Source: Aquisphaera giovannonii (GTDB taxonomy: Bacteria > Planctomycetota > Planctomycetia > Isosphaerales > Isosphaeraceae). Taken from it: DNA of 64,000 nucleotides. The DNA lies in NCBI RefSeq assembly GCF_008087625.1, contig NZ_CP042997.1, positions 7,998,001 through 8,062,000 of the forward strand. The letters are read 5' to 3'. Positions within the stretch are counted from its first letter, which is position 1. Every line of letters starts with the position of its first letter. A program made the position numbers and the translations under genes. The notes under the pieces were generated by a model that made no database searches, was not told where the DNA came from, and saw only the letters and a program-made list of their open reading frames with translations. Of the stretch, positions 1 through 64,000 are shown piece by piece.

Positions 1-558
1 ACCTTCGCGGGGGGCCTGGTGACCCTGGGGATCCTCGCCGGGATGACGAGCTCGCTGCTGGTCGGCAACCTCAGCCAGCCGCGTGTGCTGATGGCCATGG
101 CCCGCGACGGGCTCCTGCCGACCTCGTTCTTCGCCGACGTCCACCCGCGGTTCAAGACGCCCTGGAAGTCGACGATCCTCGTCGGCCTTGTGGTGGCCCT
201 GGGCGGGGCGCTCGCGCCGCTGAGCTTCCTGGCCGACCTGGTGAGCATCGGCACCCTCTTCGCCTTCGTGATCGTGTCCGCGGCGGTCTGGATCCTCCGC
301 GTCACCGACCCTGGGGTGGAGCGGCCGTTCCGCGTCCCCTTCGCCCCGTTCGTCTCGGCGATGGGCGTGCTCGTCAACGGCGGCCTGATGTTCTCGCTGG
401 GGCGGGATAACTGGATCCGCCTCTTCGCCTGGCTGGCCGTCGGGCTCTGCATCTACTTCCTGTACAGCCGGCGGCACTCGCTGCTGGCCGGCCGGCTCCT
501 CGCCGAGACGGGCGGGACCGTCGCGGCGGAAGTGCCCGAGCCGGTGTCGCCGGATTGA
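1..558 (+). CDS. APC-type amino acid permease, C-terminal part
   Basis: The reading frame enters from the left edge of the window, so the N-terminal half is missing. About 185 residues are visible with four to five hydrophobic helices (for example around ILVGLVVALGGALAPLS and IRLFAWLAVGLCIYFLY). The stretch QPRVLMAMARDGLLP, followed by VHPRFKTPW, is the signature seen between helices 8 and 9 of cationic amino-acid transporters of the APC superfamily. It should act in the inner membrane as a secondary transporter of an amino acid; the substrate cannot be read. It ends in TGA, 44 bases before the next gene on the same strand. The family call is firm and the specificity open. Confidence 0.85.
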   Translation, partial: TFAGGLVTLGILAGMTSSLLVGNLSQPRVLMAMARDGLLPTSFFADVHPRFKTPWKSTILVGLVVALGGALAPLSFLADLVSIGTLFAFVIVSAAVWILRVTDPGVERPFRVPFAPFVSAMGVLVNGGLMFSLGRDNWIRLFAWLAVGLCIYFLYSRRHSLLAGRLLAETGGTVAAEVPEPVSPD

Positions 559-602
559 TCCGCCTCGCGGGGGAGCGAACAATGCCCCGCGGAGCACACC
601 GA

Positions 603-3600
603 ATGAAATCGCCCCCCCGAATCCTGCTGCTCGCCGCAATCCTGCTGCCGTTCGAGGCCCGCGCCGAGGTCATCCGGGCGGAGACCGGGTTCCCGACGAC
701 CGTCGCGGTGCAGCCCGGCCCGCTGCTCGAATGCCGCCTTGGGACAGTCCAGGCCGGGCGGACCTACCGCTTCGGCGCCTCGATCGCCGCCCCCGCGGAC
801 ACCGACGCCAGCCTGCACGTCAACCTGCGGATCGCCGGGGTCTCCGTCCCAGGCAAGTCGCTCCATGCCGGCGACCCGGACGTCTCCATCCACGTCCGCG
901 CGCAGGCGAGCGGCCCCGCCGAGGTCCGCCTGAGGCGCAAGGTCGGCGGCGGGCCCAACCCGCGGGAGGTCCGCCTGGACTGGGCCGAGGTCCCGCTCGC
1001 GGACGACGAGCGGGCCGCCATCGAGGCCGAGCCCAACAATTCCTGGCAGGAGGCCAATCCGCTCCGGCTCGGCCGCGTTGTCTACGGCAGCGGCGACGAC
1101 GTCGACTACCTGGCGAACCCGTCCGAGGGCCGCACCGGGATCGACTGGTTCCGCTTCGAGGTCGCGGGAGATCGGCCGGTGCTCGCCACCTTCCACCTGG
1201 ACCTGCTGGACCGGGACATCTCGGCGAACATGCGGGTGTACACGCTCGATCCGAGGTCGCGGGAGCCCGTGCCTTACCTCGCGGGCAAGGATCCGACGGA
1301 GATCGTCCACGACCGCGAGCGCGAGCGATATTCGACGTTCCTGACGCGGACGCTCGCGAGAGGCACCTATTACCTGGAGGTCAATGCGAACCACCCCGCC
1401 TACGTCCTCCGCACGAGGACGTTCCCGACGCCCCCGTATGAGGATCCGAAGCAGGCCGTCGAGGCCGGGCTCCACTACATCCTCGGCGCGGGGGACGCGT
1501 GGTTCGCCCAGGTGCCCCGGGCCGGGAACATCTACGCCCGTGCCGACAACATCCACGACACGGGCACGCGCTGCACCGGCTGCCACGCATCGAGCTTCCC
1601 GCTGGAGGCGGGGCTCGCGGCGCACCGGAGCGGGTACGCGATCCGGGACAGGGACGCGTTCCAGTACCTGGCGGACCGCCTAGCCTCGTCCGTCACCCCG
1701 CTCTACGGCGACGACGGCCTCTACTGGCAGCGGTACATCGCCAGCCCACTCCAGAGCCAAGGCCTCCAGGGCGGGCTCGTCGCCGACATCGAACGCGAGG
1801 TCACCGGCCGGCAGACCGTCGCGGCGGGCCGCTTCGCCCCGTTCCTGAAGGCCGCCTGGCTGGACCGCAAGGAGCTGCCCGAGGACGAGCAGAACGCCGT
1901 GGTGCCCGTGGACAGCAAGTTCGGGGCGGCCTGGCGCGACTGGCGCGTCCTGAAGGACGCCGCGCGGCGGACCGGCCGCGAGGAGTACGCGAAGGCCGCC
2001 GCCAACCTCGCCGCGGTCGTCTGCAGCCAGCGGTCGGACCTCCGGGCCGAGAACCTCCAGGACCGTATCAACCGCCTGATCGCCTGGTCCCTGATGGACC
2101 GCGAGGGGAGCGCCGGCAAGATCCGCCGCGAGTCGAACCGGCTCATCGCCCTCCAGAACTCGGACGGCGGCTGGCACGAGTCCTCCGACGGGCCCGGCCC
2201 GAGCGCCGTGTATGCGACGGGCCAGCTCGTCGATGCCCTGCTCACCGCCGGCCTACCGCCCGATCATCCCGCCATCGCCCGGGCGCTCCGCTACCTGCTG
2301 TCGCAGCAGCAAGGCTTCGGTGGCTGGTTCCAGACGACGACCCATGAGAATTTCCGCACGCCGATGCGCGAGACCCTCCACGCGGTGACGGCACTCGCCC
2401 GGGCATACCCCGCGAAGGGAGGGCCGCTTCGCTCCTGGGGCAACCGCGACGGGGGCCCGGCGCGACCGCCCCGGGCCGACTCGATCGTCCACACGCTCGA
2501 CGACCTGGAGGGCCTCTGGGACGTGCCCGAGGCGGATTGTCCGCGGCTCGCCCGCGAGGTCGCCGTCCTCCTCGGCCACCCCGAGCCGATGGTCCGCGCC
2601 GCGGCGGCGACGTGCCTGGGCCGGATCGGCCGGGGCGAGTCCGCCGCGCCGCTGGCGAAGTCGCTCGGAGACCCGTCCAAGGTCGTCTGGCGGGCCGCGG
2701 CCTGGTCCCTGCGGCGGATCGGCAACGGCGGCGAGGGGCTCGACGAGATCCGCCGCGTACTCGCCTCCCCCGAGCCCGCCGAGCGTCGCGGCGCGGCCCG
2801 GATCTTCGCCTACCAGTTCGCCGGGCTGGACGATCATCTCGACCTGGGCGACCGGCTCGTCGAGCTGACCCGAGACCCCGACCTCTGGACGCGGCTCCAG
2901 GCCGTGAAGAGCCTCCGCCAGTGGTTCTACCGGACGAACGACGACCGCTTCCGCCGCCGGATCGTCGACGCGTTCCTGGAACGCATGGGCGAACCCGTCG
3001 ATCCCGTCATCCGGAAGAACCTCGTCGAGGGCCTGTACATCATGCTCGACGAGAACCTCGGGGGCGGGATCAGCCTCCAGCACAACCTCGCCGTGCTGCC
3101 CTCCGACATCCGTTCGCGCGTCCTGAAGGCGCGGGCCGACCTGGAGAGGGATGTGCTCCTCACGCCGATCCTGGGCGTCCTGGAGCGGGGCGACGCGAGG
3201 CAGCGGTCGGCGGTCCTGGCCGCGTTCGACGGCTCGTTCCTGGGCGGCCGCGACTACGCCAGGCAGCCCGAGGCGGCCCTGGACATCGGCAACGACCGCG
3301 AGTTCGGCTTCCTGTACGAGGTGCCGACGGAGCCGCTCGACCGGGCGTTCGCCGCGATCCTCGGGGACGCGACGCTCGATCCGATCTCGCGACGGAGGGC
3401 CATCCAGCTCTGTCGCTTCTTCAAGCTGCCCGGCCGCACCGCGAACGAGGCGATCCAGTCTCGGCTGCTGGCGGCCCTCTGGGACGGCGACTCCGGCGTC
3501 CGCGAGGCCGCGAGGGACGCCGTCGGCCGCGACCTCGCGCTCGCCGGCGCGGAGGACGACCCGGCGCGGATCGCGTCGCTGTGCGCGGTGCTGGCGCCGG

Positions 3601-4694
3601 GCAAATCGAGCGACGTGCGATCCCCGGCCCTCGCCGCGATCGGGCGAAACGCCCGGCTGGCGTCGCGGCCGGAGATCCGCCGGGCGATCCACGCGCTCGT
3701 CGGCGACGCCGGGGCATCCGCGGACCTCCTGCCGGTGATCGGCCAGGCCGATTTCACGGCGGACGAGCGGCTGGCGGTCATTGACCGCGGCTGGCCCCGG
3801 TTGGCGGCGCCGCGGCGGATCGAGGCCCTCGACGTGCTGTTGGCCCTGTCCGGCGAGACGGACCGGCCCGAGCCGACGCCAAGGGCGCTCTCCATCCTCC
3901 GCCGCGCCGCGGCCGACCCGTCCGCCGAAGTCCGAGAGCACCTGATCGAGGGCATCGGCCGACGGCCGACGCTCCGGGCCGGCGCGGCGGGTGCCTCGCT
4001 GCTGCTCGGGGCGCTCGCCGACGACGAGCCCGCGATCCGCCGCCTGGGCCTGGCCCTCACGTCATCCTCGACCGCGTTCTGGGACCGCCCCGACGCGCAG
4101 GAGCACCTCGCCCGCCTGCTCCTCGATCCCGACGCGGCCGTGCGGTCGGACGCGCTCGACCTGACCAGGCATCATCGCCTGGCCGCCCGCGTCCCGGCGA
4201 TCGCGGCACGCGTCAAGGCGCTGATGGCCGACGCCGCGCTCGCCCCCCGGGCCGAGGCGATCCTCCGCGCCGCCGGACTGGAACCGGACCGGGTCCGGGC
4301 CGACGCGAACCTGGCGGCGCTCCGCGAGCCCAACCTGGAGGCCTTCCGGCGGCGGATCAACCCGCTCCTCTACCGGCCTTCGGCGGACGGCCAGTCGTGC
4401 GCGAGCTGCCACGGCAGCCACGCCGTCCTCCGCGTCGCGCCGGTCGCCCCGGGGAAGGAGCCGAGGCCAGAGGAAGTTCTGGTAAACTATCGGTCCGCCC
4501 TCAAGGTGATCAACGTCGGCCGGCCCGAGTCCAGCCTGCTGCTCCGCAAGCCGCGGAGCCCGGTCGGCGCGGGGCTGCCCGATGCGTCCAGCCCGACCGG
4601 GCTGACCCACGCGGGCGGGACCCGGTGGGAGGGCCCCGACGACGAGGCCTATCGATCCATCCTCGACTGGATTCGCAATCCGAAGAGGCCCTGA
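603..4694 (+). CDS. Secreted HEAT-repeat protein with two c-type haem motifs
   Basis: A 1363-residue protein. The ATG at 603 is chosen because it starts a clear signal peptide (KSPPRILLLAAILLPFEARA); the open frame extends further upstream without one. Residues about 20-150 and 150-280 look like beta-rich domains of the PPC type. A haem-binding CTGCH lies at residues 324-328 and a second, CASCH, at 1266-1270. Residues about 490-620 resemble an alpha/alpha toroid of the squalene-cyclase or prenyltransferase type (LLSQQQGFGGW). From about 640 to 1240 the sequence is a long run of HEAT-like helical pairs. The C-terminus resembles the cytochrome modules found at the ends of planctomycete proteins. 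It probably acts in the periplasm as a haem-carrying scaffold. A precise reaction cannot be assigned. The architecture is clear, the role inferred. Confidence 0.8.
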   Translation: MKSPPRILLLAAILLPFEARAEVIRAETGFPTTVAVQPGPLLECRLGTVQAGRTYRFGASIAAPADTDASLHVNLRIAGVSVPGKSLHAGDPDVSIHVRAQASGPAEVRLRRKVGGGPNPREVRLDWAEVPLADDERAAIEAEPNNSWQEANPLRLGRVVYGSGDDVDYLANPSEGRTGIDWFRFEVAGDRPVLATFHLDLLDRDISANMRVYTLDPRSREPVPYLAGKDPTEIVHDRERERYSTFLTRTLARGTYYLEVNANHPAYVLRTRTFPTPPYEDPKQAVEAGLHYILGAGDAWFAQVPRAGNIYARADNIHDTGTRCTGCHASSFPLEAGLAAHRSGYAIRDRDAFQYLADRLASSVTPLYGDDGLYWQRYIASPLQSQGLQGGLVADIEREVTGRQTVAAGRFAPFLKAAWLDRKELPEDEQNAVVPVDSKFGAAWRDWRVLKDAARRTGREEYAKAAANLAAVVCSQRSDLRAENLQDRINRLIAWSLMDREGSAGKIRRESNRLIALQNSDGGWHESSDGPGPSAVYATGQLVDALLTAGLPPDHPAIARALRYLLSQQQGFGGWFQTTTHENFRTPMRETLHAVTALARAYPAKGGPLRSWGNRDGGPARPPRADSIVHTLDDLEGLWDVPEADCPRLAREVAVLLGHPEPMVRAAAATCLGRIGRGESAAPLAKSLGDPSKVVWRAAAWSLRRIGNGGEGLDEIRRVLASPEPAERRGAARIFAYQFAGLDDHLDLGDRLVELTRDPDLWTRLQAVKSLRQWFYRTNDDRFRRRIVDAFLERMGEPVDPVIRKNLVEGLYIMLDENLGGGISLQHNLAVLPSDIRSRVLKARADLERDVLLTPILGVLERGDARQRSAVLAAFDGSFLGGRDYARQPEAALDIGNDREFGFLYEVPTEPLDRAFAAILGDATLDPISRRRAIQLCRFFKLPGRTANEAIQSRLLAALWDGDSGVREAARDAVGRDLALAGAEDDPARIASLCAVLAPGKSSDVRSPALAAIGRNARLASRPEIRRAIHALVGDAGASADLLPVIGQADFTADERLAVIDRGWPRLAAPRRIEALDVLLALSGETDRPEPTPRALSILRRAAADPSAEVREHLIEGIGRRPTLRAGAAGASLLLGALADDEPAIRRLGLALTSSSTAFWDRPDAQEHLARLLLDPDAAVRSDALDLTRHHRLAARVPAIAARVKALMADAALAPRAEAILRAAGLEPDRVRADANLAALREPNLEAFRRRINPLLYRPSADGQSCASCHGSHAVLRVAPVAPGKEPRPEEVLVNYRSALKVINVGRPESSLLLRKPRSPVGAGLPDASSPTGLTHAGGTRWEGPDDEAYRSILDWIRNPKRP

Positions 4695-5400
4695 CATGAG
4701 GCGGCGGGTCGGGGCCCGTCCCGTGCCCCGACGGGCGTCGCTGATTGACTGTCTCATAAGCCCGCGCCGAGGGCCCCTGTCTCCTTCGGAGTGCACCGGT
4801 CATCGCGGAGGGCCGGATCCGCTTCCCCCCTTACGAAGGGGGGATACACGGGGGTGAGTTCGATCGCCTCGGCCTCGACCGATACACCCCCTCTGACTCC
4901 CCCTTGGTAAGGGGGAGAACCGGGATTGGCTCGCCTTCTTCACACGGCTTCCAGGAAGCGTCGCTTATGGGACAGGTTCTGAGCGGGAGGCCATCCTCGC
5001 GGGCGGCCGCCCCCGGCGCCGAGCCCATGCCATCGCTCAATCGATCAAGATCTCGCCAGATTCCTGTTTACGAGATCATGAAGACTTCTTATGATCAACC
5101 CCCATCCTGGGGATTCGCATCCGCGGCGTTGCGATGCCAGGTCAAGGATGAGCGTCCCCACGACTGGTTCCCACGGACTCGGCCCCTCCCTCCCGGCCCT
5201 GTTCTGAGTTTCCGCTGATCCGCGGGCGGACCTCCACGCCGGCGGCCTTGCCGACGTGACCTCCCGATATCCCGGGACGGCGCGGGATCGATGCCTGCGC
5301 CGCCCATTCCCGACCGATCGCGATCCCGCCCCGCGGTGTTGCGGAGGCGGCCCCGCGCCAGGTCTCTCGAGACGACGCACTGACATGGGGAGCTGAGTTG
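4695..5400. other. Intergenic region with palindromic repeats
   Basis: This 706-base gap holds no convincing gene; the open frames in it have poor composition and overlap each other. It contains a repeat with inverted ends (4749-4975, listed separately) and then a stretch with some A+T-richer patches near 5060-5100 that could carry the promoter of the small gene at 5401. Confidence 0.5.
4749..4975. repeat. Small element with 13-base inverted ends around G/C-tract palindromes
   Basis: The ends CTGTCTCATAAGC (4749-4761) and GCTTATGGGACAG (4963-4975) are inverted repeats with one mismatch. Inside lie two further arms, around 4826-4856 (CCCCCCTTACGAAGGGGGG followed by ATACACGGGGGTG) and 4882-4920 (TACACCCCCTCTGACTCCCCC, then TTGGTAAGGGGGAG), which are themselves inverted relative to each other. 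The same CCGGTTCTCCCCCTT core recurs at 13090-13109, so this is a dispersed REP-like or MITE-like family. No coding capacity and no clear flanking duplication were seen. Confidence 0.6.
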
Positions 5401-5700
5401 ATGTCGGAATTCTGGCTTCTCGACCGGATCCGGGCGCGCGTATTCGTCGTGGAACTGCCCGGCATGACGCGCCGACGAGAGCACTTCCTGATCAAGAGCT
5501 GCTGGCGGATGGCCAGGAACGCGCGCAAGGCCGGCGTCCCCTTCGGCGCGGTCTGGGCCCACATCAGCCAGGTCGTCGAGCGGACGATGCAACGGATGCG
5601 CACCGAGCAGGAGCGGGAGACCTTCGTCGCGATCATGCAGCGGCTTCGCGACGAGCTCGGCCGCGAGTGCGGCGTGGCGACGATGCGCAAGGCCGGCTGA
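5401..5700 (+). CDS. Small hypothetical protein
   Basis: A 99-residue protein starting MSEFWLLDRI. The ATG at 5401 has a GGGGAG ribosome site about eight bases upstream; a TTG lies one codon earlier. It is basic and helical, with three cysteines or fewer and no membrane segment (RRREHFLIKSCWRMARNARKAG). I do not recognise the family. It stands alone, convergent with the flavoprotein gene at 5743. Normal composition and a plausible ribosome site make it a likely real gene. Confidence 0.55.
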   Translation: MSEFWLLDRIRARVFVVELPGMTRRREHFLIKSCWRMARNARKAGVPFGAVWAHISQVVERTMQRMRTEQERETFVAIMQRLRDELGRECGVATMRKAG

Positions 5701-5742
5701 CGCGACGCTGCCGCGGGGGCGGGCGGGGCACGCCGCCCAGGC

Positions 5743-7206
5743 TCAGGCCCCTTGCGGCTGGTCCCAGGTCCCCGCGTTCAGGTAATCCGCGATCGAGGCG
5801 GCCGCCTTGCGGCCCGCCCCCATCGCCAGGATGACCGTGGCGCCGCCGGTGACGATGTCGCCGCCGGCGAAGACGCCCTTCTTCGAGGTCCGCAGCGTCT
5901 CGGGGTCGGCGGCGATGTACCCCTTGCGCGTCGTCTTCAGGTCCGGGGTGGTGGACTGGACGAGCGGATTGGCCTCGGTCCCCAGGGCGATGATGGCCAT
6001 CTGGATGGGCAGCTCGAACTCCGAGTCGGGGATGGGCCTCGGCGACCGCCGGCCCGAAGCGTCCGGCTCGCCCAGTTCCATCTTCATGCAGCGGACCGAC
6101 CGGACGAATCCGTCCTCCTCGCCCAGGAAGGCGACCGGGTTCGTGAGGCAGAGGAAGGTGATGCCCTCCTCCTTGGCGTGCTTGGCCTCCTCGGCCCGCG
6201 CGGGCATCTCGGCCTCGGAGCGCCGGTAGATGAGGTAGCTCGTCTTCGCCCCCAGGCGTGCCGCGGTGCGGACGGCGTCCATCGCGGTGTTCCCCCCGCC
6301 GACGACCGCGATGTCCCGCCCGCGGACGTCGAAGACCGGCTCGTCGTACTCGGGGAATTCGTTGGCCCGCATCAGGTTCACGCGGGTGAGGAACTCGTTG
6401 GCGGAGTAGACCCCGTTGAGGTGCTCGCCCGGCACGCCGAGGAACTTGGGCAGCCCCGCGCCGGTGGCGACGAGGACCGCGTCGTAGCCCTCATCCGCCA
6501 TCAGCTCGTCGATCGTCACGGTCTTGCCGATCACCACGTTGGTCTGGAAATCGACGCCCATCGCCCGCATGACGTCGACCTCGCGGCGGACGATCTCCTT
6601 GGGGAGGCGGAACTCCGGGATGCCGTAGATGAGGACGCCGCCGATCTCGTGGAGCGCCTCGAAGACCGTGACCGCGTGCCCCATCCGGACCAGGTCCCCG
6701 GCGGCGCTGAGGCCCGCCGGGCCGCTGCCGACGATGGCGACCTTCTTGCCGGTCGGCGGCGCCCGGTCCGGGAGGCCGAGCTGGCCCGACTGGCGCTCGT
6801 AGTCGGCGACGAACCGTTCGAGGTAGCCGATGCCCAGGGGCTCGAACTTGTTCCCCAGGATGCAGCAGCCCTCGCACTGTGTCTCCTGCGGGCAGACCCG
6901 GCCGGTGATCGCCGGCAGGATGTTGTCCTCGCGGATCTTGGCCGCGGCCCGCAGGTAGTCGCCCTCGACGATGAGCTCCACGAAGTCCTTGACCTTCACC
7001 CCGACCGGGCAGCCCGCCATGCACTTGGGCGACGCGCATTGCAGGCAGCGCAGGGCCTCGGTCGTGGCGCCGAGCACGGTCAGGCCCTGATTGACCTCCT
7101 CGAAGTTGGAGCGCCTCAGGCCGGCATCCTGCTCCGGCATGTGCTGCCGAGGGATCTTGACCCTCTCCTTGTTGGAGAGGGGCGGGGTGGGGGCGTTGGC
7201 GCTCAT
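5743..7206 (-). CDS. NfnB/GltA-like FAD- and NAD(P)-dependent oxidoreductase
   Basis: A 487-residue protein starting MSANAPTPPLSNKERV. It has the N-terminal iron-sulfur domain of the glutamate synthase small subunit family, with cysteines in CLQCASPKCMAGCPV (about residues 55-70) and CPQETQCEGCC. An FAD-binding GSGPAGLSAAG and an NADP-binding GGGNTAMDAVRTAARLG follow. Its start overlaps the stop of the upstream gene by four bases (ATGA). That partner is an FNR-like subunit, so the pair matches NfnAB (electron-bifurcating ferredoxin-NADP transhydrogenase) or SudAB more than a true glutamate synthase, whose large subunit is not seen here. Function as a soluble transhydrogenase is inferred. The alternative is an orphan glutamate synthase beta subunit. 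Confidence 0.85.
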   Translation of the reverse strand: MSANAPTPPLSNKERVKIPRQHMPEQDAGLRRSNFEEVNQGLTVLGATTEALRCLQCASPKCMAGCPVGVKVKDFVELIVEGDYLRAAAKIREDNILPAITGRVCPQETQCEGCCILGNKFEPLGIGYLERFVADYERQSGQLGLPDRAPPTGKKVAIVGSGPAGLSAAGDLVRMGHAVTVFEALHEIGGVLIYGIPEFRLPKEIVRREVDVMRAMGVDFQTNVVIGKTVTIDELMADEGYDAVLVATGAGLPKFLGVPGEHLNGVYSANEFLTRVNLMRANEFPEYDEPVFDVRGRDIAVVGGGNTAMDAVRTAARLGAKTSYLIYRRSEAEMPARAEEAKHAKEEGITFLCLTNPVAFLGEEDGFVRSVRCMKMELGEPDASGRRSPRPIPDSEFELPIQMAIIALGTEANPLVQSTTPDLKTTRKGYIAADPETLRTSKKGVFAGGDIVTGGATVILAMGAGRKAAASIADYLNAGTWDQPQGA

Positions 7207-8111
7207 GACGGCCTGGCCTCGCAACGGACCTCGGGATGCTGTTGTTCCAGGCGGCAGGACTCGCGGACGAGCCCCAGGTCGCGCTCGGGATGCTCCAGGA
7301 ACCGGCGCAGCGACTCCGCTTCCTGCCTGGCGTACTTCCGGTTCCGCTGCACGAGGAGGTCGAAGTCCACCCCGTGGGCGTCGAACTCCGGGCCGTCCAC
7401 GCAGGCGAACCGCGCCCCGCCCGTCGTGAGGATCCGGCAGCCGCCGCACATGCCCGTGCCGTCGACCATCAGGGAGTTCAGGCTCACGACCGTCCGGATG
7501 CCGCGGGCCCTGGTCGCCTCGGCGACGGCCTGCATCATCCTCGGCGGGCCGATGGCCAGGACGTAGTCGACCCGGCGGCCGGACTCGATGATCCCCCGGA
7601 GCTGGTCGGTCACGAAGCCCATGGTGCCGTACGTGCCGTCGTCGGTGGTGATGAGGAGCTCGTCGCTGATCGCCCGGATCTCGTCCTCGAGGATCACCAG
7701 CTCCCTGCTCCTGGCCCCGACGATCGCGATGACGTGGTTGCCCGCCTCGCGGAGGGCCTTCGCGGTCGGGTAGGCGATCGCCGCGCCCACGCCCCCGCCG
7801 ATCACCACGGCCGTCCCGAACCGCTCAATTTCCGAAGGCCGGCCGAGGGGGCCGACCAGGTCCAGGACGGCGTCGCCGGCCTCCAGCATGTTCAGGAGCT
7901 TGGTCGTCTTGCCGACGCCCTGGACGATGATCGTGATCGTCCCCGCGTCCGGATCCGAGTCCGCGATGGTCAGGGGGATGCGCTCCCCGTGGGCATGCAG
8001 GCGCAGGATCACGAACTGGCCGGCCTTGCGCTTCTTCGCGACCCGCGGGGCCTCGATCGTGAATCGCTTGACGTCGGGCGCGAGGAAGCGAGCAGCGACG
8101 ATCAGGAACAT
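7203..8111 (-). CDS. NfnA/SudB-like FAD/[2Fe-2S] oxidoreductase subunit
   Basis: A 302-residue FNR-type reductase. I place the start at the ATG at 8111 (MFLIVAARFLAPDVKRFTIE), where the family normally starts, rather than at an upstream codon seven residues earlier. The FAD-binding part includes KAGQFVILRLHAHGERIPLTI, the nucleotide-binding part GGGVGAAIAYPTAKALRE. The C-terminal cysteine cluster MVDGTGMCGGCRI followed by ACVDGPEFDAHGVDFD is the [2Fe-2S] site typical of NfnA and SudB. It is the first gene of a two-gene operon, four bases overlapping the NfnB-like gene. Together they should pass electrons between NADH, NADPH and ferredoxin in the cytoplasm. Confidence 0.87.
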   Translation of the reverse strand: MFLIVAARFLAPDVKRFTIEAPRVAKKRKAGQFVILRLHAHGERIPLTIADSDPDAGTITIIVQGVGKTTKLLNMLEAGDAVLDLVGPLGRPSEIERFGTAVVIGGGVGAAIAYPTAKALREAGNHVIAIVGARSRELVILEDEIRAISDELLITTDDGTYGTMGFVTDQLRGIIESGRRVDYVLAIGPPRMMQAVAEATRARGIRTVVSLNSLMVDGTGMCGGCRILTTGGARFACVDGPEFDAHGVDFDLLVQRNRKYARQEAESLRRFLEHPERDLGLVRESCRLEQQHPEVRCEARPS

Positions 8112-8568
8112 GGGCGGGCCCCCACGACCCAATGGGGCGAAGTGTGTCGGGTGCGGGGCCCGGGGTCAACTCATCGACATCGAGAGAGCACGCCCGGCCG
8201 TCGTCTTCGAGATCGCGGGACACGCTTCGAGGGTTGTCCCTGGAGCATAGCAGGCCGATCGCCGCGCCGCAATCTCCCATCGAAATCGGCCGCGGCGTCC
8301 CGGGACGGGAGGTTGCGTCTTGGATGGCCGGGAGCCGGCGAGCATGCCCCCGCGATGGCGCCCCCCTTCGCGTCGATCGGCGTCATCACGGAAAGAGGCC
8401 ACCTCGCGGACAGCTTGAAACTTTCCTCATCGCCCGACAACATGGTGGCTTATCCGCCCGTTCAGCTCCGCGCGCGTCGCCCCGGACCGACTCGTCGAAT
8501 CAACGCCGTCATGGAAAAAGCCCGGACGACACGGTCCGGGCCCCCGTCTGGCCCGAAGAGGTGCCCCC
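8112..8568. other. Divergent intergenic region
   Basis: A 457-base gap between the divergently oriented flavoprotein operon and the subtilisin gene. It should hold both promoters, but no clear -35/-10 pair was recognised. The strongest structure is the hairpin at 8520-8541, listed separately. No credible gene is seen. Confidence 0.4.
8520..8541 (-). terminator. Hairpin followed by a T-run on the minus strand
   Basis: Perfect 8-base arms GCCCGGAC (8520-8527) and GTCCGGGC (8534-8541) enclose a 6-base loop. On the minus strand the hairpin is followed at once by TTTTT, the form of a rho-independent terminator. On the plus strand it lies 27 bases before the subtilisin start, in what should be its leader. 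It could therefore stop antisense transcription or act as a leader structure; the sequence does not decide. Confidence 0.4.
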
Positions 8569-11076
8569 ATGCGCTTGCCACGTTGGCTCGCCTCGGATTG
8601 TAGAAGAACCTCCCTCCGGCGGGCGGCGTCGGCTCGCCGCGGGCGGCGAAGGGACGGCCTGGGCGTGGAGGGCCTGGAGAGGCGGGCGCTCCTCGCCGCG
8701 GCGGCGCCGGGCCTGCCGCTGCTCGTGAAGCTCGACACGCTGTCCCCGGCGAGCCTCACGGCCTGGCTGGCGGACAAGGGCGTCTCGGTGTCGGCCACCG
8801 ACCTGCCGCAGGTCATGGCCGTCTCCGGCCCCGACGCCTCGCTGACCGGCATGGCCCCCTGGCTCCGCGGGGCGCCCGGACTGGGCTACGTGGAGCGTTC
8901 CTCCGCGATGTCCGTCGACCAGGTGCCCAACGACCCATCCTACGCCAGCAATTCCTTGTGGGGCCTCAACGGGGCCTACGGCATCGGCGCCCCCGCGGCC
9001 TGGAACGTCACCACGGGCTCCACCGCGGTCGTCGTCGCCGACATCGACACCGGCGCCGATTACAACCACCCCGACCTCTACCAGAACATCTGGATCAACA
9101 ACGCCGAGATCCCCGCGTCCCGGCTGAAGAACCTGAAGGACGAGGACGGCGACGGCCGGATCACCTTCTACGACCTCAACTACGCGACGCCCGACGGCTC
9201 CCATCCGAACCAGGGGGCGGGCAAGATCACCGACATCAATGGGGACGGGCGGATCGACGGGGCCGACCTCCTCGCCCCGATGAAGAAGAACGCCGACGGC
9301 ACGGACGCCGGCTCGGGCGGCTGGGCGGACGGCATCTCGCAGGATGGCGACACGAGCCACGTCGACGACCTGATCGGCTGGAACTTCGTGACCGACACCA
9401 ACGACCCGTTCGACGACAACGGCCACGGCACGCACACGGCCGGGACGATCGGGGCGATCGGCAACAACGGCACGGGCGTGACCGGGGTGAACTGGAACGT
9501 CCAGGTCATGCCGCTGAAATTCCTGGACTCCAGCGGCAACGGCTCGGACCTCGCCGCGGCGGAGGCGCTCCGGTACGCGGCGGACCACGGGGCGAGGGTC
9601 TCGAACAACAGCTACGGCGGGGGGGACGGCGGATCGACGCTGGGGGACACCATCACCTACGCCGCCGGCAAGGGCGACGTCTTCGTCGCGGCCGCCGGCA
9701 ACTCCGGGGCGAACACCGACTCGACGGCCAACTATCCCTCCGGATACGCCAACGACAACATCATCGCCGTGGCGGCCATCGACAGCAGCGGCGCGCGGGC
9801 CGGCTTCTCGAACTACGGCGCCACCACGGTGGACCTCGGCGCCCCGGGCGTGAACATCCTCAGCACGTACCCGAAATCCCGCTACGCCACGATGAGCGGC
9901 ACGTCCATGGCCACGCCCCACGTCACCGGGACCGTGGCCCTGCTCCTGGCGGTCCACCCCGGCTGGACCTACTCCCAGCTCATCCACCAGGTCCTCTCGA
10001 CCGCCACGCCCGACGCCTCGCTCGCGGGCAAGACGGTCACCGGGGGGATCCTGAACGCCTCCGCGGCACTCGGGGCCCCGACGACGACCTCGCCGTTCGT
10101 GGGGGCGAACACGACGGCCAGGGGCAACTGGCAGGGCGCCTTCGGCGCCGACGGCTACTCGATCCCGCGGGGGGCCTCCGCCCTGCCCTCCTACGCCGCC
10201 GTCTCCACCTCCGGCGCCAGCCTCTACACCTGGTCCACGACCACGACCGATGCCCGCGCCCTCTCGGTGCCCGGCTCCACCTCCGCCCGGCTCGCCACCT
10301 GCTGGTACAGCCCGACCAGCTTCACCATCGACGTCAACCTCACCGACGGCCAGGCCCACAAGGTCTCGCTCTACCTGCTGGACTGGGACAGCACCTCCCG
10401 CTCCGAGCAGGTGCAGGTCGTCGACGCCTCCACCGGGGTCGCCCTCGACGCCCGCTCGGCCTCGTCGTTCAACGGCGGCACCTACCTGACGTGGAACCTG
10501 TCGGGCCACGTCAAGTTCGTCGTCTCCCGCTCCGCCGGCGCCAACGCGGTCGTCAGCGGCCTCTTCTTCGGCGGCGCCCCGGCGACGAGCTCGCCGTTTG
10601 TGGGGGCGAACACGACGGCCAAGGGCAACTGGCAGGGCGCCTTCGGTGCCGACGGCTACTCGATCCCGCGGGGGGCCTCCGCCCTGCCCTCCTACGCCGC
10701 CGTCTCCCCCTCCGGCGCCAGCCTCTACACCTGGTCCACGACCACGACCGACGCCCGCGCCCTCTCGGTGCCCGGCTCCACGTCCGCCCGGCTCGCCACC
10801 TGCTGGTACAGCCCGACCAGCTTCACCATCGACGTCAACCTCACCGACGGCCAGGCCCACAAGGTCTCGCTCTACCTGCTGGACTGGGACAGCACCTCCC
10901 GCTCCGAGCAGGTGCAGGTCGTCGACGCCTCCACCGGCGCCGTCCTCGACACCCGCTCGGCGTCGTCGTTCAACGGCGGCACCTACCTGACGTGGAGCCT
11001 CTCCGGCCACGTCAAGTTCGTCGTCTCGCGTACCGGCGGCGACAACGCCGTCGTCAGCGGCCTCTTCTTCGGCTGA
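8569..11076 (+). CDS. Secreted subtilisin-family (S8) serine protease with duplicated C-terminal domain
   Basis: An 835-residue protein. The N-terminus is arginine-rich and carries GLERRALLAA, close to the tag seen in planctomycete and other surface proteins. The S8 domain has the full triad: Asp160 in DIDTG, His286 in GHGTHTAG and Ser446 in GTSMATPH. It contains an EF-hand-like DEDGDGRITFYD near residue 195, probably a calcium site. After residue 507 come two near-identical modules of 167 residues, each starting SPFVGANTT, passing GNWQGAFGADGYS and DVNLTDGQAHKVSLYLLDWD and ending VVSGLFFG. The same module is duplicated at the end of the surface protein at 19590. It should be exported and act as an extracellular or surface protease. 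Substrate unknown. Confidence 0.92.
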   Translation: MRLPRWLASDCRRTSLRRAASARRGRRRDGLGVEGLERRALLAAAAPGLPLLVKLDTLSPASLTAWLADKGVSVSATDLPQVMAVSGPDASLTGMAPWLRGAPGLGYVERSSAMSVDQVPNDPSYASNSLWGLNGAYGIGAPAAWNVTTGSTAVVVADIDTGADYNHPDLYQNIWINNAEIPASRLKNLKDEDGDGRITFYDLNYATPDGSHPNQGAGKITDINGDGRIDGADLLAPMKKNADGTDAGSGGWADGISQDGDTSHVDDLIGWNFVTDTNDPFDDNGHGTHTAGTIGAIGNNGTGVTGVNWNVQVMPLKFLDSSGNGSDLAAAEALRYAADHGARVSNNSYGGGDGGSTLGDTITYAAGKGDVFVAAAGNSGANTDSTANYPSGYANDNIIAVAAIDSSGARAGFSNYGATTVDLGAPGVNILSTYPKSRYATMSGTSMATPHVTGTVALLLAVHPGWTYSQLIHQVLSTATPDASLAGKTVTGGILNASAALGAPTTTSPFVGANTTARGNWQGAFGADGYSIPRGASALPSYAAVSTSGASLYTWSTTTTDARALSVPGSTSARLATCWYSPTSFTIDVNLTDGQAHKVSLYLLDWDSTSRSEQVQVVDASTGVALDARSASSFNGGTYLTWNLSGHVKFVVSRSAGANAVVSGLFFGGAPATSSPFVGANTTAKGNWQGAFGADGYSIPRGASALPSYAAVSPSGASLYTWSTTTTDARALSVPGSTSARLATCWYSPTSFTIDVNLTDGQAHKVSLYLLDWDSTSRSEQVQVVDASTGAVLDTRSASSFNGGTYLTWSLSGHVKFVVSRTGGDNAVVSGLFFG

Positions 11077-11206
11077 TCCGGTCCGCGCCCCGCCCGCGCC
11101 CTCCCTCCCCCCGCCGGCCGGCCGGGGCGGCCGGGCGAGGCGGGGCGTGGCCCGCAGGCCCCCGCTGCTCGAAGCCACCGCCACTCACCCGAAGGTCCGC
11201 CGCGGA

Positions 11207-13036
11207 ATGGGATATCGCTCGCTCGCCGATTGTCTTCGCGATCTCAAGCGCACGGGCCGCCTGATCGAGATCGACGCCGAGGTCGACCCCCACCTGGAGC
11301 TCGCCGCGATCCAGCGTCGCGTGTACCAGGCGGGCGGGCCCGCCCTGCTCTTCCGCCGCGTGCGGGGCACCCCCTTCCCCGCCGCCAGCAACCTCTTCGG
11401 CACGATGGAGCGGGCTCGCTTCCTGTTCCGGGATACGCTGGAGCGGGTCGGCCGCCTCGTGGAGCTGAAGATCGACCCCTCCGCGGCGGCCCGCGCCCCC
11501 TGGCGATTCCGGGGCGTCCCCGCGGCGCTCTGGACCCTCCGCCCGAGGATGGTGAGCCGGGGGCCGATCCTCGATTCCCTGACGACCCTCCGCGCCCTGC
11601 CGGCGATCCAGTCGTGGCCCGCGGACGGAGGACCGTTCGTCACCCTGCCCCAGGTCTACACCGAGGATCCGGACCGGCCCGGACCCGCCCGGTCGAACCT
11701 GGGGATGTACCGGGTCCAGCTCTCCGGCAACCGGTACGAGCCCGACCGCGAGGTCGGCCTGCACTACCAGATCCACCGGGGCATCGGGGTGCACCATGCC
11801 GCCGCGATCCGCCGGGGCGAGCCCCTGCGCGTGAACATCATCGTCGGCGGCCCACCCGCGATGGCGGTCGCCGCGGTGATGCCGCTACCGGAGGGGCTCT
11901 CCGAGCTGGCGTTCGCCGGCGCCCTCGGCGGCCGGCGGGTCGCGATGGTCCGCGTGCCCGGCGGCCTGCCCATGCCGGCCGAGGCGGACTTCGTCATCCG
12001 CGGCACGATCGACCCGAACGCCCGCAAGCCGGAGGGCCCCTTCGGGGACCACCTGGGCTATTACAGCCTCGCCCACGACTTCCCTTACGTCCGCGTGGAG
12101 GCCGTCCACCACCGCCGCGGCGCGATCTGGCCGTTCACGACCGTCGGCCGCCCGCCGCAGGAGGACACGACCTTCGGCGAGCTGATCCACGAGCTGACCG
12201 GGCCGATCATCCCCACGGTGGTCGCCGGCGCCCGCGCCGTGCACGCGGTCGACGAGGCCGGCGTCCATCCCCTTTTGCTGGCCATCGCCAGCGAGCGGTA
12301 CGTCCCCTACGCCGAGGTCCGCCGCCCGCAGGAGATCCTCACGGTCGCCAACGCCCTTCTCGGCCAGGGGCAGCTCTCCCTCGCGAAGTACCTGCTGATC
12401 GTCGCCGGGGATGACGACCCCTCGCTCGACGTCCGCGACATCCCCGCGTTCCTGCGCCACCTGCTCGAGCGCATCGACTGGGCCGAGGACCTGCATTTCC
12501 AGACCAGGACGACCATTGACACGCTGGACTACTCGGGCCACGGCCTGAACGCCGGCTCCAAGGTCGTCATGGCCGCCGCCGGGCCGAGGCGCCGCGAGCT
12601 GCCGGGCGACCTTCCACCGGGGCTCCGCCTGCCGGACGGCTTCGGCGAGCCCCGCGTCGTCCTCCCCGGCATCCTCGCCGTCCGGGGGCCGGCTTTCGCC
12701 CCGGGCGCCGATCACCTGGGGGCCTTCTGCCGCGATCATCCGCCGGACGACCCGATCCGGAGGTTTCCCCTCGTCGTGATCGCGGACGACAGCGAGTTCA
12801 CCGCGCGGACGGTCCGCAACTTCCTCTGGGTCACCTTCACGCGCTCGAACCCCGCCGCGGACATCGACGGCATCGACGCCTTCACCGAGCAGAAGCATTG
12901 GGGCTGCCGCGGTCCCCTCGTCATCGACGCCCGCATCAAGCCGCACCACGCCCCGCCGCTGGTCGACGACCCCGACGTGGAGCGCCGGGTCGACGCGCTG
13001 GCCGCCCCGGGCGGGCCGCTCCACGGGATCTACTGA
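11207..13036 (+). CDS. UbiD-family decarboxylase
   Basis: A 609-residue protein starting MGYRSLADCLRDLKRTGRLI, the usual UbiD beginning; the frame is open 20 codons further upstream but that part is of poor quality. Family features seen are NLGMYRVQLSGNRYEPDREVG, then IHRGIGVHHAAA, then KPEGPFGDHLGYYS with the catalytic glutamate region. UbiD enzymes use prenylated FMN to decarboxylate unsaturated or aromatic acids; a UbiX partner is not in the window. The C-terminal 120 residues are longer than in the shortest members and match the 600-residue subgroup. The family is firm. The substrate (polyprenyl-hydroxybenzoate, or another aromatic or menaquinone precursor) is not determined. Confidence 0.88.
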   Translation: MGYRSLADCLRDLKRTGRLIEIDAEVDPHLELAAIQRRVYQAGGPALLFRRVRGTPFPAASNLFGTMERARFLFRDTLERVGRLVELKIDPSAAARAPWRFRGVPAALWTLRPRMVSRGPILDSLTTLRALPAIQSWPADGGPFVTLPQVYTEDPDRPGPARSNLGMYRVQLSGNRYEPDREVGLHYQIHRGIGVHHAAAIRRGEPLRVNIIVGGPPAMAVAAVMPLPEGLSELAFAGALGGRRVAMVRVPGGLPMPAEADFVIRGTIDPNARKPEGPFGDHLGYYSLAHDFPYVRVEAVHHRRGAIWPFTTVGRPPQEDTTFGELIHELTGPIIPTVVAGARAVHAVDEAGVHPLLLAIASERYVPYAEVRRPQEILTVANALLGQGQLSLAKYLLIVAGDDDPSLDVRDIPAFLRHLLERIDWAEDLHFQTRTTIDTLDYSGHGLNAGSKVVMAAAGPRRRELPGDLPPGLRLPDGFGEPRVVLPGILAVRGPAFAPGADHLGAFCRDHPPDDPIRRFPLVVIADDSEFTARTVRNFLWVTFTRSNPAADIDGIDAFTEQKHWGCRGPLVIDARIKPHHAPPLVDDPDVERRVDALAAPGGPLHGIY

Positions 13037-13109
13037 GAGGCAGTCCCGCAAGCCTCCTCGAATTGCCTCCGTGAGGGGGAGGAAGGTCCGGTTCTCCCCC
13101 TTGCGAAGC

Positions 13110-13290
13110 TAGGCTTTACCCACAAGTCGAACGTGCGGGCTCCCGGGTAGGGTGGGTCAGCCGACGGAGTCGGCGCAACCCACCGCATTTCGGTGGGTTG
13201 CGCCGACTCCGTCGGCTGACCCACCCTACTCTGATGCGACCCCGCAAGGGCGTGGCCGGAAAGAACTTGCGACTCATGGGTAAAGCCTAG
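13110..13290. mobile_element. 181-base palindromic MITE-like insertion with flanking duplication
   Basis: Ends CTAGGCTTTACCCA (13110-13123) and TGGGTAAAGCCTAG (13277-13290) are perfect 14-base inverted repeats. The flanks CTTGCGAAG (13101-13109) and TTTGCGAAG (13291-13299) agree in eight of nine bases, as expected of a target duplication. Removing the element and one duplicate restores TCTCCCCCTTGCGAAGGGGG, the palindrome type found at 4826-4920. It holds a large inner hairpin and no gene, so it would need a transposase in trans. Confidence 0.75.
13147..13229. repeat. Perfect 39-base inverted repeat with 5-base loop
   Basis: The left arm (13147-13185) begins GTAGGGTGGGTCAGCCGACG and the right arm (13191-13229) is its exact complement, with loop CATTT. 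It forms the core of the 181-base element. Such a long perfect hairpin would form in RNA and could in DNA, and could act as a two-way terminator. Confidence 0.9.
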
Positions 13291-13492
13291 TTTGCGAAGG
13301 GGGGAATCGTGTTCGGCACTCCCCATTGCCGGGGAGGGCCGAGGGGGCCCGGGTTCGACGACGACGGGCTAATGGGACACACTCCGAATCGCCGGGCCGG
13401 CTCTCCGGCCGCTCGTTCGATGATACCGGCGCGGAAACGCGGTAGAATCGGCGCGAAATCGATCGACCACGAGACCAGCCTGCGAGCCGACG

Positions 13493-14701
13493 ATGCCCTC
13501 CGATTCAGACCCGACCAGCCCAGAAGAGTCCGGCGCACCCGACGGGCCCCCGGCGAACGACGACCGCCCCGATCCCCTCGTCCGGGAAGAGCCCGCCACC
13601 CTCGTCGCGAGGCTCATCGATGCGGGCGAATGGCCCGAGGTCGGGCTGCTCGAGCGGATCCTGGCGGCGGGCGAGGGCGCCGTCGCCCCCCTGCTCGAGG
13701 TGCTGAGGCATCCGCCCGAGGGCGACTACGGCAGCATGGCGGTCTCGCATGCCATCGGCCTCCTCGGGATGATGCACGTCGCCGAGGCGGTCCCCGCCAT
13801 GGTCGAGGCCGCCCGCAGGAGATGGTCGGAGGCCAGCGACGAGGCGAGCCGGACGGCCGCCGCCTTCGGGTCCGCCGCGGTGGCACCGCTGCTCGAGGCG
13901 ATCGCCGACCCGGACGTCCGCGGCTATCGCCGGCTCTCGCTCATCGAGTCGGCCTTCCAGGCCGCCCGGGATGACCCGGCCCTCCACGCGAGGGTCACCG
14001 AGGTCGCGATGGGCCTCTTCGACCAGATCGCCGCGGAGGCCAGGGAGGGCGAGGCGCTGGCGGACGAGCTCGTCGCGGAGGCCGATCGGGCCGCCAACTC
14101 CGGCGACGCCGGCGACATCCACGGCGCGACCATCGAGGAGATCGACGACGTCGACGACATCGAGGACATCGACGACCTGGAGGAGTTCGCGGACGAGATC
14201 CTCCTCCCGGATGACCAGGTGAGCCGACAGGATCGCGATCGCCAGGAAGAGATGTTCAACGAGGTGATCCCCGAGGAGGAGCTCGCCCACCTGGCATCCT
14301 GCCTGCTGCGCAACGTCGGCAAGTCGGCCGCCTCGCCGATCGAGGCGGCCTTCGAAGTCGGCCTGATCGACACCAGCATCATCGACCGGGACGACCTCGA
14401 TCGCCCGCTCCCGGCCGTCGAGCCGGCCCCGCTCGACGGCTGGCTGGAGGAGTACCGGTCGGCCTACGAGGAACACCTCCACTACCTGGCCCGCGTGGCG
14501 AGCCGGCGGCACGAACCCCGGCACGCGACCGATGAGCCGGGCCGGGACTCGGTCGATCGCGGGCGCCCACGCGCCCCGAAGGTCGAGCCCACCGCACCGA
14601 TCCGGAACACCGGCCCGCGGGTCGGCCGCAACGACCCGTGCTGGTGCGGCAGCGGCAAGAAGTTCAAGAAGTGTCACATGAGCAAGGACTCGCCCGAATG
14701 A
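13493..14701 (+). CDS. HEAT-like protein with C-terminal SEC-C zinc motif
   Basis: A 402-residue cytoplasmic protein. Residues about 35-190 form HEAT-like helical repeats (VAPLLEVLRHPPEG, VAPLLEAIADPDVRG), as in DUF1186-type proteins. Residues about 213-245 are a very acidic run with repeated Asp/Glu (IDDVDDIEDIDDLEEFADE). The C-terminus carries GRNDPCWCGSGKKFKKCH, a textbook SEC-C zinc-binding motif like that at the end of SecA. The stop overlaps the start of the next gene (ATGA), so the two are translationally coupled. The SEC-C motif suggests contact with a protein or ribosome, and the coupling to an exported protein would fit a role in export; that link is inference. Confidence 0.82.
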   Translation: MPSDSDPTSPEESGAPDGPPANDDRPDPLVREEPATLVARLIDAGEWPEVGLLERILAAGEGAVAPLLEVLRHPPEGDYGSMAVSHAIGLLGMMHVAEAVPAMVEAARRRWSEASDEASRTAAAFGSAAVAPLLEAIADPDVRGYRRLSLIESAFQAARDDPALHARVTEVAMGLFDQIAAEAREGEALADELVAEADRAANSGDAGDIHGATIEEIDDVDDIEDIDDLEEFADEILLPDDQVSRQDRDRQEEMFNEVIPEEELAHLASCLLRNVGKSAASPIEAAFEVGLIDTSIIDRDDLDRPLPAVEPAPLDGWLEEYRSAYEEHLHYLARVASRRHEPRHATDEPGRDSVDRGRPRAPKVEPTAPIRNTGPRVGRNDPCWCGSGKKFKKCHMSKDSPE

Positions 14702-16089
14702 CCGGCCGCGCCGCCCCTTCGCCCCGCGTCCCGGGCCCGGAGCGGGCCCCCAGCCGCCGCCGCTTCCTGGGCGCGAGCCTGGCCGGCTCGGCCGCCCTCC
14801 TGTCGGGTCGTCGCGGCTTCGCGATGGCCGACGATGCGCCGGCCCAATCCCCGGGCGACGGCCCCCGGGCGATCTCCGGCGACCACTCCGAGCCCGACTG
14901 GAAGGAGCGGTACACCCTGACGGTCGGCGCGCGGGGCGGGGACCTGGTCGGCACGACGGAGAAGGCCCTCCAGGCGGCCGTCGATCAGGTCGCCGCGCGG
15001 GGCGGCGGCACGGTGCGGATCCTGCCCGGCACCTATCGCCTCCGCAACGCCGTCTACCTGCCCTCCGGGGTCCGTCTGCTCGGCTCGGGTGCCGAGTCGG
15101 TGCTGATCAAGGAGCCGAGCGTCCGGGCCCGCCTGGCCGCGAGCGCCGACTGGTACGACCGCGAGATCACGCTCGCCGACGCCCGCGGCTTCCGGGTCGG
15201 CGACGGGGTCTGCCTGCGGGCCAAGAACCCGAACACCGGCGGGCCCGTGGTCATCAAGCGGACGCTGGTCGCGCGCGACGGCAATCGCTTCCAGCTCGAT
15301 CGCGCACTCCGAGACAACCTCTGGCTCGAGAAGGGCGAGCCCACGGCGGCGACGCTCTTCCCGCTGCTCAGCCTGGAGGACGCCTCGGGGGTCACGATCG
15401 AGGACCTGGCCCTGGACGGCAACCGCGGGGCGAACGAGAACCTGGACGGGAACTACGCGGGCTGCATCTTCGCCCAGGACTGCTCGCGATTGACCTTCCG
15501 CCGGGTGCTCGCCCGCAACAACAACGGGGACGGCCTCTCCTGGCAGATCTGCCACGACGTCCTGGTCCAGGATTGCGTCAGCGAGGACCACGCCGGCCTG
15601 GGCCTCCACCCGGGCTCCGGCTCGCAGCGGCCGATCATCCGGGGCAACGCGGTCCGACGCTGCGAGATCGGCATCTTCTTCTGCTGGGGCGTGCGATTCG
15701 GACTGGCCGAGCGGAACACGATCGAGGACATCCGCACGGCCGGCGTCTCCCTCGGCCATCGCGACACCGACAACGTCGTCCGCGACAACGCGATCGTCCG
15801 CAGCGGACGCGTCGGGGTGCTCTTCCGCGACGAGCGGCGCGAGTTCGCCGCCCACCGCAACCGCATCGAGAACAACCGCATCGCGGACAGCGGGCCGGCC
15901 GACGGCATCGGCATCGACGTGCAGGGCCAGACCGAAGGCGTCGCGATCACCGGCAACGAGATCCGCGAGTCCCGCGGCCCCGCCTCGCGGATCGGCATCC
16001 GCGTGGGCACGTCCGCGAAGGACGTCACGCTGGCCGGGAACCGGATCGAGGGGTTCGGACGCGACCTGGCCGACCAGCGAGGCACCTGA
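14698..16089 (+). CDS. TAT-exported right-handed beta-helix protein
   Basis: A 463-residue protein whose ATG at 14698 overlaps the preceding stop. The leader SRRRFLGASLAGSAALL has the twin-arginine motif, so it should be exported folded. Residues about 90-130 (GGGTVRILPGTYRLRNAVYL) are typical of pectate-lyase-like beta-helix enzymes, and the rest shows stacked short repeats with Asn ladders (RNNNGDGLSWQICHDVLVQD, NTIEDIRTAGVSLGH, NRIENNRIAD). Members are polysaccharide lyases, epimerases or adhesins. No catalytic residue could be fixed, so the activity is unknown. It is followed by a convergent gene seven bases away. Confidence 0.85.
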   Translation: MTGRAAPSPRVPGPERAPSRRRFLGASLAGSAALLSGRRGFAMADDAPAQSPGDGPRAISGDHSEPDWKERYTLTVGARGGDLVGTTEKALQAAVDQVAARGGGTVRILPGTYRLRNAVYLPSGVRLLGSGAESVLIKEPSVRARLAASADWYDREITLADARGFRVGDGVCLRAKNPNTGGPVVIKRTLVARDGNRFQLDRALRDNLWLEKGEPTAATLFPLLSLEDASGVTIEDLALDGNRGANENLDGNYAGCIFAQDCSRLTFRRVLARNNNGDGLSWQICHDVLVQDCVSEDHAGLGLHPGSGSQRPIIRGNAVRRCEIGIFFCWGVRFGLAERNTIEDIRTAGVSLGHRDTDNVVRDNAIVRSGRVGVLFRDERREFAAHRNRIENNRIADSGPADGIGIDVQGQTEGVAITGNEIRESRGPASRIGIRVGTSAKDVTLAGNRIEGFGRDLADQRGT

Positions 16090-16096
16090 GCAGACC

Positions 16097-17236
16097 TCAC
16101 GCCATGTCGCGGCATGCCAGTCGCCGTCGCCATTCCTCCTCGGCATCGCGGAGGCCTCGTCCGCACTCCTCGACGTCCCGGCCCGTCGCGAAGACGGTGA
16201 GGATCGGCTCCCCGGCCGCGATGGCCGTGCCGGGCCACGGGATGTCGGCGACCTCGGGGACCGCGAAGGGATCGCATGAGCCCGCGCCTGGGACCGGGAT
16301 GTCCGGGGAGATGACCGGCTCGACCGCGTAGAGGACGAGCTTCCCGACGACCGGAGCGGCCCCCGCCCGCGGGCGAAGGCCGCGGCCCTCCCCACCGCAG
16401 GCCGAGACGTGCTCGGCCAGCAAGGACCGCCCGGAGGCCAGCTCGAAGACCTCCACCGACGCCGTGTACCGCGGGTTCACCTCGACGGGGTGCGGCCGGC
16501 CCTCATGGAGGATGAAGTCCACACCGAAGAGGCCGACGAGGCCGAATTCCTCGGACATCGCCCGGCCCATCGAGCGGAGCGTCTCCACCACGCTCCAGGG
16601 CATTTCGCAAGGGCCGATGCTTCCCCGGTAGGCGAACGGCGAGCCGGGCAGGCCGAGGATCTGCTTTGAGACGCCCACGAGCCGGGTGAGCGGAGAGCCG
16701 GCGAGGAACAGGGCCGAGTAACCATCCCCCGCCAGGAATCGCTGGCAATAGCAAGACGCGGCGTCGGGCGACGCATCGGAGTCGAGCCGGCGGATGCCGA
16801 GCCCGCCGCCGGACGCCCGCGGCTTGATCAGCCAGGAACCGTCCCGCGGGAGCCCGGCCGCGCCCTCGCGGACCTCGGCGCGGGGCAGCCCGCGACGCTC
16901 CATGAGCCCGGCGACGCGGGCGGGGTCACGGGCCGCGTGCAGGACCTCCGGCCCGTTGCCGCGGAGCCGGTGCCGGGCCGAGAGGCCCGCCACCACATCC
17001 GGCCGATTCTCCAGGGGTCCCGTGTAGATCCAGTCCGTCGCCGGCATGCGATGCGCCCGTTCGCGCAGGCCGTCCACGCCCTCCGACGGCTCGGCTCGCT
17101 CGAGGTCGCAAAGCGCGGCCAGGTCGCGGTCGGCGAAGAAGTCCACGCAGACGGGGACCAGGCCCGCCCTGGCGGCGGAGTACGCGGCGGCCCGGGTGCA
17201 GGCGCCGACGATCAGCAGCGAGTCTTGCCCATTCAT
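16097..17236 (-). CDS. ATP-grasp protein, probably linked to H4MPT/C1 cofactor metabolism
   Basis: A 379-residue protein starting MNGQDSLLIVGACTRAAAYS. It has an N-terminal Rossmann-like part, an ATP-grasp lysine region WLIKPRASGGGLGIRR (about residue 145), and the metal-binding end GVDFILHEGRPHPVEVNPRYTAS. Such enzymes join a carboxylate to an amine or thiol. Predicted ATP-grasp ligases of this kind accompany H4MPT-linked C1 genes in methylotrophs and planctomycetes, and fae and an mtd gene lie 770 bases away on the other strand, which supports the same role. Which of the known ATP-grasp families of those clusters it belongs to cannot be decided by eye. Length fits a single-domain ligase. 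Confidence 0.75.
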   Translation of the reverse strand: MNGQDSLLIVGACTRAAAYSAARAGLVPVCVDFFADRDLAALCDLERAEPSEGVDGLRERAHRMPATDWIYTGPLENRPDVVAGLSARHRLRGNGPEVLHAARDPARVAGLMERRGLPRAEVREGAAGLPRDGSWLIKPRASGGGLGIRRLDSDASPDAASCYCQRFLAGDGYSALFLAGSPLTRLVGVSKQILGLPGSPFAYRGSIGPCEMPWSVVETLRSMGRAMSEEFGLVGLFGVDFILHEGRPHPVEVNPRYTASVEVFELASGRSLLAEHVSACGGEGRGLRPRAGAAPVVGKLVLYAVEPVISPDIPVPGAGSCDPFAVPEVADIPWPGTAIAAGEPILTVFATGRDVEECGRGLRDAEEEWRRRLACRDMA

Positions 17237-17241
17237 GCAAG

Positions 17242-17277
17242 GAGCCCCCGTCCGCGCCTTCTGGCGGACGGGGGCTC
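17242..17277 (-). terminator. Strong GC hairpin between two minus-strand genes
   Basis: Arms GAGCCCCCGTCCGC (17242-17255) and GCGGACGGGGGCTC (17264-17277) pair perfectly over 14 bases with an 8-base loop. It lies 37 bases after the stop of the small secreted protein gene and six bases before the ATP-grasp start. No T-run follows, so it may be a terminator of an unusual kind or a leader structure that affects ATP-grasp translation. Confidence 0.5.
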
Positions 17278-17314
17278 GCTCCGTTCCGGCTGGGGGAAGC
17301 CCTGGCAGACCGAC

Positions 17315-17668
17315 TCAGTCGACCTTCTCGATCTTCTCGGTCGGCGTCAGGACGAGCTTGTCGTCCTTCTTCTCGCAGGTGCCGGTCACCTTCACCTTCA
17401 CGGGCTCATCCTTGCTGGCGCCGCAGAAGCCCATGCTCTTGTGGGACTCGTCGGACAGCTTACCGGTCAGGTAATACGTGGTCTTCTTGCCGTCCTTGGT
17501 GACGATGACGACGTTCTGGCACTTCTTCGCTTCCTTGTCCACCTTGGCGCACTTGGCACACATGCCGTCGCCCTCGATGGTGATCTTCTTGCCCTCATCG
17601 GCGGCCTTCAGGATGGTCATGCCGGAGAACAGCACGCCCACGGCCACCAGCGTCAGCAGCTTGCGCAT
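17315..17668 (-). CDS. Small secreted cysteine-containing protein, DUF6370-like
   Basis: A 117-residue protein starting MRKLLTLVAVGVLFSGMTIL, a clear signal peptide cut after about KAAD. The mature part has MCAKCAK, then KKCQNVVIVTKDGKKTTYYL, a later GFCGAS and CEKKDD. This Cys-x-x-Cys plus Cys layout with a YYL strand resembles the small DUF6370 proteins common in planctomycetes, as far as I recall them. It may bind metal or form disulfides in the periplasm; that is inference. It is divergent from fae and separated from the ATP-grasp gene by a hairpin. The small size and signal peptide make the gene call firm. Confidence 0.75.
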   Translation of the reverse strand: MRKLLTLVAVGVLFSGMTILKAADEGKKITIEGDGMCAKCAKVDKEAKKCQNVVIVTKDGKKTTYYLTGKLSDESHKSMGFCGASKDEPVKVKVTGTCEKKDDKLVLTPTEKIEKVD

Positions 17669-18008
17669 CGGTCGGTCTCCACCTGCGAGGATCTGGGGGA
17701 GGAAAAGGGGGTTTGGGCGATCGGGACGCATCGCGACCGCGGCCGCGGCGCCCCGACCTCTGCCACATTGGAACAGCCCGGCCCGTCCCAGACAACCGAA
17801 TTCCGCGATTCCGCGGCAAGTGGCTCGCGCGCGAGGGTTGCTCCCGCCACGGCGGGCGTCTATCATGCTCGATCGTGATCCGGGTCGCCGCCGACTCGAC
17901 ATCGGGCCCACCCCTCGCACGGTGTCGGGGCGGCCGATGCGGCCGGCTCGCCGCCCGCGGGCCCCGGGGCCCGCCAGAGACACCGACTCTTCCAGGGAGA
18001 ATCGAGCG
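17669..18008. other. Divergent promoter region of the small secreted protein gene and fae
   Basis: A 340-base gap between two divergent starts. No gene is seen. A GGGAGA ribosome site for fae is at 17995-18000. No promoter pair was firmly recognised. Confidence 0.4.
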
Positions 18009-18515
18009 ATGGCCAGCGAGATCGTCATGAACATCGGCGAGGCATTGGCCGGCGAGGGCAACGAGATCGCCCACATCGACCTTCTGATCGGCAAGAAGGA
18101 CGGGCCCGTCGGCGTCGCCTTCGCCAACGCGCTGGCCAACCAGTCCGCCGGCCACACCAACCTGCTCGCCGTGCTCACGCCCAACCTCGTCGCCAAGCCG
18201 GCCACCGTGATGATCACGAAGGTGACCATCAAGGGCATGAAGCAGGCCGTCCAGATGTTCGGCCCGGCGCAGTACGGCGTGGCCAAGGCCGTCGCGGACT
18301 GCGTGGCCGAGGGGACCATCCCCGCCGCCCAGGCCGACGAGCTCGTCATCGTCTGCGGCGTCTTCATCCACCCCGCCGCCGACGACAACGCCAAGATCCT
18401 CAAGTACAACTACGAGGCGACCAAGCTCTCGATCGAGCGGGCCATGAAGAACTCGCCGACCCCCGCCGAGATCACCGCCCAGAAGGACAAGGTCGAGCAC
18501 CCGTTCGCCAAGTGA
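18009..18515 (+). CDS. fae: Formaldehyde-activating enzyme (Fae)
   Basis: A 168-residue protein starting MASEIVMNIGEALAGEGNEI. Fae condenses formaldehyde with tetrahydromethanopterin to methylene-H4MPT in the cytoplasm. The length and the conserved blocks (HIDLLIGKKDGPVGVAF, LTPNLVAKPATVMITKVTIK, QYGVAKAVADCVAEG) match Fae throughout; the early histidine in AHIDL is the known catalytic one in this family. The start has a GGGAGA ribosome site eight bases upstream; the longer open frame upstream is not coding. It is ten bases before the dehydrogenase gene, so the two are surely co-transcribed. It shows H4MPT-linked formaldehyde oxidation or detoxification in this organism. Confidence 0.95.
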   Translation: MASEIVMNIGEALAGEGNEIAHIDLLIGKKDGPVGVAFANALANQSAGHTNLLAVLTPNLVAKPATVMITKVTIKGMKQAVQMFGPAQYGVAKAVADCVAEGTIPAAQADELVIVCGVFIHPAADDNAKILKYNYEATKLSIERAMKNSPTPAEITAQKDKVEHPFAK

Positions 18516-18525
18516 CGATCCGACC

Positions 18526-19404
18526 ATGAGCGCCCCCGCCAAGCCCACGATCCTGGTCCAGCTCGACACCGACCCGCAGCCCAGCGTCTTCGACGGCGTG
18601 GTCGCCGTGGATTCGGGCGTCGAGCACCTGTTCCGGCACGGGGGCGTGACCCCGGAGAACGTCCGCGACCTGGTCTACGGCGCCCTGTTCACCAGGGGCG
18701 CCGGGGACCTCTCGCGGACGGCGCTCTTCATCGGCGGCTCCAGGGTGCCGGCGGCCGAGGCCGTCCTCGAGGCGGTGAAGAAGGCCTTCTTCGGCCCGTT
18801 CCGGGTCTCGGTCCTCTTCGACGCCAACGGCTCGAACACCACCGCCGCCGCCGCGGTCCTCGCCGCCCTGGAGGCCGGGGGCGGCTCGCTCCGAGGTACC
18901 CGGGTCGTCACGCTGGCGGCTACGGGCCCGGTCGGCCAGCGGATCGGCCGGCTCCTCGGCCGGCTGGGGGCGTCGGTCGCCGTCGGCTCGCGCGACCTCG
19001 GCCGCGCGAGGTCCCTGGCCGAGCAGCTCCACGCGACCACGGACGCGGAGTACGTCCCCTTCGAGATGGGCCGCCCGGAGGCCCTGGCCGAGCAGCTCGA
19101 ATCCGCCGCGATCGTCATCAACTCCGGCCCCGCCGGGGTCCAGGTCCTCCCCGCCTCGCTCTGGCGATCCTGCAAGGCGCTCAAGGCGCTCATCGACCTG
19201 AACGCCGTCCCGCCGCTGGGAATCGAGGGGGTCGAGGCGACGGACAAGGCGAAGGACCGCTCGGGCGTCCTGGCGTGGGGCGCCCTGGGCGTCGGCGGCA
19301 CCAAGATGAAGATCCACAAGAAGGCGATCCGACAGCTCTTCACGTCGAACGACCACGTCCTTGACGCCGAGGAAGTGCTGGAACTGGGACGTTCCCTGGA
19401 CTGA
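18526..19404 (+). CDS. Methylene-tetrahydromethanopterin dehydrogenase (MtdB/MtdC-type)
   Basis: A 292-residue protein. It has the two-domain fold of the Mtd family: an N-terminal part (LVQLDTDPQPSVFDGVVAVD, then HGGVTPENVRDLVYGALFTRG) and a dinucleotide-binding part with TLAATGPVGQRIGRLLGRLG and SRDLGRA. It should oxidise methylene-H4MPT to methenyl-H4MPT with NAD(P). It follows fae by ten bases. Planctomycetes are known to carry a distinct class, MtdC, and the gene may belong there; MtdA and MtdB cannot be excluded by eye. Start MSAPAKPTILVQ is the only sensible one. Confidence 0.9.
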   Translation: MSAPAKPTILVQLDTDPQPSVFDGVVAVDSGVEHLFRHGGVTPENVRDLVYGALFTRGAGDLSRTALFIGGSRVPAAEAVLEAVKKAFFGPFRVSVLFDANGSNTTAAAAVLAALEAGGGSLRGTRVVTLAATGPVGQRIGRLLGRLGASVAVGSRDLGRARSLAEQLHATTDAEYVPFEMGRPEALAEQLESAAIVINSGPAGVQVLPASLWRSCKALKALIDLNAVPPLGIEGVEATDKAKDRSGVLAWGALGVGGTKMKIHKKAIRQLFTSNDHVLDAEEVLELGRSLD

Positions 19405-19589
19405 GCGAGCCGCCGCGGCCTCGCCGGCCCTTCGACTCGGGCCAGTCGAATTCCGTGCGTCAACTCCACGACCGGATGCCCACCAGGGATCTCCCCGGGG
19501 CGGGAGCGGTCCGGTCGGCTGCGATCACTTCCCGTCCCGCGGCAGGTCCCCTACGCCATCTCGCCGAATCCACGTCGAGGAGACTCGCG

Positions 19590-22385
19590 ATGCTGGGCAA
19601 CGTGCAGGTCGGTCTTCCAGGGCCCCGTCCGAGAGCACCGCGGCGCCGGGGCGCACGCGCCATCGCCCGCCGCCGCGGGGACTGGTCGCCGGAATGGCTC
19701 GAGGACCGCGTGCTGCCCTCCGGGCTGACCTACACCGTCGACCGGACCACGGACACCGGCGCGGGGTCCGGGACGAGCGGCGATCTGCGCTACGCGATCA
19801 CCCAGGCGAACCTGAACACCGGGAGCACCATCCAGTTCGCCGTCACCGGCACGATCGGGCTGGGCTCCCCCCTCCCGGACATCGCGTCGGACGTCGCGAT
19901 CAACGGCCCCGGCGCCTCGAGGCTGACGATCCTCGGGACGGGGTCGGCCCCGATCCTCAAGATCAATGGGTTCTTCACCGTCGGCCTCTCCGGCGTGACG
20001 ATCGCCAACGGGAAGGCGTACGGCTACGGCGACGGAGGCGCCATCGACAACATCTACGGCACCTTGACGGTCACGGCCTGCGGCTTCTCGGGCAACACGG
20101 CCAATACCGGCGGCGCGATCTACAACTCCGGCCACCTGACCGTGGCCGCCAGCACATTCTCGACGAACACGGCCTATGCGTTCGGCGCGGCGATCTCGAA
20201 CGACGGCACCGCGACGGTGAGCACCAGCACGTTCGCCGGCAATATGGCCAACGACGGCGGCGGCGCGATCTCCAATCGCGTCAACCTCGACGTGTCGGGC
20301 TGCACGTTCAGCGGCAACAGCGTGGGCGTCATCGGCCGGGGCGGGGCCATCGACAATTACTTCGCCAGGGTCACGATCGCCAACAGCACGTTCGTCAACA
20401 ACTCCGCGGCGCTCGGCGGGGCCCTCGACAACTATTACGCGACCGGGGCCCCGGGGGCGTCGCATGCCATCGCCACGCTCACCGACGTCACGATCACCGG
20501 CAGCTCGGGCGGCGGGATCGTCAACGAGGGGGATACCGGGGGCTATCTGACGCTGATCAATTCCGCGGTCGCGGGCAACAACGGCGGCGACGCCGTCGGC
20601 TGGGTCAACGGCATCAGCAGTGTGAATAACCTGATCGGAGACGGCTCCCAGGCCGTCGGCATCTCCAACGGCTACAACGGCAATCGCGTCGGCACGTCCT
20701 CGAATCCCATCGACGCGAAGCTCGGCCCGCTGGCCGACAACGGGGGGCCGACCCAGACGATGGCGCCGCTGGCCGGCAGCCCCGCGCTCGGCGGCGGCAG
20801 CGGAGCCACCACCACCGACACCGACCAGCGCGGCGTGCCGCGAGGTCGCGTCCTGGACATCGGCGCCTACCAGGCCAGCGCGACGAAGGTCGCCGTCTCC
20901 GGCTTCCCGTCGCCGTCCGCCCCCGGCGTGCCGCATTCCTTCACGGTCCGACTCACCGACCCGTTCGGCCAGCCTTCGCTGGGCTTCAACGGGGCCGTCA
21001 GCCTCACCAGCAGCGACGCCGCGGCGTCGCTGCCGACCGGCCAGACGCTGAGCGCCGGGCAGGGGACCTTCACGGCGACCCTGAACACACCCGGCACCCA
21101 GTCGATCACGGCCGCCACCGGAGGCCTGGCCGGCTCGCAGGCCGGGATCGTGGTCAGCGGGGCCTCCGCCGCGTTCATCCAGCAGGACACGAAGACGCAG
21201 GGCGACTGGAAGCAAGCCTATGGCGTCGAGGGGTACAGCGTCATCGGCGACCGGTCGAGCCTGCCCTCCTACGCCGCCGTGACGCCCTCCGGCCAGTCCT
21301 CCTACAGCTGGGCCGCCAGCACCGCCGACCCCCGCGCCCTGCAGAAGGCCTCCGCCCCCTCCGACCGCGTCGCCGCCTGCTGGTACCGCACCACCTCCTT
21401 CGCCCTCGACGTCAACCTCGCCGACGGCCAGGCCCACCGGCTGACCCTCTACGCCGTCGACTGGGACTCCTCGGCGCGGAGCGAGCGCATCGACGTGACC
21501 GACGCCTCCACCGGCGCCCTGCTCGACAGCCGCACCCTCTCATCCTTCCACGGCGGCGCCTACCTGAGCTGGTCCGTCTCCGGCCACGTCCGCTTCCAGG
21601 TCACCCGCCTCGCCGGAGCCAACGCCGTCCTCTCCGGGATCTTCCTCGGCGGCGCCAACGCACCGCCGGCGTCATCCGCGGCGTTCCTGTCCACCGACAC
21701 GGCCACCAAGGGGAACTGGTCGGGGATCTACGGCGTCGAGGGCTACAGCGTCATCGGCGACCGGTCGAGCCTCCCGTCCTACGCCGCCGTGACGCCCTCG
21801 GGCCAGTCCTCCTACACCTGGGCCGCCAGCACCGCCGACCCCCGCGCCCTGCAGAAGGCCTCCGCCCCCTCCGACCGCGTCGCCGCCTGCTGGTACCGCA
21901 CCACCTCCTTCGCCCTCGACGTCAACCTCGCCGACGGCCAGGCCCACCGGCTGACCCTCTACGCCGTCGACTGGGACTCCTCGGCGCGGAGCGAGCGCAT
22001 CGACGTGACCGACGCCTCCACCGGCGCCCTGCTCGACAGCCGCACCCTCTCCTCCTTCCGCGGCGGAGCCTACCTGAGCTGGTCCGTCTCCGGCCACGTC
22101 CGCTTCCAGGTCACCCGCCTCGCCGGCGCCAACGCCGTCCTCTCCGGGCTCTTCCTCGGCGGCGCCAACGCCGGACAGGCCGGCGCGGGCGGCTCGGCCT
22201 CCATGCTCGCCGCCGGCGTCCGCCAGCAGGCGGACCGCACCGATCAACCGGGACTCGCGGGGAGTGCGGCCCCCTCGCCGTCCGCGACGGTCTGCGGGGC
22301 GATCTCCCCGCCGCCCGCCTGGGACAACGCGATCGCCGCCCTCGACGATTCGGCTTGGCCCAGCAAGTCCAGGAAACGAGCCTGA
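19590..22385 (+). CDS. Large surface protein: PMP-type beta-helix, Ig-like domain and duplicated C-terminal module
   Basis: A 931-residue protein. The ATG at 19590 follows a GAGGAGA ribosome site and opens an arginine-rich N-terminus with WLEDRVLPS, the planctomycete-type surface tag. Residues about 60-410 are polymorphic-membrane-protein-like repeats (SGNTANTGGAIYNSGHL, STFAGNMANDGGGAI) forming a beta-helix; GSPALGGG and RGVPRGRVLDIGAYQ end that unit as in choice-of-anchor-Q proteins. An Ig-like domain (about 425-520) follows. Two modules of about 170 residues then repeat almost exactly (DWKQAYGVEGYSVIGD, DVNLADGQAHRLTLYAVDWD, GIFLGG). They match the pair at the end of the subtilisin at 8569. 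Probably an adhesin or cell-surface structural protein. Confidence 0.88.
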   Translation: MLGNVQVGLPGPRPRAPRRRGARAIARRRGDWSPEWLEDRVLPSGLTYTVDRTTDTGAGSGTSGDLRYAITQANLNTGSTIQFAVTGTIGLGSPLPDIASDVAINGPGASRLTILGTGSAPILKINGFFTVGLSGVTIANGKAYGYGDGGAIDNIYGTLTVTACGFSGNTANTGGAIYNSGHLTVAASTFSTNTAYAFGAAISNDGTATVSTSTFAGNMANDGGGAISNRVNLDVSGCTFSGNSVGVIGRGGAIDNYFARVTIANSTFVNNSAALGGALDNYYATGAPGASHAIATLTDVTITGSSGGGIVNEGDTGGYLTLINSAVAGNNGGDAVGWVNGISSVNNLIGDGSQAVGISNGYNGNRVGTSSNPIDAKLGPLADNGGPTQTMAPLAGSPALGGGSGATTTDTDQRGVPRGRVLDIGAYQASATKVAVSGFPSPSAPGVPHSFTVRLTDPFGQPSLGFNGAVSLTSSDAAASLPTGQTLSAGQGTFTATLNTPGTQSITAATGGLAGSQAGIVVSGASAAFIQQDTKTQGDWKQAYGVEGYSVIGDRSSLPSYAAVTPSGQSSYSWAASTADPRALQKASAPSDRVAACWYRTTSFALDVNLADGQAHRLTLYAVDWDSSARSERIDVTDASTGALLDSRTLSSFHGGAYLSWSVSGHVRFQVTRLAGANAVLSGIFLGGANAPPASSAAFLSTDTATKGNWSGIYGVEGYSVIGDRSSLPSYAAVTPSGQSSYTWAASTADPRALQKASAPSDRVAACWYRTTSFALDVNLADGQAHRLTLYAVDWDSSARSERIDVTDASTGALLDSRTLSSFRGGAYLSWSVSGHVRFQVTRLAGANAVLSGLFLGGANAGQAGAGGSASMLAAGVRQQADRTDQPGLAGSAAPSPSATVCGAISPPPAWDNAIAALDDSAWPSKSRKRA

Positions 22386-22727
22386 GCGGCGGGACCGGCT
22401 CGGAGTCGGCGGGCAAGCCGATGCGGCGGCGACCACAGGATGCCGTCGCGATCTCCCCGCGTCTTCAACGAGGCACGTGATTCGGGTTGAGACGAAATCG
22501 GCTCGTCCGCCGGGCCGCCGGGACGCCGCTTACGCCCATGCGGGATGGCGGGGAAGGCGACCTCGTCGGAACGCTCCTCGAGGCCGGTACCAACCGCATC
22601 GCGCAGGAATCGAAGGCCGCCGGCCGGGCCATGCCCGTGATCGCCTCCGGCGGCTACGACGTCTTCTCGGAGCAGGCGTCCGGCTCGAAGACGCTCAGGA
22701 AGGGCCTCATGCTGACGCCGGGGGAGG
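22386..22727. other. Intergenic region between convergent genes
   Basis: A 342-base gap between the surface protein and the convergent esterase. Apart from the doubtful small open frame at 22538 it shows nothing recognisable. Confidence 0.35.
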
Positions 22728-22744
22728 TTACGGAAGTCCGCTGA
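22538..22744 (+). CDS. Possible small protein or gene remnant
   Basis: A 68-residue frame from ATG 22538 (MRDGGEGDLVGTLLEAGTNR) to TGA, overlapping the end of the esterase on the other strand by 17 bases. The segment RIAQESKAAGRAMPVIASGG and the end KTLRKGLMLTPGEVTEVR look like natural protein rather than random G+C-rich translation, but I do not recognise the family and no ribosome site is clear. It may be the tail of a decayed gene. Confidence 0.3.
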   Translation: MRDGGEGDLVGTLLEAGTNRIAQESKAAGRAMPVIASGGYDVFSEQASGSKTLRKGLMLTPGEVTEVR

Positions 22745-24011
22745 CCGGGGCCGACTCGCTCGTACCGCGGACCTCGACGTGCTCCGAGCTCACCAGCAGC
22801 CCGCGGTCGTCGTGCAGGTTGAGGAAGTAGGTCGTAGCGCCCGGCGGCAGCGTCGCGGTGGCTGCGTGCGCCGCGGGATCCACGGCGGCCCCAGCGGCCT
22901 CCCAGCGGCGATCGGTCCAGCGCCCGTCGTCCTTCGTGGAGAGCAGCTCGGCCTTCACGACCGCGGCGTCTCCCCGGTATTCCACGCGGACCTTGTCCCC
23001 GCGTCGGGACTGCCCGGTGATCTCCACCAGCGGCTTGCCGCCTCGGACGACAGCGTCGGCGAAGGCGCGGATCTCCTCGGGGTTCTCGCCGGCCCCGCCG
23101 TGGCCGTGCGGCATCCGCGGGCGGATGCAGAGCGTCGAACGGCCGCCGGCCGACCGGCAGGATTTCCGGAGCGAGTCCATCGGATAGGCGAAGTCGTTCG
23201 TGCCCGTGACCCAGAGCTTGGGCATCCGGCCGCCCGGGAGGTAGTGCGACGGGTCCCACAGGTCCAGCCAGCGACGGCCGCGCGGGCCCAGCTTCGCGAT
23301 CTCATCCTTCCACACCGAGTCCTCGCCGAGGAACCCGCAGCCGTAGACGGGGACGGCGAACCGAAAGCGATCGTCGATGCCGGACGCGATGCACGTGAGA
23401 TAGCCGCCCCACGAGATGCCCGTGATCCCGATCCGGCCCGGATCGACCTCCGGCCTCGACCGCAGCAGGCTGTGCGCCAGGACGACATCCGCGACCGCGT
23501 GGTAGGGCCACTGGTCCGCCGCCGGCGCCTCCGAATCCTCGAAGCGATTCCCGGGCGGCCCGCCGGCCTCGTGCCGCTCCCAGTTCGCGTAGGTGCCGCG
23601 CGGCACGGTGCCGCACGTGTCCATCGCGATGGCCGCATAACCCCGCCCGGTCCAGAGGCGGACCCAGGCGTCGAAGGCGGTGCCGCCGCCCCCGTGGACC
23701 AGCACGATCCCGGGCACCTTCTCCCCGGCCGCCCGACTCGGCATGCCGACCCAGGCGAAGACGCGAGTGGGCTTCCCCTTCCACGGCAAGCCGTCGTAGA
23801 AGATCGCCTCGACGCCCTCGGCGTGGAAGCCGTCCGCGGGGCGGGCGGCCGGCGGCGTGAGCATCTCCGGCGTGACCCGGAGGTGATCGCGGCCCGCCTG
23901 GTCGTCGAGGGCGAGGGCCGTGGCGGCCGGGACGAGGAGGCACGCGCAGGCGACGGCCCCGACGACCATCCCGACGAGGCGGCCCGTGCCGCGTGGGTGC
24001 TTCGCGATCAT
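22728..24011 (-). CDS. Secreted alpha/beta-hydrolase, acetylxylan-esterase or dienelactone-hydrolase type
   Basis: A 427-residue protein. The ATG at 24011 (MIAKHPRGTGRLVGMVVGAV) starts a signal peptide ending near ALA; the longer frame upstream lacks one. The oxyanion region VPGIVLVHGGGGTAFDAWVRLW and the nucleophile elbow GITGISWGGY (Ser in GxSxGG) are clear, and the catalytic His is probably in RMPHGHGG. The C-terminal 90 residues are beta-rich. It should hydrolyse an ester, perhaps on polysaccharide, in the periplasm or outside. It is divergent from the next gene at 24145. Confidence 0.82.
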   Translation of the reverse strand: MIAKHPRGTGRLVGMVVGAVACACLLVPAATALALDDQAGRDHLRVTPEMLTPPAARPADGFHAEGVEAIFYDGLPWKGKPTRVFAWVGMPSRAAGEKVPGIVLVHGGGGTAFDAWVRLWTGRGYAAIAMDTCGTVPRGTYANWERHEAGGPPGNRFEDSEAPAADQWPYHAVADVVLAHSLLRSRPEVDPGRIGITGISWGGYLTCIASGIDDRFRFAVPVYGCGFLGEDSVWKDEIAKLGPRGRRWLDLWDPSHYLPGGRMPKLWVTGTNDFAYPMDSLRKSCRSAGGRSTLCIRPRMPHGHGGAGENPEEIRAFADAVVRGGKPLVEITGQSRRGDKVRVEYRGDAAVVKAELLSTKDDGRWTDRRWEAAGAAVDPAAHAATATLPPGATTYFLNLHDDRGLLVSSEHVEVRGTSESAPVSGLP

Positions 24012-24144
24012 GTTAGGCCCCGCTACAATTCCAGGCTCCGCCGGAGCGAGAGAGTCACGCCGGCCATCATAACGGACCGCTCGGCCTCGATCACCGACCG
24101 GCCGCGGTTGATGGCTTCCCGCCGAAGGATACCCGGAGGAGACC

Positions 24145-25140
24145 ATGGTTCGAGTCATCGGCACCGATCCCGGGACGTCCAGCCTGGACCTCCTGCTGTT
24201 CGATGACGGCCGCGTCCGCGATCAGCGTCGGTTCGAGCCGATGGAGCTGAAGGCGAACCCAGAGATGCTCGCCGATGCGATCCTAGGCTGGACGCCGATC
24301 GACCTGGTCGCCGCGCCGTCGGGCTACGGCCTGCCGCTCGTGCGCGGGGATCGCATCGACGAGGACGAGCTCGACCAGATGTCGCTGGTCCGGCCCGACG
24401 AGCGAGGCCAGGACCGGGGCGTCATCGGCTTCCGCTCCTGGGTCCGCGCCTTCCTGGCGACCGGCCTGCCGACGGTGTTCCTGCCCGGGGGCTACCACCT
24501 GCCCACCATCCCCGCGCATCGGAAGGTGAACGCAGTGGACCTCGGGACGGCGGACAAGGTGGCGGTCGCGGCGCTCGCCCTGGAGCATGATGCACGACTC
24601 GTCGGCGGATACGATCGATCGACGTTCGCCGTCGTCGAGGTCGGCTCCGCGTTCACCGCGGCCCTGGTCGTCCAGGGCGGGCGGCTCGTCGACGCGTCCG
24701 CCGGGACAAGGGGGCCGCTCGGCCTGAGGTCCGGCGGCGTCTGGGACGGCGAGATGGCCTGCTGGCGGAGCCCGCTGTCCAAGCAGGACCTCTTCCGAGG
24801 CGGCCTGGACGACCTCGGGCCGGAAGGCCCGGCCGCCTTCCGCGAGTCGCTGCGCAAGGCCGCGGCCGGCCTCCGCGCGGTGACCCCCTTCGAGCGGATC
24901 TACCTCTCCGGCGCGGGGCTGGACCGCGACGACGTGCTCGGGCTCGCCCTCGAGGCGCTCGACTGCCTCGGCCGCGTCGAGCGCCTGCCTTCCCTGCCGA
25001 ACGCCTGGGTCAAGCATGCCGCGCAGGGCTCGGCCCTGCTGGCCGACGCCCTGGCCGGCGGCCGCCACGCGGCGCTCGCCGGGTCGCTCCGACTCGCGGC
25101 CGCGCGGGGCTGCGTCTGGGATGCCGTCGGTCGGCGATGA
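24145..25140 (+). CDS. DUF1464-like acetate/butyrate-kinase-fold protein
   Basis: A 331-residue protein starting MVRVIGTDPGTSSLDLLLFD. The phosphate-binding GTDPGTSSLDL and the later VVEVGSAFTAALVVQGGRLVD and YLSGAGLDRDDV are the phosphate and adenosine motifs of the ASKHA kinase fold. The overall order matches DUF1464, a family best known from archaea and labelled a predicted butyrate kinase. No membrane or signal segment. Its substrate is unknown. An archaeal-type kinase-fold protein in a genome with H4MPT enzymes is notable, since several H4MPT-associated genes are of that origin, but it lies about 5 kb from fae and the link is only a suggestion. Confidence 0.7.
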   Translation: MVRVIGTDPGTSSLDLLLFDDGRVRDQRRFEPMELKANPEMLADAILGWTPIDLVAAPSGYGLPLVRGDRIDEDELDQMSLVRPDERGQDRGVIGFRSWVRAFLATGLPTVFLPGGYHLPTIPAHRKVNAVDLGTADKVAVAALALEHDARLVGGYDRSTFAVVEVGSAFTAALVVQGGRLVDASAGTRGPLGLRSGGVWDGEMACWRSPLSKQDLFRGGLDDLGPEGPAAFRESLRKAAAGLRAVTPFERIYLSGAGLDRDDVLGLALEALDCLGRVERLPSLPNAWVKHAAQGSALLADALAGGRHAALAGSLRLAAARGCVWDAVGRR

Positions 25141-25152
25141 TCCTTCGTCGGC

Positions 25153-26190
25153 TCAGGGCACCCGGCCCTTCGTCAGGAGCCGGACCCGGCCGAGGTACAT
25201 GTCGGCCGTGATGAAGAGGGTGCTCCCGTCCTCGCCGAAGGCGCAGTTGGCCGTGGCCTCGCCGGTCGCGAAGGTCCCCAGGTGCGTGCCGTCGGGCGCG
25301 AAGACGAGGACGCCGCCCGGGCCGGTCGCGAACAGGTTCCCCTTCTCGTCCACCTTCATCCCGTCGGGCAGCCCCTTCTTGGAGGCGACCGACGACGTGA
25401 CGTCGGCGAAGAGCCGGCCCTCGCCGAGCGTCCCGTCCTCCTTCACGGGGAACTTCATCCAGATCGCCTTCTTGGGGTCGGAGTTGGCGACGTACAGGGT
25501 CTTCTCGTCGGGCGAGAAGGCGAGCCCGTTGGGGAAGGTCATCTCCTTCGTCAGCACCGCGACCGAGCCGTCGGCGGCCGAGATCCGGAACACGCCGTTG
25601 AACTCGAGCTCCCTGGCCGCGGGCTGCACGAGCCCATACGGCGGGTCCGTGAAGTAGATGTCGCCGTTGGACTTCAGCACCAGGTCGTTGGGGCTGTTGA
25701 ACGGCTTGTTGATGTAATTGCTGGCGAGCGCCCGGAACGACCCGTCGGGCTCGAGGCGGACCACCCGGCGGTCGCCGTGCTGGCAGAGGAGCAGCCGCCC
25801 CTCGTTGTCGATGAGCAGGCCGTTGGAGCCCGGCTCGCCGCCGCGGGGGATCGCCCCGCTGTAGCCGCTCTTCTCCAGGAAGACGCTGACGCCCTTCCCG
25901 GGCTGCCATTTCATGACCCTGTTGCGCGGGATGTCCGAGAAGTACAGGCAGTTGTTGCGGCGGTCCCAGACCGGGCCCTCGGACCACTCGAAGCCCTCGC
26001 CGATCCGCTCGACGACCGCATCCTTCGCGACGAGCTCGTCGAACCTCGGGTCGAGGCGCTCGATCGTGCCGAGGGCCTTCGGGGCTTCCTTATCCTGGCC
26101 ACGGGCCGGGCCAAGGCCGGCGATCCCCGCCGCCGCGAGCGTCGAGAGGGCCGCGAGGAGGATCCGCCTGCCGGAGAGCTGTGCATTCAT
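25153..26190 (-). CDS. Secreted SMP-30/gluconolactonase-type lactonase
   Basis: A 345-residue protein starting MNAQLSGRRILLAALSTLAA, with a signal peptide ending near ARGQ. It is a six-bladed propeller of the SMP-30/gluconolactonase/LRE type: GFEWSEGPVWDRRNNCLYFSD (first metal ligand Glu), NKPFNSPNDLVLKSNGDIYF (metal-binding Asn and Asp), then PNGLAFSPDEKTLYVANS with the third ligand region. Such enzymes open sugar lactones with a divalent metal. It is exported here, so acts on external lactones. The convergent gene ends 12 bases away. Confidence 0.88.
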   Translation of the reverse strand: MNAQLSGRRILLAALSTLAAAGIAGLGPARGQDKEAPKALGTIERLDPRFDELVAKDAVVERIGEGFEWSEGPVWDRRNNCLYFSDIPRNRVMKWQPGKGVSVFLEKSGYSGAIPRGGEPGSNGLLIDNEGRLLLCQHGDRRVVRLEPDGSFRALASNYINKPFNSPNDLVLKSNGDIYFTDPPYGLVQPAARELEFNGVFRISAADGSVAVLTKEMTFPNGLAFSPDEKTLYVANSDPKKAIWMKFPVKEDGTLGEGRLFADVTSSVASKKGLPDGMKVDEKGNLFATGPGGVLVFAPDGTHLGTFATGEATANCAFGEDGSTLFITADMYLGRVRLLTKGRVP

Positions 26191-26355
26191 CGCGCGGTGT
26201 TCCTGGAAAGGGTCGGCCGCGATGCGCGGCCCGTGGAAGACCGTGACGCGTGCTAGGCCGCGCCTGGCGGCGACCTCGGGCGCGTCTTCCGGGAACGAGA
26301 CTAGCCTGGAGGCGAGGGCCGGGCAACCGGCTGCCCGGCTCCCGCCGATCGGACG

Positions 26356-27615
26356 TCAGGCGCGGGCGTGACGATGCTCTTCGCGCAGGCCCATCTGCCG
26401 ATCCGCCCGGTGCACGAGCTCGACGACCGGGAGCCCGTGCGGGCAGGCGTCCGCCGCGGCGGCCAGGTCGGAGGCGGCCAGGGCGCGGGCCTCGGGTGGC
26501 AGGGCCTGGTAGAGGGCGCGGGCCTCCTGCCGCTTGCCGTAGACCTCGTAGTAGCGGAGGTAGCGGAGCACGGTGGCCACGGGCACGCCCTTGGCCGCGG
26601 TCTCGCAGAGGTGGCCGCAGCCGTGGCAGTAGAGGTGGGCCGTCCGCTGGCGGTGCTCCTCAAGGAGCGTCCGGTCGCGTGCGGTCAGCGCCTTGTCCCG
26701 GCTCGCGGCGACGTTCTCGCGGAGGTCGCTCCGGGTGGTCATCTCGCTGACCGCGACCTGGATGCGGCCGTCCAGCCAGACGGTCTTCACGGCGGCGACT
26801 TCCTTCTTGAAGCCCTTGGCCTGGAGGTCGGCCATCTTGTCCGGGAAGTTCCCCGCGCCGTCCTGGGTCTTCATGGCGACGAGGCCGAGGTTCGCCTTCG
26901 TCGCCTTGTCGATGGCTCGCTGGAGGTCGTCGTGCCGGTCCTTGCCGCCGATGTCGCGGAAGTTGTACTTGAACATGACCTGGTCGATCCAGCCGCACTC
27001 GGCCGCGGCCTCGAGGATCTCCGGCAGGCGGGCGTCGTGGCAGCTCAGGCCGAAGAAGCGGGTCTTGCCCTGCTTGCGGAGGGCCTCGAACGCGGCCTTC
27101 ACGCCGGGGTCCCGGAGCAGCTCGATCTGGTTGCCCGCGAGGCCGTGGAGGTAGTAGCAATCGACGTGGTCGGTCTTGAGCCGGGACAGGCTGGCGTTGA
27201 GGTGGTCCTCGAAGAGCTTCGCCGTCCCGGTCCCCATGGTCTTGCGATACGCGGCGATCTTGGTGACGAGGTAGAGGTCCTTGCGGAACCCGGTGCGGTC
27301 GAGGACGTCCCCGAGGGTCTTCTCGGCGCGCGTGTTCTCGTAGGTCTCCGAGGTGTCGATGTAGCGCACCCCGGAGACGATCGCGGCCTGGACGAAGCTG
27401 GGCGCGATCGCCCAGCTCGTCCCCATGCCGAGGATCGTCACCTTCTCCCCGGTCCGGCCGAGGGTGGCCGTGGGGACCGCCCTCCCGGGCGCGACCGCCT
27501 CCTGCGCGGGGGCGAGCCCCGGCATCGCGGCGGCCGCCGCGGCGCCCCCCGCCGCCGCCCTGAGGAAATGCCGGCGGCTCGGTCCGCCGCAGGGGGTCTG
27601 TCCGCGGTCGCTCAT
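26356..27615 (-). CDS. TAT-exported aldo/keto reductase-family protein
   Basis: A 419-residue protein with a twin-arginine leader SRRHFLRAAAGGAAAAAA. The aldo/keto reductase barrel is seen in LGRTGEKVTILGMGTSWAI, VRYIDTSETYENTRAEKTLG (catalytic Asp and Tyr), VTKIAAYRK and LNASLSRLKTDHVDCYYLHG. The C-terminus has cysteines in YCHGCGHLCETAA and DACPHGLP, resembling the ferredoxin-like tails of a subgroup. It should reduce or oxidise a carbonyl in the periplasm; whether it binds NADPH there is doubtful, and TAT export suggests a pre-loaded cofactor. Substrate unknown. Confidence 0.83.
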   Translation of the reverse strand: MSDRGQTPCGGPSRRHFLRAAAGGAAAAAAMPGLAPAQEAVAPGRAVPTATLGRTGEKVTILGMGTSWAIAPSFVQAAIVSGVRYIDTSETYENTRAEKTLGDVLDRTGFRKDLYLVTKIAAYRKTMGTGTAKLFEDHLNASLSRLKTDHVDCYYLHGLAGNQIELLRDPGVKAAFEALRKQGKTRFFGLSCHDARLPEILEAAAECGWIDQVMFKYNFRDIGGKDRHDDLQRAIDKATKANLGLVAMKTQDGAGNFPDKMADLQAKGFKKEVAAVKTVWLDGRIQVAVSEMTTRSDLRENVAASRDKALTARDRTLLEEHRQRTAHLYCHGCGHLCETAAKGVPVATVLRYLRYYEVYGKRQEARALYQALPPEARALAASDLAAAADACPHGLPVVELVHRADRQMGLREEHRHARA

Positions 27616-27749
27616 GGCTCTCGTCTCCTCGGTTGCCGGGCCGTGCCGGACTGTCGATCGGTGCCGAATTGCCGCCGCGAGCCCCTCGCGGACCGTGCCC
27701 GGTATTTTGTCGATCCCAAACCGAGGCCGTCAACGAAAGAATCGGCGGC

Positions 27750-29372
27750 TCAGGGCCTGGAGAGCGGCGGACGCGGACGCGGCTCGACCGTCGCGACCTC
27801 GATCCAGGCGCGGTCGCGGATCTTGGGATCGGCGATCGCGCGGACCATCGAGAGGGCCTCGGTCCAGTCGCCGGCTTCGGCCCTCGCGACGGCGAATCCC
27901 CTGCGCCCCTCGTCGCGCGGCTCCCCGGGCTTCAGGGATTCGATCAACCGCCTCGCGCCGACCGCCTCGCCCAGGCGGGCGCGGATCCTCGCGGCGGCGA
28001 TCGCATACAGGATGACGGGCTCCGGCTTGCTCCAGAACCGGCGCTGGTTCTCCGGGATCTCGACCGCGCCGACTCGCCACATCTCGGCGTCGGCCAGCGC
28101 GGATTCGAGGGTCACGACCGCGGCCGCACGCTCCCCGGCGTCGACCTGGGCGTCGGCCAGCGACTCGAGCAGCTTCAGCCTCGTGCGACTCTCCAGCGTC
28201 GGACGTCTCCACCGCGGGTACGCCTCCTCGATGAGCCTCCGGGCCTCGTCGAAGGCCCGGAGGCGCAGGAAGCCCCTCGTCAGGTTGGCGACCGACGTCG
28301 TCAACCGGCCCCCCCGCGGCTCGGAATAAAACGGGATGGCCTTCCGAAGCGTCGCCAGCGACCCCTCCCGATCGCCGGCCGCACGCAGGTCCTCCGCGAT
28401 CAGGACGTAACTCCTGGCGATGGTATGCCTGTAGCCACCGTTCGGCGGCGGGGGTTCCGGCACCCCGGCCGCCTGGGCGATCGTCTCCAGGGCCTCGGCG
28501 AAGCGGCCCAGGCGTGAGAGCGTCACGGCGATCGTGCAGTATTGCTCCGCCCGCTGCCAGCAGGACTCGCCGGCGACGGGACGGCCCGGGAGCCCGGCGT
28601 CGTCCACGGCCTTCCGCGCCGCCGCCAGCAGCGGGTTCGCCGCCTCGCGGTCCGAAGCCGGCACATCGTTGAGCAGATGGACGAGCGAGAAGCGGCGGCT
28701 GCTGTCCGGGTCGTCGCCGAGAGGGCCGACGAAATCCTCGTTGTTCAGGATGTCGCGGACCGCGCCGGCGTAATCGCCGCACCACGCCCGCAGCCGGGTC
28801 GCTTCGAAGAAGTCCCCGCGGGCCTTGAGCACCCCGCTGCGGAGGGTCTCGCGGTCCCGGGCCAACCCCTCCTCGGCATAGGCCCGGTAGCGGCGGATGG
28901 TCGAATCCGCGGCATCCCGTCCCTCGAGCTGGATCTGCGCCCGGACGATCGGCCCCCAGTCCCAGGGGCGATTCCCGAACTGATCCGGGGCCGAGAGCAT
29001 CTCGACGCCGCGGAGGAACGTCGCATGCGCGGCCTCGCGGTCGCCCGAGGCCGCCTGGGCCTGGGCCACGAGGATGACCGGGTGCGATCGATTGTACCGG
29101 ACGGCCACCTCGCGTGGATGGATCTGGAGCGCGACCCCGGCCGCCGCCTCGAAGGCCGCCCGCGCGGCGGCCGGCTCGCGACGTCGCACGCGAGCCTCGC
29201 CGATCTTCAGCCACGCCTCCGCGCGATCGACGCGACCCTCCACCCTCGCGGCCGCCTCGGCGGCCCTTGCCAGGGCCTCCCCCTGCAGGTCCTCGGCGTG
29301 CCCCTCGGGCGAGCCGGCGATCACAACCGTCGCAATCCCGAGGCCCATCGCGACTACCCTGCACAGCATCAT
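27750..29372 (-). CDS. Secreted tetratricopeptide-repeat protein
   Basis: A 540-residue protein. The start MMLCRVVAMGLGIATVVIAG gives a signal peptide ending near GHAE; two adjacent ATGs at 29372 and 29369 are possible. The mature protein is a run of TPR-like helical pairs (AEAWLKIGEARVRRREPAAARAAFEAA, AAVVTLESALADAEM) from about residue 35 to 520. It carries no catalytic domain that I can see. Such proteins act as periplasmic scaffolds. It shares the TPR style of the sigma factor fusion at 32776. Alone in orientation between a reductase and a methyltransferase gene. Confidence 0.72.
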   Translation of the reverse strand: MMLCRVVAMGLGIATVVIAGSPEGHAEDLQGEALARAAEAAARVEGRVDRAEAWLKIGEARVRRREPAAARAAFEAAAGVALQIHPREVAVRYNRSHPVILVAQAQAASGDREAAHATFLRGVEMLSAPDQFGNRPWDWGPIVRAQIQLEGRDAADSTIRRYRAYAEEGLARDRETLRSGVLKARGDFFEATRLRAWCGDYAGAVRDILNNEDFVGPLGDDPDSSRRFSLVHLLNDVPASDREAANPLLAAARKAVDDAGLPGRPVAGESCWQRAEQYCTIAVTLSRLGRFAEALETIAQAAGVPEPPPPNGGYRHTIARSYVLIAEDLRAAGDREGSLATLRKAIPFYSEPRGGRLTTSVANLTRGFLRLRAFDEARRLIEEAYPRWRRPTLESRTRLKLLESLADAQVDAGERAAAVVTLESALADAEMWRVGAVEIPENQRRFWSKPEPVILYAIAAARIRARLGEAVGARRLIESLKPGEPRDEGRRGFAVARAEAGDWTEALSMVRAIADPKIRDRAWIEVATVEPRPRPPLSRP

Positions 29373-29522
29373 GATGCCACCTCGCGGTCTCAATCGAAGC
29401 GATGATCACGCGGTCAAATGGACATCCCACTCCCTTCCTCGTATGAGGGTCTTGCTTCCTCGCGTGCCAAAGTCGGGCGAATCGGCTCGCACCGTTCGCC
29501 CGGGATGATCCCGCGGCCCCGA

Positions 29523-30539
29523 TCACGCGACCACGGACTCGATCACGCAGGAGGGCGAGGCGGTGCGGACGACCCGCGTCATGCGGAGGCCGGCGCCGGC
29601 GAGGAGCCCGCGGTACTCGGCCTCGGTGCGCTCCCGGCCGCCGGCCACGACGAGCATCTCCAGGTCCAGGAGCTTGCCGAAGTCCGGGCCGTTGCCCGGC
29701 GGGATCACCATCTCGGCGAGCAGCACGCGGCCGCGGGGGCCGACCGCCTCGCGGCAGTGGCGGAGGATCGTCGTGGACTGCGCGTCGTCCCAGTCGTGGA
29801 TGACGCTCTTGAGGATGCACGCGTCGGCCCGCTCGCCGATCGGCTCGAAGAAGCTGCCGGCCGCGACGCGGGTGCGGTCGGACAGGCCCTCGGCCGCCAG
29901 GAGGGACCTCGCCCCCTCGCAGACGGTCGGCATCTCGAAGAGGACGCCGCGGAGCGAGGGGTTGGCCTTGAGGATCGTCGCGAGCAGGAACCCGTGCCCG
30001 CCGCCGACGTCCATCAGCGTCCCGATCCCGGAGAAGTCGTAGGCCTGCGCGACGGCCGCCGCGTTGTGCATCGACCAACCCGTCATGGCGGCGTCGAAGA
30101 CCGCGGCCGCCTCCGGGTTCGCGGGGAGATATTCGAACGGAGGCATGCCGAAGACGGCGTCGAAGCCCCGCTCCCCGGTCCGCACGCTATGCTCCAGCTT
30201 GCCCCAGGGCCGCCACGTCCAGTCCTCTCCGGCCATGATCGCCACGGCCCGGAGCGACCCCGGGACGCCGGACCGAAGGAGCCCCGCCATCGGAGTGAGC
30301 TCGAAGCGGCGGGACTCCACCTCCTTGAAGACGCCCACGCCGGCCAGGGCCCGGAGCACGCGGTAGAGGCTCGACGGGTCGGCTCCGGACTGCTGGGCCA
30401 GGTCGTCGCAGACGCGAGGGCCTTCGCCCAGCAGGTCCGCGATCCCGAGCTTGGCCGCGACGCTGAGCGCCTGAGACAGCCACTTGCCGACGATCAGGTT
30501 CTGAAGGGCCACCACCGTTGCGGGGTCCGGCTTCATCAT
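29523..30539 (-). CDS. SAM-dependent O-methyltransferase
   Basis: A 338-residue protein. The ATG at 30539 (MMKPDPATVVALQNLIVGKW) has GGAGGAAG nine bases upstream, so I prefer it to the longer frame. A winged-helix dimerisation domain (residues about 10-95, ending RRFELTPMAGLLRSG) is followed by a SAM-binding GTLMDVGGGHGFLLATIL and the acid/base region ACILKSVIHDWDDAQSTTIL. This is the acetylserotonin/plant-type O-methyltransferase family, which methylates small hydroxyl compounds such as polyketides, phenols or carotenoid products. The natural substrate is unknown; no biosynthetic cluster is seen around it. Confidence 0.88.
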   Translation of the reverse strand: MMKPDPATVVALQNLIVGKWLSQALSVAAKLGIADLLGEGPRVCDDLAQQSGADPSSLYRVLRALAGVGVFKEVESRRFELTPMAGLLRSGVPGSLRAVAIMAGEDWTWRPWGKLEHSVRTGERGFDAVFGMPPFEYLPANPEAAAVFDAAMTGWSMHNAAAVAQAYDFSGIGTLMDVGGGHGFLLATILKANPSLRGVLFEMPTVCEGARSLLAAEGLSDRTRVAAGSFFEPIGERADACILKSVIHDWDDAQSTTILRHCREAVGPRGRVLLAEMVIPPGNGPDFGKLLDLEMLVVAGGRERTEAEYRGLLAGAGLRMTRVVRTASPSCVIESVVA

Positions 30540-30790
30540 TGAGGTCTTCCTCCATGCGAGACGAAAGGGCGTGCGCGGGCCGAGGACGCCCCGGCGGGCC
30601 GCGATGGGCATTTCGCGAGCGTTATCGCCGGCCGCCCGGCGATCGGACACGAGATGTGACGGACGGGGCGGGGATCATGCCGGCATCCGGCGACGCGGTC
30701 AACCGCGATCGGTGGTTTCTCCCGAGCTCCGCGAGCCGACGCATCCGGTTAGGGCGAGTCTCCCCCGAGCCGAAGACACGGGTCCACCCC

Positions 30791-30836
30791 GTGGGAGCCG
30801 GCTCCGTCCGGCGACCGGGTGAGCCCCGGCCCGCGC
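30791..30836 (+). repeat. Dispersed GC-rich repeat, copy A
   Basis: The core GTGGGAGCCGGCTCC is followed by GTCCGGCGACCGGGTGAGCC and CCGGCCCGCGCG. Its self-complementary start (GGAGCCGGCTCC) makes a hairpin. Copies of the same core occur at 30888, 38501-38710, 50975, 63405 and 63544. Confidence 0.75.
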
Positions 30837-30887
30837 GTCTTTTGCAGGAGCCGGTGCGGTGCGGCGATTGAGGGAGCCTCGGCCCGC

Positions 30888-30937
30888 GCGGTCGCCGGAC
30901 GGAGCCGGCTCCCACGGGGTGAGTCGGCTCCCACGGG
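30888..30937 (-). repeat. Dispersed GC-rich repeat, copy B (inverted)
   Basis: Reads GCGGTCGCCGGACGGAGCC then GGCTCCCACGGGG, the reverse complement of copy A, plus a partial second GTCGGCTCCCACGGGG. Together with copy A it forms a larger inverted pair. Confidence 0.7.
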
Positions 30938-31002
30938 GCTTGCCCCTCGCAACCTCGCGGCGTGGACCGCTCACGGAAGCTGAGCCGGGTGCCTCCGGGT
31001 TT

Positions 31003-32724
31003 TCAGAGCTCCGCGAGGACGCGGTGCGCGCAGGTGACCGCGAGCGCCCCGTCGCCGACGGCGAACGCCACGCGCTTGGTCGTGTTGCTCCGCACGTCGC
31101 CGGCGGCGAAGACGCCCGGGCAGGTCGTCTCCACGGTGCAGGGCTCGCGGTGCGAGAGCGGCCAGCGGTCGGAGTTCGCCGCGTCGGCGCCGGTGAGGAT
31201 GAAGCCCTTGGCGTCCACGGCGATCTCCGCCGGCAGCCAGTCGGTCCTCGGCTGCGCGCCGATGAACACGAACACGCCCGAGCAGTCGAGCGGCCGCCGG
31301 CTGCCGTCCTTCGTGCACCGGACCGTCACGCCCTTCAGGTGCGGCTCGCCGTCGATCGTCTCGATCTGGACGTGATGGAGGACCTCCACCTTCGGGTGGC
31401 TCTCGATCCGCCGGGCCAGGTAGTCGGACATGTTCTTCCGCAGGTCGCCGCCCCGCAGCAGGAGCGAGACGCCGGCCGTGTGCTCGGCCAGGAACATCGC
31501 GGCCTGGCCCGCCGAGTTGCCGCCGCCGACCACCACGGCCCGGCCCTCCTTGCAGGAGCGGGCGTGGACCGAGGTGCACGAGTAATAGACCCCCGCCCCG
31601 TCCCACCGCTCGCAGCCCTCTATGGGCAGCCTCTGGTAGCTGGCCCCGGTCGCGATGAGGACCGTCCGGGCCCGGACGACCTGCCCGTCGTCGAGGACCA
31701 GGCGATGGGCCTTGCCCTCGCACGTCATCGACTGCACCTCCACCGGCGCGACGAGCTCGGCGCCGAACTTCAGCGCCTGGAGGTAGCCGCGGTTGGCGAG
31801 GTCCGCCCCGGTCAGGCCGGCGGGGAATCCCATGTAGTTCTCGATCCGCGAGCTGGTCCCCGCCTGTCCGCCGGGCCCGAACCGATCGAGGACGAGCGTG
31901 GAGAGCCCCTCCGACGCCCCGTACACCGCCGCCGCCAGCCCCGCCGGCCCCGCGCCGACGATCACCAGGTCGAACGGCTCGGCCCGGATCTTCCGCTTCA
32001 GGCCCAGGCACTCGGCCAGCCGCGTCACGGTCGGCCGCGGCGACCGCGTGCCCCGGTTGCAGGCGACGAACGGGAGCTGGTCCTCGCCGATCTCCAACTC
32101 GGTCATCGCGGCCCTGCCGACGGGGCTCTCCGCGTCGATCCAGGTGTGAGGGACCTTGTTCTTGTCGAAGAACTCGCGGATCCGGGTCAGGTCCGGGTCG
32201 CCCACGCGGCCGAACACCCGGACCCCGACGAAGCCCCCCCGCTCCAGCAGGTAGCGGCGCATCTGGAAGGCCTCGAGCAGCTTGTCGCTGAGCTCCGGGA
32301 CCGACTGGATCACGTGGCGGAGGTCGTCCTGGCTCACGCAGAAGGCCCGCGTCTCTCCGCGCGCGTAGGCCGCGATGATCGTCGGCCGGTCGGTCAGCAG
32401 CGAGACGTCGCCGGTGAAGGCCCGAGGCCCGTGGACGACGACCGTGGTCGGCTCCGCCGAGGACTCGTCCATGATGGCGATCGCGCCGGACTCGACGACG
32501 TAGAGCGGCACCCCGCGCCGGCCGGTCGGGAAGACCTGCTCCCCGTGGCGGAACGTGCAGACCTTCGCCATCTTCGCCAGCGACGCCATCTCGGAGTCGG
32601 TCAGCTCGGGGAAGGCCAGGTGGTCGGCATAGCCCTGGGTCGGCACGGCGGCGGTCTCCTCGGAACCGGTTCGTTCGGCGGGCCCCGCAGCCCGGGTTGA
32701 TCCCCGCGATCTTCGTCCCATCAT
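31003..32724 (-). CDS. Thioredoxin-reductase-like flavoprotein with N-terminal cNMP-binding domain
   Basis: A 573-residue protein. Residues about 40-160 form a cyclic-nucleotide-binding domain (FRHGEQVFPTGRRGVPLYVV, then FTGDVSLLTDRPTI). Residues about 175-245 look like a glutaredoxin-like domain. A FAD part with VIVGAGPAGLAAAVYGASEG and an NADPH part with VVVGGGNSAGQAAMFLAEH follow, closing with CPGVFAAGDVRS. Where thioredoxin reductases have Cys-x-x-Cys, this has YYSCTSVHA with only Cys383, so classical disulfide chemistry is unlikely. It may be a ligand-controlled NADPH flavoprotein of the type seen across bacteria with this domain fusion. Possible partner and electron acceptor are unknown. 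The start is the first of two ATGs, with no strong ribosome site. Confidence 0.85.
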   Translation of the reverse strand: MMGRRSRGSTRAAGPAERTGSEETAAVPTQGYADHLAFPELTDSEMASLAKMAKVCTFRHGEQVFPTGRRGVPLYVVESGAIAIMDESSAEPTTVVVHGPRAFTGDVSLLTDRPTIIAAYARGETRAFCVSQDDLRHVIQSVPELSDKLLEAFQMRRYLLERGGFVGVRVFGRVGDPDLTRIREFFDKNKVPHTWIDAESPVGRAAMTELEIGEDQLPFVACNRGTRSPRPTVTRLAECLGLKRKIRAEPFDLVIVGAGPAGLAAAVYGASEGLSTLVLDRFGPGGQAGTSSRIENYMGFPAGLTGADLANRGYLQALKFGAELVAPVEVQSMTCEGKAHRLVLDDGQVVRARTVLIATGASYQRLPIEGCERWDGAGVYYSCTSVHARSCKEGRAVVVGGGNSAGQAAMFLAEHTAGVSLLLRGGDLRKNMSDYLARRIESHPKVEVLHHVQIETIDGEPHLKGVTVRCTKDGSRRPLDCSGVFVFIGAQPRTDWLPAEIAVDAKGFILTGADAANSDRWPLSHREPCTVETTCPGVFAAGDVRSNTTKRVAFAVGDGALAVTCAHRVLAEL

Positions 32725-32775
32725 GGCGGGCTCGTCAACCCGACCCGTCGCGGGACCGGGGCGGCCGGGCTGAAC

Positions 32776-35700
32776 TCATCGCCAGTCGATCGCCTGGACC
32801 CAGTCCAGCCCGCGGTCGTAAAGGTCGAGCCGGTCCACCTTCCCGGTCGCGACGCGGGCGAAGACGAGCTCGGGATGCCGGGGCGAGGACGGCGTCCTCT
32901 TCCGCGGCACGATCCAGACCGCCGAGCCTCCGTCGGGGGACCAGCAGGGCTGGCCGTGGGCCCGAAGGTCGGCGTACCCCGGGTAGACTTGATTAAACTC
33001 GAAGAGGTCCCTCGGCGGCCCCTCGGCCAGGTCCCGGACGACGGCGAAATGACGGACCCGGCCGTCTACGTGTCGCCGCTCCTCGTACGCAATGCGGCCG
33101 CCGTCGGGCGAGAACCGGGCGGCGATGCTGTCCAGCGGCGGGCCCGACGTCAGGGGGATCCGGCCGGTGCCGTCGGGGCGGAACAGGTCGATCTGGCGGA
33201 GCGGATAGGTCCCCTTCGTCGGGTGTTCGAAACTCCGGCCCGGGTTGGCCCCCATGACGGCCAGGGACGTGCCCGCGGGGGACCAATCCCAGACCACGTC
33301 GGACGCCGGGAGGGGCAAGGGCGTCTCCCGGCCGCTCGCGACGTCGAGGATGACATTCCGAGACTCGCGGCCCTTTGCGCGGATCACGGCGAGCTGCGTC
33401 CCGTCCGGGGACCAGGCCGCGACCTGGCCGCCGGCCGCGAGCATCCGGCGGTCTCCGGCCGCGGTGAGCAGCCATATTTCCTCGCGAGACGCGTCGCCCC
33501 GGCCCCGGGCCACGTTGTAGGCCAGCCGCGTGCCGTCGGGGGACTCGCGGCCGGAATTGATAGTGGACTCGTCGCCCGGCCTCAGGACCGTTTCGAAGCC
33601 CGTCCCGCCCGGGTCCATCTGCTCGATGGTCGAGCCGCTCGTCCGGCCGTCGCGGATCGTGCCGAAGAGGATGAGCTTCCCCCTGAACGAGGGCGACGGC
33701 TTCCGAGCCGCCGGCGTCGTCGGGTTCGGGGCGAGCGCCCCCGCGACGGCGACGGCGAGGTCCTCCCCGGGCCCGAGGTCGCCCGGGAGCGGCGCCGACC
33801 GCGGCACCTCCGGCGTGCGGCCCATGAGGCCCTCCCAGACGCCGAACAGGCCCCACGCCCGGACGAGCGGGGCTTTCTCATCGCGGATCCATCGGAGCGC
33901 CACGTCGGACTCGCCGGACTCCGCGAGCGCGGAGGCGAGGCTGGCGGTCGCGGCCGTCGCGGTCCCCACCGACCGACGGTCGCCCCGGACGACCGTGATC
34001 TGACGCCGGACGAGCTGGAAGAGGTCATCGGCCTCCCGGGTACGCCGCGCCTGGGCGTGGGCCCGGGCCACGTCCACGAGGGCCCGCAACCGACAGAGCT
34101 CGTCCGGGATCGTGTCGGCGATGCTCCTCGCCCGGGCGAGCTCGCCCTTGCGGGCGACGGCCGCGACGACGGACAGCAGGGCCTCCCCCTTCCAGGACGC
34201 GTCGCCGATCCGGCCGGCCGTCTCCAGCGCCTCGTCCGTCTCGTCCCGGCCGGCCTGGGCGGCGGCGATGTTCTTCCGGGCGATGTCGCCCCAGGGCGCC
34301 CTCGCGATGCCGGACGCGAGCTCCTTCGCGTCCGCGACCGAGCCCGAGGATGCGAGGACGCCGGCGAGCTCGGCCCGGACCGAAGGCCCGCCGTCGCCCG
34401 ATCCATCGACCGGGATCGCCGCGGCGACCTTGCGGGCCTCCTTCAGGATCTCGGCCGCGTCGACGCCATTCCTGTGCAGCTCCGCCGCCGCGATCCGGGT
34501 CAGGGCCACCGCGCGCGAGTAAGCCTCCGGGATGGCCCGGGCCGCGGCGAGGGCCCCCCGGATGTCGGTGCGGTCGGCTTGCTTCTCCGCCGCGATCCGG
34601 AGCGCCTGGGATTTCCACGGCTCGTCGAGCCCGCCGGCGATCCGGTCCGCGATCGCGATCCCTCCATCGCCGGCCAGGGCCTCGGCGATCGCGCCGGCGG
34701 CCTGGTGGCGGTTGTCCCGGCTCCGGATCCGCGCCACGATCGAGACCGCCCGCCGGTGCAGGCCGAGCCGCGCGCAGGCGGCCGCGACGTCGATCCGCCG
34801 ATGGTCGATCTCCGCCTCGTCGGCGGCGGCGACGGCGCGGAGGAGCGTCGCCCTGGCGTCGTCGAGCCGGGCTGCCTTCTCCTGCAAGATCGCCAGCTTG
34901 AGGAGGATCCAGACCCGCTCCTCCGGCTCCTCGATCGCCGGGAGCTGCGCAATCACCTCCTCGGACAGGCCCTTCGACATGTCGGCGGGGAGCGGCATCC
35001 CCGCGTTCGCGGGAGGCGGCCCGGCCGCGTCGCGGGCCGCGGCCGGCCGGACCGGCGGAGTGCCCCGGGATGCCGACGCGGTCCCCAGCACGCCGAGCCC
35101 GGCCGCGAGGACGGCGACCAGGACGAGCCCGCGCCCCGCCATCCCGCCGACGCCCGCCGCGAGGGCGTACGAGGCGGTCGGCGGGCGGAGCGCGGCGAGC
35201 CGGGGCATCGGGATGAGCGTGCTCGCGCCGACCTCTCCCGCCAGCCACGCGGCCAGCCCGCCGGCGGAGATGGCCACGCCCCGCCGCGTCAGGCGGCCGG
35301 CCAGCAACTTGCGGCCCCTGGCCAGCCGGCTGGCGACCGTGCCCTCGGCCCAGCCGAGGCGGCTCGCGGCCTGGGAGCGGGACTGCCCCTCCAGGTCGCA
35401 CAGGACCACCGCCGCGCGGTAGCGGGCCGGGAGGCGGGCGAGCTCTTCATCGAGGAGGCCCGCGAGTTCGCGGCGATCGTCCCACGGCGCGACGGCCGCG
35501 TCGATGGCCACCGCGGCCGATCGCTCGCGGGCGCGTCGCCGAGCGGAGGCGACCCGGAGCTTGAGGGCCGTGCGCGTCGCCACCCCGTGGAGCCAGTGGC
35601 CGACCGAGCCCCGGGGAATGACCGACGCCCCTCGCAGGGCCAGGACGAGGAACGCAGCCTGGAACGCCTCCTCCGCGTCATGCTCGTTCGCCAGGATCCG

Positions 35701-35862
35701 GCGGCAGACGGCCAGGACCATCGGCCCGTGACGCCGGACCAGCTGCTCGAACGCGGATTCGTCCCGGGACTCGACGAACCGGCCCAGGAGCGTGCCGTCG
35801 TCCAGCCCCGCCGAGATCCCGGTCCGGAAAAGCGTCTGGACGTCGCGAGTCATGACATTCAC
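32776..35862 (-). CDS. ECF sigma factor fused to TM segment, TPR-like region and TolB-like propeller
   Basis: A 1028-residue protein with a GTG start (GAGGAG seven bases before it). Residues about 20-190 are an ECF sigma factor: sigma-2 LVRRHGPMVLAVCRRILANEHDAEEAFQ and sigma-4 LPARYRAAVVLCDLEGQSRSQAASRLGWAEGTV. A hydrophobic segment (GRGLVLVAVLAAGLGVLG, about 245-265) would span the membrane. About 300-640 is TPR-like; from about 690 on are TolB/WD40-type blades (ESPDGTRLAYNVARG, WSPDGTQLAVIRA, FSPDGGRIAYEE). This is the ECF01-Gob style of planctomycete sigma factor. It should face outwards with its C-terminal sensor region and bind RNA polymerase inside; release mechanism unknown. Confidence 0.85.
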   Translation of the reverse strand: MNVMTRDVQTLFRTGISAGLDDGTLLGRFVESRDESAFEQLVRRHGPMVLAVCRRILANEHDAEEAFQAAFLVLALRGASVIPRGSVGHWLHGVATRTALKLRVASARRRARERSAAVAIDAAVAPWDDRRELAGLLDEELARLPARYRAAVVLCDLEGQSRSQAASRLGWAEGTVASRLARGRKLLAGRLTRRGVAISAGGLAAWLAGEVGASTLIPMPRLAALRPPTASYALAAGVGGMAGRGLVLVAVLAAGLGVLGTASASRGTPPVRPAAARDAAGPPPANAGMPLPADMSKGLSEEVIAQLPAIEEPEERVWILLKLAILQEKAARLDDARATLLRAVAAADEAEIDHRRIDVAAACARLGLHRRAVSIVARIRSRDNRHQAAGAIAEALAGDGGIAIADRIAGGLDEPWKSQALRIAAEKQADRTDIRGALAAARAIPEAYSRAVALTRIAAAELHRNGVDAAEILKEARKVAAAIPVDGSGDGGPSVRAELAGVLASSGSVADAKELASGIARAPWGDIARKNIAAAQAGRDETDEALETAGRIGDASWKGEALLSVVAAVARKGELARARSIADTIPDELCRLRALVDVARAHAQARRTREADDLFQLVRRQITVVRGDRRSVGTATAATASLASALAESGESDVALRWIRDEKAPLVRAWGLFGVWEGLMGRTPEVPRSAPLPGDLGPGEDLAVAVAGALAPNPTTPAARKPSPSFRGKLILFGTIRDGRTSGSTIEQMDPGGTGFETVLRPGDESTINSGRESPDGTRLAYNVARGRGDASREEIWLLTAAGDRRMLAAGGQVAAWSPDGTQLAVIRAKGRESRNVILDVASGRETPLPLPASDVVWDWSPAGTSLAVMGANPGRSFEHPTKGTYPLRQIDLFRPDGTGRIPLTSGPPLDSIAARFSPDGGRIAYEERRHVDGRVRHFAVVRDLAEGPPRDLFEFNQVYPGYADLRAHGQPCWSPDGGSAVWIVPRKRTPSSPRHPELVFARVATGKVDRLDLYDRGLDWVQAIDWR

Positions 35863-35967
35863 GGCGGAACTCCTCGAGTCGAAAGGCTCCTGGTCATCAG
35901 GTTCCTCCCGATATTGCCCGCCGCAGGCCGGATGGATCCCTTTTTCCGGCCTCTCATCGCGGATCGG

Positions 35968-36885
35968 TCAGGGCCCGGGGAACAGCCGCTTCAGCTCCTC
36001 CGCCAGGCGATAGCCGGCCAAAGCGACCTGCCTGCGGGCGAGCCTCTCCGCCGCGGCGTCGTAGCCGTCGGGGGCGGCGGCGACGTTCGGCATCTCCGGG
36101 TCCAGGCCGTTGTAGACGGTCGACAGGGCGAGTTGCACGCTCTCCTCCGCCCAGTCGCGGATGGTCGTCTTCTTCAGCGCGTCGGCGAACTCCGCCGGGG
36201 GATGCCCGGCGACGAGCTCGTCCGCGAGCTGCGTCGCGAGGCCGGCGTCCTCGTCGCTGCCCAGCAGATCATCCCAGTAGCCGTGGAGGTTGTTGAAACG
36301 ATCATTGGTGGATCGCGGGTTGGGGATCTTCACCGCGTTCCCGCCGCGGTCCCCCTCCGGCAGCGCCTTCGAGAAGCGCGCGACGGCGTGCAGCGGCATG
36401 TGGATGTCGCCCGCCTGGTGGAAGACCCAGGAGAGGTCCACGGCCCTGTCCTCATCGCCTACCCCGGCGTCGCGGATCCTCGCCAGGTGCTCCTCGTAAG
36501 AATCGATGATATTCACATCTTTCAGTGGCGGCTCGACCTTGTTCCCCTGCTCGGCCAGGATCCGGTAGTTCACGTAATGGGCCTTGCTAACCCCGTACGT
36601 CTTCCACGGGTCCTGGCGGGCGTCGTCCGGGAAGGTCGCGGCGTTCCAGAACAGGTTGAGGACCTCATCCTTCCCGTTCGTCGCCCGGTCGAGCCAGAGC
36701 TTCCGGTAGGCCGGGTGCTGCCTCAAAATCGCCGCGACCTTCTGCCGCGTGGGCTCGTCCAGCTGCCTGTACGCGATCGTCGCCACCACCCGATGCCCCT
36801 TGGGATTCCACGCCAGCGCCCCCGGAGGGCAGGCAAGGACGGCGGCGGCGAGGACCAGCGCGGGGCTCCAACGGGCTCGGTTCAT
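35968..36885 (-). CDS. Secreted S1/P1-type nuclease
   Basis: A 305-residue protein. I choose the ATG at 36885 (MNRARWSPALVLAAAVLACP) because GGAG lies nine bases upstream; another ATG is three codons earlier. Signal cleavage after GALA would leave Trp as the first residue (WNPKGHRVVATIAY), as required in S1/P1 enzymes, where the N-terminal Trp is a zinc ligand. Further zinc ligands are visible in SWVFHQAGDIHMPLHA and NNLHGYWDD. It should cleave single-stranded nucleic acid outside the cell or in the periplasm, using three zinc ions. It is about 75 bases downstream of the end of the sigma fusion gene. Confidence 0.9.
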   Translation of the reverse strand: MNRARWSPALVLAAAVLACPPGALAWNPKGHRVVATIAYRQLDEPTRQKVAAILRQHPAYRKLWLDRATNGKDEVLNLFWNAATFPDDARQDPWKTYGVSKAHYVNYRILAEQGNKVEPPLKDVNIIDSYEEHLARIRDAGVGDEDRAVDLSWVFHQAGDIHMPLHAVARFSKALPEGDRGGNAVKIPNPRSTNDRFNNLHGYWDDLLGSDEDAGLATQLADELVAGHPPAEFADALKKTTIRDWAEESVQLALSTVYNGLDPEMPNVAAAPDGYDAAAERLARRQVALAGYRLAEELKRLFPGP

Positions 36886-36976
36886 GGATGGCATCTCCGG
36901 ATGGGTCGTGCGCTCTCCCGGCGCAGGAGATGTTCTACCACGAAGCCGCCCGTGCCGGGGCTGCTTCATCACAACT

Positions 36977-38242
36977 TCACGGGCCGGGTGGGCCAACCCA
37001 ATCCTCGTCACCGGGGAGAGGCTCCCCATGTTCAGAGATGAGGAGCCCCGGAAGCCATTTGCGGAGGTCCCGGACTCCTTCTTGCGTGACCAAGGTTTGA
37101 TCGATACGGAGCTTGCGGAGCCCCGTCAGCGTACGGAGTTGGCCAAGACCGGCGTTCGTGATCCTCGTGGAGGACAGGTTCAGGCTTCGCAGGTTGCTCA
37201 ATCCCTTGAGATGGACAAGGCTCGCATCGCCGATCCTGTTGTCGGAAAGGTCGAGGTCAACGAGGCCTTTCAGCCCGCTCAGTCGCTCCATCCCGGCATC
37301 GGTCACGTAGGTGCCTTCGAGGTTGAGTCGTGTGAGTCCACCCAGGGCGGCGAGATGGGTGAGTCCCTCATCGGAGATGCCGTCACCCGAGAGGTCCAGA
37401 GACTTGAGCCCCGGCAACCTCTTCAGCAGCGCGACGGCCTCGTCGCCGACCTCGGTGCAACTGAGGTCAATTTCCTCCAGAGAGGCAATCCCGACGATGG
37501 CGCGCATTTCGGGGAATCCGATCGCGGAACCGTAGAGCTGGAGTCGGACCAGGCCCTTCATGCTCTTCAGTTTGTCGAAGCCCTTCCCCGTCATTCCCCG
37601 GCAATCGACGAGTTCCAGGGCACGGAGGTTGGGCATGCTGACGATCGTGTCAAGGCTTGCGTCGGTGAGCGTGTTGTCGGACAGACTGAGCTCTTCCAAT
37701 GGCATCCCCGCCAGGGCTTGAAAGTCCTTATCAGTCAGCTCATTTTCGCCGAGAGTCAGCTTTCTGAGCTGCTCGAGTCGTCGGACATGGGCGAGGCCGC
37801 CCTCCTTGATCGCGGTGACTTTTAGCCCCAGGAATCGGAGTCGTCCCAGCCCCCTGAGGTGCTTCAGGCCCGGCCCCACGACCTCGGTGCAACCGAGGTC
37901 CAACTCCTCCAGGCGGCTCAGCCCCTCCAGCGCCGGCAGGCCGGCGTCGGTAATCTCATTCATGCGAAGTTCGAGCTTGCGGAGGAACTTCAACGGACGA
38001 ATCCACTGAAGATCAGCATCTTTAACCCCCACCTCCCGGAGATCGACCTCGACTGCGTGGCCCCCGCGTGTGGGATCGCGGCGAACCGCCCCGGGGCCGA
38101 GCTTGAGGAGCGCGGCGATCGCCTTCTCCTCCTCGAGATCAGGCGTGTTCTTCCCGGGACCGGGATAGAACCAGACCGTCGCGGCGAGGGCAAGCCACCG
38201 AATCGACACGGGCCGGCCTCCGATGCGAAGGGGGAGCGGCAC
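36977..38242 (-). CDS. Leucine-rich-repeat protein with N-terminal hydrophobic segment
   Basis: A 421-residue protein. The N-terminus has a hydrophobic segment (IRWLALAATVWFYP) that is a signal or anchor. From about residue 85 it consists of about thirteen leucine-rich repeats of 23-24 residues (LEELDLGCTEVVGPGLKHLR, LRSLNLSSTRITNAGLGQLR), the ribonuclease-inhibitor/LRR-6 type common in planctomycetes. Such domains bind proteins. No enzyme domain. Codon use is slightly less G+C-rich than its neighbours (more A and T in third positions), which may reflect repeat origin or transfer. Start MPLPLRIGGRPV is the only one at the domain edge. Confidence 0.85.
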   Translation of the reverse strand: MPLPLRIGGRPVSIRWLALAATVWFYPGPGKNTPDLEEEKAIAALLKLGPGAVRRDPTRGGHAVEVDLREVGVKDADLQWIRPLKFLRKLELRMNEITDAGLPALEGLSRLEELDLGCTEVVGPGLKHLRGLGRLRFLGLKVTAIKEGGLAHVRRLEQLRKLTLGENELTDKDFQALAGMPLEELSLSDNTLTDASLDTIVSMPNLRALELVDCRGMTGKGFDKLKSMKGLVRLQLYGSAIGFPEMRAIVGIASLEEIDLSCTEVGDEAVALLKRLPGLKSLDLSGDGISDEGLTHLAALGGLTRLNLEGTYVTDAGMERLSGLKGLVDLDLSDNRIGDASLVHLKGLSNLRSLNLSSTRITNAGLGQLRTLTGLRKLRIDQTLVTQEGVRDLRKWLPGLLISEHGEPLPGDEDWVGPPGP

Positions 38243-38928
38243 AGCTTTCCGGATCTGGAACCCGGATTGTACGTCGAATCCAGATGTTCGGCATACAGGA
38301 AGACATCAAAGGAGAATTCGCATCCCTCACCTGCCAGCCCGACCGCACCGACCTACCTTTTCCGGGCCCTTCGGCACGCCGAAGACGGCGAGGGTCGTCG
38401 GGCGGGGTCCGGGAAGGAGGCTGGCGGACGTGCCGCCGAATGAGAGGTCCGGGTGGCCGGGGCGGAGCCGCAGGCGACGCCCCGGGATCGCCGGGGCAGC
38501 CCCCGCCGGCCGGGGCTCACCCGGTCGCCGGGCGGAGCCGGCTCCCACGGGATGACAGCCGGCCGGGGCGGAGCCGCAGGCGACGCCCCGGGATCGCCGG
38601 GGCAGCCCCCGCCGGCCGGGGCTCGCCCGGTCGCCGGGCGGAGCCGGCTCCCACGGGATGACAGCCGGACGGGGCTCGCCCGGTCGCCGGTCAAAGCCGG
38701 CTCCGACGGAAAGACGCCAGGCAGTTGCGAGGCCCCAGGGCCATCCCACGCGGCGAGGCAGTCCCGTGGCATCGCCTTCGGCTCTGCCACAGCCACCCGA
38801 AACGTTGGCGACGACCTATCCCGGAGGGCATTTCTCGACTCCCGGCGCACGAGCCGGCCGGACAAATCTCGTCTCTCTTCCCCTCTTCTCCGTGCCCTCT
38901 GTGCCTCTGTGGTGAGTCCTGCATTCGG
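38243..38928. other. Intergenic region with tandem and dispersed repeats
   Basis: This 686-base gap has no convincing gene. Its middle third (38456-38710) is a tandem array of a 106-base GC-rich unit. Upstream and downstream stretches show no recognisable signal. Confidence 0.55.
38456..38710 (+). repeat. Tandem 106-base repeat containing the dispersed element
   Basis: Two nearly identical units start at 38456 and 38562 (GGCCGGGGCGGAGCCGCAGG; one difference seen, CTCACC against CTCGCC) and a third, shortened unit starts at 38668 (GGACGGGGCTCGCC). Each unit contains GCCCCGGGATCGCCGGGGC (a hairpin) and ends with GGCGGAGCCGGCTCCCACGG, the inverted core of the dispersed repeat at 30791. The array looks like amplification of the dispersed element. 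Confidence 0.8.
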
Positions 38929-40776
38929 TCACGGCAGCAGCGACTTCCCCTCCATCGCCGGGCCCTTCGGGACGCCGAGGGCGGCGAGGATGGTCGGGGC
39001 GAGGTCCAGGAGGTTGGCGGACTCGCCGCGGAACGGGCGGTTCATGAGGAGAACGCCCGGGACGAGGAGCGGGTCGATGATGTGGTCGCCGCTCCACTTC
39101 TTGGTGTTGTCCTCGAAGTGGCCCTCGGGGAGCCCCCCCAGCGACGTGCCCCACGAGGTCCGGTAGCCGGGGGCGAAGTCCACCAGGAGGTCCGGGGCGT
39201 CGCCCAGGTGGGCGCCGGAGTAGGCCTGCTCGCGGGTACGAACCTCATTGATGGCCGTCGCGTCATGGGCGGGATCGACGAGGCCGCGGAGGCGCTCGAC
39301 GATGGCCGAACGGACGGAATCGGCCTCGGCTGGCTTCACCACGCCCTGGCCCTCGCGGCCATCCAGGTTCAGGTAGATGCCGCCCAGCCCGAGCGCGTAG
39401 GCCTTCGTCCGCGACCAGTCCACGTCGTGGAAGAAGTCCCGGCAGTCGGGGCCGGGCCGGGCGCCGTCGCGGAGGGCCATGAGGCCCATATCGTGGAGGA
39501 TCGTGTTGACGTTCACGCCGCGCCGGAAGCTTCCGAAGCCGTGGTCCGACAGGACGATCACGAGCGTCTCGTCGTCCGCATAGTTCAGCGCCTTGCCGAC
39601 GACCTCGTCGCCGCGGCGGTAGACGTCGGCGATGACGTTCGCGAACCGGGGATCGGGCGTCCTGCCCTTGTTGGCCGGGTGGTCGGGCTCGCCGTAGCGC
39701 CAGAACAGGTGCTGGACGCGGTCCGTCGTGTCGTACAGGCAGTAGAAGAGCCCCTGGTCGAACCGCTCCAGCTCCAGGAGCATCATCGCCTCGCGCTCGC
39801 GCCAGGCGAGGTCGCACTGGTCGAGGAAGGCCTCCTCGGTGAGCCGCTCGTTCACGAGTCCGGTGTGGTCCTCGACCATCCCGGTCGTGTGGTACGTGCC
39901 GATCGCCGCGGCGAGGTCCCCGGCGAAGGCCGGCGGGTGGCTGATCGGGAACAGGGGCGCCTCGGGGTCGAAGTTCACCGGCGAGGCGTACAGCTCCACC
40001 GTCGGCTCGACGCGGACCAGGTGCAGGCGGACCATGCCGCGGATGGACTGGAGCAGGCCGAGCTTGAACTTCACGTACAGCCAGTCGCTCCACTCCCCCT
40101 CGCGGAGGGCGAGCTCGGCCGGCGAGCCGGCGGAGCGGATGATGACCCTCCGCGCGGCGGGCTCGGGGCGGATCGTGAACGGGAACCGGAGGTCGGTGCG
40201 GTCCTTCGGATTGCGGGGGCCGATGACGTGGGTCTCGATCGTCCCGTCGGCGGCCGGCCTGAGGTGGACGACGTTCTCGCTCTCGCGCGGGGCGGCGGCG
40301 GGGTCGCAGGTGTAGAAGGTCGTCGTCCCGAGCCCGCCCCGCAGGTCCGGCACGCCCATGCCGGCGAGCATCCGGCCGCGGAGCGCATCCGGCGGATACG
40401 TGCCCGGACAGCGCAGGATCGTCGAGCCGACCCCCGCGGCGCCGAGGAGCTCCCAGACGGGCGTCCCGCCGCGGAGGTTCACGGCCTTCGGGGGCAGGAA
40501 GGCGCCCCGCGACTCGTAGCGGTTCAACGAGAGGTCCGGCAGGTAGGTCTTGGGATCCCGCTTGATGAAGTCGAAGATCCCGTGCCCGCCGGGATTGAGC
40601 CCGGTCGCGAAGGTGGACCACGCCACGGGCGTCTGGGCCGGCGTGGTCGTGGCGACTCGGGAGACGCCCCCCCGCTCGCGCAGCCTCGCGAGGTTCGGCA
40701 GCTCGCCCCGCGCGAGCATGGAGTCCACGATCGACGGCTCCAGGCCGTCCAGGCCGATCACGATGACCTTCTTCAA
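38929..40776 (-). CDS. Alkaline-phosphatase-superfamily phosphodiesterase/nucleotide pyrophosphatase
   Basis: A 615-residue cytoplasmic-looking protein (no signal peptide) starting MKKVIVIGLDGLEPSIVDSM. The first metal site GLDGLEPS, the nucleophile region TTTPAQTPVAWSTFATG (Thr or Ser), the metal region SDHGFGSFRRGVN and GAHLGDAPD (later Asp/His) are as in type-I phosphodiesterase/pyrophosphatase enzymes of the alkaline phosphatase superfamily. Substrate unknown: members cleave phosphodiesters, nucleotides or phosphonates. It is 32 bases after the stop of the small membrane protein gene, so the two are probably one operon. Confidence 0.87.
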   Translation of the reverse strand: MKKVIVIGLDGLEPSIVDSMLARGELPNLARLRERGGVSRVATTTPAQTPVAWSTFATGLNPGGHGIFDFIKRDPKTYLPDLSLNRYESRGAFLPPKAVNLRGGTPVWELLGAAGVGSTILRCPGTYPPDALRGRMLAGMGVPDLRGGLGTTTFYTCDPAAAPRESENVVHLRPAADGTIETHVIGPRNPKDRTDLRFPFTIRPEPAARRVIIRSAGSPAELALREGEWSDWLYVKFKLGLLQSIRGMVRLHLVRVEPTVELYASPVNFDPEAPLFPISHPPAFAGDLAAAIGTYHTTGMVEDHTGLVNERLTEEAFLDQCDLAWREREAMMLLELERFDQGLFYCLYDTTDRVQHLFWRYGEPDHPANKGRTPDPRFANVIADVYRRGDEVVGKALNYADDETLVIVLSDHGFGSFRRGVNVNTILHDMGLMALRDGARPGPDCRDFFHDVDWSRTKAYALGLGGIYLNLDGREGQGVVKPAEADSVRSAIVERLRGLVDPAHDATAINEVRTREQAYSGAHLGDAPDLLVDFAPGYRTSWGTSLGGLPEGHFEDNTKKWSGDHIIDPLLVPGVLLMNRPFRGESANLLDLAPTILAALGVPKGPAMEGKSLLP

Positions 40777-40808
40777 CGAGCGATCCTCCTCGGGGCCGTC
40801 GGCACGCG

Positions 40809-41111
40809 TCAGGCGGCCAGGTCCTCGGCCGGCTCCTCGGCCGCGTCCAGGTCCGCGTGCGCCGCGGCCTCGATGGCGTGGGGATGCCCGGCCTGGTGCC
40901 CGTGGGAGAAGTGGGGACGGGAGCCCGTCCCGATGCCGATCCCGGCCTTGCTCGCGGTCGCGCCCAGGCGGTTGCGGCCGAACCGGGCGCGCAGGCCGCC
41001 GAACACGAGGCGGAAGGCCCCCTTGCCGAACATCGCGACCATCGCCGCCGCCGTGGCGATGATCGAGGTCACGGGCATGACCGTCTCCGGGCCGAAGTAG
41101 GCGAGAATCAT
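40809..41111 (-). CDS. Small membrane protein with His-rich tail
   Basis: A 100-residue protein from the ATG at 41111 (MILAYFGPETVMPVTSIIAT), with CGGAGC six bases upstream. Residues about 12-40 form one membrane helix (VTSIIATAAAMVAMFGKGAFRLVF), then a basic stretch, then a His-rich tail (HFSHGHQAGHPHAIEAAAHA). Small proteins with this N-terminal YFGPET pattern are common in planctomycetes, function unknown. It sits just upstream of the phosphodiesterase gene. The His-rich tail may bind metal. Confidence 0.6.
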   Translation of the reverse strand: MILAYFGPETVMPVTSIIATAAAMVAMFGKGAFRLVFGGLRARFGRNRLGATASKAGIGIGTGSRPHFSHGHQAGHPHAIEAAAHADLDAAEEPAEDLAA

Positions 41112-41242
41112 GATACGCTCCGGGATATGGAAGATGATTTTATGATAAGGTCCATGTCCGCTCGCGGACGGCTCGCCGCGGTCGGCGATCCGGATCGTCC
41201 CTTCGACCGTGGGTCGAGGTTCGGCGAAAGGCGGACGGATCC

Positions 41243-41725
41243 TCAGCAGGTCAGCCGGGTGGAGCCGGGCGCCGAGGTGCCGCGCCGGGTCGCGTTCCGT
41301 GCGAGCGAGCCGGGGCGGACGCGAGGCCGCCGCCGCGAGAGGCGGGGGTCGAAGGCCGCCGGGCGGATATGGCACGGATCCAGGGAGGGGGTGGTTGCGT
41401 CCTCGGACTGCTGCGCGAAGGCGGCCAGGCACACCTCGTCCGGCTCGTCGGGCCGATCCTCCCCGAGCGGGGGCATGGCCTCCCGGGCCGCCTCATCTCC
41501 GGCGGGCATCAGGCGCGAGGCGACGACGCCCCGGGCCGGGTCATCTTGCTCGCCGTCCAGGAAGGCGCCGGCGATCCGCGAGAGTCGCGGCGATCCGATG
41601 CTTCCGGTCTCCGGCGTGAAGCCCTGGATCGCCTCCGCCACCAGGAGGATCGCGATGCAAAGGCGCCCGAGGCCGGATCCCCGGCCCGCGCGTCCCCCGC
41701 CATCGCTCGATCTCCTGGAAAGCAT
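41243..41725 (-). CDS. Possible secreted hypothetical protein
   Basis: A 160-residue frame from ATG 41725 (MLSRRSSDGGGRAGRGSG). A hydrophobic segment GRLCIAILLVAEAIQGF could be a signal peptide, followed by a mixed, fairly acidic stretch (GDEAAREAMPPLGEDRPDEPDE). The last 40 residues are arginine-rich and look like read-through of non-coding DNA, so the true gene may be shorter or shifted. The ribosome site is weak. No family recognised. The gap from 41112 to 41242 shows only an A+T-richer patch that may be the promoter of the small gene at 40809. Confidence 0.4.
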   Translation of the reverse strand: MLSRRSSDGGGRAGRGSGLGRLCIAILLVAEAIQGFTPETGSIGSPRLSRIAGAFLDGEQDDPARGVVASRLMPAGDEAAREAMPPLGEDRPDEPDEVCLAAFAQQSEDATTPSLDPCHIRPAAFDPRLSRRRPRVRPGSLARNATRRGTSAPGSTRLTC

Positions 41726-41989
41726 CCGCCGGGCACCCCGTTCTTCGTGTCGTGGGGAGGAGACTCAATACCCTCTCTAGCGACATGCCGAGGGCGATGC
41801 GCCTCACCTTTTCCTGACGGGGGAAGGATTGAAAGGACTCCCGCCCCGCGGCGACCGCAAGTCCTTGCGGCCTCGTTCGAATGCTGGAAGTGAAGATCGG
41901 CAGGCGGGCCGCGGCCCCTTGAGCGAGAATCGAAATCCCGGCCACGACTCCGGGCCGTCCGGCCTGCGGACGGCCGCGGCGGCCCCCGG

Positions 41990-43942
41990 CTACTCCTCGC
42001 GGGCCCGCTCGAGCAGCCCTCGCAGCGGCCCCGCCGCCGCGGCTTCGCCCTCGAGCCGGTTCCGCGTCTCGTCCGGATCGGCCCGGCGATCGTAGAGCTC
42101 CTCGCGCCCGTCGCCATTCCGCATGTAGACGTCGTGATCCGTCGTCACCGCCTGGACCGAGGAGAGGCTGGCCGGGACGCCGGGCGTCGGCGCGACGGTC
42201 GTCTGGTGGCCAACCTCAGACAGGACCGCGGTGCCGGGCCCCGACGGCGGCCCGGCACCCGGGCGGAAGCATCGGGTCAGGGGGCGGCCGGGGAACGGCG
42301 AGCGGCCCCCCAGGCCGGCCATCTCCAGGACCGTGGCCGGGATGTCGCGGAGGCTCACCGGCTCCGGGACCACCCGCCGGCCCACCTCCCCAGACGGGGG
42401 CAGGATCACGAGCGGGACGTGGATCTCGCGGCGGTAGAGGCTCAGCCCGTGCCCGTAGAACCCGCGCTCCTCGAAGTGCTCGCCGTGATCCGACGTGATG
42501 ATGACCAGCGTTTCGTCGAGCACGCCCCGGGATCGCAGGCCGTCGATCAGGCGGCCGACCTGATCGTCGAGGTAGGCGATGCAGCTCTCGTAGCCGTCCC
42601 GCTTCAGGTCCCGCACCTGCTGGCGGGCACGGTCCTTGTCCTCCGCGGAGGCCGACGGGTTCGCGAGCGTCTCGTGGGCCCGCTTCAGGATCTCGACCTG
42701 CTCGCGCTCCGACAGCCCGCAGAGGCCGAATCGCCGGGTGGCGTCCTTCGGCGGGAGGAACGGGCCGTGGGCGTCGTAGTAGTTCAGGAAGAGGAAGAAC
42801 GGCCGGTCCGCGGGGCGATGGTCGACCCAGTCCAGGGCGTGCGCGTTGATCGTCGCCGCGGACTTCCGCGTGTCGGCGTCCGCCGTGGTGAACCGCATCG
42901 AGTAGCCCAGGAGCTGGAGCAGCCCCTTGCCCAGGCTCGCGCTGCGGACCGTCTCGAAGAGGGAGACCGCCTCGTTCTCCAGGTAGTCCTCGTACCGGGC
43001 GAAGCCCCGATCGAGCCCGTACCGGGCGTTGCAGTAGTACGTGTTGGCGACGAAGCCGGCCGTCGCGTAGCCCTCGCCCGCGAGGACGCCGGCGAGCGTC
43101 GGCTGGCGGGCGTCCAGGCCGTGGGTCCAGTCCACCGACAGGTTGTGCGGCCACTGGCCCGTGAACATGCTCGCGTGCGAGGGAAGCGTCCAGGGCGCGG
43201 CGGACCGGGCCGAGTCGAACCGCACCCCCCGCCCCGCGATCTCCTCCAGCCTCGGCGCCGTCGGCCGGGCATTGCCGTGCAGGCTGAGGCTCTCCGCCCG
43301 GACGTCGTCCATCACGATCAGGAGGACGTTCGGCCGCCCCTTCGCCGCCGCGGGCAGCGCCGCCCAGGACCGCCGCTCGCCGGAGGCGACGGAGGCCGCC
43401 ACCGCGATCGTCAGCCCGATCAGCCCCGCGCCCATCCAGGGCAAGGTCCGCCGGGCAAGGGCCGCCATCCGGACGGCGTGCTCATTCAGCCAGCCGAAGG
43501 TCTTCACGCCCACCGCGGCGGCGATCGCCACGCCCGCGGCGCTGTGCAGCCACTCGACGGACCAGAATGCCGCCAGGGCGAAGCCCGCCGCGATCGCGAA
43601 GCAGGCGGGCGCCTGGGCCCGGCCCGGGCGGCGCCTCTCCCAACCGGCGAAGAGCAGCCCGGCGGCCCCGAAGATCAGCAGATCGGCCGCCGGGATCATC
43701 CACGCGACGTGGCGGTTGGTCCTCAGGCTTTCCAGCGAGATCCGCGCGACCAGGCCCCTCTGGAGGAGCACCAGCGTCAGCTCCACCGCCCCCGTGACCA
43801 GGCCGGACCAGAGCGCCAGGAGGAGCAGCCCCTTCGGGCCGACCGCGGATGCCGGGCTCGAATCGCCTTCCCCCGAGATCAATCGCCTCAGGCGACCCCG
43901 CGCGGGACGCGGATCGGCCTGGATCCTGGCGAGATCATCCAT
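41990..43942 (-). CDS. Membrane-anchored sulfatase-family hydrolase
   Basis: A 650-residue protein. I place the start at 43942 (MDDLARIQADPRPARGRLRR), nine bases after GGGGGAG. Residues about 45-195 hold four to five membrane helices. The periplasmic catalytic domain follows: PNVLLIVMDDVRAESLSLHG (metal site), SAAPWTLPSHASMFTG (nucleophile region) and IITSDHGEHFEERGFYGHG. There is no Cys-x-Pro-x-Arg for formylglycine, so it is a sulfatase-family enzyme that uses Ser or Thr, closer to phosphoglycerol or phosphoethanolamine transferases and membrane phosphohydrolases. Substrate unknown, possibly an envelope lipid or glycan. Confidence 0.85.
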   Translation of the reverse strand: MDDLARIQADPRPARGRLRRLISGEGDSSPASAVGPKGLLLLALWSGLVTGAVELTLVLLQRGLVARISLESLRTNRHVAWMIPAADLLIFGAAGLLFAGWERRRPGRAQAPACFAIAAGFALAAFWSVEWLHSAAGVAIAAAVGVKTFGWLNEHAVRMAALARRTLPWMGAGLIGLTIAVAASVASGERRSWAALPAAAKGRPNVLLIVMDDVRAESLSLHGNARPTAPRLEEIAGRGVRFDSARSAAPWTLPSHASMFTGQWPHNLSVDWTHGLDARQPTLAGVLAGEGYATAGFVANTYYCNARYGLDRGFARYEDYLENEAVSLFETVRSASLGKGLLQLLGYSMRFTTADADTRKSAATINAHALDWVDHRPADRPFFLFLNYYDAHGPFLPPKDATRRFGLCGLSEREQVEILKRAHETLANPSASAEDKDRARQQVRDLKRDGYESCIAYLDDQVGRLIDGLRSRGVLDETLVIITSDHGEHFEERGFYGHGLSLYRREIHVPLVILPPSGEVGRRVVPEPVSLRDIPATVLEMAGLGGRSPFPGRPLTRCFRPGAGPPSGPGTAVLSEVGHQTTVAPTPGVPASLSSVQAVTTDHDVYMRNGDGREELYDRRADPDETRNRLEGEAAAAGPLRGLLERAREE

Positions 43943-44182
43943 GAATCGCCACTCCCCCATCGTCCGGATTCACTCGAGGCATGCCCCGGCCTCGATGAAC
44001 CGACCGGCCGTCGCAACATAGTGGAACCACGCGATTCGGGGAAGGGCATTCGGGCCGAGGAACGCAAGCCAACCGGACGAGCGCGGCGGCGGGCCCTGCC
44101 CGCGGCGGATCGTGATAGGATAGGGATTCATTCCGCGAGGCCGGTCGGCTGTACATCGACGTGTGGTGTCAGGAGCCCCGTC

Positions 44183-44482
44183 ATGGACATGTCACGCGAT
44201 CGATCCGCCCGCTCCAGCGGAGCCGCCCCGGGCATGGGGAAACCACGGACCTGGCGGCTGCTGAGGGTTCTCCTGGGCCTCTTCCTGATCTGGATGCTGG
44301 CGTCCATCGCCGGCCGATTCCGGGTGGTCGAGACGGGACGAGAGCCGATCGAGGACTACGACGCCTTCGAAGGATGGCAGGAATACCGGGTGACGAACGT
44401 CCTGCGGCTCTCCTGGGACGGCAGGGTCTACGAGCTGCGACGCTGGACGCAGCAAGAGAAACACAGTCCGCTCGGGGACTAG
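44183..44482 (+). CDS. Small single-pass membrane protein
   Basis: A 99-residue protein with AGGAG seven bases before the ATG at 44183. The N-terminus is basic, followed by one membrane helix (RLLRVLLGLFLIWMLASIAG) and a short soluble tail (GWQEYRVTNVLRLSWDGRVYEL). No family recognised. It precedes the DUF2314-type lipoprotein gene by 92 bases on the same strand. Confidence 0.55.
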   Translation: MDMSRDRSARSSGAAPGMGKPRTWRLLRVLLGLFLIWMLASIAGRFRVVETGREPIEDYDAFEGWQEYRVTNVLRLSWDGRVYELRRWTQQEKHSPLGD

Positions 44483-44574
44483 CGCCGGGACCCGGCGTCG
44501 GGTCTGGACCGCTGACAAGGGCCCTCCGTGTGGATGGCCCATCCGCGACCGGCACTCGCTTGGAGGCTCTCGAC

Positions 44575-45096
44575 ATGGCAATGCGGCCCGGAGTCCTGTT
44601 TGTGCTGCTGGCCGGGCTGGCCGGAGGATGCAGCGGCGAACCGGCAGCGACGGCCCCGCCGCCGCTGCCGAAGTTGTCGCCGAACGCCCCGCCAGATCAG
44701 CCGGTCCAGGCGAAGAGCCAGGCCCAGGCCGAGGCTCATCAAGCCGCCATCGCCCCCTATGTCGAGCAGGGGCGGAAGACCTACCCCGACGCCAAAGGGC
44801 GTTATCTGGCCGGATTGCCCGCGGACCAGCACTTCTTCGCGGTCACGAACCTTCACGACACGACGGGCATGTCCGAACAGGTCTTCGTCGCCGTCACGGG
44901 CATCCACGGAGGCCGCATCACCGGACGGATCGCGAGCGAGATCCTCGGGGTCAAGGGCTTCCGGAGCGGCGACGTCTATTCCTTCCCCGAGAGCGAGCTC
45001 GTGGATTGGCTCATCACGCACCCGGACGGCAGCGAGGAGGGCAACGTGGTCGGCAAGTTCCTGGACGAGTGGCAGAAGACGCAGCCTCTCAAGTAG
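44575..45096 (+). CDS. Lipoprotein with DUF2314-like domain
   Basis: A 173-residue protein starting MAMRPGVLFVLLAGLAGGCS. The signal peptide ends in a lipobox LAGGC, so it should be lipid-anchored. After a proline-rich linker the domain HFFAVTNLHDTTGMSEQVFV, then GRIASEI, KGFRSGDVYSFPESELVDWL matches DUF2314 (YegJ-type): a compact domain of unknown function often ending with SFPESEIVDW. It is followed by the sigma factor fusion gene 150 bases further on. Role unknown. Confidence 0.78.
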   Translation: MAMRPGVLFVLLAGLAGGCSGEPAATAPPPLPKLSPNAPPDQPVQAKSQAQAEAHQAAIAPYVEQGRKTYPDAKGRYLAGLPADQHFFAVTNLHDTTGMSEQVFVAVTGIHGGRITGRIASEILGVKGFRSGDVYSFPESELVDWLITHPDGSEEGNVVGKFLDEWQKTQPLK

Positions 45097-45246
45097 CCGA
45101 CCGGTCGGGCCGGCACGCCTGGCCCGGCCTGGCGGCTCCTGGCGACGGGCCCAATCTCGCTCGCCTGGCCGGAAAGTTGAAATGAAAACCCGGGCCGGCG
45201 GGACTACCGCGGGGGACAGGTCGGCAGGCGTAGGGAGGGCCGCATC

Positions 45247-47614
45247 GTGACGCATGCCATGTGGAGAGACGCGGCCGACGCGGCGAGGGCCGTGGCACCG
45301 GACGAGGTCGATGGCCGGCTCCTGGCGATCTTCCTCGCCCGCGAGGGGCCGTCCGCGGAGCTGGCGTTCCGGCGTATCGTCGAGCGGCATGCCGATGCCG
45401 TCGTGCGGGCCTGCCGCCGGGTGCTCGGCGATCATCACCGGGCGCAGGACGCGGCGCAGGCCGTCTTCCTGGTCCTCGCCCGGAACGCACGGTCGATCCG
45501 GCGGCCCGATTCGCTCGAGGCGTGGCTGCATGGCGTCGCCCTGCGAGTCGCCCGGAGGGCCCGGGACGGCGAGGCTCGTCGCCGGAGGGCCGAGGATCGG
45601 GCCCGGGCCGAGCGGAGCCGGGGCCGGCCGGCCCCGACCGACGAGGCGTACCAGGAACTGCACGAGGAGCTGGCCTCCCTGCCGGACCGCTACCGCCTGC
45701 CGATCATCCTCTGCTACTTCGAGGGCTACACCCAGGAGGAGGCGGCCCGCGTCCTCGGCTGGCCGTACGGCACGGTCCAGGTCCGCCTCCACCGGGCCCG
45801 CAAGCGACTCCGCGAGGCCATGGCGCGGCGCGACCCGGCCCTCCGCGGCGCAATGATGGCGATCCTCGGTCGGCCCGGGGTGCCCTCGAATCCGCCGAGC
45901 GCCGCCTGGGCGGCCGAGACGGCGAGGGCCGCGGTCCAGCTCGCCGGCACGGGCATCGCCGGGGTCGTCGCGCCGTCCGTGGCGTCGCTGGCCTGCGCGG
46001 AGACGGGGATTGCCGCCGGGGCCCCGTTCCTGCCCGGGCTCGGGATCCTGGCGGCGTGCCTGGCCGCCTGCGGGATCTGGTACGCCGGTCCCACGCCCCC
46101 CGGCCGAGCTCCCGCCGCGGGCATCGACGTCCCGGATCGCGGCGGCCGCCGAGGCCGGTCAGGCCGTCGCCGAGGCTTCCCCTGTCGGCGCGGCGGGCGG
46201 GGCGAGGAGGCCATCGCCGAGCAGAGCGAACGGGGCGATTTCGTCGGCGAAGCCGGGGCCATCCGCACCGATCGCCCGGCCTTCGGTGGCGAACTCGGCG
46301 GCGGACGCCGGGCCACCGGCCCGGGAGCGCCCCGAAGAGCCGGCGGGGCGGCCCAATCTCGTGGACGGCCGCGAGCTCTTCGAGCGGGTCTGGGCCGTGA
46401 ACGACCCGCGGGGCCACGGCGGCGACGGCCTGGGGCCGGTGTTCAACGCGCGGTCGTGCGTCGAGTGCCACGACCGGGGTGGGACCGGCGGGGGCGGGCT
46501 CGCGGGCCGGAACATCGACGTCGCGACCGTCGGCGTGCCGGGCGATGCCGGCGGCGGCTTCTTCTACTCGTTCAGCATGAACTTCGGCGGCGACGGCTTC
46601 CAGTACCGCTTCGGCTACGACCCGACCGCGGCCGGTGCGGCGGCCCGGAGCGCCGGCGACCGGGCCGCGGCCGCGGCCGCGGCCGCGCATCCCGGGTTCC
46701 TCGAATCGCCGAGCGTGGTGCTGCATCGCTTCGGCGTCGACCCCTCGTACCAGGCCTGGCGGGCCACCGTCCCCGGCCCTCACGGCACCCTCAACGTGGC
46801 GATCTCGCAGCGGAACCCGACGCCGCTGTTCGGCGCCGGTCTGATCGAGTCGATCCCCGACGAGGCGATCCTCGCCGCCGCGAGGCGGAGGAACTCGCAA
46901 TCCCGGGGCCGGGTCAGCCGCGTCGAGGGCGGGCGCATCGGCCGGTTCGGCTGGAAGGCCCAGGCCGCGACCCTGGCCGAGTTCGTCCGGTCCGCGGCCT
47001 CCGGCGAGCTGGGCCTGGAGGTCCCCGGCCGCCGCCAGGCCGACGACCCCCGCCTGCCCGGCGGCCTCTCGCCGGGCCTGGACATGGACGAGGCGGACTG
47101 CGAGGCGCTGACGCGGTTCGTCCGCGACCTGCCCCGCCCCGTCGCGTTCGCGCCCGCCGCCGCGAAGGAGGCCATCGACGTCGAGGAGGGGTCGCGGGCC
47201 TTCCGGTCCATCGGCTGCGCGGTCTGCCACCTGCCGAGGCTCGGCGACGTGGACGGCCTCTACAGCGACCTCCTGCTCCACGACATGGGCCCGGACCTCT
47301 CGGACGTCGGCGGCTACGCCGTCTTCGGCGCCGGCCCCCTCGCCGCCCCGGCCGCGGCCGCCCCCGACCCGGCGCGGGCCGACCGTCCTGACACCCGGGC
47401 GCGCGAGTGGCGGACGCCGCCGCTCTGGGGCCTCCGCGACTCCGGGCCTTACCTCCACGACGGCCGAGCGGCCACCGTCTCGCAGGCCATCCTGCTCCAC
47501 GGCGGCCAAGGGTTGCCCTCGGCCGAGCGCTTCGCCCGACTTTCCGCCCGCCGCCGTCGCCAGGTCGAGGCCTTCCTCATGACCCTCTCCGCCCCCGCCC
47601 GCCCCGCCGGTTGA
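45247..47614 (+). pseudogene. ECF sigma factor fused to di-haem oxidoreductase, broken by an apparent frameshift
   Basis: The first part (GTG 45247, ribosome site AGGGAGG) reads as an ECF sigma factor: FRRIVERHADAVVRACRRVLGDHHRAQDAAQ (sigma-2) and LPDRYRLPIILCYFEGYTQEEAARVLGWPYGTV (sigma-4). A hydrophobic segment near FLPGLGILAACLAACGIWYA follows. Then, in the next frame (+1), comes a DUF1111-type di-haem oxidoreductase with CVECH and CAVCH, GDGLGPVFNARSC, IGRFGWKAQAATLAEFVRS and the family end LRDSGPYLHDGRA, to 47614. The frame changes somewhere between about 46090 and 46330. The first frame stays open until 47391 but with an unnatural arginine-rich sequence, so a frameshift in one fused gene is more likely than two genes; a sequencing error is possible, as is a real break. 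Confidence 0.75.
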
Positions 47615-48320
47615 CGGGGACGGGCCGCACCGCCACCGGGCGGAGAGCCTGCCGGAGCAGGCCGCCACGCGCCTTTCTTTGCTGTTTCCAAAGCCCGTCG
47701 CAGGCCGGGATGGCGATGTCCCCGGGCGACGGCGGGACGACGCCCGGGGAGCCGCCGCGTCGCGAGTCGGTCAGGGCCGTATGCCCTCGAGCTCGTGCGA
47801 CCCATGTCCTAAGAGCGGCTGGGGCGCGCACGGGGACCGAACCCCGCGATGTTCGTGTCCGCACGGCGGCGACGCAAGCCGAGGCCGATGAGGTCGCAGT
47901 CCGGAGCCGAATCAGAGTGGGTGTCCCGGTGCTGGTCCTCGCCCTGGCGTGGCCGCCAAGGTCGTTTAACTTGGCCTGAAGGACCCGCGTGGAAATCCGA
48001 GTTCGAATAGGATAGCGGGGGCCTGCCCGCCGCGGACGTCCGCCGGCATGCCTCGGGGCCGACATCGCGGACGCCGGGATCGGACCCCGCGGGTCGGTGG
48101 AGCGGCTGGCGTCGGGGCAGCCGGCTCGCAGAGCCGCCCGGTCACGAAGCCGCGGCGCCGGGACCGGGGCCCCGACCCCGATCCGACGTCGCCACATGGT
48201 CTTACCGCCAGCAGCCCCCGATCGTCTCGTGTGACTTGTCCGAAAGCTGCAACCCGATCGGCCCACCGTTACATTACTAGGGACGGTGAAGAGACGGCAC
48301 GCTGGGCGAGGGTCAGGACG
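47615..48320. other. Intergenic region
   Basis: This 706-base gap contains no convincing gene; open frames in it are short, arginine-rich or opposite to a gene. A less G+C-rich patch, CGTTACATTACTAGGGACGG at 48267-48286, lies just before the sigma-TolC gene and may be part of its promoter. Confidence 0.4.
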
Positions 48321-50552
48321 GTGGCGATCGCGAAGGACCGAACCATTACGCGTCAGCTCGCGGCCCTCTTCGACGCCGGGGCGATCCGCGCGCTGACGGA
48401 CGGGCAACTGCTGGAACGATACAGGCGAGGCGACGGCGAGCCCGCGGAGCTCGCCTTTGCGGCCCTGGTGGAGCGCCACGGCGAGATGGTGCTGCGCGTC
48501 TGCCGAGCCCGGCTGGCGGACCCCCAGGATCGGCAGGACGCCTTCCAGGCGACGTTCCTGGTGCTGATCGAGAGGGCCCGAAGCCTCTGGGTGAGGGATT
48601 CGCTGGGCCCCTGGCTGCACCAGGTCGCGTTGCGGACGGCCTCCCGTGCCCGGGCGTCCGCGATCCGCCGGAGGCGGCTCGAAGGCGAGGCGGCCGAGGT
48701 CGCGGCCAATCGCGAGCCGCACGAGGCGGGTGTCCCGCCGGAGGTCGCGGCCGTCCTCCACGAGGAGATCGGGCGCCTGCCCGGACGTTACCGCGTGCCG
48801 ATCGTGCTCTGCGACCTCGAGGGCCGCACCTGCGAGGAGGCGGCGAGGCTGCTGGGCAGGCCGGTCGGCACGATCAAGTCCTGGCGGTCGCGGGGCCGCG
48901 ACCTCCTGCGACGCCGGCTGATCCGGGCGGGCCTGGCGCCCGCCATCGGGATCGAGGCCGTCATCGCCGCGGATATCGCCCGGGCTTCCGGATCGGATGC
49001 GACGGCCGGGCGGATGGTCCGGGCCGCGATCCGGATGGGATCGGAGGGGTCGGGCGTCGGGATCGTCCCGGCGTCGGTTCGCACGCTTTCCAGAGGAGTC
49101 GCTCGATCGATGTTACGCCAACAAGGGGGGATGATCCTGGCGGGGCTCCTGGTCGCCGCCGGCCTCGGCACCGGGATCGCGGCGGCGATGCAGGCCGGCG
49201 GCGACGGGGCGAGGCGGCCGGCCGATGCCGCGGCGGGGGCGGCCCATCGGCGGCCCGCCGCGCCGCCGCCCCCGGACGTACCGGCCGCCGCCGCGCCTGG
49301 CGGCGAGACCTGGCCGCTGTCCCTCCGCGACGCCATCCGGATCGGGCTGGAGAACAGCGAGGCCGTCCGGGTGATCGAGCCCGATGCGAAGGGCGGGCCC
49401 GCCGAGGGACGCGAGGCGGCGCGACCGGGGGCGGCCGACGGCGTGTCGCCGCTGGTCATCGCCCCCGCGTCGCCGACCGGCGATCTCGAGCGGTTCCGGT
49501 CCGACGTCATGGGCAAGGTCCGCCGGATCGCGTTCGAGTACTGGTTCCTCTCGGCGGCCCACGTCCGCGTCTGGGCGTCCGAGCGGGCCGTCGCCGAGGC
49601 GAAGGAGATCCGCGATCGCGAGCAGGCCGAGCTCGTCGCGGGCAAGGGGGTGGTGGGCGATGTCGCCGAGGCCGCCCAGCGGCTCGAGCAGTTCAGCCTC
49701 GACCTGGTGACCCGGACCTCCGACCTGATGACCCACGAGCGGCAGCTCCGCAAGCTGATGGGGACGCCAGCGGCCGACAACCGCAGGATCGTCCCGACCA
49801 CGCCACCTCGTCACGTCGAGGACCCGCCGGCCCTGAAGCGATGCCTGGCGGACCTGTTCGCGAATCAGCCGGAGGTCCTCCGGGCGAAGCGACTCCTTAC
49901 CGACGGCCAGGGTCATCGGGCCGAGGACCTGGACGGGGCGGCCGAGGCCCTCATCCCGGAGCTCGCCGACGGCGCGGGTGGGCCGGCCGCGTTGCACGAG
50001 GCGCAGGCCCTCCTCGAGCCGTTCGGGGCGGGGAGCCTGGCCCTGCGCCAGGCCATCGACCAGGCCAGGGGCGCGGTGGTCCGCTCGCGCCAGGAGGCCG
50101 AGCAGAAGTCTCGCCAGTTCCAGAACGCGGCCCGGCTGCGAATCGCCGCCGGCCAGCGACTCGACGCCCAGCGGGCCTACCATGAGGAACGCCGGATCAC
50201 GATCGACCGCATCCTCGACGCGGTCAGCCAGTATTACGACTCCGTGGGCAAGGAGGCCGACTACCGGGCGCAGTACGCCATCGCCATGGACTCGCTCGAG
50301 GCGGACGAGGGAACCCTCCTCAAGACGGCCGGGATCGCGACGGCGGAAGCACCACGAAGCGAGCCGGCTCCACTCCATCGCCAGGCGATCGGCGCCGGGC
50401 GAGCCGCCGAAGCCGCCGAACGCCCAAGGGCGGGCGAGGACGCCCCGGGGACGGACACCACCGGCAGGACTTTCTCCTTCCACTTCACGCTCAAGACCGG
50501 CCCCAGACCGATCGAGGTCCATGGATCATTCACCGTCGGGCCGGCCCGCTAG
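48321..50552 (+). CDS. ECF sigma factor fused to a TolC-like domain
   Basis: A 743-residue protein. The GTG at 48321 (VAIAKDRTITRQLAALFDAG) is chosen because family members start here; no ATG is near. The ECF sigma part includes LVERHGEMVLRVCRARLADPQDRQDAFQATFL and LPGRYRVPIVLCDLEGRTCEEAARLLGRPVGTIKSW. A membrane segment GGMILAGLLVAAGLGTGIAAAM lies near residue 275. After a proline-rich linker, WPLSLRDAIRIGLENSEAVRVI, then GDVAEAAQRLEQFSLDLVTR and RQLRKLMGTPAADNRRIVPT match planctomycete TolC homologues (efflux outer-membrane factor domain). It is expected to lie across the inner membrane with the TolC-like part outside. A sigma factor fused to this domain is unusual. Confidence 0.82.
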   Translation: MAIAKDRTITRQLAALFDAGAIRALTDGQLLERYRRGDGEPAELAFAALVERHGEMVLRVCRARLADPQDRQDAFQATFLVLIERARSLWVRDSLGPWLHQVALRTASRARASAIRRRRLEGEAAEVAANREPHEAGVPPEVAAVLHEEIGRLPGRYRVPIVLCDLEGRTCEEAARLLGRPVGTIKSWRSRGRDLLRRRLIRAGLAPAIGIEAVIAADIARASGSDATAGRMVRAAIRMGSEGSGVGIVPASVRTLSRGVARSMLRQQGGMILAGLLVAAGLGTGIAAAMQAGGDGARRPADAAAGAAHRRPAAPPPPDVPAAAAPGGETWPLSLRDAIRIGLENSEAVRVIEPDAKGGPAEGREAARPGAADGVSPLVIAPASPTGDLERFRSDVMGKVRRIAFEYWFLSAAHVRVWASERAVAEAKEIRDREQAELVAGKGVVGDVAEAAQRLEQFSLDLVTRTSDLMTHERQLRKLMGTPAADNRRIVPTTPPRHVEDPPALKRCLADLFANQPEVLRAKRLLTDGQGHRAEDLDGAAEALIPELADGAGGPAALHEAQALLEPFGAGSLALRQAIDQARGAVVRSRQEAEQKSRQFQNAARLRIAAGQRLDAQRAYHEERRITIDRILDAVSQYYDSVGKEADYRAQYAIAMDSLEADEGTLLKTAGIATAEAPRSEPAPLHRQAIGAGRAAEAAERPRAGEDAPGTDTTGRTFSFHFTLKTGPRPIEVHGSFTVGPAR

Positions 50553-51639
50553 GGGACGCCTGCCGCGAACATGAAAGAGGCGGGAGCCGTGGCCCGCCGG
50601 CGTCGACTCCGGGCAGAGTCGATTGGAATCGTCAAACGGTCCGGGAAAGGGCGGGCGGTGCACCCGGCGACACGGCTGCTTCTCGATCCTTCCAACGATT
50701 TGCGAGGGGCCGAGAGGCAGACCTGATCCGGCGGGGCGACGCCCCGAGGAGGCGGCCCGGAAGACGTTCGAGCGGTCTCGACGAAAGTCGCGATGATCGG
50801 GGCGAGTCGATCGCTGCGAATCAGTAACCTGTATTCTACCCATCCCGCCATTCGCCCCTGGCATCTTACCGCCATCAACGACATTGGACCGGGAGGTCTC
50901 CCCGCCGGCTTGACGAGCCAATACAAGCTCAGCAGGAGCGGCCCGCGTCCGACGACCGGGCGCGTTCCAACGGCGGCGGGAGCCGCCTCCGCGCGGCGAC
51001 CGGGCGAGCCGCGGCCCGCACGGATACCTGCTGGATTACGGGCGGCTTGAGGTGGTTCCTGTGCCCCCGTCTCCAGTGTCCCGTACGGGGCTCGCGACCT
51101 CCTAGCTGGATCCGCCGTAGAGCGTTTTTCCCGGCTCCGACTGACGCCGGCGGCAGGCAGGCACGGCGTGCAGATGGGGCCCCCGGGATCACGATTCCGA
51201 CACCGCCCTGGCGCCGGGTCACGGGCACGGGGAGCCGGCGGGGCGCGTCCGCGTTATGGCCCATCTCCCGAATGAGCCGATCGAGTCGACCGGCATCGCC
51301 GGCCCGTTGCCGTGGTCCGACTCGGGGCAAATCGGCGTCGGACACGGGGCGGGTATGGATTTCGGACCCGGTATCGCCGGCGCATTGGCGATGATCGGGT
51401 GTATATTCTCTTTAGGGACTAGATTCTTAAACTGGAGGGCCGGCCCGTCGCGTCTTGCCGGCCCTGCCGCCACAAGCACACTATTGAGCATCGGCGCGTC
51501 GCAGAGGACGAGTCTGCGAGGCCCGACGCGCCCCACGCATCTGGAAATTCGGGCCGCCTCGGCATGATGGGCCGGCACGTCCCGCGTCCCCCATTTGGCC
51601 GGCCCATCGCGAGCGTCCAGGTCACTCGGAAACCCGTCC
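50553..51639. other. Long intergenic region before the histidine kinase
   Basis: A gap of 1087 bases with no convincing gene. It contains a copy of the dispersed repeat (50975-51018), and near 51399-51432 a lower-G+C stretch (TGTATATTCTCTTTAGGGAC, then TAGATTCTTAAAC) that is a candidate promoter of the kinase gene. A 103-residue open frame at 51256 is proline- and glycine-rich and not convincing. Confidence 0.45.
50975..51018 (+). repeat. Dispersed GC-rich repeat, copy C
   Basis: Reads GCGGGAGCCGCCTCC, then GCGCGGCGACCGGGCGAGCC, then GCGGCCCG, the same order as copy A at 30791 with several substitutions. Confidence 0.7.
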
Positions 51640-54600
51640 ATGGATCACGTCCATCATGCCGCCCCGGGGAGCTTCCCGTGGGACCTCTTCGAAGTCTTCA
51701 CGCCGCGCCGGCAGTGCATGAACTTCGAGGCGGACGTCATCTGGCTCCACTTCGTCTCCGACCTGCTGATCGCCGCCGCCTATTTCTCCATACCCATCGC
51801 GCTGGTCCGCGTCGCCGGCCGTAGGCCGGGGCTGCGGTACAACTGGATGCTCAACCTGTTCGCGCTGTTCATCGTGCTCTGCGGCACGACCCACCTGTTC
51901 AACGTCTGGGCCCTCTGGCAGCCGCTCTACCGGCTCGACGGCCTGGTGAAATTCGTGACCGGGGTCGTCTCCGCCGCGACGGCCGCGACGCTCTGGCGGC
52001 TGATCCCGAAGGTGCTGACCGTCCCGACGGCCGCGGAGCTTGCCCGCCTCGCCGAGGAGCGGGCCGAGGAATTGCGGGCGAGCGAGGCGACCCTGCGGGC
52101 CTTCTACGACAGCGCGCCGGTGCTCATGGGCGTCGTCGAGCCGCTCCCCGACGGCGACCTCCTCCACCATTACGACAACCGCGCCGCGTGCGCCTTCTTC
52201 GGCGTCGCCCCCGAGGGCACGCAGGGCCGGCGCGCGAGCGAGATGGGGGGGGCGACCGCGATCATCCGCGAGTGGCTCCCCCGCGGCGAGGAGGCGGGGG
52301 AGCCCGGCCGGACGAGCCGATTCGAACGCGGGGTCGAGACGCCCGGGGGCACGCGCTGGCTCGTGGCCTCCGTGGGCCCCCTCGGCGCCGCCCGCTCGGG
52401 CCCCGCGCGGTTCTGCTACGTGGCCGAGGACGTCACGGAGCGGAGGGCGGCCGGGGCGGCCCTCCGCGCGGCGGAGGAGCGGTTCGAATTCGTCCGCCGC
52501 TCCGCCGGCGTGGGGTTCTGGTACTGCGACCTGCCGTTCGAGGAGCTGGAGTGGGACGACCTGGTGAAGGGGCATTACCACCTCCCGCGCGACGCCCGCG
52601 TCACGATCGAGGCCTTCTACGAGCGGCTCCACCCCGACGACCGCGACGCCACGCGAAGGGCCATCGAGCGGAGCATCGCGGAGCGGTCCCCGTACGACGT
52701 CCGGCATCGCACGGTGGCCCCCGGCGGGACCTCCGAGAAGTGGATCCGGGCGATGGGCCGCACCTGGTATGACGCCGACGGCACCCCCCGCCGATTCGAC
52801 GGCGTGACGATCGACGTCACCGACGAGGTGCGGGCGGACGAGGAGCGGGCCCGGCTCCTCCGCGAGGTGGAGACCGAGCGGGCGAGGCTCGCCGACGTCT
52901 TCCAGCGGGCGCCGTCGTTCATGTGCGTCCTCCGCGGCACGGACCACGTCTTCGAGCGGGCCAACGACCATTACCTGAAGCTGATCGGCCGCCGCGACGT
53001 CATCGGCAAGCCCGCCCGCCTGGCCCTCCCGGAGGTGGAGGGCCAGGGCTACTTCGAGACGCTCGACCGCGTCTACCGCACGGGCCAGGCCGTCTCCGGC
53101 TCGGGGCAGAGCCTGCGGATCGCCCGTCGCCCCGGCGAGCCCCCGGAGGAGCTGTTCGTCGACTTCGTCTACCAGCCCATGCGGGAGCCCGACGGGTCGG
53201 TGGGCGGCATCATCGTCCAGGGCATCGACGTCACCGACCGCCTCCGCGCCGAGGAGGCGCTGAGGGGCCAGGAGAGGCGGTTCCAGCAGCTCGCCGAGTT
53301 CATCCCCCAGCTCGCCTGGATGGCCCGGCCCGACGGCTACGTCTTCTGGCACAACCAGCGCTGGTACGAGTACACCGGCGCCAGGCCCGAGGACGTGGAG
53401 GGCTGGGGCTGGCGATCGGTCCACGACCCGGCCCTCGCGCCGGGCATCCTCGACCGCTGGCGGGCCTCCATCGCCGCGGGGCGGCCGTTCGAGATGGTCT
53501 TCCCGCTCCGCGGCGCCGACGGCCGGTTCCGGCGGTTCCTCACGCGGGTCGCCCCGTTCAAGGACGGCGACGAGATCCAGCTCTGGTTCGGCACCAACAC
53601 GGACATCGAGGACCAGCTCCGCGGGCAGGACGAGCGCGAGCGGCTGCTGAGGCAGGCGGAGGCGGCGAAGGAGGAGGCGGAGGCCGCCAACCGCATGAAG
53701 GACGAGTTCCTCGCCGTCCTGTCGCACGAGCTCCGCACGCCGCTCAACGCCATCATCGGGTGGGCCCGGATCCTCCGCACGCCCGGCATCGGCGAGGAGG
53801 ACAGGGCCGAGGGCCTGGACGTCATCGACCGCAACGCCAAGGTCCAGGCCCAGCTCATCGAGGACCTGCTGGACATCTCGCGCATCATCACGGGCAAGCT
53901 CGTCCTGGACGTGCAGCGGGTCGACCTGGGCGAGGTCGTCGGCGCGGCCCTGGACGCCGTCGCCCCCGCCGCCCAGGCCAAGGGGATCCGGATCACCAAG
54001 GTGCTCGACCCGTCCGCCGGCCCCGTCTCGGGCGACCCCAACCGGCTCCAGCAGGTCGTCTGGAACCTGCTCACCAACGCCGTCAAGTTCACGCCCGGCG
54101 GCGGCCAGGTCCAGGTGCTCCTGGAGCGGGTCAACTCGCACGTCGAGCTCTCCGTCATCGACACCGGCCAGGGCATCGCGCCGGAGTTCCTGCCCCACGC
54201 CTTCGACCGCTTCCGCCAGGCGGACGGCTCCACCACGCGGAGGCACGGGGGCCTGGGCCTGGGCCTGTCCATCGTCAAGCAGCTCGCCGAGATGCACGGC
54301 GGGTCGGTCCGCGTGAAGAGCCCCGGCGAGGGCCAGGGCTCGACGTTCGTCGTGGCCCTCCCCATCGCGGCCGTCCTGCCGGAGCAAGCGGGCCCGGCCC
54401 GGCCGGGCCAGCCCGGCGTCGCCCCGTCGTCCGACCCGTGCGAGGGCAACCAGCTCGGCGGCCTCCGGGTCCTGCTGGTCGACGACGAGCCCGACGCGAG
54501 GCACCTGATGAGCCGCGTCCTGGGGGGCTGCGGGGCCGACGTGGAGGCCGCCTCGTCGGTCGCCGAGGCCCTCGACCGCATCGGCGACTTCAGGCCGGAC

Positions 54601-54843
54601 GTCCTCATCAGCGACATCGGGATGCCCGAGCGGGACGGATACGACCTGATCCGGAACGTCCGCCGGATCTTCTCCGCCAAGGACCTCCCGGCCGCGGCGC
54701 TCACGGCCTTCGCCCGCCCCGAGGACCGGATGCGGGCCATGCGCGCGGGCTTCCAGGTGCACGTGGCCAAGCCGGTGGACCCCGAGGAGCTGGTCGCCGT
54801 CGTCGCGACCCTGGCCGCCAGGACCGGCCAGGGCGACCTGTAA
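51640..54843 (+). CDS. Hybrid sensor histidine kinase with ethylene-receptor-like membrane domain
   Basis: A 1067-residue protein from the ATG at 51640 (MDHVHHAAPGSFPWDLFEVF). Residues about 33-115 have three membrane helices with SDLLIAAAYFSIPIAL and FIVLCGTTHLFNVWAL. They match the ethylene-binding domain of plant ETR1: Asp41, Tyr48, Cys81 and His85 fall at the same spacing as ETR1 Asp25, Tyr32, Cys65 and His69, the copper/ethylene site. Then come about four PAS/PAC domains (residues ~145-660), a HisKA domain with LSHELRTP (His696), an ATPase domain (NLLTNAVKFTPGGG, DTGQGIAPEFL, GGLGLGLSIVKQL) and a receiver with phosphorylatable Asp992 (ISDIGMPERDGYDL). It should be an inner-membrane sensor of ethylene or a similar small ligand. 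Output partner not seen. Confidence 0.92.
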   Translation: MDHVHHAAPGSFPWDLFEVFTPRRQCMNFEADVIWLHFVSDLLIAAAYFSIPIALVRVAGRRPGLRYNWMLNLFALFIVLCGTTHLFNVWALWQPLYRLDGLVKFVTGVVSAATAATLWRLIPKVLTVPTAAELARLAEERAEELRASEATLRAFYDSAPVLMGVVEPLPDGDLLHHYDNRAACAFFGVAPEGTQGRRASEMGGATAIIREWLPRGEEAGEPGRTSRFERGVETPGGTRWLVASVGPLGAARSGPARFCYVAEDVTERRAAGAALRAAEERFEFVRRSAGVGFWYCDLPFEELEWDDLVKGHYHLPRDARVTIEAFYERLHPDDRDATRRAIERSIAERSPYDVRHRTVAPGGTSEKWIRAMGRTWYDADGTPRRFDGVTIDVTDEVRADEERARLLREVETERARLADVFQRAPSFMCVLRGTDHVFERANDHYLKLIGRRDVIGKPARLALPEVEGQGYFETLDRVYRTGQAVSGSGQSLRIARRPGEPPEELFVDFVYQPMREPDGSVGGIIVQGIDVTDRLRAEEALRGQERRFQQLAEFIPQLAWMARPDGYVFWHNQRWYEYTGARPEDVEGWGWRSVHDPALAPGILDRWRASIAAGRPFEMVFPLRGADGRFRRFLTRVAPFKDGDEIQLWFGTNTDIEDQLRGQDERERLLRQAEAAKEEAEAANRMKDEFLAVLSHELRTPLNAIIGWARILRTPGIGEEDRAEGLDVIDRNAKVQAQLIEDLLDISRIITGKLVLDVQRVDLGEVVGAALDAVAPAAQAKGIRITKVLDPSAGPVSGDPNRLQQVVWNLLTNAVKFTPGGGQVQVLLERVNSHVELSVIDTGQGIAPEFLPHAFDRFRQADGSTTRRHGGLGLGLSIVKQLAEMHGGSVRVKSPGEGQGSTFVVALPIAAVLPEQAGPARPGQPGVAPSSDPCEGNQLGGLRVLLVDDEPDARHLMSRVLGGCGADVEAASSVAEALDRIGDFRPDVLISDIGMPERDGYDLIRNVRRIFSAKDLPAAALTAFARPEDRMRAMRAGFQVHVAKPVDPEELVAVVATLAARTGQGDL

Positions 54844-55034
54844 CCCGCGGTCGGGGTCCCATCCGTGACGGAGAGATGCGGAGTCGGTCCGCCCCGAGCC
54901 CTCGTCGGCGACGCCGGTGAATGCGGCGAGACGTTCCCGGGCGGTCACCGCGAAAGGGAAGTGTGTACGCCTCCGGCTCCCCCCGGCCGGAGGGAGCCGT
55001 GACGCACCTCGACGCGCAGGTCAGGCCGCTCGCG

Positions 55035-56078
55035 TCAGCTCGCCTTGCCCATGAGGGCGTTGAGGATGAGCATCTCGAGCTGCTCGTACTGGCGGTTCTT
55101 CCGGAGCTCCTCGACCCTGGCCTCGTCCACGCCGCGGACGACGTCCAGCAGGCGGAGGAACATGGCCTTGGAGTGGGAGAGGTGGAACATCGACTCCTCG
55201 AATGACGTCGTCCGCATCGCCTTCACGTCCAGGCCGACGGCCTCGCCGTTCTGCCCGTAGCCGTTCTTCTCCAGCACCCAGACGGTGTTGAACGCCCGGC
55301 GCAGGTCCACGGAGCCGAAGACCTTGTCCTGGTCGTACTTCAGCCCGTTCTGGTCGTTCAGGTGGACGCTCCAGAGCTTGCCGTGGTAGAGCGCGAAGGC
55401 CATGTCGTCGGCGGGGTCCAGGCCGGCGAGGATCGAGTGGGCGCTCTCGATGAGGACGCCCGACCGGGCCGGGTCGATGGTCTTGTACGTGACGGCCATC
55501 ATGTGGCCGACCGTCGGCAGGTAGGCCTGGTCCATCGGCTCATTGGGCTTGGCCTCGCCCAGGACGCGGATCTCGGAGTCGTGCTCCAGGATCGCGTTCC
55601 AGGCGTCCACGATCCGGGCGACGCCCGTCTTCGCGCACTTGGCCTCGCGGATGTACGTCCCCTCGCGCGCCAGCCAGAGGACATAATTCTTGCAGCCGAT
55701 CTCCCGGCCGATGTCCGCCGTCCGCTTGGCGCGGTCGATCGCATACTGCCGATCGGCCGGGTTGTTGGAGGTGAACGCGCCGTCGACCGTCCGGGGATCC
55801 TCCCACAGCCTCGGGGCGATGATCTCGACGAAGAGCCCCTCGCCGTCGAGGATCTTCTTGACCTCGGCCACGCGCTTCTGGGTGCTCGGCCAGTCGAGGT
55901 CGGCGGGGACGACGTCGTCGTCGTGGAACTGAACGGCGTCGAAGCCGAGCTCCTTGTAGGCCTTCAGCTTGCGGGCGTACTCCATCTCCGGCCTGGCCGC
56001 CGGTCCGAACGGATCGGCGCCCGTGCTGATGTTCCAGGGCCCGAAGGAGAAGCGGTAGGTCGTCTGAGAGGGCTTCAT
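55035..56078 (-). CDS. Xylose isomerase-like TIM-barrel enzyme
   Basis: A 347-residue protein starting MKPSQTTYRFSFGPWNISTG. The order of blocks matches bacterial xylose isomerases: GFDAVQFHDDDVVPADLDW (catalytic His), KNYVLWLAREGTYI, LGEAKPNEPMDQAYLPT (metal Glu and Lys), HSILAGLDPADDMAFAL and WSVHLNDQNGLKYDQDKVFG (metal Asp/His). Length is slightly short of the usual 380-390 but like the TIM-barrel relatives, so the sugar may differ from xylose. Alone, convergent with the kinase gene. Confidence 0.85.
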   Translation of the reverse strand: MKPSQTTYRFSFGPWNISTGADPFGPAARPEMEYARKLKAYKELGFDAVQFHDDDVVPADLDWPSTQKRVAEVKKILDGEGLFVEIIAPRLWEDPRTVDGAFTSNNPADRQYAIDRAKRTADIGREIGCKNYVLWLAREGTYIREAKCAKTGVARIVDAWNAILEHDSEIRVLGEAKPNEPMDQAYLPTVGHMMAVTYKTIDPARSGVLIESAHSILAGLDPADDMAFALYHGKLWSVHLNDQNGLKYDQDKVFGSVDLRRAFNTVWVLEKNGYGQNGEAVGLDVKAMRTTSFEESMFHLSHSKAMFLRLLDVVRGVDEARVEELRKNRQYEQLEMLILNALMGKAS

Positions 56079-56358
56079 CGGCGTCGATCTCCAGGGTTAG
56101 GCGCAGCAAACCCTGATATCCCATCGCAACGGACGCCCCGGGGCAAGACCGTAGAAGCGCCCGGGGCCGCACGCCGCGGGACGGACCTGGCAGACCCGGC
56201 GGAGCCCGCAGGACCGGAACGGGCGCACGATCGGGGCGACCCGGGGAGTCCCGCCGGACGATCCCGGCCGTGCACGCATCGGCCACGGGCGGCCGCCTGC
56301 CGAACATGTCCCGGAGAGCCGCCGGCGGCCTCGCCCGGGTGTCCGGGCCGCGGGCGGG

Positions 56359-56574
56359 TCAGTGCCTCACGACCCGGACGGGGCGATGGGACTCCGTCCG
56401 GGGGCGTTGACGTCGCGGGCGGGCGGGACGATCGAGGGCCGCGGGCTGGATCGTGTCGCAGACGATCCCCGCGGCGAGCAACTCCATGGACACGCCCAGT
56501 TCCCGGGCCTGGCGGCTGAGGGACCGCCAGAGGCGATGGGACACGACCACTTCGACTTGCCGGTCTGCCAACAT
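56359..56574 (-). CDS. Small protein, possibly ribbon-helix-helix type
   Basis: A 71-residue protein with an AAGGAGGAA ribosome site shortly upstream of the ATG at 56574 (MLADRQVEVVVSHRLWRSLS). The pattern of a strand followed by two helices (RQARELGVSMELLAAGIVCD) suggests a ribbon-helix-helix DNA-binding protein; the tail is basic (RPARPRRQRPRTESHRPVR). A strong ribosome site argues it is real. Target and function unknown. Confidence 0.55.
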   Translation of the reverse strand: MLADRQVEVVVSHRLWRSLSRQARELGVSMELLAAGIVCDTIQPAALDRPARPRRQRPRTESHRPVRVVRH

Positions 56575-57276
56575 CGGCGTTCCTCCTTGGGATGGCTCGC
56601 GAGACCGCGGCGCCTGGACCCTGAGATACAGATGGATTCCGGTGGCAAAGGGACTCGACGAGCCGGGGCGGCCCGGAGCATCGGTCGGAAGCCCACCCCT
56701 CGGGCTAAGGGCTGCTTCCCGCGGCCGGCATATCAGGCCTATCGAGCCGGATCGATCGCCCTGCGGCCCCTCGAACCTCCCCTGGTCGACGCTCCGATTC
56801 CCGTTGCACGTCCGCCGACCACGCCGCGGCAAGTCCCCCGCCGGCGGGCTCGCCGGCGCCCACGCCGCAAGCCGGCTCGAGGCCATCACAACGGGTGAAG
56901 GGCGGGCGGTCGACCGGCCTTGGGCTCCTCGATCATCCACTCGGGATGCGAGCTCGTCGGCCCGGCCAACGCGCCCGGCGGATGCGTGGCGGCGGGCGTG
57001 CCGGTCCCCACGCGGTCCCCGGGACGCGGTGCCGGGTACCGGCGGGCCGGCCGGGATGTCTCGTCCTTGCAGCGGGGGGCCGGGCCATCGAGGGCTCGCT
57101 CCGGCCACCCGGAATGAGAGTTGCGCTGGGCCGGGGAAACCGGCACGGATTCCTGGAATTCCGCCGCCACGGCTCCAGGTCGTCGCCGACGCACCCGGAC
57201 GACGAGCGCGATGCCGCCGGCCGACCCGGCAGGTCGACGGGCGGACACTCGGGCGCCACGAGGCGACCCGGCCGCG
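56575..57276. other. Intergenic region
   Basis: A 702-base gap. Open frames here are arginine-, proline- and glycine-rich and overlap on both strands, so none is supported. No repeats or promoters recognised. Confidence 0.4.
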
Positions 57277-57540
57277 TCAGACGGCCGCCGCGGCGGCCTC
57301 CGCCAGCACCCTGACCACGGGGACGCCGCCCCGGATCGACCGGATCAGGACGGTCGATCCGCTGATGCTCAGGTCGAGTTCCGTCGCCAGCCTGTCAGGG
57401 AGGTGGAACTCGGTATACTCGTACTCCTCATCCGCCCAGTGCTCCACCCGTCCGGGGGCCGACGGATCGCTGATGCTCGAGGAGATATTCAGCAAGGTCG
57501 CGGCGAGGGACTTGCGCCGCGAAGCGTTGGCTCGGGGCAT
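57277..57540 (-). CDS. Small hypothetical protein
   Basis: An 87-residue protein starting MPRANASRRKSLAATLLNIS, with AGAGGA a few bases upstream of the ATG at 57540. The middle (YEYTEFHLPDRLATELDLSI then TVLIRSIRGGVPVV) resembles a strand-rich small-heat-shock-like core in shape only; too short for a real Hsp20. No family recognised. Confidence 0.5.
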   Translation of the reverse strand: MPRANASRRKSLAATLLNISSSISDPSAPGRVEHWADEEYEYTEFHLPDRLATELDLSISGSTVLIRSIRGGVPVVRVLAEAAAAAV

Positions 57541-58641
57541 GAATGTCCTCTTTCGGTCTGCGAGGTGGCCGACTCGGCTTCCGCGAGTTCGAGAGGGTCG
57601 ACGCCGTTGTCGATCCAGGGTTCGATTGTATCTTGGACCAATCGCCTTGCAACTCAGGGATAACCCTAGTTCCGAATAAGGTTATGGATGCGCGGGAGAT
57701 CACTTCTTGTGACGCCCAGAAACAGGAGGATCCTGGCGCGGACGCCCGCGGGCCCGGTCTCGCGCGACGCGAGATCGACCAGCCATCCGTGCCGGGTGAG
57801 GTCGCCCTCACGCTGGGGGAGAGAAGGTCGGGACTCGGGGTTCGCCCCTTCAACCATGCCGGCGAGGGCCCCGACCGGCGACCCGCCGGGGGCCGTCGGC
57901 TCGATCCGCTCGGCCCGAGGGCGGCACGCCGCGTAGACTCGGCCGGCCGCGATCAACTCCCGGCTCCCAGCCGGGGGAACGGCGTCGCCCCGCTCGACCC
58001 TGGCGCGACAAGTTTCTCAGATGCGGTCCAGGACCGGCATCCGCGACCCGCCGAGGTGCTGCTCCGGCCGGCCGGTCGATTCGAGGGCCCGGACGGAGCG
58101 CCCGAAGCCGGCGGGAGGGCGGCCTGGCCCGATCGTCGAGGGCCATGCGGTTTCCCCGAAAAGGTGCGGGGTGTGGCTGCATCCGGGGCTCGGCCCCGGG
58201 CGTCGCCCGCCGCCCCCCATGCCCTCGATGGGCGTCGGCGGTCCATCCTCCTTCCGCACAACCTCGCGAGCGAGTCGCCGGGAAGCGTGGAACCCTGGCC
58301 GGTCGCATCTACGGCAGGGGAGGACTGCCGATGGGGCTCTGGCAACGATTCCCAGGTTATCAAAATCATAATTTGTTTCACCGAAAAATATTATCATCTT
58401 TCATTTACATAAACTGTCAATAATGCAAATGGCTCCGCAACTCTCGAAAACGGTGGCTCTCCGCCGACCCCGAAGAGCCTCCCGCCGATGCCGGCGTTCG
58501 TCGGATGCACCATTAATCAATTTTCACCTTCTCCATACTTGAGCCGGCCGGGCCTCCGTGGTCGAATCCACTGCCGATCCATGCAGCAAGCACGCTCACC
58601 ATGGTTGGCGGGATGGGTCGTCACAACTCGCGGGAGGCAAG
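57541..58641. other. Long gene-poor region with A+T-rich tract
   Basis: A 1101-base gap. The right part, about 58360-58440, is strongly A+T-rich for this genome (CAAAATCATAATTTGTTTCA, TTCATTTACATAAACTG). It lies 200-280 bases before the PEP-CTERM gene, so may carry its promoter, or it may be foreign DNA. No gene is supported here. Confidence 0.5.
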
Positions 58642-59274
58642 ATGAAAAATCACCGCGTCCGCCGATGGTCCGCCGCCCTGGCCTTCCTCGTCGCGTCGTC
58701 CGCCGGGGTGCGGGCGGACTCGATCCAGTATAAGAGCATCCTCGACAGCCACAGCCAGCCGGGATACGTGCCCCAGTTCTGGTTGCCTCCGGCGACGCTC
58801 ACGTCCGTCCGATTCGACTTCACCGGCGACGGTGCGTCGGCCTTCCAGGCCGATTCCGGCCTCTTCACGAGCTATTCGATCGCCCCCACCGCCGCGATCG
58901 ACCTGTCCGTGAACGGCTCCCACGACATCGGCGGCACCGCGGCCGACCCGATCCCGCCGCAATCCTTCGCGGTCGATCCCACGGATTACGTGCAGTTCTC
59001 TTTCTCGTTCTCCGGCTCCATCACGTACTCCGCGGGCACTTCGGACCTCTCGGATTTCATGGGGACCGGCGACATCTTCGTGCAGGTCGCCTCCACCCCG
59101 GGATTCTCCGCGGATGCCCCCTTCTCCGAGCTGTCGAATTTTGCCTACGGCAGTGTCGTGGTCACATACACATTCAGCTACCCGATGGACGTTGTGCCCG
59201 AGCCATCGTCGCTCACCATGGGGTGCATCGGCATCGTCGCGGCCTTGATGGTCGCCCGACGGCGAAATGCCTGA
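58642..59274 (+). CDS. PEP-CTERM secreted protein
   Basis: A 210-residue protein. The ATG at 58642 has GGGAGG upstream and begins a signal peptide (KNHRVRRWSAALAFLVASSA, cut near GVRA). The mature part is beta-rich with many Ser, Thr and Asp. The C-terminus VPEPSSLTMGCIGIVAALMV ending ARRRNA is a PEP-CTERM sorting signal, processed by an exosortase system and typically leading to export or surface anchoring. Function unknown; its neighbours give no hint. An exosortase gene is not in the window. Confidence 0.8.
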   Translation: MKNHRVRRWSAALAFLVASSAGVRADSIQYKSILDSHSQPGYVPQFWLPPATLTSVRFDFTGDGASAFQADSGLFTSYSIAPTAAIDLSVNGSHDIGGTAADPIPPQSFAVDPTDYVQFSFSFSGSITYSAGTSDLSDFMGTGDIFVQVASTPGFSADAPFSELSNFAYGSVVVTYTFSYPMDVVPEPSSLTMGCIGIVAALMVARRRNA

Positions 59275-59298
59275 GCCGTGCACTCCCATGCCGCGGGA

Positions 59299-59955
59299 TC
59301 ACACCTGATACTTGTCCGTGCCGCCAAGCCACACGAGGGACCGGAAGAGCGGGGCGGTCGTGTGCCCGAACGTGAACCCGGGCGCGATGGAGAACCCGAA
59401 GTTGGGCGTCGCCGCGTCGAACGTGACGCCGAGGCTGAATCCGGCATCGGTGGACAGGGACGGGTGCGACGCGTCGTCCGTGATGGCCGGGAAGCCCCCG
59501 CTCATCAGGCTCGTGGTCGGCCGGCCGGGGCCGGACAGGAGGGCCCGCCACGAACCGATCCCGGACGGCCTTCAGCTTGAGCGGGCTGAACTCCCGGGCG
59601 GGGAGTGCCGCGTACACCTCGCGTAGCCTCTTGATGGCCCGCTTGACGTTCTTCAGCTCGGTCGTCGGCGAGCCGCCCTTCCGATAATACCCCTCGGCCC
59701 AACGGAGGAAGGCCACGCACAACTCAGCGACGGTGATCCCCTGCCCCGGCCCGGCCGGCGGGATCTCGGTCGCCCCGCCCATCCAGGCCGTGATAAGCTT
59801 CTCATGCCTGAGCCTGGACTCCGGCGTCCCGTGCTTACCGAGGTAGTGGTCCTTACGGGCGATCGTGACGACAGCCAGGCCCGTGGCCTTGTGGAGACGG
59901 TAGGAAGGCGGTTTGGTAGGATTTGGAGCAGCCGTTGCGATCTCCTGGGATCGTG
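59299..59955 (-). pseudogene. Tyrosine-recombinase (integrase) N-terminal remnant joined to an unrelated 3' end
   Basis: Reading leftwards on the minus strand from about 59955, one frame gives YRLHKATGLAVVTIARKDHY, LGKHGTPESRLRHEKLITAW and ITVAELCVAFLRWAEGYYRK to LKLKAVRDRFVAG near 59547. This is the N-terminal arm and core-binding domain of a planctomycete-type integrase. No ATG precedes it in frame (a stop lies close upstream), and the catalytic domain is missing. From about 59540 to 59299 another frame carries a different C-terminus (PNFGFSIAPGFTFGHTTAPL, then FRSLVWLGGTDKYQV and stop). It is a dead gene formed by a deletion or fusion. Confidence 0.7.
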
Positions 59956-60121
59956 ACGGTTAGGACGGCGTCCGGGCCGTAATCCCGACCGCCGTCCGCT
60001 GATCCTATGTTCCCCATGCCGCTCCGTCAACCGGTAGTTTTCTACCGTCGCACCAAAACTTAGGCGATCCACAAAGGGTTTCAAGCTAACACCTTGTGAC
60101 CACCACTGGGGCGGACTGCCG

Positions 60122-60421
60122 ATGCGGCTCTGGCATCTCAGCGCGACGATCCTGATGCTGGCCCTGGTCATGACCATCGCCCGGGATCCGGTCGGCTGCG
60201 TCGCGCTGATCGTCTTCGTGACGGGGCTCGGCGAGGTGGTCCTCGGGACGACGGCGGTGATGGCCCTCTTCCAAACGATCGGCGCGATCGGCATGGCCCG
60301 CGGGCTGATCGAGCACGGGCAGGCCCTCGCCGCGACGACGGCGGTCCTGGTCCTGGCCACGGGCCTCATGTCCTCCTGGCTCTTCATCGGCCTCTGGCTC
60401 GTCCAGGCGGCCTTACCCTGA
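60122..60421 (+). CDS. Small three-helix membrane protein
   Basis: A 99-residue protein starting MRLWHLSATILMLALVMTIA. Three hydrophobic helices (about residues 5-20, 27-57, 70-95) are separated by short loops (RDPVGC, EHGQAL). No family recognised by name; similar three-helix proteins occur widely in planctomycetes. It lies 53 bases before the oligopeptidase gene on the same strand and may be co-transcribed. Confidence 0.65.
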   Translation: MRLWHLSATILMLALVMTIARDPVGCVALIVFVTGLGEVVLGTTAVMALFQTIGAIGMARGLIEHGQALAATTAVLVLATGLMSSWLFIGLWLVQAALP

Positions 60422-60474
60422 TCGGCCCGGCGCGTCCGACGCCCGGCCCGGAACGGAACGGATTCGACCCCACG

Positions 60475-62196
60475 ATGACAACGAGCACCTACACCCCCGA
60501 GGCGTTCCCCCCCACCTGGCTGCCCGCGGGCACCGAGCTGAAGACCTGGGACCAGATCGAGCCCTGGTACCGGAAGCTCCTGGCGATGCCCATCGAGTCG
60601 GTCGCCGACCTCGAGCGCTGGATGGCCGCGGCCGACGAGCTGAACGCGGCCGTGGGCGAGGAGGGCTCCCGGCGCTACGTCGCCATGACCTGCCAGACCG
60701 ACGACCCGGCCCGCGAGGAGGCCTACCTCGCCTTCGTCCGCGACATCGAGCCGAACCTGAAGCCGCTGCTGAACGAGGCCCGAAACCGCTACCTCGACTC
60801 CCCGTTCCGGGCGCAGCTCCCCGCCGGGCGCCACGAGGTCTTCGACCGCGCCGAGGAGAACCGCCGGGCCCTCTTCCGCGAGGCCAACATCCCCCGCGAG
60901 ACGAGGCTGGCCGAACTCGGCCAGCAGTACCAGAAGGCGATCGGCGCCATGACCGTCCAGTACGACGGGCAGGAGAGGACGCTCGCCCAGATGTCCCCCT
61001 ACCTGGAGCAGACCGACCGCGCCGTCCGCCAGGAGACGTGGGAGCTCTGCGCCGCGCGGCGGCTCAAGGACAAGGACGCGCTGGACGACCTCTTCGACCA
61101 GATGCTGGCCCTCCGCGGCGAGGTCGCCCGGGAAGCCGGATTCGATAGCTACGTCGATTACGCCTACCGCGACCGGGATCGGTTCGACTACGGCCCGGCC
61201 GACGCGGCCCGGTTCCAGGACGCCGTGGAGAGGGTCGTCGTCCCGCTGGCGAGGAAGATCCAGGAGGGCCAGCGCGACTCCCTGAAGCTGGACCGGCTGC
61301 GCCCCTGGGATACCGCCGTGGACTCGCTGGGCCGGCCGCCGCTGAAGCCCTTCGAGGACGTCTCCCGACTGGCGGAGGGCACCGAGCAGATCTTCCGAGA
61401 GATCGACCCGGAGCTCGGGGCCCAGTTCGGCTTCATGCGAGCGAAGGGGCTGCTGGACCTGGCCAACCGCAAGGGGAAGGCGCCCGGCGGCTATCAGACC
61501 ACCTTCGAGGTGGAGCGGGTCCCCTTCATCTTCATGAACGCCGTGGGCCTGGACGGCGACGTCCGGACGCTGCTCCACGAGGGGGGCCACGCCTTCCACA
61601 CGCTGGCCGCCCGCGGCGAGCCCCTGGCCGCCTACCGCGGCGCCCCGCTGGAGTTCTGCGAGGTCGCCTCCATGACCATGGAGCTGTTCGGGGCGAAGCA
61701 CCTCCACCCCTTCTACGGCCCGGCCGAGGCCGATCGGTCGAACCGGAAGCTCCTGGAAGGGATCGTCCTGATCCTCCCCTGGATCGCCACCGTGGACGCC
61801 TTCCAGCACTGGCTCTACGGGCACCCCGGCCACACCCGCGACGAGAGGAAGGCCGCCTGGCGGGGGCTCATCGAGCGGTTCGGAGGCATCGTGGACTGGA
61901 CCGGGTACGAGGACGCCCGCGACCACTCGTGGCATCGCCAGCTCCACATCTTCCTGTACCCGTTCTATTACATCGAGTACGGCATCGCCCAGCTCGGCGC
62001 GCTCCAGCTCTGGCACCGCAGCCTCACCGACCCGGCCGGCGCCGTGGCCGCCTACAAGCGAGCCCTCGCCATCGGCGGCGCCCGCAAGCTGCCGGACCTC
62101 TTCGCCGCCGCCGACGCCCGCTTCGGCTTCGACGAGGCCACCATCTCCCCCCTGATGTCCGCCATCGGCGACGAGCTGGGACGGCTGGCGCCCTGA
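60475..62196 (+). CDS. M3-family oligoendopeptidase (PepF-like)
   Basis: A 573-residue cytoplasmic zinc protease. The metal-binding HEGGHAFH has His368 and His372, and the later Glu ligand is in EFCEVASMTMEL. N-terminal helices and GFDSYVDYAYRDRDRFDYG are as in oligoendopeptidase F. It cuts short peptides, typically in peptide turnover. Its length is close to the usual 560-600. Complete with normal codon use. The next gene starts 158 bases further on. Confidence 0.93.
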   Translation: MTTSTYTPEAFPPTWLPAGTELKTWDQIEPWYRKLLAMPIESVADLERWMAAADELNAAVGEEGSRRYVAMTCQTDDPAREEAYLAFVRDIEPNLKPLLNEARNRYLDSPFRAQLPAGRHEVFDRAEENRRALFREANIPRETRLAELGQQYQKAIGAMTVQYDGQERTLAQMSPYLEQTDRAVRQETWELCAARRLKDKDALDDLFDQMLALRGEVAREAGFDSYVDYAYRDRDRFDYGPADAARFQDAVERVVVPLARKIQEGQRDSLKLDRLRPWDTAVDSLGRPPLKPFEDVSRLAEGTEQIFREIDPELGAQFGFMRAKGLLDLANRKGKAPGGYQTTFEVERVPFIFMNAVGLDGDVRTLLHEGGHAFHTLAARGEPLAAYRGAPLEFCEVASMTMELFGAKHLHPFYGPAEADRSNRKLLEGIVLILPWIATVDAFQHWLYGHPGHTRDERKAAWRGLIERFGGIVDWTGYEDARDHSWHRQLHIFLYPFYYIEYGIAQLGALQLWHRSLTDPAGAVAAYKRALAIGGARKLPDLFAAADARFGFDEATISPLMSAIGDELGRLAP

Positions 62197-62354
62197 TCCC
62201 GGGCCGGAACCGGCCTCCGGAAGATCGTACTCGGCCATGAAACCGGGCCGAGAGGCACCCGGATCGTCTTGGGTAAAAGCTGCGAGGTCCGCCCCGGCGC
62301 AATCCCGCGCCGGCGGCGGCCCCGCCAGCCACCCGACATCCGGAGGCCCGCCCC

Positions 62355-63983
62355 ATGATCTCCGACGCCAGGCTCGCCGCCAACCGCCGCAACGCCCGGA
62401 AGTCCACCGGGCCGCGCACCCCCGAGGGCAAGGCCGAGTCCCGCCTCAACGGCATGAAGCACGGCGGCCGATCGGCGATCCTCGGCATGCCCGTCCTGCC
62501 GCGGGAGGACCCCAAGGCGCTCGCCCGCCTCATCGACCGCTTCGTCCGCGAGGGCCGGCCGGGCGACTCCCTCGAGCGCTCGCTGCTGGAGCGCGCCGCC
62601 CGGCTCACCTGGGCCATCGAGCGCTCCGACCGCGCCGAGGCCGCCTACCTCGCCGACGCCGCCCGCCGCGCCTCCGCCCCGCCGGCCGGCCGCGAAGGCG
62701 CCGCCGAGGAGCGCAGCCGCCGCGTCACCCGGCTGGCCGCCGAGCTGTTCCACCCGCTCTCGCCGCACGAGTTCCGCGACGCCGACTGGCGCGACGACCC
62801 GGCCGCCGCCCTCGCCGGCCTGGAGGAGACCGCCGAGGGCCGCCGCTGGCTGCTGGAGCAGTGGCGATCGATCCGCGCCTACTTCGTCGCCGGGCTGGAG
62901 CCGGCCATCGGCGACTTCTACCGCTACATCCGCCTGCACGGCCGGCACGTCACCGACCTGGCCTGGGACCTGGACCTCAACGCCGCGATGGCGGCGGCGG
63001 AGGTCGCCTGGCCGGGCTGCGGCCGGCTGATCTACGGCCGCTTCCTGGCGGAGCTGCACGCGGAGGACTGGCGGCTCTTCGAGCAGCAGCGGCAGTGGCG
63101 GACCTTCGCGCCGTTGCCGGCGACGCCGGAGGAGGCGGTGGCGGTCCTCCTGCGCGACGCCGAGTCCCAGATGGCCCGCCTGGCCGCGATGCTGTGCGAG
63201 GGCGACGGCGAGGAGGTCGACCCGGACGCCGCGGCGTTCGAGGCCGAGCTGGAGCTGGCCGGCCACCGGCGTGCGGCGGCGGCGAGGACGCGGGAGCTGA
63301 TGCAGGTGCTGGAGCAGCTCCGGAAGCTCCGCAAGGACCGCGGCGCCGCCGCAACGACCGTCCCCCTCGCGGAGCCGGACGAGCCCTCGCCCTCGGACGA
63401 GGCCGTGGGAGCCGCCTCCGTGCGGCGACCGGGCGAGCCGTCGCCCGCGGACGCCCTTGCTGAGGGAGGCGGATTCGACCAGCCGAGTCCCGCCCTCACC
63501 ATCCCCGATGGAGGCGGATGCGATGAGCCGGGGCCCACCCGGCCGCCGCACGGAGGCGGCTCCCACGGGGAGCCCGAGCCCGAGCCCGCGCCGACCGCCG
63601 AGGCCGACCGCTGGGAGCCCGCCCCGATCGTGATCGCCGAGGACGACCCGGAGCCGCCGCCGCCTCTGGACGACGAGGACGAGCAGGCTCCGCCGCCCGG
63701 CGACCCCCCGGCGCCCGGGACGTGGGAGGCGTTCGAGCGGTGGTTCCTGGAGGCGAAGGCGGCGCGCGTGCCCGACGACCGAACCCAAGGGGAGACCCTG
63801 GCGGACCGGGAGAAGCGGAAGTTCGCCGAGATGCTGTCCATCGCCCTGGACACCCCGACGGGCCGCGCCCCGGACTACGACAAGTACGAGCGCCGCCGGG
63901 CGAAGCAGCGACAGAAGGCCGAGGAGGAGCGGGATCGGAAGGGGCGGGAGGCCCAACCGCCGCCGTTGCAGGACGGGTCGTGA
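62355..63983 (+). CDS. Hypothetical protein with embedded dispersed repeats
   Basis: A 542-residue protein starting MISDARLAANRRNARKSTGP. The N-terminal block NRRNARKSTGPRTPEGKAESRLNGMKHGG is known from several bacterial and phage-related proteins of unknown function. Residues about 40-330 are helical. From about residue 350 to 410 the frame runs through two copies of the dispersed repeat (63405-63450 and 63544-63578) plus two diverged units between them, giving low-complexity GGGFDQPSP and GGGCDEPGP stretches. The acidic tail ends REAQPPPLQDGS. The repeat region may be tolerated as a flexible linker. Confidence 0.7.
   Translation: MISDARLAANRRNARKSTGPRTPEGKAESRLNGMKHGGRSAILGMPVLPREDPKALARLIDRFVREGRPGDSLERSLLERAARLTWAIERSDRAEAAYLADAARRASAPPAGREGAAEERSRRVTRLAAELFHPLSPHEFRDADWRDDPAAALAGLEETAEGRRWLLEQWRSIRAYFVAGLEPAIGDFYRYIRLHGRHVTDLAWDLDLNAAMAAAEVAWPGCGRLIYGRFLAELHAEDWRLFEQQRQWRTFAPLPATPEEAVAVLLRDAESQMARLAAMLCEGDGEEVDPDAAAFEAELELAGHRRAAAARTRELMQVLEQLRKLRKDRGAAATTVPLAEPDEPSPSDEAVGAASVRRPGEPSPADALAEGGGFDQPSPALTIPDGGGCDEPGPTRPPHGGGSHGEPEPEPAPTAEADRWEPAPIVIAEDDPEPPPPLDDEDEQAPPPGDPPAPGTWEAFERWFLEAKAARVPDDRTQGETLADREKRKFAEMLSIALDTPTGRAPDYDKYERRRAKQRQKAEEERDRKGREAQPPPLQDGS
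63405..63450 (+). repeat. Dispersed GC-rich repeat inside a coding region, copy D
   Basis: GTGGGAGCCGCCTCCG, then TGCGGCGACCGGGCGAGCCG and TCGCCCGCGG, in the same order as copies A and C. In frame it encodes VGAASVRRPGEPSPAD. Confidence 0.7.
63544..63578 (-). repeat. Dispersed GC-rich repeat inside a coding region, copy E (inverted)
   Basis: CGCCGCACGGAGGCGGCTCC then CACGGGGAGCC, the reverse complement of the repeat's start. In frame it encodes part of PPHGGGSHGEP. It faces copy D with about 90 bases between. Confidence 0.65.
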
Positions 63984-64000
63984 CGTCGAGCGGCCCGGGA

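Follow-up and report, generated by a model that had tools for sequence, protein, structure and literature searches.

Positions 45247-47614 of the window (by which we mean the whole stretch of 64,000 nucleotides from Aquisphaera giovannonii analyzed here) read as a sigma factor in one frame and as a di-haem oxidoreductase in another. The question is whether the two halves form a single gene and, if so, where and why its frame is broken and what the intact protein would do.

The N-terminal half opens at a GTG start in frame 1 and comprises an ECF sigma factor followed by one membrane segment (Table 1). Its assignment to the ECF type rests on matches above cut-off to both Sigma70_r2 and Sigma70_r4_2 of Pfam and on a score of 78.8 bits with TIGR02937, the sigma70-ECF model (cut-off 42.9). 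The membrane segment contains the most hydrophobic 19-mer of the tail (46021-46077; KD 1.93, compared with 1.5-2.1 at the equivalent place in relatives). The C-terminal half, in frame 2 and beginning no later than 46361, scores 92 bits with PF06537 (cut-off 22), a family now named DHOR and formerly DUF1111, and carries two CXXCH sites. This half has neither a start, nor a ribosome site, nor a signal peptide of its own: there are four candidate starts, none of which is followed by a hydrophobic stretch. Note that long spurious frames are normal in the window since its G+C content is 71.6%, and that the openness of a frame alone is thus no proof that it is translated. No known anti-sigma domain was detected by Pfam in the window gene, including the stretch between sigma region 4 and the membrane segment, nor in six intact fusions from relatives.

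Table 1. Features of the sigma-oxidoreductase locus in the window
Feature	Position	Strand	Evidence
Shine-Dalgarno-like GGGAGGG	45233..45239	+	sequence; 7 nt upstream of the GTG start
N-terminal half, frame 1 (ECF sigma, juxtamembrane stretch, membrane segment)	45247..46089	+	
Sigma region 2, including conserved Cys56	45376..45579	+	Pfam PF04542, E 1.4e-9
Sigma region 4 helix-turn-helix, including conserved Cys156	45652..45810	+	Pfam PF08281, E 6.9e-18
Single membrane segment APFLPGLGILAACLAACGIWY	46021..46083	+	hydrophobicity
Variable linker containing the +1 frame change	46090..46360	+	
C-terminal half, frame 2 (DHOR di-haem oxidoreductase; stop at 47612-47614)	46361..47614	+	PF06537, E 4e-26
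First haem c site, CVECH	46457..46471	+	sequence; invariant in alignments
Second haem c site, CAVCH	47216..47230	+	sequence; invariant in alignments

Of 45 Isosphaeraceae genomes searched with the DHOR half, 37 contained a match. In ten Isosphaeraceae genomes other than that of the window, a sigma factor, a membrane segment and a DHOR domain lie in this order in one open frame, as opposed to the two frames of the window copy, and the sigma parts are 45-64% identical to that of the window (residues between stops: G027, 804; G029, 803; G028, 798; G021, 808; G037, 922; G038, 926; G013, 915; G009, 910; G008, 910; G019, 944). Pfam recognized Sigma70_r2, Sigma70_r4 and DHOR together in all six of the intact proteins checked. 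The three closest fusions share 62-64% identity with the window gene over the sigma factor and membrane segment and 66-70% over the DHOR domain, and the linkers of the closest relatives are 82-97 residues long and rich in Pro, Ala and Ser. Because the arrangement exists in one frame in ten other genomes, we conclude with high confidence that the window gene is a true fusion of a sigma factor, a membrane segment and a DHOR domain, which is frameshifted in the present assembly. The sequence-only reading had described a sigma factor fused to a DUF1111 oxidoreductase, with a sound ECF sigma factor and membrane segment upstream and a sound, leaderless di-haem oxidoreductase in the +1 frame downstream; each of these points was borne out, and the comparison with related genomes that it had proposed revealed no separate sigma and DUF1111 genes in the closest relatives. 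Two separate genes that merely overlap would fit with the free-standing DHOR genes known in the family, but the fusion in the closest relatives and the lack of a plausible start and leader for the DHOR half leave this explanation next to no credibility.

Free-standing DHORs do occur in more distant relatives; many of them have leaders, and a related sigma gene is absent within about 1.5 kb. No further fusion was seen in 246 genomes of the phylum and 248 of the class, searched with the DHOR query at a strict cut-off and with only the longest frames read. Long DHOR frames in G306, G408, G432, G476, G023, G040, G026, G025 and G015 were considered as sigma fusions and rejected on reading, as were the second and third DHOR copies of G019 and the third copy of G013. 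Three DHORs from G019 and G015 (L061, L062 and L113), which have no sigma domain, display a hydrophobic segment after 45-75 residues and then a long Pro/Ala linker, and are apparently membrane-anchored. The gene neighborhood of the fusion loci shows no conservation from one genus to another, and the surroundings of the gene therefore suggest no regulon.

Stop codons cannot place the shift, since frame 1 is open up to 47391 and frame 2 from 45857, so that both stay open across the overlap. Homology confines it to 46090-46360, and third-position G+C switches phase near 46150-46300. When third-position G+C and codon usage were combined, a single +1 change was best placed at 46285, with 46261-46336 almost equal, and reading the region in one frame was 58 nats worse. 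Synonymous codon choice alone gave the same switch point and disfavored a C6 run located at 46096-46101 by 18 nats. Amino-acid composition conflicts with this placement: translated in frame 2 over its full length, the linker is rich in Pro, Ala and Ser, as in the intact relatives, and translated in frame 1 it is rich in Arg and Gly, which would put the change nearer the membrane segment, at the C6 run. The frameshift thus sits somewhere in 46090-46336. One net shift is enough to account for the data; a model with three shifts in the linker (+1, -1, +1) gains 11.7 nats, but was rejected since gains of up to 17.7 nats from two switches are found in ordinary genes. We also considered the linker as an inserted repeat of the genome itself, for which only short, weak matches were found.

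Both halves are well preserved. The window copy keeps 59 of the 60 near-invariant columns of the DHOR domain and 32 of the 34 of the sigma factor, values within the range of intact genes, which rules out an old relic. Moreover, scanning the 64 kb with the reading frame taken into account revealed no second comparable switch within a real gene, the remaining switches being, by our reading, adjacent genes or situated opposite called genes. The near-complete conservation of both halves, together with the uniqueness of the switch, leads us to attribute the shift either to a sequencing error or to a very recent mutation.

We give a roughly even chance to the shift being a sequencing or assembly error only, in which case the living strain would encode an unbroken fusion protein, about 789 residues long. 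The absence of decay in either half, the intact frame in ten out of ten relatives and the sufficiency of one net shift all fit this explanation, as does the linker itself, which is very G+C-rich and contains homopolymers and self-complementary stretches. On the other hand, the assembly is not generally error-prone, as judged from the lack of any other switch within a real gene in the 64 kb, and the hairpin potential is ordinary for the composition (z -0.58). One particular hairpin, at 46308-46324, was considered as a cause of error and proved no better than shuffled sequences.

That the shift is real and recent strikes us as plausible, if somewhat short of an even chance. The newly broken gene would then yield a sigma factor whose membrane segment is followed by an out-of-frame tail, and the secreted haem domain would be lost. 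The gene is perhaps dispensable: it encodes the sole DHOR found in the genome, and the search with the DHOR half found no close copy in the two other genomes of the genus. Insertions are also tolerated in such linkers. Indeed, that of the otherwise intact fusion of G029 contains, in frame, a palindromic repeat some 123 bp long (L067, 7396-7518), which is dispersed in the G029 genome with 86 matches on both strands; this example shows that the linkers of Isosphaeraceae fusions accept foreign DNA. However, about 1.25 kb of DHOR sequence carries no second lesion, whether a stop, a further shift or the loss of conserved residues.

Runs such as six C are a known kind of +1 slippage site, and the run at 46096-46101 raises the question of a programmed +1 shift in the linker, by which both a sigma-membrane form and the fusion would be produced. 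We consider this very improbable: each of the ten relatives reads in a single frame, so that neither the shift nor a shift site is conserved, the unshifted frame lacks an early end and continues to 47391 as an Arg-rich out-of-frame sequence, and codon usage favors a later switch by 16-18 nats. We therefore retain the two explanations of an error or a very recent break. The sequence-only reading had placed the changeover at 46090-46330, which is about right, and had offered a fused gene with an error or slippage or else a recent break, a choice upheld by the one-frame relatives and the undecayed halves, programmed recoding being unlikely.

The origin of the pairing was addressed with a tree built from 43 DHOR domains, in which the fused DHORs fell in separate places and forcing them together cost 86 log units (AU p 2.2e-8). 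Hence the pairing of sigma factor and DHOR appears to have arisen at least twice, unless the DHOR domain was exchanged. The window gene, G027, G028 and G029 form one DHOR clade and the six longer fusions, extended by about 100 residues at the C-terminus and separate in origin, form another; G021 groups with the first clade in the sigma tree and has no firm place in the DHOR tree. Repeated origin is the weaker evidence for a functional pairing here, given that sigma cores of this type are found attached to many domains. Genome-wide, the sigma half has 64 matches, some 50 of which are strong, and the frames that hold them are mostly 450-1460 residues long. The paralogues sampled share a core in which sigma2 and sigma4 are followed by a juxtamembrane stretch and then by a hydrophobic segment, and they differ in the module that comes next (of 28 scanned, five had a carboxypeptidase regulatory-like module, two had WD40 and two had DUF1559). 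The two conserved cysteines recur in this family, that of sigma2 in 39 of 39 aligned sigma rows and that of sigma4 in 38 of 39, the window gene included.

Two further members of this sigma family lie in the window. Just downstream, 48048-50552 (+) encodes a second fusion of a sigma factor and a membrane segment, the outer part of which has a weak Pfam match to the outer-membrane efflux protein family OEP (TolC-like; 7.8e-4, below cut-off), and 32776-35853 (-) encodes a third sigma fusion, of 1025 residues, near the C-terminal end of which lies a PD40 beta-propeller repeat. The window further contains a hybrid histidine kinase at 51640-54843 (+), which has PAS, kinase and receiver domains after an N-terminal match to ETR1_N (ethylene-receptor type, E 1e-36), and a leucine-rich-repeat protein of 410 residues at 36977-38209 (-).

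As regards the haem domain, the predicted model of the DHOR half has a mean pLDDT of 62, with core blocks above 85, and the solved structures that it matches best (E 7.8e-6) are those of di-haem cytochrome c peroxidase and MauG, although the superpositions are loose. The fold predicted for the sigma half from three sequences was too poor for use (mean pLDDT 53.6). Since the same invariant residues are found in fused and free DHORs, the fused ones have probably retained redox chemistry. Haem c sites require export, and the sigma domain is for this reason most likely cytoplasmic and the DHOR domain extracytoplasmic; the residues flanking the membrane segment offer little positive-inside evidence. 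The genome encodes cytochrome c assembly proteins (PF01578) and candidate site-2 proteases of the M50 family, the latter being, to our knowledge, near universal.

These elements would fit a protein in which sigma2 and sigma4 lie in the cytoplasm and are connected by one membrane helix and the linker to an extracytoplasmic di-haem, MauG-like domain. The membrane tether would hold the sigma domain away from promoters, and a change in the haem domain, be it of redox state or brought about by peroxide or an electron donor, would lead to release of the sigma factor, probably through proteolysis in or near the membrane by analogy with IutY (see below). That the protein is a tethered sigma factor freed on a redox or peroxide signal is a tentative proposal that we hold to be a little less than evenly probable. 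With similar caution, we suggest that it may be a one-protein redox or peroxide sensor, the outer peroxidase-like domain of which directly controls the sigma factor across the membrane without a separate anti-sigma factor; this sensor would have evolved at least twice in Isosphaeraceae and would belong to a large modular set that combines one sigma-membrane core with many outer domains.

Sigma factors that bear C-terminal extensions or are fused to membrane parts are already known, and the broken copy by itself carries little weight. We found no description of a sigma factor whose outer part is a di-haem oxidoreductase in the literature searched, the coverage of which was incomplete. The fusion would provide a clear, testable case in which outer haem redox chemistry is coupled directly to transcription, and it suggests how one sensor might be dedicated to each sigma factor in those planctomycetes that have dozens of these paralogues.

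Three known systems invite comparison. The haem sites, the near-invariant columns and the predicted cytochrome c peroxidase/MauG-type fold are common to the window gene and the free-standing DHOR (DUF1111) di-haem peroxidases, but the latter are secreted and have no sigma domain. In other bacteria, free-standing DHORs sit beside imelysin genes (PMC3143127); no imelysin was found in the window's genome. As for the sigma factor, its family resembles the planctomycete group ECF57 as judged from the published description. ECF57 members have a long C-terminal extension, in which WD40 repeats are prevalent, and a conserved cysteine in each of sigma2 and sigma4, their regulation is described as involving protein interaction, and the listed example is from Singulisphaera (PMC8999054). 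The window gene has both cysteines and a long extension, but the latter is a di-haem oxidoreductase located beyond a membrane segment and contains no WD40 repeat.

Finally, release by proteolysis has been proposed for ECF48, ECF52 and ECF53, and in IutY of Pseudomonas putida (ECF243) a sigma factor and a membrane-spanning regulatory part form one polypeptide, from which the sigma factor is released by Prc and RseP (PMC8999054). The regulatory part of IutY is an anti-sigma part that answers a siderophore system, whereas the window gene has a di-haem domain, and no known anti-sigma domain was found in it by Pfam. Both place a sigma factor and a membrane part in one chain, and IutY is the nearest tested precedent for such an arrangement.

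Follow-up and report, generated by a model that had tools for sequence, protein, structure and literature searches.

ECF sigma factors that are anchored in the membrane and carry C-terminal extensions have been described, and one of them, IutY, is activated by proteolysis (PMC8999054). In IutY and in the groups ECF48, ECF52 (for example SCO4117) and ECF53, a single chain comprises sigma regions 2 and 4, one helix that spans the membrane and a long extension beyond the cytoplasm, along with fused anti-sigma parts that are of the zinc-finger type in ECF48, ECF52 and ECF53 (PMC8999054). ECF41, which is not membrane-anchored, is regulated through a fused SnoaL-like domain; its promoter is conserved, and the one target that could be detected is an enzyme gene or operon distinct from the sigma gene (PMC3426412). 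Autoregulation has been predicted for approximately 55% of ECFs (PMC8103513). Planctomycetes have large paralogous families of ECFs with long C-terminal modules, among them the WD40 proteins of ECF57 and other groups (PMC8999054, PMC8567305), and planctomycete ECFs have been recovered in detergent fractions (PMC8567305).

The gene described here lies in a window of 64,000 nucleotides from Aquisphaera giovannonii, the whole stretch of DNA that we analysed. Its product resembles IutY and ECF48/52/53 in combining sigma regions 2 and 4, one predicted membrane segment and a long, putatively extracytoplasmic extension in a single chain, but the extension is derived from TolC, and where the planctomycete WD40 ECFs have propellers this protein has TolC hairpins. 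The features of the locus are listed in Table 1.

Table 1. Features of the fusion gene and its upstream region (window coordinates).
Feature	Residues	Position	Strand	Basis or remark
Conserved ECF-type promoter		48248..48277	+	-35 TGCAACC 48248-48254, 17-nt spacer, -10 CATTAC 48272-48277
Whole fusion gene (ECF sigma, membrane segment, barrel-less TolC part)	743 aa	48321..50552	+	GTG start
Sigma-70 region 2	49-113	48465..48659	+	Pfam PF04542, 8.7e-7
Sigma-70 region 4	146-194	48756..48902	+	Pfam PF08281, 2e-11
Single hydrophobic (membrane) segment	271-290	49131..49190	+	Hydropathy
Ala/Pro/Arg-rich linker	291-327	49191..49301	+	Sequence; variable across orthologues
TolC N-terminal signature WPLSLRDAIRIGL	331-343	49311..49349	+	Alignment with full TolCs
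Remnant at site of TolC beta-barrel segment 1	350-386	49368..49478	+	Alignment, landmark distances
TolC coiled-coil hairpin 1	389-480	49485..49760	+	AF2 helices, C-part 73-123/129-164
Remnant at site of TolC beta-barrel segment 2	516-569	49866..50027	+	Landmark distances, conservation
TolC coiled-coil hairpin 2	570-663	50028..50309	+	AF2 helices, C-part 254-306/312-347
C-terminal beta hairpin, conserved	716-739, within FSFHFTLKTGPRPIEVHGSFTV	50466..50537	+	AF2 strands 400-408, 415-423

The initial annotation had described an ECF sigma factor and a TolC-like domain with a membrane segment between them, encoded by an intact frame and not by two broken genes. Both statements were borne out: Pfam, hydropathy and a fold search recovered the three parts, the frame is open and intact over its entire length, and the orthologues have the same domain order and, as judged from the alignment, a common start register. 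Sigma regions 2 and 4 scored above the Pfam cut-off and the other sigma regions were unmatched. In contrast to IutY and ECF48/52/53, no FecR-like or zinc-finger anti-sigma domain was found in the extension when Pfam matches up to E 10 were considered, and no anti-sigma-like gene was seen among the neighbours, which were inspected by eye. A match of the Colicin profile to helices 566-653 (E 0.09) was taken as chance, as is expected with long helices.

The hydrophobic segment, which had been placed near residue 275, can be located to residues 271-290, the best 19-residue hydrophobic window in the whole protein (Kyte-Doolittle mean 2.04). It is preceded by a helix with an L..GV...M motif, and in all seven intact fusions it is found 84-91 residues past the GTxKS motif of region 4. 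A structure model of the full chain (mean pLDDT 47.7, pTM 0.27, three alignment rows) was consulted for the pattern of helices alone. Some 450 residues follow the segment and would lie on the extracytoplasmic side, with the sigma part inside; the charges that flank the segment follow the positive-inside rule only weakly and are uninformative. Alternatively, the segment may act as a cleavable internal signal peptide, so that the C-terminal part (C-part) is freed into the periplasm and the sigma part stays tethered or is degraded. The segment is rich in Gly and Ala, AxA-like sites come after it in some orthologues (RAWA-QDAK in G019), and stand-alone barrel-less relatives of the C-part have signal-peptide-like N-termini (G008, G025, G006 and G030). 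Several orthologues, however, have no clear AxA site, and the helix belongs with the sigma part, a hydrophobic segment at a similar position being present in front of unrelated C-parts. We consider cleavage improbable, and we treat the segment as a single helix that would anchor the protein in the inner membrane.

We found that the full protein matches the OEP/TolC family of Pfam (PF02321) with an E-value of 5.9e-4, that the C-part alone scores 22.3 bits against a cut-off of 22, and that nine out of nine relatives match the same family, the best of them at 1.6e-16. When the C-part was modelled as a monomer (AF2, 22 aligned sequences; mean pLDDT 80.4, pTM 0.75), two long helical hairpins (73-123/129-164 and 254-306/312-347) and a C-terminal beta hairpin were obtained, with pLDDT mostly above 90 in the helices of hairpin 1, and the model contained no strands of a beta-barrel. 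All 44 Foldseek matches of this model at E <= 0.001 were outer-membrane channels of the TolC/OprM/CusC type, and in VIA the channels gave Z 17.6-23.7, with TolC itself at 23.7 and the first unrelated fold at 7.5. The resemblance to TolC that had been proposed therefore stands up in profile and structure searches alike. With TolC and other outer-membrane factors (1ek9, OprM, CusC) the C-part shares the two-fold repeat, both periplasmic hairpins and the equatorial N-terminal signature; it differs from them in that both barrel segments are missing, a predicted inner-membrane helix would serve as N-terminal anchor and an extra beta hairpin is present at the C-terminus.

Alignment with 18 full TolCs places the two deletions of the C-part at the two beta-barrel segments. 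The distance from the start to the YW landmark is 76 residues in this protein and 56-76 in the fusions, as against 213-225 in 17 full TolCs, and that from RRIVP to GTLL is 176 residues here and 133-181 in the fusions, as against 234 in all full TolCs measured. The divergent G018 relative L136, to which the landmarks cannot be applied, was left out of these measurements. By comparison, hairpin 1 (YW to RRIVP) measures 80-83 residues in reduced and full relatives alike, and the landmark distance across hairpin 2 is an identical 76 residues in 32 relatives, full or reduced. Among the fusions, conservation is 0.68 and 0.67 at the hairpin tips and 0.70 in the C-terminal beta hairpin, and it drops to 0.35 (the lowest value) and 0.41 at the sites of former barrel segments 1 and 2, respectively. 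The C-part is thus a TolC-derived domain that lacks the barrel and has retained the hairpins.

It follows from the loss of the barrel and the preserved length of the hairpins that the fusion protein need not reach the outer membrane. The initial annotation had seen a conflict between an inner-membrane anchor and an outer-membrane trimer; since both barrel segments are deleted and only the periplasmic hairpins are left, this puzzle dissolves, and the domain is TolC-like in its hairpins and fold match but not in having a barrel. That an ordinary outer-membrane TolC became joined to a sigma factor by chance and is cleaved off to take its place in the outer membrane would agree with the clear TolC homology, but it is contradicted by the missing barrel, in alignment and model, unless another protein supplies one. 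The genome moreover retains a separate full-length TolC (G000:C1:7841391-7843088), which matches the C-part piecewise at 53, 47 and 55% identity and is nearly identical to the TolC of Aquisphaera insulae (L124). We regard such a chance joining as scarcely credible, and the most fitting reading of the protein is a sigma factor of the inner membrane that presents TolC hairpins in the periplasm.

The fusion, which had been recommended for a search in other Isosphaeraceae, is present in eight genomes of that family including its own, from six genera (eight of 45 family genomes). Four further genera have full-length orthologues that agree with it in domain order and start (G018, G010, G019 and G022; 40-50% identity), and a family-wide search with a four-row alignment as the query added G059, G061 and G063, the last with an interrupted sigma part. 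In this G063 copy (L135) an inserted peptide, GHLLPPGEKGG, breaks sigma region 2; it recurs in another ECF of G063 (L226), and the insert is therefore likely to be a small mobile repeat. A class-wide search of 248 genomes gave no match outside the family at E 1e-60. No conserved gene neighbours were seen around the fusion in the window and at six further loci (L061, L062, L063, L131, L132 and L135). The patchy presence, the interrupted G063 copy and the long branches might suggest a decaying gene that has no function today. Against this, seven frames are intact at approximately 40-50% identity, hairpin lengths are kept exactly and the promoter boxes (see below) are perfectly conserved, and we think decay very unlikely.

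In a tree of 98 ECFs all seven intact fusions group together by their sigma parts, in a single clade with SH-aLRT 98, and the architecture is therefore real and has been inherited. Homologues that encode the TolC-like part separately do exist, in the form of the stand-alone barrel-less relatives, yet the single origin of the sigma parts means that they do not undo the fusion. In a tree of the C-parts, the reduced forms are scattered among full TolCs and a single clade is rejected (AU p 0.0026), a result made unsafe by the long branches of that tree. Taken at face value it would suggest repeated independent fusion, but given the monophyly of the sigma parts we did not adopt this as the principal account; the conflict may reflect the long branches or exchange with the resident TolC.

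ECF sigma factors are often autoregulated and recognise promoters with an AAC-containing -35 box. It can be seen that TGCAACC-N17-CATTAC is present upstream of all eight orthologues, 42-48 nt before the start codon; the two boxes agree at all 13 positions in every one, while spacer and flanks are 33-39% identical. The -35 box contains AAC; the -10 box, CATTAC, differs from the usual CGT. The exact motif occurs once per genome in each of the eight genomes, every time at the fusion gene, and in the window there is one occurrence even when two mismatches are allowed (0.13 expected). With GCAACC-N16 to 18-CATTA, a looser pattern, there was still a single occurrence in six of the eight genomes. Additional copies were sought and dismissed: near-consensus matches are no commoner than those of a reversed-pattern control, with nine further one-mismatch matches in the eight genomes as against 20 for the control. 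Another 55 ECF frames in this genome were examined, and none is preceded by the motif; one has a weaker look-alike. Because the exact motif is found once per genome, at this gene, the near-consensus regulon seems to be the fusion gene itself, in which respect the protein would differ from ECF41; degenerate target promoters may exist in addition. The footprint suggests that the promoter may be recognised by the sigma part that it serves, and that the gene may be autoregulated.

The fusion is one of many extended ECFs in its genome (10.5 Mb, three contigs), which contains at least 141 matches to sigma-70 region 2, many with long C-terminal extensions. In Pfam searches of 48 further ECF frames with long C-parts and the fusion, the modules behind the sigma part included carboxypeptidase-regulatory, Ig-like, WD40, DUF1559 and redoxin domains, and most of these frames have a hydrophobic segment some 50-70 residues past region 4. 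The neighbour at 45247-47614 (+) encodes, in frame 1, an ECF sigma and membrane segment followed by a di-haem oxidoreductase (PF06537, 6e-26); the oxidoreductase lies in another frame, probably owing to a frameshift just past the membrane segment in the window copy, and the same fusion is a single open frame in four relatives (G029, G062, G063 and G014). A third ECF frame with a long C-part was observed in the window at 35554-35742 (-), with an ORF of approximately 1063 residues (G000:C1:8033554; L213). Three other ECF groups have a conserved upstream motif of their own when read by eye, namely TTG(A/C)AATG..ACTA in the di-haem group, GGAACC..GCAT in ECFs of G062 and G036 that bear TolC tips, and GGATTG..CACTAC, which is common to two adjacent tip-bearing genes of A. 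giovannonii.

We propose that the fusion protein is a transmembrane regulator in a single chain, a sigma factor that senses through its hairpins and feeds back positively on its own promoter, a reading in which our confidence and our doubt are about equal. The sigma part would be cytoplasmic and held at the inner membrane by the single helix, and the C-part would show two coiled-coil hairpins of the TolC mouth to the periplasm, without a barrel. Because the length of the hairpins is kept and their tips are conserved, they would most likely bind partners of the TolC mouth, either the adaptor hairpin tips of efflux or secretion machines or helices of the TolC type. Occupancy of the hairpins, or stress, would then alter the availability of the sigma part, and activation would probably consist in its release or exposure on signal, whether through regulated cleavage of the kind known from IutY or because the protein changes its conformation or clusters differently; the free sigma would transcribe its own gene from TGCAACC-N17-CATTAC and thereby close a positive feedback loop. 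A link between envelope contact and transcription had been suggested at the outset, and we grade it the most natural reading of the architecture. We count against our proposal the weak positive-inside signal, the lack of a conserved neighbouring partner gene and the conflict shown by the C-part tree.

A one-gene regulon is also unusual for a sensor, and with its own gene as sole target the C-part may be output and not input. In the strongest rival to our proposal it is the periplasmic TolC-like part that does the work, perhaps by bracing or plugging an export machine or acting as its decoy, and the attached sigma only secures expression of its own gene; the regulon would then be one gene, and the protein would act as a transcription factor for itself. 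The exact promoter, found once per genome and invariably at the fusion gene, would fit this well, as would the upstream motifs of the three other ECF groups and the C-parts of sister ECFs, which are enzyme-like (di-haem oxidoreductase, AhpC/redoxin) and look more like effectors than sensors. Ungated feedback would, however, lock the gene on, so that a switch would still be required, and weak targets with two or more mismatches would be indistinguishable from chance in this analysis. We judge this alternative on balance rather unlikely.

We conclude that the fusion is a real and conserved combination of a barrel-less TolC hairpin module with a membrane sigma factor that has a seemingly private promoter, and not a mislocated TolC. 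Membrane-anchored ECFs with fused extensions being known, what seems new is the TolC-derived, barrel-less extension; a search that covered part of the literature found no description of an ECF-TolC fusion or of a natural barrel-less TolC. If hairpin sensing is correct, a transcription factor would itself bear the surface at which an export channel docks, and could register the state of the envelope machinery directly. With such a promoter, a single reporter gives access to the idea of a one-gene circuit. The same build recurs by the dozen in each genome with different extensions and so provides sigma/promoter pairs as a natural set. More tentatively, and with rather more doubt than confidence, we suggest that the Isosphaeraceae possess a large family of inner-membrane ECFs that are self-transcribing one-gene circuits, in which a private sigma reads essentially its own promoter alone and the periplasmic part is both gate and product. 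The extended build would be a possible answer to the abundance of ECF genes in planctomycetes.

Reduced TolC domains were also seen in other settings. The C-terminal beta hairpin of the fusion ends several of the stand-alone relatives as well. L130 (G059:C988) and L133 (G061:C477) are TolCs from which the first barrel segment alone is missing, the second being of full length (landmark distances of 82 residues at the first and 234 at the second). In L134 (G004) and L141 (G023), which have no sigma factor, a barrel-less TolC domain follows a long N-terminal region of another kind. A minimal form is found behind ECF sigmas, in which two hairpin tips in swapped order are followed by a coiled coil; it occurs in the two adjacent ECF genes of A. 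giovannonii referred to above (G000:C1:7689957-7693283, L074) and in several other genera. The profile of this form matches most full TolCs twice, its first half aligning with hairpin 2 and its second half with hairpin 1, and the ECFs that bear it are spread over several separate sigma lineages in the tree. In L151 and L149 the OEP hairpin is detected directly by Pfam. L149-L158 are ECF sigmas in which the TolC-tip module is followed by an STN-like domain, identified by a weak Pfam match in L149 and L154 and by resemblance alone in the rest, and here one sigma factor would carry the periplasmic parts of two outer-membrane machines. Finally, L159-L162 are small, secreted-looking proteins of approximately 150-180 residues with a weak match to the tip module.

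Follow-up and report, generated by a model that had tools for sequence, protein, structure and literature searches.

An ETR1-type ethylene-binding domain on a hybrid histidine kinase of the planctomycete Aquisphaera giovannonii: a putative copper-dependent ethylene sensor

The kinase gene and its surroundings

The DNA analysed here, referred to as the window, is a stretch of 64,000 nucleotides from Aquisphaera giovannonii (NCBI RefSeq assembly GCF_008087625.1, contig NZ_CP042997.1, positions 7,998,001-8,062,000, forward strand). Coordinates are positions in this window, and residue numbers are those of a 1067-aa protein encoded at 51640-54843 on the forward strand. A previous sequence-only reading had placed a hybrid histidine kinase at this position, and the ORF list agrees with it on location and length. 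An alternative in-frame start, TTG, is at 51595. A long antisense ORF (51622-54948, reverse strand) is interpreted as a shadow frame that high GC content creates opposite the kinase gene. The features of the gene are:

51640-54843 (+): hybrid histidine kinase of 1067 aa carrying the ethylene-binding domain at its N-terminus (ORF list, Pfam)
51715-51717 (+): Cys26, near-invariant, 15 residues ahead of D41 (alignments)
51736-52020 (+): ethylene-binding domain (Pfam ETR1_N, PF25487), residues 33-127, with three predicted membrane helices (Pfam, hydropathy, AlphaFold2)
51760-51795 (+): helix 1 site, D41, Y48, I51 and P52 (alignment, motif search)
51871-51894 (+): helix 2 site, I78, C81 and H85, the last two matching the copper-site C65 and H69 of ETR1 (alignment, motif; PMC6586836)
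52072-53604 (+): PAS region with about four PAS domains, residues ~145-655 (Pfam; first PAS by inspection)
53695-53889 (+): HisKA, residues 686-750, phospho-acceptor H696 (Pfam, motif)
54031-54366 (+): HATPase_c, residues 798-909, with intact N, G1, F and G2 boxes (Pfam, motif)
54469-54804 (+): receiver (Response_reg), residues 944-1055, phospho-acceptor D992 (Pfam, motif)

The upstream neighbour, at 48048-50552, is a fusion in which an ECF-type sigma factor (regions 2 and 4) continues into a long C-terminal extension that matches OEP (outer-membrane efflux) weakly. At 45247-47614 the ORF list has another ECF sigma factor frame followed by an overlapping di-haem oxidoreductase frame (DHOR, a putative peroxidase). 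The downstream neighbour, on the other strand, is a xylose-isomerase-like TIM barrel. No regulator gene adjoins the kinase among the neighbouring genes scanned. The lack of a linked regulator, and of any functional context from the neighbours, counts against the explanation of the protein as an ethylene sensor. The genome also encodes HPt domains and copper-transporting P-type ATPases, and these could serve the phosphorelay and copper needs of such a sensor.

The ethylene-binding domain and the signalling domains

Residues 33-127 match the Pfam family ETR1_N (PF25487, 'Ethylene receptor 1-like, N-terminal domain') with an E value of 9.8e-37 and a score of 125.6 bits where the cut-off is 27, a match well outside chance, which places the N-terminus in the ethylene-receptor family. 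The residues of plant ETR1 that are essential for ethylene binding have been described (PMC6586836, PMC11819568). All seven are present in the A. giovannonii protein with identical spacing, as judged by alignment and pattern: D41, Y48, I51, P52, I78, C81 and H85 correspond to ETR1 D25, Y32, I35, P36, I62, C65 and H69, respectively. Tyr32 is said to have been recognised as one of the essential residues by Wang and colleagues in 2006. A search of the 1067 residues for D-x6-Y-x2-I-P-x25-I-x2-C-x3-H gives a single match, and K104 lines up with Lys91 of ETR1. The Pfam match does not depend on the ETR1 sequence used in these alignments and so tests them independently. The spacing of D41, Y48, C81 and H85 given by the sequence-only reading is exact, and its pairing of I51 and I78 with Ile35 and Ile62 was borne out, with P52 matching Pro36 as well. 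By profile and alignment, then, this N-terminal domain of 95 residues can be assigned to the ETR1 ethylene-binding-domain family, with every residue of the ethylene/copper site kept.

AlphaFold2, run on a 53-row alignment of the A. giovannonii protein and proteins from related loci, gave a monomer model (mean pLDDT 90.3) with three long helices at residues 31-61, 68-91 and 97-125, as expected for the three-helix domain that had been proposed. Hydropathy peaks in this domain lie at 38, 74 and 101. Predicted helix 1 bears D41, Y48, I51 and P52, helix 2 bears I78, C81 and H85, and helix 3 bears K104. The model of ETR1 has Cys65 and His69 on helix 2 holding one Cu(I) per monomer (PMC6586836), and the predicted helix layout agrees with such a Cys/His copper site. 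Profile, residues and predicted fold all support the identification of the protein as an ETR1-type receptor kinase. No solved relative of the domain was found in the PDB, either by sequence or by fold search; NCBIfam has no model for the domain, and the NCBIfam kinase matches listed are general ones below their cut-offs.

A cysteine equivalent to Cys26, 15 residues before the helix 1 Asp, is present in 83/83 and 50/54 rows of two sets of bacterial ethylene-binding domains, where it lies in motifs such as PRRQC, PHGxC and RWxC. ETR1 has the dimer-linking Cys4 and Cys6 nearby, but their spacing is unlike that of the bacterial cysteine.

Behind the sensor domain, Pfam finds PAS_3 at 317-389, PAS_4 at 424-534 and PAS at 547-653, and the first PAS was recognised by inspection. 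Several stretches between the ethylene-binding domain and HisKA thus match PAS models, and the earlier count of about four was right in substance. HisKA, HATPase_c and Response_reg all score above their Pfam cut-offs. Motif inspection finds the H, N, G1, F and G2 boxes of the kinase and the DD/D/T/K set of the receiver complete, and the phospho-acceptors His696 and Asp992 are exactly where they had been predicted.

A light signal through the PAS domains had also been suggested. The Synechocystis receptor SynEtr1 is a precedent, as it is bifunctional and responds to both ethylene and light (PMC11819568), and a light receptor could use either a LOV-type PAS or a bilin-binding GAF domain. However, a motif search of the protein found no NCRFLQ-type LOV cysteine motif and a Pfam scan found no GAF domain in it. 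The suggestion is thus unsupported: a LOV photoreceptor kinase and a dual light/ethylene receptor of the SynEtr1 type, with its chromophore-binding GAF, were both ruled out, and we regard a light receptor of any such kind as extremely improbable.

Distribution and descent of the domain

The same ETR1_N profile was run across sampled genomes. The domain was found in 32 of 98 cyanobacterial genomes (33%), 28 of 294 Planctomycetota (10%), 23 of 299 Pseudomonadota (8%) and 9 of 145 Verrucomicrobiota (6%), and in none of 14 control genomes. It is present in 25 of 59 close relatives and, within the Isosphaeraceae, in 16 of 37 genomes, so the rarity in planctomycetes that the sequence-only reading implied was wrong. 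The A. giovannonii genome has a single copy by profile search. Of the 39 planctomycete members scanned, 38 have HisKA and 38 have HATPase_c, and non-kinase outputs such as a Ser/Thr kinase or a cyclase were not seen among the 39.

The copper-site residues are conserved among these homologues. Cys is kept in 52 and His in 51 of 53 aligned planctomycete rows. A second set, with rows almost exclusively of other phyla, has Cys in 83/83 and His in 82/83 rows, although its rows were picked by similarity to the A. giovannonii domain and are biased towards intact sites. Altered sites (Cys to Ser, His to Arg, or Asp to Asn or His) occur in five planctomycete copies, L047, L048, L049, L050 and L054, of which L050 is from the genus Aquisphaera itself. 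Three of the family copies (L049, L050 and L054) are clearly decayed, and copies with the Asp to Asn/His change still have the Cys and His.

The domain is also present without a kinase. A fold search against viral models gave one significant match. The Maribacter phages Molly and Colly, both isolates, encode a kinase-less ETR1_N domain in a 289-aa 'hypothetical protein' (E 1.5e-16; in Molly_1 at L244:5953-6822, MT732451.1 36990-37859), and several IMG/VR contigs encode kinase-less ETR1_N proteins of 158-279 aa. Phage or viral contigs with such proteins are L236, L239, L240, L242 and L243. No PHROGs model matches these kinase-less proteins. Six phage/viral domains were aligned: all of them have the Cys, the His, the Tyr and the Cys that precedes helix 1, and the Asp is frequently missing. 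The gene after the ETR1_N protein in Molly encodes an N-acetylmuramoyl-L-alanine amidase and an endolysin lies ~1.8 kb from the one in L240, which makes a lysis-related role one option for the kinase-less phage domain. Another contig filed as viral has an ETR1_N-type domain fused to STAS instead of a kinase (L241:5902-6966).

These conservation patterns bear on the ligand. The domain might hold Cu(I) and sense something other than ethylene, such as CO, acetylene, another alkene, or the copper or redox state. Both the Asp to Asn/His deviants and the phage forms retain Cys and His while other residues of the ethylene site vary; moreover, no literature tying planctomycetes to ethylene or its receptors was found, although an earlier mention in reviews is possible. 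However, the A. giovannonii protein keeps all seven residues required for ethylene, beyond Cys and His, and two bacterial relatives with the same site, SynEtr1 of Synechocystis and AzoEtr1 of Azospirillum, bind ethylene (PMC11819568). We therefore consider a different ligand unlikely, while giving it more weight than the other alternatives.

In a domain tree the A. giovannonii domain groups with those of Paludisphaera soli, two Phycisphaerae MAGs and one MAG each of Verrucomicrobiales and 'Micavibrio' (MAG taxonomy as submitted). This small cross-phylum clade has support of 99/97 in a first tree and 99/94 in an enlarged one, to which cyanobacteria, Pseudomonadota and Verrucomicrobiota were added in samples that had not been picked by similarity to the A. 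giovannonii domain. The main planctomycete domains form a separate clade of 37 rows (100/100). It includes L033, from the same genus as the window, and the A. giovannonii domain falls outside it. The main planctomycete kinases (motif FPxRWxCG, e.g., L033) belong to the same Pfam family, have the site residues and are mostly hybrid kinases, but forcing the A. giovannonii and P. soli domains into their clade was rejected (p-AU 0.009, on an alignment of only 114-115 columns and for a grouping defined after the tree was seen). The simplest reading of the domain tree would be transfer of the domain between phyla; old duplication and loss may be an alternative.

The remainder of the protein has other relatives. 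The kinase-receiver core (residues 685-1064) shares 75.5% identity over 380 aa with a kinase of the same family (genome G309) whose 732-aa ORF has no ethylene-binding domain. The ORFs retrieved for the next-best kinase cores (45-68% identity) lack the domain as well and have PAS, GAF or receiver domains in its place. The closest ethylene-binding domain, with 68% identity, is that of P. soli JC670 (L076:5932-7980). This kinase is from the Isosphaeraceae as well, and it shares the PRRQCMN motif and a fused receiver, but it is shorter, has one PAS region and is only ~37% identical in the rest of the kinase. A tblastx comparison with P. soli, which gave many short chance pieces and was interpreted for the kinase gene only, showed no obvious shared gene order beyond the kinase itself. 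Since the sensor is closest to one protein and the core to another, the gene is, on sequence comparison, a domain-swap chimera of a sensor and a family-specific kinase-receiver core, and the sensor was probably joined to the core after lateral transfer. No orthologue of the A. giovannonii sensor type is present in the two sampled congeners, the first of which carries the main planctomycete type and a weak match and the second a degenerate copy only; this counts against the explanation of the protein as an ethylene sensor of chimeric origin.

A chimera of this kind might use its N-terminal domain as a membrane anchor only and leave the sensing of redox or a cytosolic ligand to the PAS domains. 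PAS domains account for about half of the protein, and, as noted above, the closest kinase cores carry other sensors. However, there would be little reason for a mere anchor to keep the seven site residues, which are conserved across phyla, and the decayed copies elsewhere in the family are a further argument against it. We consider this explanation quite unlikely.

A putative ethylene sensor and its meaning

Our favoured explanation, which we consider likely but hold with caution, is that the protein is a bacterial ethylene receptor of the membrane sensor-kinase type, a copper-dependent ethylene sensor of chimeric origin that feeds a phosphorelay. It draws on the profile match, the seven site residues, the AlphaFold2 helices, the complete kinase and receiver motifs, the Cys/His conservation, the copper P-type ATPases and HPt domains of the genome, and the ethylene-binding bacterial relatives. 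The kinase would act as a dimer in which Cys81 and His85 of each subunit hold one Cu(I) within the membrane. Binding of ethylene at the copper would shift the helices, and this shift would pass through the PAS chain and alter autophosphorylation of His696. The phosphate would presumably then move from His696 to Asp992 and on to an unlinked HPt protein or response regulator.

Such a protein would resemble the known ethylene receptors in part. Like Arabidopsis ETR1, it has a predicted three-helix domain with the same site spacing, the Lys91 equivalent, a histidine kinase and a receiver; the identity to the ETR1 sequence used, ~37-42%, is confined to the domain, PAS domains are present instead of a GAF domain, and the kinase core is a bacterial hybrid one. 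SynEtr1 (Slr1212) is also a bacterial kinase with the same N-terminal domain, but a chromophore-binding GAF domain and the downstream regulator Slr1213 (PMC7700396) set it apart: the A. giovannonii protein lacks a GAF, has no regulator next to it and carries its own receiver. The plan of ethylene-binding domain, PAS and kinase is shared with AzoEtr1 of Azospirillum brasilense, which binds ethylene (PMC11819568); however, AzoEtr1 has 525 aa, one PAS and a separate response-regulator gene, compared with 1067 aa, about four PAS and a fused receiver.

SynEtr1 and AzoEtr1, which both bind ethylene, signal through kinases, putative receptors have been reported from further bacterial phyla, chiefly proteobacteria (PMC11819568, PMC7700396, PMC10518463), and the variety of output domains has already been noted (PMC7700396). 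This kind of receptor is therefore known across many bacteria, but its role in Planctomycetota appears unstudied, and no binding or copper assay for a planctomycete member was found in the literature. Tentatively, and at somewhat less than even confidence, we suggest that planctomycetes sense ethylene in their environment through two receptor lineages acquired separately, of which the one described here moved between phyla as a sensor module and became joined to a kinase-receiver core of local origin.

Very few bacteria have been demonstrated to sense ethylene. If the explanation given above is true, there would be an undescribed ethylene response in Planctomycetota, where many genomes encode the full binding site, including those of cultured carriers such as P. 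soli. The case would also present the ethylene-binding domain as a mobile module that moves between unrelated kinases and between phyla.
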